Shown: positions 1 through 28,156 of the stretch, in pieces
Layout of the letters: every line of letters begins with the position of its first letter
Position numbering within the stretch: position 1 is the first letter of the stretch
Assembly: GCA_020061125.1 (NCBI GenBank)
Contig: JAGUYV010000034.1
Span: 1 to 28,156, forward strand
Length of the DNA: 28,156 nt
From: a bacterium
GTDB lineage: Bacteria; UBP15; UBA6099; DSWB01
Direction of reading: 5' to 3'
Made by a program: the position numbers and the translations under genes
Notes under the pieces: generated by a model
The model's database searches: none
What the model was told of the DNA's origin: nothing
The model's input: only the letters and a program-made list of their open reading frames with translations

Positions 1-956
1 ATGGGTTCGTTAAACTGGCCGGGGCCGCTGCCCAATCCGCCGATGGCGCCCGCCGGCATACCATCGGGGCCAAACAGGGCCAGGCGCGAGCGGCCTGTAT
101 CGGCAACTGCCACCCGGTCATCGGCCAGCACGGTTAGGCCGCGGGGATGAAAAAGCTGGGCCGCGGGGCCGCCAAATCGATCCAGCAGTTCCCCGGCGGC
201 ATTGTAACGGTACACCCATTGCAGAGTGGAATCCAGCACCAAAATTTCATCGCGGCTGTTAACCGCTACGGCCAGCGGCTCTTCAAATGGAAACTCATTG
301 CCGGTGAGCGTTTGCAGGGGCGTGCCCTGCACATCGTCAATAATTTGCACCCGGCGGTTTACGGTATCGACCACCACCAGTTGGCCGGTTGACAGCACGG
401 CCACATCGCGCGGCTCAAAAAACTGGCCCGGCGCCGCGCCGGGGCCGCCCGCGAATGTGCGGAACGCCTGGTTCAGCCCGGTGTCGTATTCCGCGCGCCA
501 GGGAAAGGACAGGCCCCCGCCGCGCGGCAGGGCGATGTCTCCGGGAAGGGAAGAAAGCCGGGGCACAAGCGCGCTCTGCGCGGGCAGGGTTTGTGGAACC
601 AGATCCACGGTTATGGGCAGGCTCTGCGAGGGCATGGGCGGCGCGTTGCGCAGCAGGCCCGCGCACGCGCGGTTCAGCACGCTGTCAATTGTGAATGTTC
701 CCGACAGTTTACCGTCTATGAACACGAGAAATTCGCTGCCGCGCGTCATGCCGTGCGCGCTGCCGCGGTCCACGCGGACATAGGGGCTGCCCGTGCGCTG
801 ATCGAAGGTGAGGAAGACCATTTCCGCGGATTTGATGAACCCCGGCGAATCCTGCGGCGGAAGCGTCTGCGCCCCGGCCATGCGCGCGTACATAAAAACC
901 GGCGCAGCGATTATTGCTGAAAGGAGAAATGTCCGGATTGCCGCGCCGGGATTCAT
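1..956 (-). CDS. Secreted NHL-repeat beta-propeller protein (3' end outside window)
   Basis: Translating the minus strand from the ATG at 956 gives an open frame of 318 codons that runs off the left edge, so the C-terminus is missing. The N-terminus has a hydrophobic signal-like segment (about residues 8-29, ending near AGAQ). Residues about 45-110 form a small beta-rich domain containing VRVDRGSAHGMTRGSEFLVF, reminiscent of FlgT-C-like domains. From about residue 165 there are at least three NHL-type repeats, each with a PxxVAV...VVD/VLD/VAD..N/T/S-R pattern, as in beta-propellers that act as binding scaffolds. The start overlaps the TGA of the upstream thioredoxin-fold gene (ATGA), which implies translational coupling and a shared extracytoplasmic role. 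No enzymatic motif is visible; the ligand is unknown. Confidence 0.75.
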   Translation of the reverse strand, partial: MNPGAAIRTFLLSAIIAAPVFMYARMAGAQTLPPQDSPGFIKSAEMVFLTFDQRTGSPYVRVDRGSAHGMTRGSEFLVFIDGKLSGTFTIDSVLNRACAGLLRNAPPMPSQSLPITVDLVPQTLPAQSALVPRLSSLPGDIALPRGGGLSFPWRAEYDTGLNQAFRTFAGGPGAAPGQFFEPRDVAVLSTGQLVVVDTVNRRVQIIDDVQGTPLQTLTGNEFPFEEPLAVAVNSRDEILVLDSTLQWVYRYNAAGELLDRFGGPAAQLFHPRGLTVLADDRVAVADTGRSRLALFGPDGMPAGAIGGLGSGPGQFNEP

Positions 957-2041
957 TGGCCGGGGTCCGGTTCGCGCTCTGGCAGCGGCGCCGCCAGGCG
1001 GGATATCACGGGGTCTATGAGCGCGCCGATCTCGCCCTTGAACTGGCTTTCGATCTCCTCGATGCGGCCGTCTCTGGAAATGAAAACCATGGCCGGAATG
1101 TGGTTGATCTCGTAGGCCGTTCCGATGGCTGCGTCCGCGTCGTTCAGCACCGGGAATGGAAGGTCGTAACGCTGTATGAAAGTCTTGGTTTCCCGCTCCT
1201 GGGCCGCGCCCTTGATGTTGGCCAGGGACAGGACCGCGAAATCGTATTTTCGGGACAAGGTGCGGATGTGGTCCTGGAAGTAGGGCATGGCCTGCACGCA
1301 TGGCGGGCATGTGGGGTGCCAGAAAATCAGCAGCACGGGTTTCTTGTTTTTGTAATCGGACAGGGAAAAGGAATCGCCGTACAGGTCGGACGCGGTGAAG
1401 TCCGGCGCCTGTTTCCCGAGAAGGCCGGACTGGATTTCATCGGGCCTTCGCTCCTGGAACTCGATGGCGGGCACGGATTCGCCGCGCACGGCCATGAGGA
1501 TCATGTCTTCGAGGGACAGGTTGCGGACGGGAGCGGTTACGGTGTGCATCTGGCGGGTAAGCAGGGTGCGGTCCGCGGCGATGATGTGGAACGCGGGCAC
1601 CATGGTCACCACGAACTGCTTGGAAATGGCCAGGTCCGGGTCCGCGATCACAGGCCATGACAGGCCGGATTCCTTCATCTCCTGGGCCACCATGCGTTTT
1701 TCCTCGCGGGTCGAGGCGCGCGCAATGGTGTATACCGCGACTTTCTTATCGAGCTTGTTTTTCGAGATTACGGCGCGTAGTTCTTTCATGCGCTCGAAGC
1801 ACAGGTCGCAGGTGTTGAGCCAGAAGGCGAGAACCACGACTTTCCTGCCCAGGTCTTTGTTGATGGGCACGGCAGCGCCGTCAACGGACAGGGGGTCTTT
1901 GAGGAAAACCTTTTCGCCGCGCAGGAATTCCTTGTACGGGATAACCAGTTCGGGTTCTTCCGTGCGCGCATGGGGCGCGCACAAACACGCGAACGCGGCC
2001 AGGGCGCAGACTGTAAAAATGGTTTTTTTGAACACTGCCAT
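953..2041 (-). CDS. Secreted protein with two tandem TlpA/ResA-like thioredoxin-fold domains
   Basis: The 362-residue protein starts with a signal peptide (hydrophobic 7-21). It contains two thioredoxin-like domains. The first (about 50-190) carries WLNTCDLC with Cys78/Cys81 and a cis-Pro candidate at Pro149 (MVPAF). The second (about 205-350) carries WHPTCPPC with Cys245/Cys248 and Pro316 (HIPAM). The GKQAPDF segment at 209-215 is the usual beginning of an AhpC/TSA or Redoxin-type TlpA domain. Proteins of this family act as periplasmic thiol-disulfide reductases, for example in cytochrome c maturation, but no cytochrome gene is visible here. The two different CXXC motifs suggest different redox potentials or an internal relay, which is inference. 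The gene lies 21 nt after an M48 peptidase gene and overlaps the NHL gene by 4 nt. The Shine-Dalgarno site is weak. Confidence 0.88.
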   Translation of the reverse strand: MAVFKKTIFTVCALAAFACLCAPHARTEEPELVIPYKEFLRGEKVFLKDPLSVDGAAVPINKDLGRKVVVLAFWLNTCDLCFERMKELRAVISKNKLDKKVAVYTIARASTREEKRMVAQEMKESGLSWPVIADPDLAISKQFVVTMVPAFHIIAADRTLLTRQMHTVTAPVRNLSLEDMILMAVRGESVPAIEFQERRPDEIQSGLLGKQAPDFTASDLYGDSFSLSDYKNKKPVLLIFWHPTCPPCVQAMPYFQDHIRTLSRKYDFAVLSLANIKGAAQERETKTFIQRYDLPFPVLNDADAAIGTAYEINHIPAMVFISRDGRIEEIESQFKGEIGALIDPVISRLAAPLPEREPDPGQ

Positions 2042-2062
2042 TTCGTGTGCGGCCCCGCGCCG

Positions 2063-2773
2063 TTATCGGGATTCGAATTCGTGGTACATCTGGGCAAGTC
2101 TGGGATCGGCCGTGATTTCTTCGCAGTAGCGCGTGACCACGCCGTCGTTGCACATGCGGTACAACAGCACATGGAAGTTCTCGATGCGCTCTTCGTGCAC
2201 GGGGTGGGTGGACAGATATTTTTCCAGGGCCATGGTGTCCCGCAGCGTGCTCATGCCTTCCCACAGGGCCACGCTCGCGTAAGGGTCGAAGCCCGCCTGC
2301 CAGGCGTAGTACAGCCCGTTGCGGTCGGCCTCGCGCTCGTGCTTGCGGCTGTCCTTGGTGTAAATGAGGTTGCCCACAATGTCGCCGGCCGTGCCGCCAA
2401 CGGCCGCGCTCACCACGGTCGCCAGAATGCCTGTCTTCATGCTCTTCTTGATGTGCTCGCGCGACAGGTGCGCCAGTTCGTGCCCGCACACCGCGGCCAG
2501 CTCGTCTTCGCTCTGAAAGAAGTTCATCATTCCCATGTACACGGCCACGCGGCCCTCATTGTCTGCGAATGCGTTGATTTCGTCTTCGTCAATCACTTCC
2601 AGTTTGGTCACATTGCCCGGCCTTTCCATGTACGGAATCAGCGAGGCGCATACGCGCTCCATCTCAACCTGGGCGTCCTGGAGAATTTGCTCATGGGTGC
2701 GCCCGGCGCTGGCCGCGCTTGCGGCCATCACAATCAGCGCTGCGGCTATCATCAAAGTCTTGAGTGCTTTCAT
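2063..2773 (-). CDS. Secreted M48-family zinc metallopeptidase
   Basis: The 236-residue product has a signal peptide (hydrophobic 5-22, cleavage plausible near ASAG). It carries the gluzincin motif HELAH (His98, Glu99, His102), with the third zinc ligand Glu148 in EREAD, as in M48 peptidases such as the BepA/LoiP group that work in envelope protein quality control. A hydrophobic stretch at about 113-135 lies between the two parts of the active site, as is common in M48. I chose the ATG at 2773 over an upstream start at 2827, because it has GGAGGG about 8 nt upstream and begins directly with the signal peptide. There are no TPR repeats at the C-terminus, so this is a minimal M48 enzyme. It is first in a minus-strand unit with the tandem thioredoxin and NHL genes. 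Confidence 0.9.
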   Translation of the reverse strand: MKALKTLMIAAALIVMAASAASAGRTHEQILQDAQVEMERVCASLIPYMERPGNVTKLEVIDEDEINAFADNEGRVAVYMGMMNFFQSEDELAAVCGHELAHLSREHIKKSMKTGILATVVSAAVGGTAGDIVGNLIYTKDSRKHEREADRNGLYYAWQAGFDPYASVALWEGMSTLRDTMALEKYLSTHPVHEERIENFHVLLYRMCNDGVVTRYCEEITADPRLAQMYHEFESR

Positions 2774-2831
2774 TGCGTCATCCCTCCGGGGATGGATTCG
2801 GACGCCGCGCGTGACGCGAGGCGCCACTTTG

Positions 2832-2859
2832 ATTGTAACACATCCCTGCCGCGCGCCAA
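2832..2859 (-). promoter_or_regulatory. Candidate promoter for the M48-thioredoxin-NHL unit
   Basis: Read on the minus strand, TTGGCG (2859-2854) is followed after 16 nt by TACAAT (2837-2832). It sits about 60 nt before the ATG of the M48 gene. The -10 box is good and the -35 box moderate. It is a pattern match only. Confidence 0.35.
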
Positions 2860-2905
2860 AGCGCCCGGCCCGCCTGTGACTGTTTATGAATTAAAACTCT
2901 GGTTC

Positions 2906-2935
2906 CTGACACTTTGTTCTTGACCTTATTATAAT
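2906..2935 (+). promoter_or_regulatory. Candidate promoter for queE-queC
   Basis: CTGACA (2906-2911), an 18-nt spacer and a perfect TATAAT (2930-2935) lie in a short AT-rich island about 40 nt before the queE start. The predicted leader is only about 30 nt, which leaves little room for a preQ1 riboswitch, and I see none. Confidence 0.45.
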
Positions 2936-2973
2936 TCAATACAGATCGCGCCGCCGCGGGAGGATGGCCTGTT

Positions 2974-3612
2974 TTGCTCAAGGTTAACGAGATTTTTTAC
3001 AGCATTCAGGGCGAATCCTCGCTTGCGGGCCGTCCCTGCACCTTCATCCGCCTGGCCGGCTGCAACCTGCGTTGCAAATACTGCGACACGGATTACGCCT
3101 ACGGCAACGGTATCCTCATGAGCAAGGACCAGGTGCTGCGCACCGTGGCCAAATACGACTGCCCCCTGGTGTTGATCACCGGCGGCGAGCCGCTCATGCA
3201 GGAAGAGTCTTTCCCGCTCATGGACGCGCTGCTCGAGCACGAGTACCAGGTCATGCTCGAAACCAACGGCTCCCTGGCCGTGCAGAATGTGCCCGAGGGC
3301 GTGCTGCTCGTCATGGACATCAAGTGCCCGGGCAGCGGCGAAATGGACAAAAACCTGTATACCAATATTGATTACCTCGGCCCCGCGGACAATTGCAAAT
3401 TCGTGATCACGGACCGCCGCGATTACGAATGGGCCTCGGATGTTCTGTTCGATTACGGGATCAACGAGTTGTGCGAAGTGCTCATGTCGCCGTGCCACGG
3501 AATGATCGAGCCGCGCGAACTCGCGGAATGGATCCTCAAGGATCACATGCCCGTGCGCCTTCAGCTTCAACTGCATAAAATGGTGTGGGGCCCGGATGTG
3601 GAGGGCCGATGA
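2974..3612 (+). CDS. queE: 7-carboxy-7-deazaguanine synthase (radical SAM)
   Basis: QueE converts 6-carboxy-5,6,7,8-tetrahydropterin to 7-carboxy-7-deazaguanine (CDG) in queuosine/preQ0 synthesis, using SAM, Mg2+ and a 4Fe-4S cluster. The 212-residue protein has the family N-terminus ([17 protein letters not shown]), the CX3CX2C cluster motif at Cys30, Cys34 and Cys37 in [10 protein letters not shown], and GGEPL at 70-74. It is full length for the family. The start is a TTG preceded by GGGAGG at 2958-2963. The nearby ATG at 2964 is followed by a stop after seven codons and is too close to the Shine-Dalgarno site. The stop overlaps the next gene, queC, by 4 nt (ATGA), which agrees with consecutive steps in one pathway. 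queD and folE are not in the window. Confidence 0.95.
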
Positions 3613-4301
3613 CTCGCCCGGCAGTCATTCTGTTGAGCGGCGGTCTGGACTCCACGGTGTGCCTTGCGCATGCTCTGCGGCAGGGGTTTTCCGCGCACGC
3701 GCTCACCATTGATTACGGGCAGCGCCACCGCGTGGAGCTTGAAGCCGCGGCGCGCGTGTCCCGCGCTCTGGGTGCGGCTGCGCACATGGTTCTGCCCGTG
3801 CCCCTCACGGCTTGGGGCGGCTCCGCGCTCACTTCCGATGAATCCGTGCCAGAACACTCCGGGGATTCCGAACAGCACATCCCCGCCACTTATGTACCCG
3901 CGCGCAATACCATTTTCCTGTCCCTGGCTCTGGCGTGGGCCGAAACCCTGGAAGCGCGCGACATCTTTATCGGCGTGAACGCCATAGACTACAGCGGCTA
4001 TCCCGACTGCCGGCCCGAGTACATCGCCGCATTTCAGAACATGGCGGCGCTGGCCACAAAGGCCGGCGTGCAGGGCCAGGCCGTGACCGTGCACACGCCG
4101 CTCATCACGCTCACCAAGGCAGGCATCATCCGCATGGGCGCGGGCCTGGGCGTGGATTTCTCTCTCACCCACAGTTGTTACGACCCGGACGCCGCGGGCC
4201 GCCCCTGCGGCCGGTGCGACAGTTGCGCGCTGCGCCTCAAGGGGTTCCGCGAAGCGGGCGTGGCCGACCCCCTGGATTACCGCAACAACGATCTCCGCTG
4301 A
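3609..4301 (+). CDS. queC: 7-cyano-7-deazaguanine synthase
   Basis: QueC turns CDG, ammonia and ATP into preQ0, the precursor of queuosine in tRNA and of 7-deazaguanine DNA modifications. The 230-residue product begins [16 protein letters not shown], so the PP-loop ATP pyrophosphatase motif SGGLDST lies at 10-16. The middle has the family segments [13 protein letters not shown] and [17 protein letters not shown]. The C-terminus has four cysteines (C-X8-C-X2-C-X2-C, in [18 protein letters not shown]) expected to bind zinc. The ATG at 3609 overlaps the queE stop (ATGA); a longer frame starting at 3585 would overlap queE more and lacks a better ribosome site. It is complete and convergent with the radical-SAM gene, only 11 nt away. 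Confidence 0.96.
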
Positions 4302-4312
4302 TTCCCGCGCGG

Positions 4313-5368
4313 CTATATCACATTTTCCATGAGCTTGCGAATGAAGGCCTGCGCGTCAAGTCCCCTGTGCGCGGGATCGGTTTCAATGGCGCGCGCAATC
4401 TCGCGCTGCGCCTCGCGCACGCGCTCGTTCAGAACGGGGTTGTGCATGTCGTCCAACGAAAAATAAATCCGTGTGCGCGCGCCGATGATGAAATGCTCCT
4501 GCTCACCGGGAGACAGGGCCAGGAACCGGTCGCATGTTTCGAGCATGGCCGGCCTGTCCTCGGGGAACCGGCCCTGAATTTCCTGGAGCAGATTCAGCAT
4601 GTGGTCGCTGACCAGTGTGGATGAAACGCCCGAGATGCTTTCAATCATGAGCCGGATTTCGCGCACCATTTCCGCTTCGCCGGGAATGGTGAACGCGGCC
4701 GAGTCCGCGAGATCGCGCAGGGGCGAATCCGGGCGCACGCTCAATGTGCGCAGGCGCACGAAATCCGGGTTCACGGCATTGATTACGGCCGCGGTTTCCA
4801 GGGCGTGTTCGCGCCAGAGTTCCCGGCCGCCCAGTCCGGGCATCACATAGTAGGACAGGGAAATGCCTGCTTCGCGCACCTTGCGTCCGGCCTGGATGAG
4901 TTGCTCTTGGGTGGTTCCCTTGCTCATGAGTTTGAGCACGGCCGGGCTGCCGGACTCGAGTCCCATGTGCAGGCGCGCCAGGCCCGCGCGGTTCAGTTCC
5001 GCGAGTTCCCGCACGGTTCTGCGCGCCACGGTGCTGGCGCGTCCGTACGAGGTGATCCGTTCCACGCTCGGGAATTTCCGCTTGATGTGTTCGAGAATGC
5101 GCAGCATGTCCGGAACGCTCATGAGCAGCGCATTGGCGTCCTGCAGGAACGCGGTGCGGATGCTTGAGGCGCGCGCGCCGAAGAATTCCGCGGCGCGATC
5201 AATGTCGCCAATCACTTGGTCCACGCTTTTGCGCTCGAAGGTTTCGCCCTTGTACACGGTGCAAAACGCGCACCGGTTCCACGGGCAGTTCCGGTTCACG
5301 CGAATGAGCAGGCTGTTTGCCTCGCTGGGCGGGCGGATCGGCCCTATGTCGTATGCGTCAACCCACAT
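4313..5368 (-). CDS. Radical SAM protein with a CX4CX2C cluster motif, function unknown
   Basis: The 351-residue protein has a radical-SAM core. The cluster motif at Cys28, Cys33 and Cys36 (NCPWNRCAFCTVYKGE) has four residues between the first two cysteines instead of the usual three. Later segments GLARLHMGLESGSPAVLKLM and YYVMPGLGGRELWREH match the Elp3/MiaB/NifB-like core of oxygen-independent coproporphyrinogen oxidase-type and COG1032 proteins. No B12-binding or TRAM domain is visible, so it is neither MiaB nor a class B methylase by domain content. The ATG lies 30 nt after the nitroreductase stop, so the two genes are probably cotranscribed. There is no clear Shine-Dalgarno site. Substrate unknown. 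Confidence 0.85.
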   Translation of the reverse strand: MWVDAYDIGPIRPPSEANSLLIRVNRNCPWNRCAFCTVYKGETFERKSVDQVIGDIDRAAEFFGARASSIRTAFLQDANALLMSVPDMLRILEHIKRKFPSVERITSYGRASTVARRTVRELAELNRAGLARLHMGLESGSPAVLKLMSKGTTQEQLIQAGRKVREAGISLSYYVMPGLGGRELWREHALETAAVINAVNPDFVRLRTLSVRPDSPLRDLADSAAFTIPGEAEMVREIRLMIESISGVSSTLVSDHMLNLLQEIQGRFPEDRPAMLETCDRFLALSPGEQEHFIIGARTRIYFSLDDMHNPVLNERVREAQREIARAIETDPAHRGLDAQAFIRKLMENVI

Positions 5369-5398
5369 AACATCAGTATAAAAAGCGGCGGCGGGCAG

Positions 5399-5980
5399 TC
5401 ATGCCTGCGATTGGCCGAAACGCTCCCAGGACACGATCTGCTCCATGGGTTTTCGCTTTTTGGCGGGCGGCCACTTACCGGCTTGGGGATAACCCACGGG
5501 CAGGAGCGCGGCGATGCGCGCGGTACGCGGCGCGCCCACGATGCGGCGTACCTTTTTCTCGTCGTACCAGCCCACCCAGCAGGTGCCTACGCCCTGTTCG
5601 CGCGCGGCCAGCACCATGTGCTCCACGGCGATGGCGATGTCCATGATGAACCAGTTTTTGTCCACGAGCTGGCCCATGGCCGTGTGCGCCAGGAGGTTGG
5701 GCTGGCCGCAGCACACGATGACTGCGGGCGCGGTCTTCATCCACCGGTTGATGGAAGTGCCCGCGGGCGCGGCGGTGGCGAGCTTGCGCAGGGCCTCGGG
5801 GTCGCGAACAACCACAAAATGCCACGGCTGTGTGTTGTTCGAGGAAGGCGCCAGGCGCGCGGTTTCGAGCATGTGTTCCAGCACGGCGCCGGGCACGGGC
5901 CGGTCAGGGTCGAACGCGCGCACGCTGCGCCTCTCGCGAACCAGTTGCAGGAACGGGGTCTCGGTCATTGGGAATCGCAT
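5399..5980 (-). CDS. Nitroreductase-family flavoprotein
   Basis: The 193-residue product matches the FMN-dependent nitroreductase fold. It has an N-terminal RERRSVRAFD motif (phosphate binding), APSSNNTQPWHFVVV at about 44-58, and a C-terminal LLPVGYPQ strand followed by the basic segment KKRKPMEQIVSW. These enzymes reduce nitroaromatics, quinones or related electron acceptors with NAD(P)H; some members have other roles such as dehalogenation. The start is ambiguous. ATG 5980 has AGG only a few nt upstream, while ATG 5968 (MTETPFLQL) has AAAGG about 13 nt upstream. It is upstream of, and probably cotranscribed with, the radical-SAM gene, so it may provide a redox step for that pathway (inference). 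Confidence 0.9.
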   Translation of the reverse strand: MRFPMTETPFLQLVRERRSVRAFDPDRPVPGAVLEHMLETARLAPSSNNTQPWHFVVVRDPEALRKLATAAPAGTSINRWMKTAPAVIVCCGQPNLLAHTAMGQLVDKNWFIMDIAIAVEHMVLAAREQGVGTCWVGWYDEKKVRRIVGAPRTARIAALLPVGYPQAGKWPPAKKRKPMEQIVSWERFGQSQA

Positions 5981-6016
5981 CCTTTCGTTGTCGTTTTTTT
6001 ACTTGCGTTCCGGATG

Positions 6017-6025
6017 TGATATAAT
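6017..6025 (+). promoter_or_regulatory. Extended -10 promoter for the HD-GYP gene
   Basis: TGATATAAT (6017-6025) is an exact extended -10 (TGn plus TATAAT). A poor -35 candidate (TTTTAC, 5997-6002) lies 17 nt upstream, as is tolerated with extended -10 elements. Transcription would begin about 25 nt before the ATG at 6057. Confidence 0.5.
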
Positions 6026-6056
6026 TTGTCCAAACCTTGTCAAAGGTGCGGCGCTC

Positions 6057-7040
6057 ATGGGCGGATTGGCTGACAATGTTTCTGGCGGGACCGGGGACTG
6101 CGGCACGCACAACATGATTCCCGTGAAGAACGCCCATTTGAAATTCTATCACCAGACACCTCTATATTTTAAGGCCAGTGAAGGAATCGGGTTCGTGCTG
6201 TACAAGCACAAAAACATGACCATCGCCGACGCCCGCATCCTTCACGATCGGTTGCCCGACACCCTGTACATGCACATAAAGGACAAGGCCCTGGGCCTGG
6301 GCGAATTGCAGGCCGGGTTGAATGTGCAGTTGAAGGACGATCTGCAATCCAGCGATCCCGTGCAGGTCAAGGAAACCCTGATCACGCTAGTGAGCGAAAC
6401 CCTCAAGGCGCCCACGGCCCAATCCGTGCAGGGCGCCGTGGCCACCATGGATGTGATCTTCTCCGAATACCTGAAAAACCGGCATGTCATAGACCGGCTG
6501 GTCAAGGTCATGGAGCAGGATTACACCACTGCGGCGCACTCGGTGAATGTCATGGCGCTCACACTGCGTTTCTGCTCGTTTATCGGCAAGCCGGAGAAAG
6601 ACGCGCACCATCTGGGCTTGTGCGCGCTCCTGCACGATGTGGGCAAGGAGCGAATTCAGAAGAGATTGCTCCAGGCCCCGCGCAAGCTCGAACCCCTGGA
6701 ATTCGAGATCATGAAGAAGCACACAATATACGGGTACGAAATCCTCAAGGAATGCAACCTCGACGAAGACATCTGCCTGTGCGCCCTGAAACACCACGAG
6801 CGCGTGGACGGAACCGGATATCCAAAGGGCGACACGGACATTCCCGAGAGCAGCCAGATCATCGGCTTCATAGACTGCTACGAAGCGCTCACCTGCAATG
6901 AGCGGCCCTATCGCAGCGCCGTGTCCCCGTTCGACGCTCTGTCCCGTATCAAATCCGAGCTGTTCTTCGGCAATTTCGGCAAGGACATTTACAGGGAATT
7001 CGTGCACAGCCTGGGCCGAAAGAACGGGACAGAAAAATAA
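6057..7040 (+). CDS. HD-GYP domain cyclic-di-GMP phosphodiesterase
   Basis: The 327-residue protein has a C-terminal HD-GYP domain (about 150-320). The metal and signature residues are all present: His161, HD at 193-194 followed by Lys197 (LLHDVGKERI), His222 (KKHTIYGYEIL), HH at 246-247 and HHERVDGTGYPKG with the GYP triplet at 254-256, and Asp273. It should therefore be able to hydrolyse c-di-GMP. Residues 20-140 form an N-terminal domain I cannot name; it is not an obvious receiver, PAS or GAF domain and may be an input module. There is no transmembrane segment. The chosen ATG follows AAAGGTG (6042-6048) and the extended -10 promoter; a later ATG at 6114 is possible. The frame is open further upstream, but that part is antisense to the nitroreductase gene. 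Confidence 0.92.
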   Translation: MGGLADNVSGGTGDCGTHNMIPVKNAHLKFYHQTPLYFKASEGIGFVLYKHKNMTIADARILHDRLPDTLYMHIKDKALGLGELQAGLNVQLKDDLQSSDPVQVKETLITLVSETLKAPTAQSVQGAVATMDVIFSEYLKNRHVIDRLVKVMEQDYTTAAHSVNVMALTLRFCSFIGKPEKDAHHLGLCALLHDVGKERIQKRLLQAPRKLEPLEFEIMKKHTIYGYEILKECNLDEDICLCALKHHERVDGTGYPKGDTDIPESSQIIGFIDCYEALTCNERPYRSAVSPFDALSRIKSELFFGNFGKDIYREFVHSLGRKNGTEK

Positions 7041-7406
7041 ATATTCAGCAACATACAGCTCGCGTCGCGGTTTTGCGATAACCGGAATTGCGTTGTATAA
7101 TTAAACAGAGGCGTTTTCCGTTGAGAATACAAGACGGAATCATAAATGAAATGGAAAGATGACGGAAGACAGGCGCGGCGTTGTTCTCAACTTCATCTTG
7201 TCCCTTGAAAACGGGAGCATGAACATCCAGCCCGAAGTATAGACGCAGAGAGACATTTTTGCTCTCTAATCCGGCGCTTTTGATTTCTGGCTTAATTCCA
7301 ATGAGGTTGAATACAACCGTAGTCACATGAAAGAAATAAATATGAAGAAGCAGAAACACTGTATTGAGACGCCGATCTGAAATCTGATTTTCGCGTGAGG
7401 TGCATA
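7041..7406. other. 366-bp stretch without a convincing gene, upstream of hicBA
   Basis: This is more AT-rich than the surrounding DNA. It has a candidate plus-strand promoter near its left end. A 159-codon minus-strand frame (7045-7524) spans it but also runs across the start of hicB, has no Shine-Dalgarno site and shows no recognisable domain. It could be a decayed insertion or the boundary of the island that brought hicBA. Confidence 0.4.
7073..7101 (+). promoter_or_regulatory. Candidate promoter upstream of hicBA
   Basis: TTGCGA (7073-7078), a 17-nt spacer and a perfect TATAAT (7096-7101). It lies about 300 nt before hicB, so either the transcript has a long leader or the promoter drives something else. 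It is a pattern match only. Confidence 0.4.
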
Positions 7407-7625
7407 ATGAGAACTTTTTCAGCCTATGTGGAATGGGATCCAGAAGCAAAGCTTTACATCGGCATAGTGCCCGGCATTCGCGGCGCCCACACACAGGCTG
7501 CGACACTGGATGAATTAAGCTCAAATCTTAAAGAGGTCCTGGAACTGTGCCTTGAAGAATACAAGGGTGAACTGGACGATCTTCCCCGATTCGTGGGTCT
7601 TCAGCAGATCGAAGTTGCGGTATGA
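7407..7625 (+). CDS. hicB: HicB-like antitoxin
   Basis: The 72-residue protein matches the HicB/UPF0150 partial-RNase-H-like fold. It begins with a strand (RTFSAYVEWDPEAKLYIG), then VPGIRGAHTQAATLDELSSNL and an amphipathic helix (KEVLELCLEEY), ending in QQIEVAV. It should bind and neutralise the HicA toxin encoded next. No C-terminal ribbon-helix-helix or HTH domain is present, so this short form probably does not itself bind DNA. The ATG at 7407 has GAGGTG 4-5 nt upstream; a GTG at 7395 would add four residues but overlaps that ribosome site. The stop overlaps the hicA start (ATGA). The antitoxin-first order is the reverse of the E. coli hicAB order. Confidence 0.9.
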   Translation: MRTFSAYVEWDPEAKLYIGIVPGIRGAHTQAATLDELSSNLKEVLELCLEEYKGELDDLPRFVGLQQIEVAV

Positions 7626-7855
7626 CGAAGCTTCCCATTGTTGATTTCAAAAAGATGGAGAAAGTTCTGCTGCGGCTTGGTTTTGTATCCGTGCGGCAAA
7701 AGGGCAGCCACATTTTCTATCGCCACCCGGACGGCAGAACCACAACTCTTGTTAATCATCCCGGAAGAGACCTCGCCCGCCCGCTGATACGAGAGATTCT
7801 TAGAGAAATCGAAATTTCACCGGAACAATTCAAGGATATCCTTGACAAGATATAA
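7622..7855 (+). CDS. hicA: HicA-like mRNA interferase toxin
   Basis: The 77-residue product is a HicA/YcfA-type toxin with a dsRBD-like fold, which cleaves mRNA and arrests growth unless bound by HicB. The signature runs KVLLRLGFVSVRQKGSHIFY, followed by RHPDGRTTTLVNHPGRDLARPLIREILREI. The conserved catalytic His is His30 in GSH. Length is typical for the family. Translation is coupled to hicB by a 4-nt overlap. The pair stands alone, with no neighbouring mobility gene visible. Confidence 0.93.
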   Translation: MTKLPIVDFKKMEKVLLRLGFVSVRQKGSHIFYRHPDGRTTTLVNHPGRDLARPLIREILREIEISPEQFKDILDKI

Positions 7856-7940
7856 GCCGTTTGCCGCTGCTGCTTGCAGAGTAATGCCAGTGCCATCAAC
7901 ACCCCGGTTTTCATGAAACCGCTTGCAACCTGCATCTGCG

Positions 7941-7969
7941 TTGACATTCAGCCGGAACGGGATTAGAAA
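7941..7969 (+). promoter_or_regulatory. Candidate promoter for the RsiV-like lipoprotein gene
   Basis: A perfect TTGACA (7941-7946) is followed after 17 nt by TAGAAA (7964-7969), about 75 nt before the ATG at 8044. Confidence 0.45.
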
Positions 7970-8043
7970 TGCGGAATTGGCGGGGAGCGAAGCTCTTTCG
8001 CCGCAATCTGAACAAACATGTCCGGAGATGACGGGGAGGGACT

Positions 8044-8826
8044 ATGGGCAGGGCGCGCACAATTTTGTTTTTGGTGGTTCTGTTGCTGCCGGGCTGCGCA
8101 TCGCAGAAACGGGTGGAATCCGCGCCCTCGGCCGCGCCCAAGCCGGTTGCGGCGGAAAAGGAATCTTCGCGGGATAAAGAAATTTATTCGGTTCTGGAGT
8201 ACCGCGCCGAGGATGAACACACCACTGTGATTATCCGTTATCCGCAATTCAACATGCCCGGACTGGACAAGCGGATCAAAGACAGCGCCATGAAGCCCCT
8301 GGCCGGGTTCCGAAAAACCATCGAGGAAGAATATCTCGATGCGGACATGGAAGCCGAGGGCGCCAATCCGCATTATGAATTGATTGTGGATTTTGATGTC
8401 CGCATGCTGACCCGGGATCTGTTGAGCCTGATGTTCACGCAATACATTGATTACAACGGAGCGCACCCCACGACATCGTGCGCGTCGCTGGCCGCGGACA
8501 TGAAAACGGGCGAGCCAATCACCCTGCAAAGCCTGTTCAAGCCGGGCGCGGATTATCTCGCGGCCATTTCCCAGGCCACGGTTGCGCACTTTATGGACAC
8601 CCTGGAGGACGCGGATGCGGACTGGGTCAACACGGGCGCGGGACCGCAACCGGAAAATTACGAAGTCTTTTATCTGCAGCCTTACGGCGTGGTGTTTTAT
8701 TTCAATCCTTATCAGGTCACTTCATACGCCCAGGGTCCGCAGGAAATGCATTTCTTCGTGCTCGACGATCCCATGGCCGGAATAATGGCGCCCGACATGA
8801 TCGAAAAGCTACAGGAAACGCATTGA
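8044..8826 (+). CDS. Lipoprotein with RsiV/PdaC-like DUF3298 domain
   Basis: The 260-residue product has a lipoprotein signal with lipobox LLPGC (Cys18), then a low-complexity Ala/Pro/Lys linker. Residues about 45-120 resemble the DUF4163/PdaC-type N-terminal part. Residues about 128-250 match DUF3298/RsiV: YNGAHPTTSCASLAADMKTG, LQSLFKPGADYLAAIS, and GVVFYFNPYQVTSYAQG. In Bacillus RsiV this fold is the extracellular lysozyme-sensing part of an anti-sigma factor. Here there is no transmembrane or cytoplasmic sigma-binding part and no sigma-factor gene nearby. It may bind peptidoglycan-related ligands or inhibit an enzyme at the envelope (inference). GGGGAGG at 8034-8040 precedes the ATG. Confidence 0.85.
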   Translation: MGRARTILFLVVLLLPGCASQKRVESAPSAAPKPVAAEKESSRDKEIYSVLEYRAEDEHTTVIIRYPQFNMPGLDKRIKDSAMKPLAGFRKTIEEEYLDADMEAEGANPHYELIVDFDVRMLTRDLLSLMFTQYIDYNGAHPTTSCASLAADMKTGEPITLQSLFKPGADYLAAISQATVAHFMDTLEDADADWVNTGAGPQPENYEVFYLQPYGVVFYFNPYQVTSYAQGPQEMHFFVLDDPMAGIMAPDMIEKLQETH

Positions 8827-8881
8827 CCGGCCCGCGGGACTTACAGCCTTGCGGCCAATAGATTCAAGGGGAGAACCGGTT

Positions 8882-9568
8882 ATGAAATCCGCAGGCAGAA
8901 TTTGCATGGCCGCGGCGCTCGCGCTCGCCATAGCATCCAGCGCATCGCGCGCCGCGGGAAAGTCCGTGCTGGACGCCAAATCCCCGAACGGCGCGCGCAC
9001 CGCGTCCCTCATTTGCTCGAACATTGGCAAGGTCGGCGCGGATGCGGACTATTCGCAGGCAAGCTGCAAGCTGGAGATTAAAACCGCAAAGTCGAAAACC
9101 ACAATCGTTGTGGAGAGTGAGTTGAGTCCAAAAAAAGAAAACCCCGTGTTCGGCGACGGCATCGAGCTAAAAGATGTCAAAAAGCGAATCAAATGGTCCG
9201 CGGACAGCCGGTATCTGGTATATGTTCATTACACCGGGAGCACGGAGTTCGGCCCCTCCGGGCATGTGATTGTGCGCATCTTCGACACCAAAACCGGCAA
9301 ATCCGCGAAATACGATCCGGGCGCGGATCTCATCGGGCACGCCAAATATGCGAACAACCCGCGCTGCGTGGTTCCCTACGGCGGCATCGAAATATTGAAG
9401 ACTGGCGGCGTTGTCTTTTACACCATTAATGAGTTCCTCGCGCCCGGCGAGTACAAGGAAAACGCCTGCGAGAATTCGAGTTACAAAATCAACAGGATTA
9501 CGATCAACTTCAGCGGCAAGGAAATTAAAAAGGAAGTTCTGAAGGAGAAGGGGTTCTCCTGGGGCTGA
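8882..9568 (+). CDS. Secreted protein of unknown function
   Basis: The 228-residue protein starts with a signal peptide (hydrophobic 7-22, cleavage plausible after ASRA). The mature part is rich in beta strands: KTTIVVESEL, IKWSADSRYLVYVHYTG, GHVIVRIFDTKTGK, GGVVFYTINEF. The phrase WSADSRYLVYVHYTG resembles one blade of a WD40/TolB-like propeller, but the protein is too short for a full propeller. The ATG at 8882 has AGGGGAG about 8 nt upstream; an in-frame start at 8849 lacks one and would spoil the signal peptide. It lies 55 nt after the RsiV-like lipoprotein gene in the same direction. I do not recognise the family. Confidence 0.7.
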   Translation: MKSAGRICMAAALALAIASSASRAAGKSVLDAKSPNGARTASLICSNIGKVGADADYSQASCKLEIKTAKSKTTIVVESELSPKKENPVFGDGIELKDVKKRIKWSADSRYLVYVHYTGSTEFGPSGHVIVRIFDTKTGKSAKYDPGADLIGHAKYANNPRCVVPYGGIEILKTGGVVFYTINEFLAPGEYKENACENSSYKINRITINFSGKEIKKEVLKEKGFSWG

Positions 9569-9584
9569 ACCGCGCGCTTGCGGG

Positions 9585-10643
9585 CTAATGCGGGCATTCG
9601 CATTGTTTGTCCGGCGTGCACAGGCCGGGTTGGTCCGGGTCGGGCGATATGCCCTTCTCCGTGGCGCAGTAGCAGCAGCCGTTGGGCGCCTGCGCCGTGA
9701 CTTCAAACGAGGCGACGCCAATCCTTTTCAATGCATAGGACTCCGGCCTGCAGTTTTCCCGGATCATTTTTTCCATCTCGCTCATGCAGTCTTCGTCGCT
9801 GAAATACAATTCCCGGGAAGCATATTTGCAGGCGGCGTCCTGGCCCGCGGGACTCGACAGGTCCAGGCCGGCTTCCGCGGCGTGGCGGTATCCCTCGGCC
9901 ATGTAGTTGATGAGCCAGCCGCACTCGGAAACCTCGTTTTCCATTATGTCCGCGGAATTCATGCCCTGCGGCGTGTGCACGATGCGCCACTCGCCTTTGA
10001 ACAGCCCCGCATACACCACCTGTTGCAGATCCCGGAACCCCGTGCGTTTGAGCGTTATGGGAACGCTTACGCATTCGGAGGGGCCGTATTGTGCGGCGAA
10101 AGCCTCGAACTCTTTTGTCTTCATGGCCACGAAATCCGCGTCAGCCTTTGCAATGTCTTCGGGCGCGGCGTCATAGGGAACAACATGGTCGAGCGTGCCG
10201 GAAAGCTCCGCGAACACGGTAGTGCAGGATATCTCAACGGGTTTGCCGGCCTCGCAGCGCAGATCCGGAACCGGCTCCCAGCTTAAATTGGTGTTCTCGT
10301 ATTGAACGCCGTAATGCGGAACGAATTCCTTGAGCATCTGCTCCAGGGTTGTGCCGGCCTCCTTGAGTTCCTGGTCCGTGACTTCCGACCGGATAAGAAA
10401 CTCCACGCTGGCTTTGTTTCTGATGTACCGGATCAAGTCGTCATTGTTCCCGCCGGATTTCTGGAACTCGCAGAAATCGTTCATGAGCTGCGTGATAGCA
10501 TCGTCTGTGCCGTTCGATTCCGCAGCCTTGCCGGACGGGGCCGCGCCCTTGGCAGTATGTCCGGGGAGCGGCTTCGCGCAGCCGGAAGAAACGCAATATG
10601 CAACAAGAGTGAGGACGAAGAGCATGCCTGTTGTTTGGCGCAT
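9585..10643 (-). CDS. Putative lipoprotein with Cys-rich C-terminus, function unknown
   Basis: The 352-residue product begins MRQTTGMLFVLTLVAYCVSSGC. Cys22 is a possible lipidation site, although the lipobox (VSSGC) is not ideal. A Ser/Gly/Ala-rich linker follows. The body contains DFCEFQKSGG, CTTVFAELSG and an ALFKGEWRIVHTPQG-like segment (YAGLFKGEWRIVHT) resembling SnoaL/NTF2-like or DUF4878-type folds, but the match is too weak to name. The last 35 residues hold a cysteine cluster (GCCYC, LCTPDKQCECPH). The frame extends upstream to 10889, but the ATG at 10643 has GGAGA 6 nt upstream and starts the signal sequence. The stop is TAG. The gene is divergent from the LprI-like gene and convergent with the secreted unknown gene. 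Confidence 0.75.
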   Translation of the reverse strand: MRQTTGMLFVLTLVAYCVSSGCAKPLPGHTAKGAAPSGKAAESNGTDDAITQLMNDFCEFQKSGGNNDDLIRYIRNKASVEFLIRSEVTDQELKEAGTTLEQMLKEFVPHYGVQYENTNLSWEPVPDLRCEAGKPVEISCTTVFAELSGTLDHVVPYDAAPEDIAKADADFVAMKTKEFEAFAAQYGPSECVSVPITLKRTGFRDLQQVVYAGLFKGEWRIVHTPQGMNSADIMENEVSECGWLINYMAEGYRHAAEAGLDLSSPAGQDAACKYASRELYFSDEDCMSEMEKMIRENCRPESYALKRIGVASFEVTAQAPNGCCYCATEKGISPDPDQPGLCTPDKQCECPH

Positions 10644-10846
10644 GGGGTTCTCCAGCCGGCCGGGGTTGAGCAGCGAATTGTGAGGAAAACATACCACATG
10701 CCGGTGCGCGCGTCCAGAGTCTGAAACGCCGTGCCCGGAACATTCTTGCGACGGGAAATCCCATGCACGGGCGCGGAGATTAGAATATGCAAAAGAGCCG
10801 GACCGATGCGCCATGAGTGTGCTGGCGGACATGGAGGAGACCCGGA

Positions 10847-11686
10847 ATGAACAAACTGAATGCCCTTGCCGCGGCGGTCGCCCTGGCATGCGTGATTTTG
10901 TTTGCGGGCGCTGCGCGCGCGGAGCAGGAGCCTGTCCTGGATTGCAGCTCGGACATGCTCAACCAGCATGAGTTGAACCAGTGCGCGCACATGGGTTATC
11001 AGGAGGCGGATAAGGAACTGAACGCCGCATACAAAAAGCTCATGGCCATGATCGGAGCCGATGCAGACGCGAAAAAGGCGCTGATCGCCGCGGAGAGAGC
11101 CTGGATTGCATTCCGGGATGCGGAGTGCGCTCACCAGGCGTCCGGTTTGCAGGGCGGATCCATGCAGCCCATGATCGTGAGCCACTGTCTGGCGTCCATG
11201 ACGCGCCAGCGCACCATGACGCTCAAAAAGCAATATTCCATGAACATGGAAGGCGATCCCACCGAGTACAGCATGGGCACGCTCATGCCCATCGAAACCG
11301 CTGCGCGAAGCTACTCGATCCGGCTTGCGGATGGAAATCCGGATAGAGAGTACGATGTTATCGGCGGCGGATTCCCGTGCGAAGTGTATGCGTCTGGCGT
11401 CGGAGAAATCATCACGGCTTATTGCGAGCGGCAGGTGGCGGACATCATGGCCGGGGAGCGATTCGCATCCGTCTGGACCACGCTTCACCCGTTGGACTGC
11501 GACGGATGCCATGTGCGCGACGCCGCGCCGGGAGCGGCTTTTCTGTTGATGCGCGAAGGCACGGAATGGAAGGGACTGGCCTGGGCGCTCACGCCCGAAG
11601 ACGCCATTGTGGATCCGGCGCTCGTGAAAAAATACGGCATCACCGAGGATGAGATCGGCCCGCTGGGGTGGGGCGCGGGCAATTGA
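10847..11686 (+). CDS. Secreted protein with N-terminal LprI (DUF1311) domain
   Basis: The 279-residue protein has a signal peptide (hydrophobic 5-23, AARA-EQ). Residues about 33-130 form an LprI/DUF1311 domain: LNQCAHMGYQEADKELNAAY, ALIAAERAWIAFRDAECAHQ and MIVSHCLASMTRQR, with four conserved cysteines (33, 46, 94, 114) that probably form disulfides. LprI from Mycobacterium inhibits lysozyme; whether this one does is unknown. Residues about 150-279 are a second domain I cannot identify, containing PLDCDGCHVRD. GGAGGAGA just upstream of ATG 10847 supports this start over one at 10817. With the RsiV-like lipoprotein at 8044, this is the second protein in the area from a lysozyme-interacting family. 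Confidence 0.82.
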   Translation: MNKLNALAAAVALACVILFAGAARAEQEPVLDCSSDMLNQHELNQCAHMGYQEADKELNAAYKKLMAMIGADADAKKALIAAERAWIAFRDAECAHQASGLQGGSMQPMIVSHCLASMTRQRTMTLKKQYSMNMEGDPTEYSMGTLMPIETAARSYSIRLADGNPDREYDVIGGGFPCEVYASGVGEIITAYCERQVADIMAGERFASVWTTLHPLDCDGCHVRDAAPGAAFLLMREGTEWKGLAWALTPEDAIVDPALVKKYGITEDEIGPLGWGAGN

Positions 11687-11713
11687 GATGAACGCGCTGT
11701 GCCGGACCTTGCG

Positions 11714-12025
11714 TCACGCGTTGTTTCGTGCTTGCTGGATGACTTCATGCCGAGATTCAATAACCGACTGGAACGCACCGCTGATGCCGTGCCAGTCCAC
11801 GATATCCACGCGAAAAGGAAGCTCGGATTCTTCAAATGCGCTTGTCAGAGCGGCTTGCGCCGCAAGAGAGAGCTTTTCGCGATCCACGATGGCGATGTCA
11901 ATGTCTGAATATTTCGCGGCTCCGCCCGTTACCCTTGATCCGAACACGCGCACTTCCGCATCGGGCACATGCTGCTTAAGAATGCGCAATATCAATGCGC
12001 GATGATCCGGTTGCAGGTCAATCAT
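11714..12025 (-). CDS. MNT-type nucleotidyltransferase (antitoxin of HEPN/MNT pair)
   Basis: The 103-residue protein is a minimal nucleotidyltransferase. It has FGSRVTGG (Gly29-Ser30), SDIDIAI giving Asp41 and Asp43, and a third acidic residue Asp74 in RVDIVDW, so the catalytic triad is intact. Proteins of this type (HI0073/MntA) pair with HEPN proteins; the Shewanella MntA antitoxin transfers AMP onto a tyrosine of its HEPN toxin. The start overlaps the HEPN stop by 8 nt, so the two are coupled, with the HEPN gene first. It is convergent with the LprI-like gene. Confidence 0.9.
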   Translation of the reverse strand: MIDLQPDHRALILRILKQHVPDAEVRVFGSRVTGGAAKYSDIDIAIVDREKLSLAAQAALTSAFEESELPFRVDIVDWHGISGAFQSVIESRHEVIQQARNNA

Positions 12026-12446
12026 TTCCCGGCCCGTTCAGTTCCTTGAGTTTTTGAATCAGAAAGCCCGCATCCGTAATAAACCCCGGCAGAGCGCCTA
12101 GCACCTCTTCGGCCTTGTCCTCGTCGTAGGTGTGGCTTGTAAGATTCCTCGCCTGCCGGTACAGAAAAAAAGCCTGAACATCGGGTATCAGCCCCGATTC
12201 TCCGGCATGGCGCATGATGTCCCGAAACGACATTTCATTATATTCCCGCGGGGTTGCGCTCATTGCCATGAGCTGCCTTTTGATGAATTTGCACGCCAGT
12301 TCGTATGTGTATTCAAATCGTTGCACCACGGAATCCCGAAGGGCGTCCGCCATGTCCGTATCATCCGGCCCAACGGATTCCATGAGCGCAACAGCTTTTT
12401 TAAGACTTGCATACGCTTTTTCAAGACTGTCTATAATCAGCGCCAT
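12018..12446 (-). CDS. HEPN-domain protein (HI0074/HepT-like toxin)
   Basis: The 142-residue alpha-helical protein belongs to the HI0074-type nucleotidyltransferase substrate-binding family. It has FEYTYELACKFIKRQL at about 44-59 and FFLYRQARNLTSHTYDED at about 93-110. The latter contains RX4HXY (Arg100, His105, Tyr107), the motif of HEPN RNases, in which Tyr is the AMPylation target in the Shewanella HepT/MntA system. The expected role is a tRNA- or mRNA-cleaving toxin silenced by the MNT protein. The ATG at 12446 has GGGAGGA 4-5 nt upstream, which rules out the longer start at 12500. A TATAAT (minus strand, 12510-12505) about 60 nt upstream may be its -10. Confidence 0.88.
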   Translation of the reverse strand: MALIIDSLEKAYASLKKAVALMESVGPDDTDMADALRDSVVQRFEYTYELACKFIKRQLMAMSATPREYNEMSFRDIMRHAGESGLIPDVQAFFLYRQARNLTSHTYDEDKAEEVLGALPGFITDAGFLIQKLKELNGPGND

Positions 12447-12571
12447 TATTCCTCCCGTACCCTCCATGCGCACGGCCCAACCGCTTTGGCTGTCCGCCAT
12501 CAGAATTATATATCAATCCCGAGCCGTGCCGCGCGCTTTGTCTATTCCCGAACGCTTTTTCTCCGCGCATC

Positions 12572-12600
12572 TTGACATCCAGGCAACGGCGTGAGATAAT
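12572..12600 (+). promoter_or_regulatory. Strong sigma70-type promoter of the methyltransferase operon
   Basis: A perfect TTGACA (12572-12577), an optimal 17-nt spacer and GATAAT (12595-12600) lie 39 nt before the TetR start codon. This is the best promoter match in the window. The last base of the -10 is the first base of the palindrome at 12600-12617. Confidence 0.75.
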
Positions 12601-12617
12601 GACTGACTAATCAGTCA
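12600..12617 (+). promoter_or_regulatory. Palindromic operator, likely bound by the TetR-family regulator
   Basis: TGACTGA-CTAA-TCAGTCA is a perfect 7-bp inverted repeat around 4 bp. It covers the end of the -10 box and the predicted transcription start, where a bound repressor would block RNA polymerase. Its form is close to the Bacillus FadR box (TGAATGAMTANTCATTCA), which is bound by a TetR-family fatty-acid regulator. Autoregulation is inferred from position. Confidence 0.75.
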
Positions 12618-12638
12618 AATTGTGGCAGGAGCGGTTTC

Positions 12639-13301
12639 ATGGCTGTAACAAACAAGGAGAACGGCGCGGAAACCCGAACTGCGGGCAACGGCCGCGCCGC
12701 GCTGCGAAAGGCCGAAACCCGCGCCCGCATCAAGGCCGCGGCCCGCGCCGTGTTCGCGGAAAAGGGCTACGAAAAGGCCAATGTATCGGACATCGTGCGC
12801 GCCATCGGCATGGCCCAGGGCACCTTTTATTACCATTTCCAGGACAAGAAATCCATTCTCATGGAAATGCTCAATGAGTATTTTGATCAGTTCCGCGCGG
12901 TCATGAGCGACTGGATGCAGTCCGAGGACGCGGCGCCGGATGTGACTTACATATTCGCCCGGCGCGTGGCCGTGCTGCTTTATGAAAACAAAGATCTCAC
13001 GCACATCATCATGCAGGAAGCGCACAATGCCGACGAAGATGTGCGCCGCCTGATCCATGGGTTCAACCGCTTTTTCTATGAGCAGGTGCGCTCGGGCCTG
13101 GACCTGGGCGTGGCACTGGGGCTGGTGCGGCCCATGGACACGCGCCTGGCGGCCGTGGCCCTGGTGGGCATGATTCGCGAAGTGGTCGCGAACAGAACCC
13201 GGAGCGGAGAAGACATTGACATCGAGCACCTGATCCGGGAGCTTGCGGAATTGCAGAATCACGGCATCCGGTTGAGGCCGGGCGCCGGGAACAATTTTTG
13301 A
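12639..13301 (+). CDS. TetR-family transcriptional regulator
   Basis: The 220-residue protein has an N-terminal HTH at about 25-72, with the TetR signature ARAVFAEKGYEKANVSDIVRA followed by IGMAQGTFYYHFQDKKSILMEML. A basic 24-residue extension precedes it. The C-terminal ligand-binding domain (about 85-210) is helical, with ALVGMIREVVANR, resembling the C-terminal domains of FadR/PfmR-type acyl-CoA-sensing repressors, though the ligand cannot be told from sequence. AGGAG at 12627-12631 precedes the ATG. It is the first gene of the operon and only 12 nt before the next one. With the operator overlapping the promoter, it probably represses the whole operon, itself included, until a pathway metabolite binds. 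Confidence 0.93.
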   Translation: MAVTNKENGAETRTAGNGRAALRKAETRARIKAAARAVFAEKGYEKANVSDIVRAIGMAQGTFYYHFQDKKSILMEMLNEYFDQFRAVMSDWMQSEDAAPDVTYIFARRVAVLLYENKDLTHIIMQEAHNADEDVRRLIHGFNRFFYEQVRSGLDLGVALGLVRPMDTRLAAVALVGMIREVVANRTRSGEDIDIEHLIRELAELQNHGIRLRPGAGNNF

Positions 13302-13313
13302 GGAGGATCTCTC

Positions 13314-14951
13314 ATGCCATCCCTTGAGGAACGATTGAGATCGCGCCTGACGACCGTGGCCGCGAAAGCCGTCGAGGAGATGACCACGAACACCTTTTCG
13401 GGGTATCTGGTGAAGAAACTCATCGTGCCCGGCTCTTTCCGCAACACCGCGGACGGCGAAGGTGCGTTCAACGGGTTCCAGATCCAGGTGAAGAACAAGA
13501 TCGGCGTGGCCACCATCGTGGGCTGCACGCCGGTCAAGATTGACGGCGAAGTCTTTCCCGTGGAGCAGATCCGCATCGAGCGCAAGGGCCAGGTCCTGCG
13601 CGCGGCGGACCTTTCCGAAAGCCTGCCCATCGCCACGGGGTTCGGCGACGAGATGATGATCGTCATCGAGGACGATCAGGGACTGGAAGCGGGCAGGCAC
13701 ACGGCCCAGCTCGGACTCAAGATGGTGGGCCTTGGCATCGTGCAGGTGACATTCGACGAGACCTTGAGCGGGCCGGGCTGCGAAAAACGCACGCGCAAAG
13801 CCGCGCCCGCCACGGACGGCGCGGACGATTTTTCGGATGTCATGCGCCGCACCGTGGAAATCGCCGCACAGCACATCGGCGCCAAAACGCTTGCGGATTG
13901 CGCAAAGGTTGTGCGCGGCATCGTGGTGGATTTCAGCGACATGGCCGCGCAGTACAGTGTGCGCGTATCCGAAGACGGCGGCGCGGAATTCGTGCCCGGC
14001 GCCATCGGCGGCGAGAAAATTCTCACCATCAAAACCACGCGCGCCGCGTTCCACAACATGGCCCACAACCGCCTCAACCCCGGCATCGCCTACGCGCGCG
14101 GCGACATCCGCCTCGAAGGCATCCCCATTCTGAAACTGCGCGGCATGGACCCCGTGATCACCGGCATTTTCCACGGGTATCGCGCGGCGTCCGAGGGCAT
14201 AGAGTTCGACGCCGCGGCAGCGGCCGGGCAGCACGGGGTCATCGAGGAGATCTTCGGTTTCCTGGTCATGTTTCTGGACGAAGCGCTCAAGGCGCTGGAC
14301 AAGGCGCTGGGCGTGTTCGGAGTCAAATACTTCTACGAGAAGTCGCTGAACCGCATTGAATTCGTGTGGTCCATACTGGATCGCGAAGTGCGCCGTGTCG
14401 TGGGATTCGGCAAGGGCGGAGCGGCCGGCGCAAGCGCGCCTGCCGGTGCGGTGGATGAAACCGGGCAAGCGCCTGCGCCCGCGGAAAAGCCGGCCGAAAC
14501 CCTGCGCGACAGGCTCAAGAGCCGCATCTCCACGGCCATTGAAACCGCAGTGGGCGACGCCGCCAAAACCGCGGTCTCCGGCTATCTGGTCAAGCGCCTG
14601 GTGGCGCCCGGAAGTTTTCGCAACTTCAGCGAAAACGGCCAGGACCAGGGCTTCGAGGTCAAGCTTAAGAACAAGCTCGGCACCGCCACGGTCATCGGGT
14701 TCAGCGACATCATGGTGGACGGCGAAGTGTACGCCCTGGATCGGATCACCCTGCACAAGGAACGCAAAGTCCTGCCCGCGTCCGACATTTCCGAAAGCAA
14801 GCCGCTGCTGGTGTCGTTCGGGGACGAACTGCTGGTGCGCGTGTCCCGGCCCGGCGGCATGACGCCCGGCAAACACCGCGTGACCATGGGCGTGCGCATG
14901 GTTGGCGTGGGCGATGTGGATGTGGATTACGAAGAAAAGCTCACCCAGTAA
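13314..14951 (+). CDS. Two CGDB/DUF6379-like repeats flanking an SCP2-like domain
   Basis: The 545-residue protein has an internal duplication. Residues about 3-152 and 395-544 align throughout; for example GYLVKKLIVPGSFRN pairs with GYLVKRLVAPGSFRN, and GLKMVGLGIVQVTFDE with GVRMVGVGDVDVDYEE. Each repeat looks like the DUF6379 / C-glycoside deglycosidase beta-subunit domain (NGFQIQVKNKIG..., VDGEVY..., beta-rich). Between them, residues about 172-290 resemble an SCP2 sterol-carrier-like lipid-binding domain (MAAQYSVRVSEDGGAEFVPG, NMAHNRLNPGIAYARGDIRL), followed by a helical linker and a Pro/Ala hinge (about 365-395). There is no signal peptide, so it is cytoplasmic. As the first structural gene it may bind or present the substrate to the methyltransferases (inference). 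GAGGAGG precedes the ATG. The domain names are from memory of the families and need profile checking. Confidence 0.7.
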   Translation: MPSLEERLRSRLTTVAAKAVEEMTTNTFSGYLVKKLIVPGSFRNTADGEGAFNGFQIQVKNKIGVATIVGCTPVKIDGEVFPVEQIRIERKGQVLRAADLSESLPIATGFGDEMMIVIEDDQGLEAGRHTAQLGLKMVGLGIVQVTFDETLSGPGCEKRTRKAAPATDGADDFSDVMRRTVEIAAQHIGAKTLADCAKVVRGIVVDFSDMAAQYSVRVSEDGGAEFVPGAIGGEKILTIKTTRAAFHNMAHNRLNPGIAYARGDIRLEGIPILKLRGMDPVITGIFHGYRAASEGIEFDAAAAAGQHGVIEEIFGFLVMFLDEALKALDKALGVFGVKYFYEKSLNRIEFVWSILDREVRRVVGFGKGGAAGASAPAGAVDETGQAPAPAEKPAETLRDRLKSRISTAIETAVGDAAKTAVSGYLVKRLVAPGSFRNFSENGQDQGFEVKLKNKLGTATVIGFSDIMVDGEVYALDRITLHKERKVLPASDISESKPLLVSFGDELLVRVSRPGGMTPGKHRVTMGVRMVGVGDVDVDYEEKLTQ

Positions 14952-14966
14952 AGGAGGCGTGCGCTC

Positions 14967-16382
14967 ATGATATTTCGAAAGCTGAAAGTGCTGAACGACG
15001 ACGAAATGCTCAAGATCGTGGAAGGCGCGTTCCGGATCCTGCAAACCACGGGCTGCCGGTTCGAGGACCCCGCATGCATGGACGAACTCGAAGCCATCGG
15101 GTGCTCCGTGGACCGCGATTCCCTTGTGGTAAAGTTCCCGGAGGACGCGATCTTCGACGCCCTGGAATCGGTGCCCTCGGTCACGCCCCCTGACAATCTG
15201 CCCAAGGCGCGCGTGGCCAGCGCCAACAAGGGCTTCCTGCTCGACTACCACACGCGCAAAATGCGCCGCGGCAAGACCGAAGACGCGCGCAAGATCATCA
15301 CCCTGTGCAACAATCTCACCAACATCACCCTGGCCTCGGCCGGCGTGGTGCAGGACGATGTGCACAACGACGCGGTCGAGGTGTTCAACACGGCGCTGCT
15401 GCTCAAGTATTCCGAAAAGCTGTTCAACCAGTGGGTGTACAACACGGACAATGTGCCGTTCGTGCTGGAGATGGGCGAGATTGTCACGGGCGGCGCCGAG
15501 GAGTTGAAGCAATCGAGCCTGCTGAACTACATGCTGAACCCCATCGCGCCGCTCCGGTTCCCGCCAACGCAATTGAAAATGACGCGCCTGTACGCACAGC
15601 GGGATCTGCCCCTGTCCGTGGCGTCCATGACCCAGACCGGGAGCACCGCGCCCGCCACCATGGCCGGCGCGCTCGTGGTGTGCACGGCCGAACTGCTCGC
15701 GGGCCTCGCGTGGATCCATTCCCTGAACAGCAAAAGCCCGGTGGGGCTGGGCGCGCTCACACAGGTGTGCGACCTGCGCACCGGAGCGCAGCTCTACGCG
15801 GGTCCGGAGCAGGCCATCATGTTCCTGGGCATGCACCAGATCATCCGCTATCTCGGCTACACAAGCGGCAACACATCGTTCGAGACCGATTCCTGCGACT
15901 TCGATTTTCAGAACGGATGGGAGAAGGCCCTGTCCGGAGTGTTATGCTGGGCCGCGGGGTTCGACATGTTCGGCCAGGCCGGGTTCCTCATGGACGGGTT
16001 CTCCATGGAGCAACTGGTTCTGGACAACGAGGCTATGGGCATGCTGCAGCGCGTGGGCCAGGGCATGGTGGTGGACGAGGATGCGCTGGCGTTTGATACG
16101 ATCAAGGCCGTGGGGCCAGGCGGCAACTTCCTGGGCGAACGGCACACCATGCTTCACGCGCGCGATTTCTGGCTGCCATCGGTGTTCCCGCGTGTGAGCT
16201 TCGAGCAGTGGCAGAAAGAGGGCGCGCGCCACATCATTGATGTGGCGCACGACAAAGTGGAGCAAATTCTCGCGAACAGCGCCCTGGAACTACAGGTGAG
16301 CGAAGACCAGGCCAGGGCCATTGACGATGTGGTGCGCCGCCGCCTCGCGCAGGTGGGCGGTTCCTGGGAAGGGGTGATCTGA
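14967..16382 (+). CDS. MttB-superfamily corrinoid methyltransferase 1 (non-pyrrolysine)
   Basis: The 471-residue protein belongs to the trimethylamine methyltransferase (MttB/COG5598) family of TIM-barrel enzymes, which move a methyl group from a methylated amine or quaternary amine to a corrinoid protein. Supporting segments are VEGAFRILQTTGCRFEDPAC, LLKYSEKLFNQWVYNT, SMTQTGSTAPATMAGALVV, LNSKSPVGLGALTQVCDLRTG and the C-terminal GNFLGERHTMLHARDFWLPSVF. Length is near the family norm. There is no in-frame TAG, so it lacks the pyrrolysine of true MttB and resembles the MtgB/MtpB/MtcB group that act on betaines or carnitine. AAGGAGG lies 15 nt downstream of the previous stop. The substrate is unknown. 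It is clearly paralogous to the next gene but quite divergent. Confidence 0.9.
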   Translation: MIFRKLKVLNDDEMLKIVEGAFRILQTTGCRFEDPACMDELEAIGCSVDRDSLVVKFPEDAIFDALESVPSVTPPDNLPKARVASANKGFLLDYHTRKMRRGKTEDARKIITLCNNLTNITLASAGVVQDDVHNDAVEVFNTALLLKYSEKLFNQWVYNTDNVPFVLEMGEIVTGGAEELKQSSLLNYMLNPIAPLRFPPTQLKMTRLYAQRDLPLSVASMTQTGSTAPATMAGALVVCTAELLAGLAWIHSLNSKSPVGLGALTQVCDLRTGAQLYAGPEQAIMFLGMHQIIRYLGYTSGNTSFETDSCDFDFQNGWEKALSGVLCWAAGFDMFGQAGFLMDGFSMEQLVLDNEAMGMLQRVGQGMVVDEDALAFDTIKAVGPGGNFLGERHTMLHARDFWLPSVFPRVSFEQWQKEGARHIIDVAHDKVEQILANSALELQVSEDQARAIDDVVRRRLAQVGGSWEGVI

Positions 16383-17786
16383 ATGATTTTCAACCAGCTC
16401 GACATTCTGTCCGAAAATGAAATCGAACGCATTCTGGACACCAGTTACCGGATTCTTGAAGAGGTGGGCCTGCGGTTCGAGTGGGCGCCTGCGCTCGACA
16501 CGCTCGAAGCGCGCGGGTGCATGGTGGATCGCCAGGCCATGCATGTGCGCATGCCGCGCAAACTTGTCGAGGAAGCCGTGGCGGGCATGACGCCCCTGGC
16601 GCGGCCCCAGGATTATCCCAAAATCTTCTGGGCGCCCTGGATCGGCATGAACCTCATCGAGTTCGAAACCAAAACCCGCCGTCCCGGCCGCCTCGACGAT
16701 TGCCGCAACATTGTAAACCTCGTCAACAATCTCGAAAACATTTCCGTCTCCTCAACAGGCGTGGTGCCCCAGGATGTGCCCATCGAGATCGCCGATGTGT
16801 TCATGGCCGAACTGCTCTTCAAGTATTCGGAAAAGATTTTCACCACATGGACATACACCATCGAGACCGGGCGCGACCTGGTGGAGATGGCGCTGGCCGT
16901 GACCGGAGGCGAAGAGGAGTTTCGCAATTCCAAGGTGCTGAACTATCTGGCGGAGCCTGTCACGCCCCTCAAGATGCCGCGGCACATGCTTGAGATCATG
17001 ACCCTGTATGCCCAATACGATCAGCCCATCAACATGGGGTCCATGGTGCAGGTCGGCACCACCGGTCCGGCCACACTGGCCGGGTCCGTGGCCCTGCAGA
17101 TGGCCGAGAACATGGCCGGGCTTGCGTACCTGTACTGCCTCGGTTCCAAATCGCCCGTGGCGCTGGGCGGCCCCATGCAGACCAGCGATATGCGCACGGG
17201 CCGCTGCCTGTATGCCGCACCCGAGCTGTCACTGATTCATCTGGCCCTGGTCGCGTGCGCGCACCACCTTGGCTACATGTCGGGCTGCACCTCGGGACTG
17301 TGCGACGCCAACACCATGGATTTCCAGTGCGGATGGGAGCGCGGCCTGTCCGGCGTGCTGCTCTGGGCCGCAGGCTCGGAAAGCATCGGCATGCGCGGCG
17401 AAATCGGCGGAGGCGAGGGCTTCAGCATGGAGTCCCTGGTGGTGGAAAACGAAATGGGCGGCATGCTGCGCCGCATCAGCGAGGGCATCATCGTGAACGA
17501 CGAGACCCTGGCGCTCGACATCATCGAGAAAGTCGGCATCGGCGGCAACTACCTGTACGAAACCCACAGCGCGCAGCACGCACACGATTTCTGGCAGCCC
17601 GAGGTGTTCAGCCGCAAGCAGTACGCCCAGTTCTGGGAGAATTACAGGCACATCGAGGAGCGCGCGCATGAAAAGGTCGCGCGCATCCTTGACACCAGCG
17701 AACTCTCGCTCCAGGTGGACGAGGATGTGGCCCGCGAGATAGACCGCATCGTCAAAGCGCGCGTGGACAAGCTCAAATCCGCATGA
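16383..17786 (+). CDS. MttB-superfamily corrinoid methyltransferase 2 (non-pyrrolysine)
   Basis: The 467-residue protein is a second MttB homologue. It starts on the base after the stop of the first, with its ribosome site (GAAGGGG) inside that gene. Shared landmarks are LFKYSEKIFTTWTYT, SMVQVGTTGPATLAGSVAL, LGSKSPVALGGPMQTSDMRTG, CGWERGLSGVLLWAAG and GGNYLYETHSAQHAHDFWQP. No in-frame TAG is present. Relative to its partner it differs at several places expected near the active site: CTSGLCDANTMDFQCGWERG here against NTSFETDSCDFDFQNGWEKA there, plus a GEIGGGEGFSMES loop. The two could form a hetero-oligomer or act on two substrates or successive methyl groups (inference). It is followed after 12 nt by the corrinoid protein. 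Confidence 0.9.
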   Translation: MIFNQLDILSENEIERILDTSYRILEEVGLRFEWAPALDTLEARGCMVDRQAMHVRMPRKLVEEAVAGMTPLARPQDYPKIFWAPWIGMNLIEFETKTRRPGRLDDCRNIVNLVNNLENISVSSTGVVPQDVPIEIADVFMAELLFKYSEKIFTTWTYTIETGRDLVEMALAVTGGEEEFRNSKVLNYLAEPVTPLKMPRHMLEIMTLYAQYDQPINMGSMVQVGTTGPATLAGSVALQMAENMAGLAYLYCLGSKSPVALGGPMQTSDMRTGRCLYAAPELSLIHLALVACAHHLGYMSGCTSGLCDANTMDFQCGWERGLSGVLLWAAGSESIGMRGEIGGGEGFSMESLVVENEMGGMLRRISEGIIVNDETLALDIIEKVGIGGNYLYETHSAQHAHDFWQPEVFSRKQYAQFWENYRHIEERAHEKVARILDTSELSLQVDEDVAREIDRIVKARVDKLKSA

Positions 17787-17798
17787 GGAGGCCGCGTC

Positions 17799-18434
17799 AT
17801 GGCTGACTTTGAAGCGTTGAAGAATTCCGTGATTGACATGGACCCGGACCGGGCCGTGGAACTGACGCAGTCCGCGGTGGCTGAAGGCGTTGCGCCCCTG
17901 GACATCGTGAACACGGCGCTGATTCCCGGCATTGATGTCGTGGGCCAGAAGTTCCGCGACTTCGAGTACTTCCTGCCCGAGGTGATCATGGCGGCCAAGG
18001 CGTTCAAGGCCGCGTTCGAGGTGATCCTGCCGCAGTTGAACGAGGCCGGTTACGAGCCTAAGGGCAGGGTGCTGATCGGCACCGTGTCCGGCGACAACCA
18101 CGACATCGGCAAGAACATTGTGATCGCCCTGCTGCAGGGCAGCGGATACGAGGTGCATGACGCGGGCGTGGATGTGTCCGCGCAGCGGTTCGTGGAACTG
18201 GTGCGGGACATCAAGCCGCATGTGGTGGGCATGTCCGCGCTGCTCACCACAACCATGGCCGTGATGCGGGACACCATCGCGGAACTGTCCGGCGCGGGGC
18301 TGCGCGATTCCGTGAAGGTCATCGTGGGCGGCTCGTGCGTGAACCCCGAGTTCGCGCAGAAGATCGGCGCGGACGGTTACGGCGAGGATGCGTCCGAAGC
18401 GGTCAAACTCGTGGATCGCCTGCTCGCGGTGTGA
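17799..18434 (+). CDS. Corrinoid (B12-binding) methyl-carrier protein, MtbC/MetH type
   Basis: The 211-residue protein has the two-part structure of methyl-carrying corrinoid proteins. There is an N-terminal helical cap (about 1-88: ALIPGIDVVGQKF, FEYFLPEVIMAAKAFKAAF) and a C-terminal Rossmann-like B12 domain (about 89-211). The lower-ligand motif is intact: GDNHDIGKNIV with His101 replacing dimethylbenzimidazole, followed by GMSALLTTTM and a late glycine motif (VIVGGSCVN). It should carry the methyl group as methyl-Co(III) between the MttB proteins and the methyl acceptor. GAGGAGG precedes the ATG. It lies directly between the methyltransferases and the homocysteine methyltransferase, which matches its expected place in the pathway. 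No reductive activase (RamA-type) is in the window. Confidence 0.95.
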   Translation: MADFEALKNSVIDMDPDRAVELTQSAVAEGVAPLDIVNTALIPGIDVVGQKFRDFEYFLPEVIMAAKAFKAAFEVILPQLNEAGYEPKGRVLIGTVSGDNHDIGKNIVIALLQGSGYEVHDAGVDVSAQRFVELVRDIKPHVVGMSALLTTTMAVMRDTIAELSGAGLRDSVKVIVGGSCVNPEFAQKIGADGYGEDASEAVKLVDRLLAV

Positions 18435-18487
18435 CCGCCTAATGCGGTTCGGCTTGAGAGCATATTGCGCCACAGGGAGGCATTGCC

Positions 18488-19363
18488 ATGGATTTGCTTT
18501 CACTCCTCAAACAAAAGAAAGTTCTGATTCTCGATGGGGCCACGGGCACGCAGCTTGCGCAGCGCGGCGCGCCCGCGGGCGGCCGCGCAAACATCGAAGC
18601 CCCGGACAAGGTCACGGCCGTGCACAGGGCCTACATTGACGCCGGATCCGACTGCGTGATCACCAACTCCTTTTGCATGAACCGCATTTACATGAAGGCG
18701 AACAGCTTTTCCGTAAGCGTTTCGGACATGAACGCGCGCGCCGCGGAACTGGCGCGAAAAGCCGCAGGAGACCGCGCCCTTGTGCTTGGAGGATTCGGAC
18801 CCACCGGGGAATTGCTCAAGCCCGTGGGCAACATCACCGAAGCGGAGTGCGAGGATGCTTTCGCGGAACAGGCGCGCGCCCTGGCGGACGCGGGAGTGGA
18901 CGCGTTCATCATCGAGACCATGATGGACATGAACGAGGCGGCGTGCGCGGTGCGCGCGTGCAAGCGGAACTTCACCCTGCCCGTGATCGCATCCATGACA
19001 TACGCCACCACGCGCGACGGCGGCCGCACCACCATGGGACACCGCGCAGAGGACTGCGCGCGCATCCTCGCCGCCGCAGGCGCGGACATTTTGTCCTGCA
19101 ACTGCGGCGACCTCGACCCCGCGGAGACCGCCATCATTGTTTCATCCTATAAAAACGCATCGGATCTGCCTGTGCTGGTGGAGCCGAATGCGGGCAAGCC
19201 TGTATTGGACGATAACAACAACGCCGTGTATTCCATGCCGCCCGCGGAATTCGCCCAGGGCGTTCTGGAGTGCATCCGCGCGGGTGCGGCCCTGGCCGGC
19301 GGGTGCTGCGGCACCACGCCTGATCACATCCGCGCCCTGGCTGAACTTGCCGCGTCCCTTTGA
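18488..19363 (+). CDS. Stand-alone homocysteine S-methyltransferase domain protein
   Basis: The 291-residue protein corresponds to the N-terminal homocysteine-binding barrel of MetH, or to MmuM/BHMT. It has ILDGATGTQLAQRG at about 14-27, IETMMDMNEA, and the three zinc-thiolate cysteines that hold and activate homocysteine: Cys206 in NCG and Cys273/Cys274 in GGCCGTTP. It has no methyl-THF, B12 or activation domain of its own, so it must receive its methyl group from a partner; the corrinoid protein encoded 53 nt upstream is the obvious one. The product would be methionine. Similar stand-alone proteins can also use S-methylmethionine or betaine. AGGGAGG lies just upstream of the ATG. The somewhat longer gap before it contains only a weak 5-bp hairpin. 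Confidence 0.92.
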   Translation: MDLLSLLKQKKVLILDGATGTQLAQRGAPAGGRANIEAPDKVTAVHRAYIDAGSDCVITNSFCMNRIYMKANSFSVSVSDMNARAAELARKAAGDRALVLGGFGPTGELLKPVGNITEAECEDAFAEQARALADAGVDAFIIETMMDMNEAACAVRACKRNFTLPVIASMTYATTRDGGRTTMGHRAEDCARILAAAGADILSCNCGDLDPAETAIIVSSYKNASDLPVLVEPNAGKPVLDDNNNAVYSMPPAEFAQGVLECIRAGAALAGGCCGTTPDHIRALAELAASL

Positions 19364-19385
19364 AAACCGCCGGAGGATTGCTCCC

Positions 19386-20576
19386 ATGACCCAGAACAAG
19401 CATTTCGGAACCCGTGTCGTCGGAGGGTGGAAGATGCCGCATCCTTCAACGAGGCCCATCAATCCGCCGCTGTACCAGAGCACATCCTACATCTACGACG
19501 ATCTCGATGCGTACATGGAAGGCGGATCCGAGGCCATGCTCGGACAGGGCGGCCGTTTTTTCTATTCGCGGACCGGCAATCCCACCACGGCCATGTTCGA
19601 GCACAAGATCGCGGAACTCGAGGGCGCTGCGCGCGCCGTGGCATTCGCCAGCGGAATGGCCGCCATCAGCACGGCCCTCCTTGGCCTGCTCAAAACCGGT
19701 GACCGCATCGTGGCACACAGCAAAATGTACAGCGCGTCCGACACCCTGTTCGGCGAGTATCTGCCCCAGTGGGGCATCAAGGTGGATCTTGCGGATCTCA
19801 CGGACCCGCGCCAGTTGAAAAAGGCGCTTTCGCGCCCGGCCAAAGTTCTGTTCATCGAGACGCCCGCCAATCCTCTGGTGGAGATCATTGACATTCCCGA
19901 GGCCGCGAAACTGGCCAAGGCCGCGGGCGCAACCGTGGTGGTGGACAGCACCTGGGCAGGTCCGTATCTCATGAAGCCCCTGGAGCTTGGAGCGGACCTT
20001 GTGGCCGCGAGTTCCACGAAATACATCAGTGGGCATGACGACGCCCTGGGCGGCTATGTGGCCGGCCCCGCGGATCTGGTGGCGCAGGTGGACAACTACA
20101 TGCTCGTGCTGGGCGGGGCCATGAGCCCCACGCACGCGCTCTACACCATGCGCGGCCTGCGCACCCTGCACATCCGCATGGACCGCCACGGCGCCAACGC
20201 GCTCGAAGTCGCACAATTCCTCGAATCGCATCCCAAAATCAAGAAGGTCTGGTATCCCGGACTCAAGAGCCACCCCCAGCACCATGTCGCGAAAAAAATC
20301 ATGACCGGGTGGTCCGGCATGATCGCGTTCTGGGTTCGCGGCGGCGCGGAACAGGCCCGGGCGCTGCTGAACAGCCTCGAAGTGTGCAATGTGGCCGTAA
20401 GCCTGGGCGACGCCTGCACCCTTATCGAACACCCCGCCACCATGACCCACATCACGGTTGACAAAGAGCGCCGGGACCGGCTCGGCATCACGGACAACAT
20501 GATCCGCCTGTCCGTGGGCCTCGAAGATGCGCGCGACCTGGTCCGCGACCTGGACCGGGCGCTCATGCGCATCTGA
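19386..20576 (+). CDS. Cys/Met-metabolism PLP-dependent enzyme (gamma-lyase/synthase type)
   Basis: The 396-residue protein is a trans-sulfuration-type fold-I PLP enzyme. It has YSRTGNPTTAMFEHKIAELEGA (Tyr60-Ser-Arg binding PLP phosphate), AFASGMAAISTALLGLLKTGD, ETPANPL, and the PLP lysine Lys212 in SSTKYISGH. The C-terminus has VAVSLGDACTLIEHP and LSVGLEDARDL. The family includes cystathionine gamma-lyase/synthase, methionine gamma-lyase and O-acylhomoserine sulfhydrylases, which sequence alone does not separate well. The segment where methionine gamma-lyases usually carry a catalytic Cys (after the LYG motif) reads KMYSASDT here, so a classical methionine gamma-lyase is not certain. The start is the ATG at 19386 after GGAGGA; the open frame further upstream is antisense noise. 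It is the last gene of the operon. Confidence 0.93.
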   Translation: MTQNKHFGTRVVGGWKMPHPSTRPINPPLYQSTSYIYDDLDAYMEGGSEAMLGQGGRFFYSRTGNPTTAMFEHKIAELEGAARAVAFASGMAAISTALLGLLKTGDRIVAHSKMYSASDTLFGEYLPQWGIKVDLADLTDPRQLKKALSRPAKVLFIETPANPLVEIIDIPEAAKLAKAAGATVVVDSTWAGPYLMKPLELGADLVAASSTKYISGHDDALGGYVAGPADLVAQVDNYMLVLGGAMSPTHALYTMRGLRTLHIRMDRHGANALEVAQFLESHPKIKKVWYPGLKSHPQHHVAKKIMTGWSGMIAFWVRGGAEQARALLNSLEVCNVAVSLGDACTLIEHPATMTHITVDKERRDRLGITDNMIRLSVGLEDARDLVRDLDRALMRI

Positions 20577-20593
20577 CTCTGTCCGCAGGCTCC

Positions 20594-20642
20594 GACGGAA
20601 ATCCGGGTTTCGATATCCGTCCCGTTTCCGTCAATCCTTTTT
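20594..20642 (+). terminator. Rho-independent terminator of the methyltransferase operon
   Basis: GACGGAAA (20594-20601) and CGGG (20604-20607) pair with CCCGTTTCCGTC (20621-20632). This gives a 12-bp stem with a 2-nt bulge and a 13-nt loop. Five T residues follow at 20638-20642. It begins 18 nt after the last stop of the operon and overlaps the 3' end of the convergent GH98-like gene. Confidence 0.65.
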
Positions 20643-22430
20643 CCAGTCTATTTCGATATCCATGGTCCCGTTGTGATCGAGGATAAGTTTCAGCTCACCC
20701 GGTTCCCATTCGGATTTCAGCCGGCCCAGTTTGCCGGCAACCAAGCGCACTTCGGGGCGCTCTCCTTGCAGTCCGAGCAGTTCAATCACGGTCGTGCGTA
20801 TTGTGGAGTCCGTGGGGTTTGAAATGTATTTGTTCAACACATAATCGCAGTATTGTTCGTTGTTGAGGTATTGGTTGTCCCAGACATCGGCGTCGCTGTC
20901 TATCCGGTAGTTGCTGATGTGCAGGGAAACGCCGCCTGGTCTCTGGCGGAGAATTCCGAAGGTGTGCGGGGGCAGGCTTCCGGCCGCCCGCAGATCCTGG
21001 CGGTCCGAGAGCTGGAAGTCGAATCCGGCTGTTGTGTTCGAGTTTTCATTCGGGTTCGCGAAAAGCCATGCGGCGCCGTTGTTCACAAACCATGCACCGC
21101 CCGATCCCGCGGCAGGATAGAGATTGTCAAAAAAGATTTTTTTGGCCTCGGGATTCACCAGGTTGTCCTTGTAAAACTCGTCGTCTATCACAGTGGGGAA
21201 CAATGCGTTTGCGGACTCATCGGCGAGCATGGGTATGATGGGGATGAAATAGTAGCGGCCCGTGGAAGGCAGCCATTCATAGTGAGTGCTGTTCTCCGGG
21301 CCGTAAAGAGCGGTGAACAGGTGGTCCTCGCGAAGTGTGCGGGGCGCGGCCTGGGAAGGGCGGTATGCGGCTTTGATTCTGGCACGCACCGCATCGCGAT
21401 CAGGGATGAGCTTGTGCTGAATTATCTGGCGGATGAGCGGCAGAATGACATTGTCAAAAGCCGGGGTTGTCCTGGAGCCGTCGCAGGACGAATAGCCCTG
21501 GAAAAAAGCCTCCAGAGAAAACAGGGATGCGCCGCCGGATGCGGCGACAAGCCACTCGATGCCGTATAGCGCGTCCGGATACGAGAACACGGATTTCCAG
21601 GGCTGGGCGCTCCGGTGAGGGGCCATGGATGGTTTGTAGAGCTGCTCGAATCCTCCTTCCCACCACAACCAGCCTTCGCTGTGAACGCCCCAGGCGGCGG
21701 TTGTGCCGGTCACCCAGAAACCCAGGACTGCCGCGTCCGATGTGAAGCGGCGGCCGCTCCCATTGTGCTTGTGCGTTAGAATGACATGCGCCCCATATTT
21801 GCGTATGGCTTCGAAAAGCGCGGGTTCGGCCCCGGCTTTGACGAACACATGGGGGGCCTTGGGAAACGGCGCGTCCCAGCTCATGTCCTGCCAGATGAAG
21901 TACCCGCCGTGTGTTGCGGCCACTTCCATGTATCTCGTCATCTTTTCCATGAACGCGGCGTCAAGGTTGGCGCCGGTCAATCCTCCCGTGGCGCTGATTT
22001 CGGAAATGTTCAGCCCGATCACATTCGGGTACTTGTCGAAAAGTCCGGCCCAGTATTCCATGGGAGTGTCGTTCGTGCTGTTGAATCCTTCCGTTTCGAT
22101 GATTGCTGGCGCGTTGAGTTTTTGCGCCATGTCCAGAACAGACTCAATCCACGCGCGCGTTTCCGGGGAATCCGATTTCATGGGGTTCACATGCACGCCG
22201 AAATACGGCTTCACATCTTCCGGAAGATTTTTCCAGAAGTTTTCCAGTTGGGACGGGTTCGCTCCATTGTAGACGCTGCTGTAAACAAAAAGGGGATTCT
22301 CGTTGTTGATTGGGCGGCGCAGAATAGTGTGCGCCTGTTGTGCCGATGCGGTGAACGAAAACAAGAGCAGGACGGCCGCTGTCGCAAGACTTGTGAGAAA
22401 TCGCGCCCCTCTTGTGCAGAATCCGGTCAT
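20631..22430 (-). CDS. Secreted glycoside hydrolase, GH98-like
   Basis: The 599-residue protein has a signal peptide (hydrophobic about 14-27, ASA-QQ). The mature part begins HTILRRPINNENPLFVYSSV. It continues with a barrel containing LPEDVKPYFGVHVNP, WIESVLDMAQKLNAPAIIETEGF, KYPNVIGLNISEIS and GGYFIWQDMSWDAP, a layout matching GH98, a family of endo-beta-galactosidases acting on glycans such as blood-group antigens. Glu residues in the IETEG and NISE strands are candidate acidic catalytic residues, not assigned with certainty. The C-terminal part (about 430-599) is beta-rich, resembling the GH98 C-terminal domain. There is no recognisable separate carbohydrate-binding module. The start at 22430 has AGGAGAG 6-7 nt upstream; the in-frame extension to 22538 has no support. 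It is convergent with the methyltransferase operon. Confidence 0.75.
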   Translation of the reverse strand: MTGFCTRGARFLTSLATAAVLLLFSFTASAQQAHTILRRPINNENPLFVYSSVYNGANPSQLENFWKNLPEDVKPYFGVHVNPMKSDSPETRAWIESVLDMAQKLNAPAIIETEGFNSTNDTPMEYWAGLFDKYPNVIGLNISEISATGGLTGANLDAAFMEKMTRYMEVAATHGGYFIWQDMSWDAPFPKAPHVFVKAGAEPALFEAIRKYGAHVILTHKHNGSGRRFTSDAAVLGFWVTGTTAAWGVHSEGWLWWEGGFEQLYKPSMAPHRSAQPWKSVFSYPDALYGIEWLVAASGGASLFSLEAFFQGYSSCDGSRTTPAFDNVILPLIRQIIQHKLIPDRDAVRARIKAAYRPSQAAPRTLREDHLFTALYGPENSTHYEWLPSTGRYYFIPIIPMLADESANALFPTVIDDEFYKDNLVNPEAKKIFFDNLYPAAGSGGAWFVNNGAAWLFANPNENSNTTAGFDFQLSDRQDLRAAGSLPPHTFGILRQRPGGVSLHISNYRIDSDADVWDNQYLNNEQYCDYVLNKYISNPTDSTIRTTVIELLGLQGERPEVRLVAGKLGRLKSEWEPGELKLILDHNGTMDIEIDWKKD

Positions 22431-22460
22431 TCTTTGCTCTCCTCTCATCAAATGAAGACA

Positions 22461-22469
22461 AATATACCA
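22461..22469 (-). promoter_or_regulatory. Extended -10 element for the GH98-like gene
   Basis: On the minus strand, TGGTATATT (22469-22461) fits an extended -10 in an AT-rich stretch about 30 nt before the ATG. No good -35 is seen. Confidence 0.35.
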
Positions 22470-22539
22470 TATTTTACGAATAATGCTATCGCCGTTTCGA
22501 GCGCGGCGGGCTATGCTATGCAGGACGGAGCGGCGCATC

Positions 22540-23025
22540 GTGAGCGAATCCCCTGCCCGCAGGCGCGGGTTTTACATGCTGATCATCCATCTGCCGGCAA
22601 GCGCGCGCATCGCCGTGGGCGCTCTCGGCGAATTCCTGTTCAAGAAGGGCTATTACATTTATGTGGGTTCGGCCCAGGGCGGGCTGGACCAGCGCGTGTC
22701 ACGGCATTTAAGGCCGGACAAGCCGCTGCGCTGGCACATTGATTACCTGCTCGAACATGCGCGCGTGGTGGAAACGCTCATGTTTGACACCACCGGCGTG
22801 CGGGACGAGCAGGATTTGCGGCGGCGGCTCCTGGGCATGCCCGGCGGGGACGGCCGGGACCTTGAGGAACTCCCCACCGAGTGCCTGCTGGCGCGGTCCG
22901 TGGCCGCGCAGCACGGGGCGTCGGCGCCTGCGGCGGGATTCGGTTCGTCCGATTGCAAATGCGACACGCATCTGTTCTATCTGCCCGATCCGGGCATGCT
23001 GCAATTCACAAATTCCACGCACTGA
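22540..23025 (+). CDS. GIY-YIG / DUF123 family protein
   Basis: The protein of about 161 residues is a DUF123 (COG1833) GIY-YIG-type protein. It has GFYMLIIHLP at the first strand, GYYIYVGSAQGGLDQRVSRHL for the YIG part and conserved Arg, KPLRWHIDYLLEHARV, and a C-terminal SAPAAGFGSSDCKCDTHLFYL with the family's cysteine/His group. Relatives are called Uri-superfamily endonucleases, but their biological role is not established. The GTG at 22540 has GGACGGAG about 10 nt upstream and gives an N-terminus close to the domain start. An ATG at 22513 or a TTG at 22483 are alternatives with weaker sites. It is divergent from the GH98-like gene. Confidence 0.85.
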   Translation: MSESPARRRGFYMLIIHLPASARIAVGALGEFLFKKGYYIYVGSAQGGLDQRVSRHLRPDKPLRWHIDYLLEHARVVETLMFDTTGVRDEQDLRRRLLGMPGGDGRDLEELPTECLLARSVAAQHGASAPAAGFGSSDCKCDTHLFYLPDPGMLQFTNSTH

Positions 23026-23057
23026 AAACATGAATGAACGGAATGCGAATGCGTCCG

Positions 23058-23486
23058 TCACCGCAGCATGAGGGCGATGACCATGGCGATGATGAGGAAC
23101 ATGGAGAGGATGACCATGACCTCGGGGAAAATGGACAATGAAATGGCGCCGCGGCGGATCATGCCGCGCACGACCAGGAACCGCCAGCCGGACACAAGAA
23201 TGAGCACGCCGGAAAGGATGAAGGAGAACATGCTGACCAGGTAAAGGTCTTGTCCGTTGCCCACGGGTGAATTCGCTGCGCCGGGCATGTGCACCATGAT
23301 ATCCAGGCGCTCGACCACGAAACCGAAAACGAGCAGGGCGATGCTGGTGCGGCACCAGGCCAGAAAGGTGCGCTCGTTGGCCATGTGCGTGCGGAAGTCG
23401 TCGTTGGTGGCTCGGCGGCGTCTTGCGTGCGCGACGGGATCCGGCTCGTTTACGATTCTCATGTTCTGGCCGTGTTCCTGTTCCAT
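23058..23486 (-). CDS. DUF202 (YidH-type) membrane protein
   Basis: The 142-residue protein has a charged cytosolic N-terminus followed by the DUF202 signature (HMANERTFLAWCRTSIALLVFGFVVERL). Three transmembrane segments lie at about 44-58, 80-105 and 119-141. Relatives such as YidG/YidH of E. coli are inner-membrane proteins of unknown role. The ATG at 23486 has GGGAGGGG about 12 nt upstream; an internal ATG at 23462 is less likely because it would trim the N-terminal region without a better site. No partner gene stands out. Confidence 0.88.
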   Translation of the reverse strand: MEQEHGQNMRIVNEPDPVAHARRRRATNDDFRTHMANERTFLAWCRTSIALLVFGFVVERLDIMVHMPGAANSPVGNGQDLYLVSMFSFILSGVLILVSGWRFLVVRGMIRRGAISLSIFPEVMVILSMFLIIAMVIALMLR

Positions 23487-23544
23487 AATGGAAGCAAACC
23501 CCTCCCGCAGTCAAAAAGTTTCAGCAATGCCATCAGTGTAACAG

Positions 23545-23574
23545 AAAAAAGCCGCGCACGAAACCGTGCGCGGC
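23545..23574 (-). terminator. Rho-independent terminator of the thiolase-DUF35 unit
   Basis: A perfect 10-bp stem, GCCGCGCACG (23551-23560) with CGTGCGCGGC (23565-23574), encloses a 4-nt loop. On the minus strand it is followed by six T (complement of A 23545-23550). It lies 30 nt downstream of the DUF35 stop. Confidence 0.88.
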
Positions 23575-23603
23575 TCTGGAGTCCTGTATTGCGTGCGCCC
23601 GTG

Positions 23604-24224
23604 TCAGAAGGAGAAATCTTTGGGCAGCTTGCTTTTGGGGGTGCCCAGGGGCACCCAGCTCAAGTCCGTGATGGTGAAGGTGGGATTCTTTTTCTTGAAG
23701 ATGGGAACCACGCGCATGCCGATCTCCGGCTCTCCGTATGAGAGATAGCCCATGAGAATGGTGTCAATGTTCGGGTGCGTGAATTCCACATTGATGAACT
23801 TGATGGGAATTTCAAGAGTGTTGAAAGCGCCGGTGCGTTCGGTGACCATGAATGAGTGAACCGTGCCGGTCTCCTGGGCCACTTTGGTGATGTCCACGGG
23901 CTTGTTTCGGGTGAGGCAGTCCGCGCAGCACGAGCGGAAGGGGATCCAGATGGTGCCGGGGAATTCGCAGTCCGGGTTCACGCACTGCGCGCCCATGAGC
24001 TTGCCCTTGGGCACGCTCTCGAAGAAGATGGCTTCTCCGCCGTAGGAGTGGATGTGCGTAAGCTCACGCGGGTTGGTGACGCCGCACAGCTTGTTCTTCT
24101 CGTTGTAGATGGGCGTGTTCGGTATGATGCGGTGAAAGTTGCCGCTGACCTTGTACTGGCCATTGACGACTTTGACCCTGGGTTCCACGAACTTTTTGGA
24201 TGCGGTCTTTTTGGTGGCGGCCAT
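23604..24224 (-). CDS. DUF35 zinc-ribbon/OB-fold protein, partner of the thiolase
   Basis: The 206-residue protein has a rubredoxin-like zinc ribbon with Cys81-X4-Cys86 and Cys100-X2-Cys103 (CVNPDC...CADC), followed by an OB-fold (about 110-190: ETGTVHSFMVTERTG, GYLSYGEPEIGMRVVPIF). DUF35 proteins form complexes with thiolase-fold enzymes, for example archaeal HMG-CoA synthase/thiolase, BbsA-BbsB, and the Ltp2-ChsH2 steroid side-chain aldolase, where they help bind the acyl-CoA. A lysine-rich N-terminal extension (about 1-20) is additional. AGGAGG lies 9 nt before the ATG. The start is 2 nt after the thiolase stop, so the two are certainly cotranscribed. The longer frame running into the thiolase gene is not used. 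Confidence 0.9.
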   Translation of the reverse strand: MAATKKTASKKFVEPRVKVVNGQYKVSGNFHRIIPNTPIYNEKNKLCGVTNPRELTHIHSYGGEAIFFESVPKGKLMGAQCVNPDCEFPGTIWIPFRSCCADCLTRNKPVDITKVAQETGTVHSFMVTERTGAFNTLEIPIKFINVEFTHPNIDTILMGYLSYGEPEIGMRVVPIFKKKNPTFTITDLSWVPLGTPKSKLPKDFSF

Positions 24225-24226
24225 GA

Positions 24227-25651
24227 TTACTTGCCTCCTTTCAGCCTGGCTTCGGGGCGTTCCACAATGGTGGCGGTGACATGCGAGCCGACGCCGGCGT
24301 GGCTGATGGCCAGAGCGCGCTTGGCGCCCTTGATGGTGAGGTCCTGCCAGTTGCGGGGTTTCTTCTTGCCGAAGGAACGCCAGCGCGCTTCGGAGCCGTG
24401 GATGTCCGCGTGTTTCTTCCAAAGGTGCAGGCCGCATTCGCAGACCTGCATGAGGCCGGTTGCGCCCACGGCGTGCATGCAGCCGATGAGGCCGCCGCTC
24501 GGGTTGGCGGGCAGCTTGCCGGGCTTTTTGGTCTTGGGGTTGATTACATAACAGTCGCCGGATTCCACATAGGTGCGGCCTTCGCCGTAGGGGCGGATGC
24601 CCACATCTTCGTAGCTCTGGATGTCGCTGATGGTGAAGGCGTCGTGCAGTTCCACGAAATCGAGGTCCTTTGTGGGATCCTTGACGCCGGCCATGCCGTA
24701 GGCGTAGTGGCAGGCCATGCGGGCCGCGAGGAACCCGGAGAAGCCGGGGTAGCGGTCTCCGCCCGGGAAGCGCTTGCCCAGATCTGCGTACTGTTCCTTG
24801 GTTTCATGGGGCAGGAGCGGGATTTGCATGTCGCGGCGGTCGGCCACGCGCAGGGAGTGAGACCCGGCGCCCACATGCACCAGCAGCGGATCGTCCGTGA
24901 GCTTGTATGCGGTCTTCTTGTCCGCCACGATGCAGCAGGCCGAGCCTACGCTCATGAGGCAGCAGTCCAGCGCACGCAGGGGATAGGCCACGATGGGCGA
25001 TTCCAGAACATCCTTGACCGTGATTTTCATCGGCCCCTGCGCGAAGGGGTTGTGGATGGCGTAGCCGCGGTTCTTGACCGCGATTTTGGCCATGGTTTCG
25101 CGGAAGGAAGGCTCGCTCTTGCCGAAGATTTGCCAGTAGCGCTGGGCCATGACCGCGTAGTAGCCGGTGTAGATATGGCCCATGGGGGTTTCCCAGTCTT
25201 TGTCCGCGGCGCATGCGATGTAGTTGTTGCCCTCGTCCGTGGGCACTTCGTCCATGCGCTCCCAGCCCAGGGCCAGGGTGCAGTCCGAGTAACCCGAGGC
25301 CACGGCCTTGACCGCCTCCCACAGGGCCGAGCCGCCGGTGGCGCCGCCGGTCTTGATGCCGACATTGCCCAGCGGGTCCAGGCCCAGGCGGTCGTGGATC
25401 ACGGCCTCGCCCAGAAGCTGGTCGCCGAAGTGGTCGGCGAAATAGCCGTAGTAGCAGGTGTGGATGAATTTCTTGAGTTTGGCCGGGGTGGTCCCGATGA
25501 GTTCCGCGGCCATTGTGAGCGCATCAATCGCGAGCTCCTCCTGGCGCTTTTCCGGGAACGCGCGCCGAAACTCGGATTCGCCCGCGGTCACGAGATACAC
25601 ATCCCGCGACATCTTGGGGATCTTGAGCTGCTCTTTGCTGAAAGTGATCAT
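24227..25651 (-). CDS. Thiolase-fold protein (SCP2-thiolase-like) lacking the nucleophilic Cys
   Basis: The 474-residue protein has the thiolase fold: KTGGATGGSAL at 100-110, HDAF at 336-339, NPSGGLIGCMHAVGATG at 383-399 and HAGVGSHVTATIVER near the C-terminus. In thiolases the first motif normally reads like EAACASGGAAL, with Cys as the acyl-accepting nucleophile; here that position is Gly103. His336 of HDAF and His393 of HAVGATG are kept. Such a pattern, with a DUF35 partner, recalls the Ltp2-type retro-aldolases of steroid side-chain breakdown rather than a true thiolase, so the reaction is open. AAAGGAG precedes ATG 25651. An extra insert (about 270-305) is rich in charged residues. Confidence 0.9.
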   Translation of the reverse strand: MITFSKEQLKIPKMSRDVYLVTAGESEFRRAFPEKRQEELAIDALTMAAELIGTTPAKLKKFIHTCYYGYFADHFGDQLLGEAVIHDRLGLDPLGNVGIKTGGATGGSALWEAVKAVASGYSDCTLALGWERMDEVPTDEGNNYIACAADKDWETPMGHIYTGYYAVMAQRYWQIFGKSEPSFRETMAKIAVKNRGYAIHNPFAQGPMKITVKDVLESPIVAYPLRALDCCLMSVGSACCIVADKKTAYKLTDDPLLVHVGAGSHSLRVADRRDMQIPLLPHETKEQYADLGKRFPGGDRYPGFSGFLAARMACHYAYGMAGVKDPTKDLDFVELHDAFTISDIQSYEDVGIRPYGEGRTYVESGDCYVINPKTKKPGKLPANPSGGLIGCMHAVGATGLMQVCECGLHLWKKHADIHGSEARWRSFGKKKPRNWQDLTIKGAKRALAISHAGVGSHVTATIVERPEARLKGGK

Positions 25652-26057
25652 CGCAAACTCCTTTCGGAAGACTTATGATGGGGCCGCCGGGGCGGCTCGT
25701 CATTGCCTGCGTCTCGATGCTTTATTTAAGGAACGCGGCCCGCCGCGCACCTGTGTTGCTTTTCATCAGCGGATTGGTTCGTCAAAACAGATCGTGCATG
25801 GTCTCACGGGGAGCAATCATTCACGACACCTGGGGATGGAGTATATCACAACACCGCGCGGGGGTTCAAGCGGGAATCGTGCAAATCCGTGGGCAGGGGC
25901 GCTGTTGCTCATAAAATATCCGGGCTGGTGGCGGGCGGTTTGCAAGTATTGTAAAATTTTTATTAGAAAGCGGGAAAGTATTTAAAATCAGACGATATGG
26001 TGGTTTCCGCATTTTTTCATGCGGCGGGAGCGGAGCGGCTCCGGACAGAGGTGGAGA
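25652..26057. other. 406-bp divergent intergenic region
   Basis: It lies between the minus-strand thiolase and the plus-strand small TPR-like gene. It holds a good minus-strand promoter at 25840-25869, which leaves a leader of about 180 nt before the thiolase start, and an AT-rich block at about 25935-25990 that may carry the plus-strand promoter. I see no convincing open frame or named RNA in it. Confidence 0.45.
25840..25869 (-). promoter_or_regulatory. Promoter of the thiolase-DUF35 unit
   Basis: On the minus strand, TTGAAC (25869-25864), an 18-nt spacer and TATACT (25845-25840) preceded by TGA, making an extended -10. The predicted start is about 180 nt before the thiolase ATG. Confidence 0.55.
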
Positions 26058-26543
26058 ATGAACACATCAAATCCGAGGAATATCATCATCATCCTGGTTG
26101 CTGGCGTTGTGATCATCGCCGCAGCGTATTTTCTCCTTGGCAGACGCAACGCCCCGGCCACATCCCTGGATCAGCCTTCGCAGGGCATGACCTTCCAGAA
26201 CTGGTACAAGGAAAAATCCGCGGGCGTCGAAAAGGGGCAGGCCGCGTCCGTGCTGTCCGAAGTGGAAGCCAAGCTCGATCCGTCGCAGACGGCGAACCGT
26301 GACCCGGGCATGCTGTATGCGATGTTCGCGCTGCGCGGCGACGCCCTGGTCAAGCTGAACCGGTGCGAAGACGCGGTGGAGAGTTATGAAATGGCCGCCG
26401 GCAATCTGCGGGACGCGCAGTTTCTTTTCATCCGTGACGACGGCAAGGATCCGCGCGATCAGATGATCACCGATGCCGAACGCGCGGCCCAGCAGTCGCG
26501 CCTGGACTCCAAGCTCGAAAAAGCGCGCGCCTGCGCGCAATGA
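26058..26543 (+). CDS. Small membrane-anchored protein with TPR-like region
   Basis: The 161-residue protein has one N-terminal transmembrane helix (about 9-28, IIIILVAGVVIIAAAYFLLG) with a short cytoplasmic lead, so the rest probably faces the periplasm. The soluble part is helical, with ALRGDALVKLNRCEDAVESYEMAAGNL at about 91-117, the pattern of a single TPR hairpin. A charged, coiled-coil-like C-terminus ends in KARACAQ. I do not recognise the family. The ATG at 26058 has GAGGTG about 6 nt upstream. It is convergent with ylqF, with 73 nt between them and no clear terminator. Confidence 0.75.
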   Translation: MNTSNPRNIIIILVAGVVIIAAAYFLLGRRNAPATSLDQPSQGMTFQNWYKEKSAGVEKGQAASVLSEVEAKLDPSQTANRDPGMLYAMFALRGDALVKLNRCEDAVESYEMAAGNLRDAQFLFIRDDGKDPRDQMITDAERAAQQSRLDSKLEKARACAQ

Positions 26544-26616
26544 ATGCTCGAAACATAAACATTCCATAACAATTGCCGTCAAATAGAGCAAGAAGACTTT
26601 GCGTCTCCGTGCGCGT

Positions 26617-27462
26617 TTATTCTTCCTGGAACTGGTCCGGGGTTTCGAGGGTGAGGCCGCGGAACCTGCCGGTGGAGAAATCGCGCAGCAGGATATTGCA
26701 CGCGCGCTCGAGGTCCGCCTCGCCGCCCCTCTGCACGCAACCGCGCCGCCGGGCCAGGGACCCGATCAGGTCCAGGGGTTCTGCCGTGTCCGGCGGGTCC
26801 ATCTGATAGGTTTTCGCGAACAGGCCCGTATATCCGCCAGCGATGACGCGCTGCGCCAGGTATGTGGCCGCGGCCTGGGTGTCGAACATGTTCTCCTGCA
26901 GGCAACCGATGAGACCGAGGATGTGCGCCTGCTCCTCGTTGCGGATCACGGGGTTGATCACTCCGGGCGTGTCGTAGAGGAACACGCCGCCGGGGAGTTT
27001 CACAAGCTGCAGCCCGCGGGTGATTCCGGGCTTTGCACCCGTGTGCGCGCGCCTGTTGCCGGCCAGAATGTTGATGAGCGTGCTTTTCCCGACATTGGGA
27101 ATGCCGATGATGAGGGCCTTGATCATGCGGCCCGGCTCACCGTAGAAAGGGATGTCGAGGCTGGAGAGCAGGGCGCCGGGCTTTGCGTTTTTTCCGAATG
27201 GCAGCTCGGCGGCGATGCGCCCCTGGTCCGCCAGGGCGGTTTTCCATGCGCGGGTGGCCGCAGGGTCGGCCAGGTCCGTTTTGGACAGGATTGTGACATG
27301 GTGCGGGCCGGCGAGGATGCGGGTGAGAATGGGGCAGCGCGAGGCGTGCGGGGCGCGCGCATCCACCACCTCAATGGCGAGGTCCACGGTGGCGGCGAGT
27401 TCCTCCACGCGCTCGATGGCCTTTTTCATGTGGCCGGGGAGTACAGTCTTGCGCTTGCTCAT
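26617..27462 (-). CDS. ylqF: Ribosome biogenesis GTPase, YlqF/RbgA family
   Basis: The 281-residue protein is a circularly permuted GTPase. The G4-like motif SKTD (60-63) comes first, then G1 GIPNVGKST (120-128), a G2 Thr around 148 (PGITRG) and G3 DTPG (164-167). YlqF/RbgA assists a late step of 50S assembly. The usual NKxD G4 motif reads SKTD here, as happens in some members. The C-terminal domain (about 180-281) has ILGLIGCLQENMF and ends near the helical RNA-binding part. Its ATG overlaps the purN stop (ATGA) with AGGAAG just upstream; the frame open to 27621 is an antisense-like extension over purN and is not used. Confidence 0.92.
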   Translation of the reverse strand: MSKRKTVLPGHMKKAIERVEELAATVDLAIEVVDARAPHASRCPILTRILAGPHHVTILSKTDLADPAATRAWKTALADQGRIAAELPFGKNAKPGALLSSLDIPFYGEPGRMIKALIIGIPNVGKSTLINILAGNRRAHTGAKPGITRGLQLVKLPGGVFLYDTPGVINPVIRNEEQAHILGLIGCLQENMFDTQAAATYLAQRVIAGGYTGLFAKTYQMDPPDTAEPLDLIGSLARRRGCVQRGGEADLERACNILLRDFSTGRFRGLTLETPDQFQEE

Positions 27463-28118
27463 TCGCTTCCTTTCGAGCCGCGGATTGTCACTTTGCGCCC
27501 GTTCACCGCGACGCGGCCCTCGGCGAAAAGCTGGATGGCCTGCACGAACAGGGGTTTCTCCGCGGCCTGCACGCGCACGGCCAGTGTGTCCGGCGTGTCG
27601 TCGTCCAGCACGGGCACGCACTGCTGCATGATGATGGCGCCGTGATCGTATTCTTCATCCACGAAATGGATGGTGCAGCCCGAGACTTTCACGCCGTATT
27701 GAATTGCGGCTTCATGCACATGATGTCCGTAGTGGTCCTGGCCGCAGAACGCGGGGATGAGCGCCGGGTGGGTGTTGATGATGCGGTCCCGCCAGGTGCG
27801 GATGAATCGGTTCGAGAGAAACGACATGAAGCCCGCGCAGATTACGAGGTCCACGGGATGTTTCGCCATGGCGTCGAGCATGGCGTCGTTGAGGCGTTCC
27901 ACGGCATCGGCCCCGTGCCGGGCGTTGTATTCCCTGCGGTCGAAGGCGTAGTGCGGGATGCCGTGCTTCTTCGCGCGCTCAAGCCCGAAGGCGTCCTTGT
28001 TGCTGGACAGCACCACCTGGATTTTCGCGTCCAGTGTCTTGTCCTCGATGCGGTCCTGGATGTACTGGAATGTGGTGCCGCCGCCGGAGAGCAGGATGGC
28101 GAGATTCAGAGCGGGCAT
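27459..28118 (-). CDS. purN: Phosphoribosylglycinamide formyltransferase (GART)
   Basis: PurN transfers a formyl group from 10-formyl-THF to GAR, step three of purine synthesis. The 219-residue protein has the N-terminal phosphate loop LSGGGTTFQ (10-18, a variant of the common SGNGSNLQ), VICAGFMSFLS, the active-site INTHPALIPAF with Asn115 and His117, and VSGCTIHFVDEEYDHG with Asp158 as the probable third catalytic residue. It is close to the family length. Formyltransferase-fold relatives exist, but the full set of motifs favours PurN. GGAGG lies 9 nt before the ATG at 28118. It is the upstream partner of ylqF, coupled by a 4-nt overlap. Confidence 0.93.
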   Translation of the reverse strand: MPALNLAILLSGGGTTFQYIQDRIEDKTLDAKIQVVLSSNKDAFGLERAKKHGIPHYAFDRREYNARHGADAVERLNDAMLDAMAKHPVDLVICAGFMSFLSNRFIRTWRDRIINTHPALIPAFCGQDHYGHHVHEAAIQYGVKVSGCTIHFVDEEYDHGAIIMQQCVPVLDDDTPDTLAVRVQAAEKPLFVQAIQLFAEGRVAVNGRKVTIRGSKGSE

Positions 28119-28156
28119 GGCGCTGGACCTCCGGGAAAGGGATGTAAAACGCGCGC

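Follow-up and report, generated by a model that had tools for sequence, protein, structure and literature searches.

To our knowledge, most members of the MttB superfamily have no known substrate, and work on them has centred on methyl transfer to CoM or THF. MtgBCDE of Ruegeria pomeroyi and Sinorhizobium acts as a glycine betaine demethylase and split methionine synthase, for which the pterin protein MtgD is essential (PMC12478193). The quaternary amine demethylases MtgB, MtpB, MtcB, MtyB and MthB operate with MtqC-MtqA or MthC-MthA, the acceptor enzyme being a THF methyltransferase (PMC12155760). The core methionine synthases MesA-C are of the MetE type (PF01717) and probably methylate homocysteine from corrinoid proteins without folate (PMC7857596), while type I mlp gene clusters carry out a corrinoid-dependent methyl salvage that is thought to supply methionine (PMC10418091).

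The window analysed here, a 28,156-nt stretch of DNA from a member of the candidate phylum UBP15, contains a seven-gene operon in which MttB homologues and a corrinoid protein are encoded together with a homocysteine S-methyltransferase. With slightly better than even confidence, it is read as a TetR-controlled corrinoid-hub demethylation operon that, in this lineage, passes a methyl group to homocysteine to form methionine. It is composed of the following features:

12572..12600, plus strand: promoter TTGACA-17-GATAAT with a TG before the -10 box; same arrangement upstream of tetR in 6/6 operon-bearing genomes
12600..12617, no strand: putative operator palindrome TGACTGA-CTAA-TCAGTCA, immediately following the -10 box
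12639..13301, plus strand: TetR-family regulator (PF00440, PF17932); best NCBIfam match FadR-like NF053878, 73 bits, below cut-off
13314..14951, plus strand: two CGDB/HMG-CoA_red_N beta domains around an SCP2-like domain; PF19906 and PF25653 above cut-off in two stretches
14967..16382, plus strand: MttB1, MttB homologue of the non-pyrrolysine kind, Glu at the Pyl site; PF06253 243 bits; 70-75% to orthologues
16383..17786, plus strand: MttB2, MttB homologue of the non-pyrrolysine kind, Leu at the Pyl site; PF06253 236 bits; 74-80% to orthologues
17799..18434, plus strand: corrinoid protein, MtgC/MttC type; PF02607 and PF02310; DNHDIG cobalamin motif (DxHxxG); best PDB match 1y80
18488..19363, plus strand: single-domain homocysteine S-methyltransferase; PF02574 218 bits; zinc motif NC...GGCC
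19386..20576 (ATG at 19386), plus strand: Cys/Met-family PLP enzyme; PF01053 440 bits
20594..20642, plus strand: hairpin resembling a terminator, GACGGAAA...TTTCCGTC followed by CCTTTTT; lies between two converging genes

All seven ORFs are intact and share one direction, with intergenic gaps of 12, 15, 0, 12, 53 and 22 nt, and their protein families were borne out by Pfam and NCBIfam profile searches. The first-pass annotation had described seven co-directional genes with gaps of 0-53 nt, one promoter and one terminator; the ORF list, the profiles and the relatives confirm this layout, and the conserved synteny that it proposed to look for was found again in UBP15 relatives. Six of the seven UBP15 genomes examined carry the operon. 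The complete gene order is present in G000 and also in G005, where it is divided across contig ends, and the four g3 genomes (up to 97% complete) keep all genes except the homocysteine methyltransferase. Because the gene order is conserved in relatives, it is not a product of chance. The promoter consensus match is not significant on its own (1 found vs 1.8 expected); the promoter with the palindrome right behind it occupies the same position in all six operon-bearing genomes, each with GACTGACTAGTCAGTC or a near variant at the equivalent site. The terminator stem-loop (20594-20632, z = -2.4) was not listed by a simple terminator scanner. No Rfam family matched within the window, and a tRNA-Arg call at 12659-12752, antisense inside tetR, was taken as a false positive.

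The operon resembles MtgBCDE in having an MttB-family donor, a separate corrinoid protein and a separate PF02574 enzyme around one corrinoid hub (PMC12478193). It differs in that MtgBCDE employs MtgD and glycine betaine, whereas the UBP15 operon has no pterin gene, contains two diverged MttBs plus CGDB-SCP2 and PLP genes, and has its own MttB and corrinoid lineages. With MtgB, MtpB, MtcB, MtyB and MthB it shares transfer from a non-pyrrolysine MttB to a corrinoid protein, but those demethylases rely on a THF methyltransferase at the acceptor end (PMC12155760). MesA-C resemble it in probable folate-free corrinoid-to-homocysteine transfer through a PF01717 enzyme (PMC7857596), and no MetE-type PF01717 protein was found in the seven UBP15 genomes examined. 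The likeness to type I mlp clusters lies in salvage, their transferases being of the URO-D type (PMC10418091) and those of the UBP15 operon MttB and PF02574.

Both MttBs score far above the PF06253 cut-off of 25 bits and keep the superfamily-invariant residues E242, E281, D313, Q315 and E319. They are 44% identical and form an ancient duplicate pair in a deep lineage apart from MtgB. A role as MtgB glycine betaine methyltransferase was rejected, as the tree places the UBP15 pair in a separate deep clade (100/100) and MtgB elsewhere. Pyrrolysine-dependent trimethylamine methyltransferase was likewise rejected, given the absence of an in-frame stop, TIGR02369 scores of 278-280 vs 525 bits and Glu or Leu at the Pyl site. 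A genome-contig scan with the MttB2 alignment, whose peptide patterns are too specific for distant MttBs, returned only five UBP15 relatives, and plasmid searches returned MttBs at 25-30% identity only. The two enzymes would transfer a methyl group from a putative quaternary-amine-type substrate to the Co(I) form of the corrinoid protein, which its domain pair and DxHxxG motif assign to the MttC/MtgC type. RACo, present in the genome and encoded outside the operon, would re-reduce the corrinoid.

The CGDB-SCP2-CGDB protein probably binds or presents the substrate. Orthologues of this protein are 55-58% identical. Its initial description as CGDB/SCP2-like holds for the beta domains, which exceed their cut-offs; the SCP2 domain PF02036 falls below, at 12.1 bits for the window's protein and 12-14.6 bits in all, vs the Pfam cut-off of 21.3. 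Foldseek with a predicted model of low overall confidence retrieves both CGDB and SCP2 structures (SCP2 E about 3e-4). In that model, the central part resembles the SCP2 lipid-binding fold, which suggests a lipid ligand. The CGDB domain is found elsewhere fused to a URO-D domain, and once beside a near relative of the operon's corrinoid protein. A C-glycoside deglycosidase beta subunit was considered, since the beta domains match PF19906, but the operon has no alpha-subunit gene. An inducer would free the operator from TetR; because the regulator is FadR-like and an SCP2-like protein is encoded, this inducer is probably a lipid-like or acyl compound.

The final step would be catalyzed by the zinc homocysteine S-methyltransferase, which may contact the methyl-corrinoid protein directly and use its methyl group to produce methionine. 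In genera g1 and g4 its gene is part of the operon and comes next after the corrinoid gene; g3 has no such gene. It is not BHMT (betaine-homocysteine methyltransferase), reaching 182.9 vs 338 bits with NF005718. In the window's genome, which is 79% complete, searches returned no PF02574 protein besides the operon copy and neither MetE nor MetH. The operon contains no THF or CoM methyltransferase, and a THF methyltransferase is absent from it in every operon-bearing UBP15 genome. The earlier proposal that the homocysteine enzyme takes the place of this missing acceptor is partly supported by the composition of the operon, the intact zinc cysteines and the sole PF02574 protein, and is weakened by g3. 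None of the four g3 genomes (up to 97% complete) has a homocysteine methyltransferase anywhere, and their corrinoid-PLP gaps (94 and 299 nt, by eye) are too short for a pseudogene and hold nothing recognisable. The homocysteine enzyme is therefore not essential to the operon's function. Further points against the preferred reading are the standalone THF:corrinoid enzymes of relatives, the second corrinoid protein found in every UBP15 genome examined, the 79% completeness of the window's genome, the low confidence of the CGDB model, and G001, whose homocysteine methyltransferase is accompanied by no MttB.

Since g3 has no homocysteine enzyme and six UBP15 relatives encode a standalone methyl-THF:corrinoid methyltransferase, THF is still a possible acceptor. 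The operon could then be a catabolic hub in which THF receives most of the methyl groups of the corrinoid protein, by way of an unlinked standalone methyltransferase or AcsE, and carries them into the Wood-Ljungdahl pathway, with homocysteine as a side branch or alternative use, as in MtgBCDE of Ruegeria (PMC12478193). This explanation, which we consider unlikely though the strongest of the alternatives, accommodates the g3 genomes, which keep the operon and standalone methyltransferases, and the ACS alpha/beta and AcsE of the window's genome. Against it, no genome has a THF methyltransferase gene in the operon, and the only pterin-binding match in the window's 79%-complete genome is AcsE, inside the ACS cluster. 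A dedicated MtgA/MtbA partner, which the first-pass annotation named among the findings that would refute its proposal, has a candidate in the relatives' standalone enzymes and none found in the window's own incomplete genome; the same holds for an MtgD-like pterin-binding protein.

A standalone pterin methyltransferase could also form a split MetH together with the operon's homocysteine enzyme and the second, unlinked corrinoid protein, in which case the homocysteine enzyme would be merely co-transcribed with the MttB system. G001, with a homocysteine methyltransferase, a standalone methyltransferase and corrinoid proteins yet no MttB, fits this arrangement. It is nonetheless improbable, as the homocysteine gene directly follows the corrinoid gene in two genera, and the homocysteine enzyme is missing from g3 although both of its supposed partners, the second corrinoid protein and the methyltransferase, occur there.

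The PLP enzyme, 77% conserved whether the homocysteine enzyme is present or not, may act on a pathway-linked sulfur or homoserine-type amino acid. A methanethiol end-point, with this protein as methionine gamma-lyase, its nearest PDB relative, or joining methanethiol to acylhomoserine (which would yield methionine in g3, where MetX-MetY is present and no methionine synthase was found), is very improbable, because the TIGR01328 score is below cut-off (402 vs 549.7 bits) and all full-length orthologues have Cys115 replaced by Ala and lack Lys239-Asp240; canonical gamma-lyase activity was rejected on these grounds. The protein was also rejected as the sole homocysteine-forming enzyme, since a paralogue adjoins a threonine-synthase-like gene. 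Degradation of the betaine lipid DGTS, with its trimethylhomoserine head group, would involve SCP2 and a homoserine-type PLP enzyme, and the fit is loose. Known non-pyrrolysine MttB enzymes stop after taking one methyl group from a quaternary amine, and the PLP enzyme requires a free amine; both count against it.

The preferred pairing of MttB donor and homocysteine acceptor gains independent support outside UBP15. There, a homocysteine methyltransferase adjoins 14 of 41 MttB loci and a THF methyltransferase two of 41, and the MttB-homocysteine methyltransferase clusters often have 4-nt overlaps. Three genomes that are 96-100% complete, G216, G105 and G277, have no methionine-synthase candidate other than an MttB-corrinoid-homocysteine cassette, and no match to MetH, MetE or a THF:corrinoid methyltransferase was found in them. 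The sampled neighbourhoods are at odds with the initial premise that CoM or THF is the usual destination of methyl groups from MttB relatives, for which MtgBCDE of Ruegeria is also a described counter-precedent (PMC12478193). From the 14 loci and the three near-complete genomes in which no folate route to a corrinoid protein was found, MttB feeding methionine synthesis looks widespread in bacteria, and hardly described. Cassettes such as those of L154, L167, L169, L174 and L175, composed of MttB, activation domain, corrinoid protein and homocysteine methyltransferase, likewise form one operon without a pterin methyltransferase. They differ in their PF02965 activation domain and MttB clade; the UBP15 operon has no PF02965 gene and its MttBs fall outside the cassette clade in the tree, so that membership was rejected. 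The UBP15 operon looks like a distinct, lineage-specific version of the pairing. Tentatively, and with clearly less than even confidence, MttB, corrinoid protein and homocysteine enzyme may constitute a folate-independent methionine synthase class in several lineages, the UBP15 operon being independently assembled and drawing its methyl group from a lipid-bound compound presented by CGDB-SCP2.

Were homocysteine to be widely used as an acceptor, many MttB genes would encode methionine synthases or salvage routes, not catabolic demethylases. Some genomes that appear to be methionine auxotrophs would then not be so, and their organisms would depend on cobamides and on some methyl donor. For testing this, the UBP15 operon is small and inducible, and it brings two new MttB lineages together with a putative lipid-binding partner.

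The operon lies on contig C464 of a draft genome of 4.1 Mb (79% complete), and its named relatives, ADurb.Bin236 and UBP15_UBA6099, place it in the candidate phylum UBP15. ORF calls and family matches bear out the seven genes of the first-pass annotation and their families: a TetR regulator, a CGDB/SCP2-like protein, MttB1, MttB2, a corrinoid protein, a homocysteine S-methyltransferase and a Cys/Met PLP enzyme. Successive genes are separated by 12, 15, 0, 12, 53 and 22 nt, and a hairpin followed by CCTTTTT lies downstream of the last. The promoter, TTGACA-17-GATAAT, directly precedes a perfect palindrome, TGACTGA-CTAA-TCAGTCA. All six operon-carrying genomes have the promoter and a comparable palindrome at this position, so the operon is likely autoregulated and inducible. 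Positions in and around it are:

11714-12500, minus strand, upstream of the operon: small nucleotidyltransferase and HEPN-like pair which, judged by sequence only, resembles an MNT-HEPN toxin-antitoxin
19386: start of the PLP gene
20631-22538, opposite strand, convergent to the operon: glycoside hydrolase of family GH98

Among seven UBP15 genomes, all of them drafts, six carry the operon, but the homocysteine gene is missing from the operons of genus g3 (G002, G003, G004 and G006, the last with its copy split over contigs), which read TetR-CGDB-MttB1-MttB2-Corr-PLP; no PF02574 (homocysteine S-methyltransferase) protein was found anywhere in these four genomes. In G005 (genus g4) the operon is divided between two contigs: TetR-CGDB-MttB1 sits at the end of one, and MttB2-Corr-Hcy-PLP is found on the other. 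The seventh genome, G001, encodes a homocysteine enzyme elsewhere and lacks both MttB and the CGDB protein. The window's genus lies in a different family from g3 and g4, which share one; the ancestral operon therefore probably had all seven genes, and the homocysteine gene was probably lost in g3. Amino acids are constrained in each operon gene compared, with dN well below a dS that is near saturation.

MttB1 and MttB2 (METHYLTRANSFERASES) share 44% identity, and the closest other MttB in 386 sampled genomes reaches 32%. A tree joins the two in a single deep clade (100/100), separate from MtgB, the pyrrolysine MttB and the MttB-Corr-Hcy cassettes. Most residues invariant in the superfamily are retained in both, the acidic ones among them. 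However, at one site where all 33 other alignment rows have glycine, MttB1 has Lys and MttB2 either Lys or Asn, and one invariant proline is also substituted; the substrate pocket therefore probably differs. At the pyrrolysine position MttB1 has Glu and MttB2 has Leu, the MtgB residue. Two g3 genomes have a glycerophosphodiester phosphodiesterase gene (L045:3824-4681; L046:14974-15831) facing the operon in convergent orientation, which may hint at glycerophosphocholine-type substrates. Elsewhere, an MttB homologue on a Halomicrococcus plasmid (NZ_CP100467.1; L203:5098-8419) adjoins urocanate hydratase, and an aromatic amino acid ammonia-lyase is encoded close by; this setting suggests a substrate of the histidine-betaine type. 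Another, on a Terrarubrum plasmid (NZ_CP091854.1; L202:5998-8536), directly follows bmt within a sarcosine oxidase cluster.

The corrinoid protein has two B12 domains and the DNHDIG motif, and the homocysteine enzyme has its zinc cysteines; the UBP15 versions of each group in their own clades. In the CGDB protein two beta domains enclose a region that resembles SCP2 in the predicted structure, a model of low overall confidence. Two further proteins carry this beta domain in fusion with a URO-D domain:

L050:8740-10266: CGDB/HMG-CoA_red_N and URO-D fusion, divergent from a corrinoid protein gene at 7890-8387 (partly masked)
L049:8146-9759: CGDB/HMG-CoA_red_N and URO-D fusion

In G046 the gene next to such a fusion encodes a corrinoid protein closely related to the one in the operon, which ties the beta domain to corrinoid methyl transfer by evidence from outside this operon. 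The PLP enzyme is closest to methionine gamma-lyase (44%), and every full-length orthologue is without Cys115 and Lys239-Asp240. It is conserved both with and without the homocysteine enzyme, so its role is independent of that enzyme.

In Ruegeria pomeroyi MtgBCDE, one corrinoid protein joins glycine betaine demethylation to methionine synthesis, and the pterin protein MtgD is essential (PMC12478193); Eubacterium limosum MttB members of known substrate pass methyl groups to THF (PMC12155760), and MetE-type core methionine synthases probably receive theirs from corrinoid proteins (PMC7857596). The operon's homocysteine enzyme is the sole PF02574 protein found in the window's genome, no MetE-type protein was found across the UBP15 genomes examined, and the sole pterin-binding match in the window's genome is AcsE, adjoining ACS. 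Relatives carry a standalone THF:corrinoid methyltransferase, which may be absent here only through incompleteness of the genome. The proposal that the homocysteine enzyme stands in for a dedicated CoM or THF acceptor enzyme is thus partly supported: homocysteine is the best candidate acceptor in the window's lineage, and THF with the Wood-Ljungdahl pathway is possible there and likely in g3. Genus g3 has MetX and MetY (L099:1477-4275 on contig C11 of G002; L098; L087) and no known methionine synthase was found in it; MetY was not seen in UBP15 genomes that have the homocysteine enzyme. The g3 gene set would be explained if methionine were formed from methanethiol and O-acetylhomoserine, or by auxotrophy. 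One UBP15 draft (G006, contig C332; L018:1348-2295) contains a gene for a Sul2-like dihydropteroate synthase and, behind it, a GlmM-like start; this is probably a misbinned mobile resistance element.

Searches of open-licence papers on MttB or trimethylamine methyltransferase with homocysteine methyltransferase turned up no account of the clusters below. MttB occurs in 41 of the 386 sampled genomes, not a designed sample, six of them UBP15. Among the 41 non-UBP15 MttB loci that were read, with neighbours identified by small home-made profiles, the cluster includes a homocysteine methyltransferase in 14 and a THF methyltransferase in two, one locus having both. The 14 (L154, L167, L169, L174, L175, L179 and eight more) are MttB-(activation domain)-corrinoid-homocysteine methyltransferase clusters, widespread among unrelated bacteria; six keep the fixed order MttB, B12-activation domain (PF02965), corrinoid protein, homocysteine enzyme, and in some of these six there are overlaps of 4 nt. 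In G216, G105 and G277 (97%, 100% and 96% complete), neither MetE nor a folate:corrinoid enzyme was found, and the pterin proteins are solely dihydropteroate-synthase-like (identity checked for G216); the cluster is apparently their sole methionine synthase and MttB the only visible methyl source for methionine. The other 11 cluster genomes have a large MetH-like protein (eight), MetE (one), a THF methyltransferase in the cluster (one) or none of these (one, 83% complete). Most cluster MttBs fall in one clade (100/99) that excludes the UBP15 pair. As the UBP15 MttB pair lies outside that clade and the UBP15 homocysteine and corrinoid proteins have clades to themselves, the combination of MttB, corrinoid protein and homocysteine enzyme probably arose more than once.

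Follow-up and report, generated by a model that had tools for sequence, protein, structure and literature searches.

The window, which is the whole 28,156-nucleotide stretch of DNA that we analysed, encodes a 545-residue protein (13314–14951, plus strand, stop codon included) in which two homologous domains of the C-glycoside deglycosidase beta subunit (CGDB) type flank a middle domain with a predicted SCP2 fold. The gene lies directly upstream of a pair of MttB-family methyltransferase genes. From the domain identities, the association with MttB and the lipid-binding fold in the middle, the best reading is that this CGDB-SCP2-CGDB protein presents a hydrophobic methylated compound as substrate, and it would then be a dedicated, non-catalytic accessory subunit of a demethylating system that depends on a corrinoid. 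In our view the protein probably works with this MttB pair; there is about an even chance that its SCP2 domain carries the methyl substrate, and the whole model, in which the SCP2 domain holds the hydrophobic substrate and the flanks dock to the MttB barrels, stands a little below even. The genome from which the window comes is a fragmented MAG, 79% complete, belonging to a small order of candidate phylum UBP15.

The protein was characterized from the open reading frame call together with Pfam, AlphaFold, and Foldseek. Its residues 3–152 and 396–544 are 40% identical (133 bits, E 4e-45), and a chance origin of this internal repeat is ruled out because the copies gave a Smith-Waterman score of 337, whereas 500 shuffles of the C-terminal copy never scored above 55. 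The preliminary description had proposed two homologous copies around a separate middle domain, and this is what we observe, with the C-terminal copy beginning at residue 396 rather than 395. Each repeat unit of about 150 residues consists of a helix and then a beta-sandwich. In the N-terminal unit, helix 3–24 stands in front of the CGDB/HMG-CoA_red_N-type domain of residues 28–152 (13395–13769, plus strand), and in the C-terminal unit, helix 397–426 stands in front of the corresponding domain of residues 421–545 (14574–14948, plus strand). Between the two are the SCP2-like domain (about residues 171–293; 13824–14192, plus strand) and two conserved amphipathic helices (residues 310–362; 14241–14399, plus strand), which have low pLDDT in the predicted model. 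We discount a 1073-residue antisense open reading frame (12615–15836, minus strand), which is a shadow of the coding strand with its high G+C content.

A Pfam profile search confirmed the CGDB type of both flanks, since the protein matched PF19906 in two stretches with a total of 83.4 bits (cut-off 27.6), and either copy by itself scored 45 bits. The same search gave a match that the preliminary description had missed, to HMG-CoA_red_N (PF25653; 66.1 bits, cut-off 27), again in two stretches that are the two copies. Because both copies are above both cut-offs, the sequence spaces of the two Pfam families overlap in this case. The HMG-CoA reductase catalytic domain (PF00368) was absent from the 545-residue protein in the Pfam scan. 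A full-length AlphaFold model built from six orthologues has a mean pLDDT of 57, with the flanks fairly confident (mostly 62–86) and the middle weaker. When this model was searched with Foldseek, the best matches were the DgpB/DfgB/CarB subunits of C-glycoside deglycosidases (7bvr_B, E 2.8e-8, prob 1.00), and single-chain CGDs of about 433 residues matched it as well (8un2).

The preliminary description had also regarded CGDB proteins as usually small partners of sugar-isomerase-like subunits, a view that is not upheld by the fusions to URO-D proteins and HMG-CoA reductase or by the single-chain CGDs. A sugar-isomerase-like alpha subunit was not found in the operon, either here or in the operons of relatives, and since the flanking domain occurs in these other settings, this is no strong oddity. 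We regard the flanking domain as a module of general use that is appended to different proteins. A sensitive profile detected it in 14 of 386 genomes, and fusions with URO-D proteins are present in UBP15 and in a second small phylum. It forms the N terminus of standalone URO-D proteins at L016 8150–9760 (−), L017 8740–10263 (+), L044 1806–3509 (+), and L137 5494–7050 (−), where no corrinoid gene is evident nearby. Four genomes encode an HMG-CoA reductase whose N-terminal part is a CGDB-like domain (HMG-CoA_red_N), namely L132 in G221, L133 in G080, L134 in G089, and L135 in G181; the L133 reductase was identified by reading the sequence, and the remaining three by scanning. In both L132 and L133, a wax ester synthase/DGAT gene lies near the fusion.

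The SCP2-like character of the middle domain was borne out by its predicted fold, but its sequence score stays under the Pfam cut-off (PF02036, E 0.055–0.2, 12–14 bits compared with 21.3). PF02036 was weakly matched in five of the six orthologues, all below the curated cut-off, with a best E of 0.013. When the middle domain was modelled alone, the closest fold was that of the Thermus SCP2 protein 2cx7 (Z 12.3, 2.5 Å over 117 residues), with Z 9.0 for UbiJ and Z 9–11 for alkylsulfatase C-terminal domains. The 27 Foldseek matches of this model at E ≤ 0.001 were all SCP2 proteins or alkylsulfatase SCP2 domains. Both structure models rest on six sequences and have modest confidence (mean pLDDT 57 and 62). 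We regard the predicted SCP2 fold as well supported.

The gene had been described as the head of its operon, and it is instead the second gene, after a TetR-family regulator. The operon order is TetR, CGDB-SCP2-CGDB, MttB1, MttB2, corrinoid protein, homocysteine methyltransferase, and Cys/Met PLP enzyme, in a compact arrangement with short intergenic gaps (15 bp from the CGDB-SCP2-CGDB gene to MttB1) and purine-rich ribosome-binding-like sites before most starts. A sigma-70-type promoter, TTGACA-17-GATAAT (12572–12600, plus strand; 11/12), is the sole promoter-like match in 12400–20900. Overlapping its −10/start region is the palindrome TGACTGACTAATCAGTCA (12600–12617), the presumed TetR operator, and a TTGACA-type box also stands ahead of the operator in five other genomes, as read from their sequences. 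The palindrome core GACTGACTNNTCAGTC is found in five genomes at one place per genome, always at this promoter, with a degenerate form upstream of the operon in G005, and 0 occurrences are expected in shuffles of the window. One site per genome, always here, fits a local self-regulating TetR repressor. The regulator itself (12639–13301, plus strand) has FadR as its closest NCBIfam model, under cut-off, and an orthologue heads the operon in G002–G006. The palindrome may resemble the operators of acyl-CoA-sensing TetR regulators; our literature search found no published FadR operator resembling it. A tRNA-Arg call inside the TetR gene is probably a false positive; Rfam finds no tRNA.

Both methyltransferases, MttB1 (14967–16382, plus strand; PF06253, 243 bits) and MttB2 (16383–17786, plus strand; PF06253, 236 bits), belong to the non-pyrrolysine MttB family. 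The pyrrolysine position is occupied in MttB1 by Glu306, a Glu that is conserved in the MttB1 alignment, and in MttB2 by Leu, as in MtgB. An identity as the pyrrolysine MttB that acts on trimethylamine was rejected, because the frames are open without TAG and the score is far under the trimeth_pyl cut-off. The corrinoid protein (17799–18434, plus strand) has B12-binding_2 and B12-binding domain matches, and a RACo-type corrinoid activase (PF14574) is present in all seven genomes of the order. The single-domain homocysteine S-methyltransferase (18488–19363, plus strand; PF02574, 218 bits) has NCG and GGCC zinc-type cysteines; its gene is inside the operon in the window's genome (G000) and in G005, and PF02574 was not found anywhere in the four genomes of genus g3 (G002, G003, G004, and G006).

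The PLP enzyme (19386–20576, plus strand) is kept wherever the end of the operon is visible, at about 74–77% identity, with 77% in G002–G004. It is nearest to methionine gamma-lyase, but that identity is unproven, since the score is 402 bits compared with a cut-off of 550 and Ala occupies the alignment column that we take to be the position of the active-site cysteine, so that the enzyme apparently does not have this residue. The top PDB entry in the alignment also has Ala there and is probably a mutant. The enzyme may instead make homocysteine. Two genomes of another family (G315 and G030) have, directly after an MttB homologue, a Cys/Met PLP gene 35–36% identical to that of the window (L094 6445–9524 and L095 6396–9684), which suggests a recurrent MttB-PLP link. 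MttB lies beside a PLP homologue or, once, a homocysteine methyltransferase in other lineages (L094, L095, and L096), and such an association is not unique to the UBP15 operon.

Several other genes surround the operon. The genes of an MNT-type nucleotidyltransferase and a substrate-binding-like partner share a few bases at 11714–12500 (−) of the window, as is typical of MNT/HEPN-like pairs, and a glycoside hydrolase family 98 protein at 20631–22538 (−) is convergent with the operon. At 23604–25651 (−) there is a thiolase-like protein (near PRK06365) and then an overlapping protein with a DUF35/OB-fold-partner-like cysteine motif, for which Pfam gave no family match. In genus g3, a DUF2505 gene adjoins the TetR end of the operon in divergent orientation (L012 12398–12904 (+), also L014 and L015).

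The association with MttB, on which the preliminary description had relied, recurs throughout the order. Orthologues of the CGDB-SCP2-CGDB protein are found in five of the six other genomes at 55–58% identity, each adjoining MttB1 and with the same gene order where contigs allow. MttB occurs in the order solely as the MttB1/MttB2 pair, and in all six genomes that bear it the CGDB-SCP2-CGDB gene is upstream. The seventh genome, G001, which is 95% complete, has neither MttB nor the CGDB-SCP2-CGDB protein. The operon order is fixed in all genomes checked, and the neighbours outside the operon differ. Among the 386 genomes, these six are the only ones with the full architecture; a scan of contigs gave no match with a single-protein query and only the five UBP15 relatives with an alignment query. 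Outside the order, the flanking domain never occurs together with MttB in these 386 genomes; 35 such genomes have MttB homologues and no CGDB-type domain, and a local flanking-domain profile found no CGDB-like gene beside the MttB homologues that other lineages encode.

The two CGDB copies and the two MttBs have diverged in parallel. Across genera, the N-terminal copies are 54–58% identical, the C-terminal copies 60–62%, and N-terminal versus C-terminal copies 42–52%. MttB1 orthologues are likewise about 71% and MttB2 orthologues about 74% identical, with 40–44% between MttB1 and MttB2. Because orthologues are closer than paralogues in both cases, both pairs are old and have been separately maintained. 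Compared with partial reference sequences, MttB1/2 are 28–30% identical to MtgB and 26–30% identical to MtgB and MttB taken together. The parallel between CGDB copies and MttB paralogues leads us to guess at a pairing of one CGDB domain with one MttB, and we consider it possible, though doubtful, that each CGDB caps one MttB.

In the mechanism we propose, the SCP2 domain would hold a methylated compound of hydrophobic character, such as a lipid, a quinone-like molecule, or an acylated molecule with an N- or O-methyl group, and the two beta-sandwich flanks would be docking or lid domains, one per MttB barrel, much as CGDB sits over its alpha subunit. MttB1 and MttB2 would methylate the corrinoid protein that they share, from which the methyl groups would probably pass to homocysteine to give methionine in two of the three operon-bearing genera (G000 and G005), and the PLP enzyme would handle homocysteine or methionine. 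We count in favor of this model the coupled occurrence with MttB, the parallel old paralogue pairs, the SCP2 fold, the RACo activase, and the FadR-like TetR. For docking in particular, URO-D proteins are a TIM-barrel family and the flanking domain is fused to them; it is also found on HMG-CoA reductase, whose fold is not a TIM barrel, so a lid over a barrel is not its only use. Docking is further favored because CGDB contacts the substrate and has a lid that moves toward the active site of the partner (PMC12141560) and because MttB itself has a TIM-barrel fold and assembles from dimers (PMC9842639). Counting against the model, a capping domain could hinder the corrinoid protein, which must also reach the MttB barrel. 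The MttB-family substrates known to us are also small and water-soluble, which counts against a lipid carrier. The model is further weakened by the SCP2 sequence score under the Pfam cut-off and by the modest confidence of the structure models.

Most SCP2 proteins are soluble and carry ligands, and this argues against a second reading, in which the SCP2 domain and helices 310–362 place the MttB/corrinoid complex at a membrane or lipid body and a small methylated amine or ether serves as substrate without needing a carrier. Conservation of the amphipathic helices would agree with such a scaffold, as would the CGDB-type domains on HMG-CoA reductase near wax ester synthase/DGAT genes and the adsorption of the UbiJ SCP2 domain to membranes in simulations (PMC9499169). 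On the other hand, the CGDB copies have remained distinct from each other, which suggests specific partners, and other MttB systems have been described without an adaptor of this kind, so we think a membrane adaptor unlikely. It is improbable that the protein is simply an HMG-CoA_red_N-type protein for lipid handling, co-transcribed with the methyltransferases but not in contact with them. HMG-CoA_red_N is matched above cut-off and this domain occurs on HMG-CoA reductase, but the gene is 15 bp from MttB1, the order is fixed despite differing outer neighbours, and both are jointly absent in G001.

URO-D proteins, to which the flanking domain is fused, include corrinoid O-demethylases, and this would fit an O-demethylase for plant-type aromatics in which a methoxylated glycoside or phenolic is bound by CGDB at its polar or aromatic portion and by SCP2 at its hydrophobic portion. 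CGDB does bind flavonoid C-glycosides (PMC12141560), but the flanks are 15–18% identical to solved CGDB structures, so ligand residues cannot be transferred, and the conserved operon contains no glycosidase or aromatic-pathway gene. Characterized MttB members, moreover, act mainly on methylated amines (PMC8604678), and we consider this reading improbable.

Returning to the accessory subunit with a hydrophobic substrate, our literature search found no relevant work joining sterol carrier protein, corrinoid, and methyltransferase, and none with DUF6379. We raise, tentatively, the possibility that this is the first corrinoid demethylating system for water-insoluble substrates, in which a lipid-carrier subunit would serve two MttBs through barrel-docking domains and the methyl group would end in methionine. 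To our knowledge, most MttB-family members are without a known substrate, and a lipid-carrier partner would give a handle on the substrate through a co-purified ligand. If the model is true, a fixed partner of this kind would widen anaerobic demethylation to hydrophobic molecules and would show that CGDB-type domains are general add-ons of methyltransferase-like and lipid enzymes rather than parts of glycosidases.

Each part of the protein has counterparts in known systems. Both flanks have the fold and sequence family of the C-glycoside deglycosidase beta subunits DgpB, DfgB, and CarB (PF19906), but here two copies per chain surround an SCP2 domain beside MttB rather than beside a sugar-isomerase-like alpha subunit. 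Both are also homologous, at 21–28% identity, to the N-terminal domain of HMG-CoA reductase (PF25653), here without the reductase domain. The middle domain shares its predicted fold with Thermus SCP2 (2cx7), UbiJ, and alkylsulfatase C-terminal domains; unlike these, it is under the SCP2 Pfam cut-off and set between two CGDB domains. The nearest logic is that of UbiJ: its SCP2 domain has been proposed to serve the Ubi enzymes by holding ubiquinone intermediates by their isoprenoid tail (PMC9499169). The MtgB-MtgC glycine betaine system and the marine MtgBCD/MtgE split methionine synthase likewise have a non-pyrrolysine MttB together with a corrinoid protein and are linked to homocysteine methylation (PMC12478193). 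Unlike those systems, the UBP15 operon has two MttBs per corrinoid protein, an extra CGDB-SCP2-CGDB subunit and, in two genera, the homocysteine enzyme within the operon itself.
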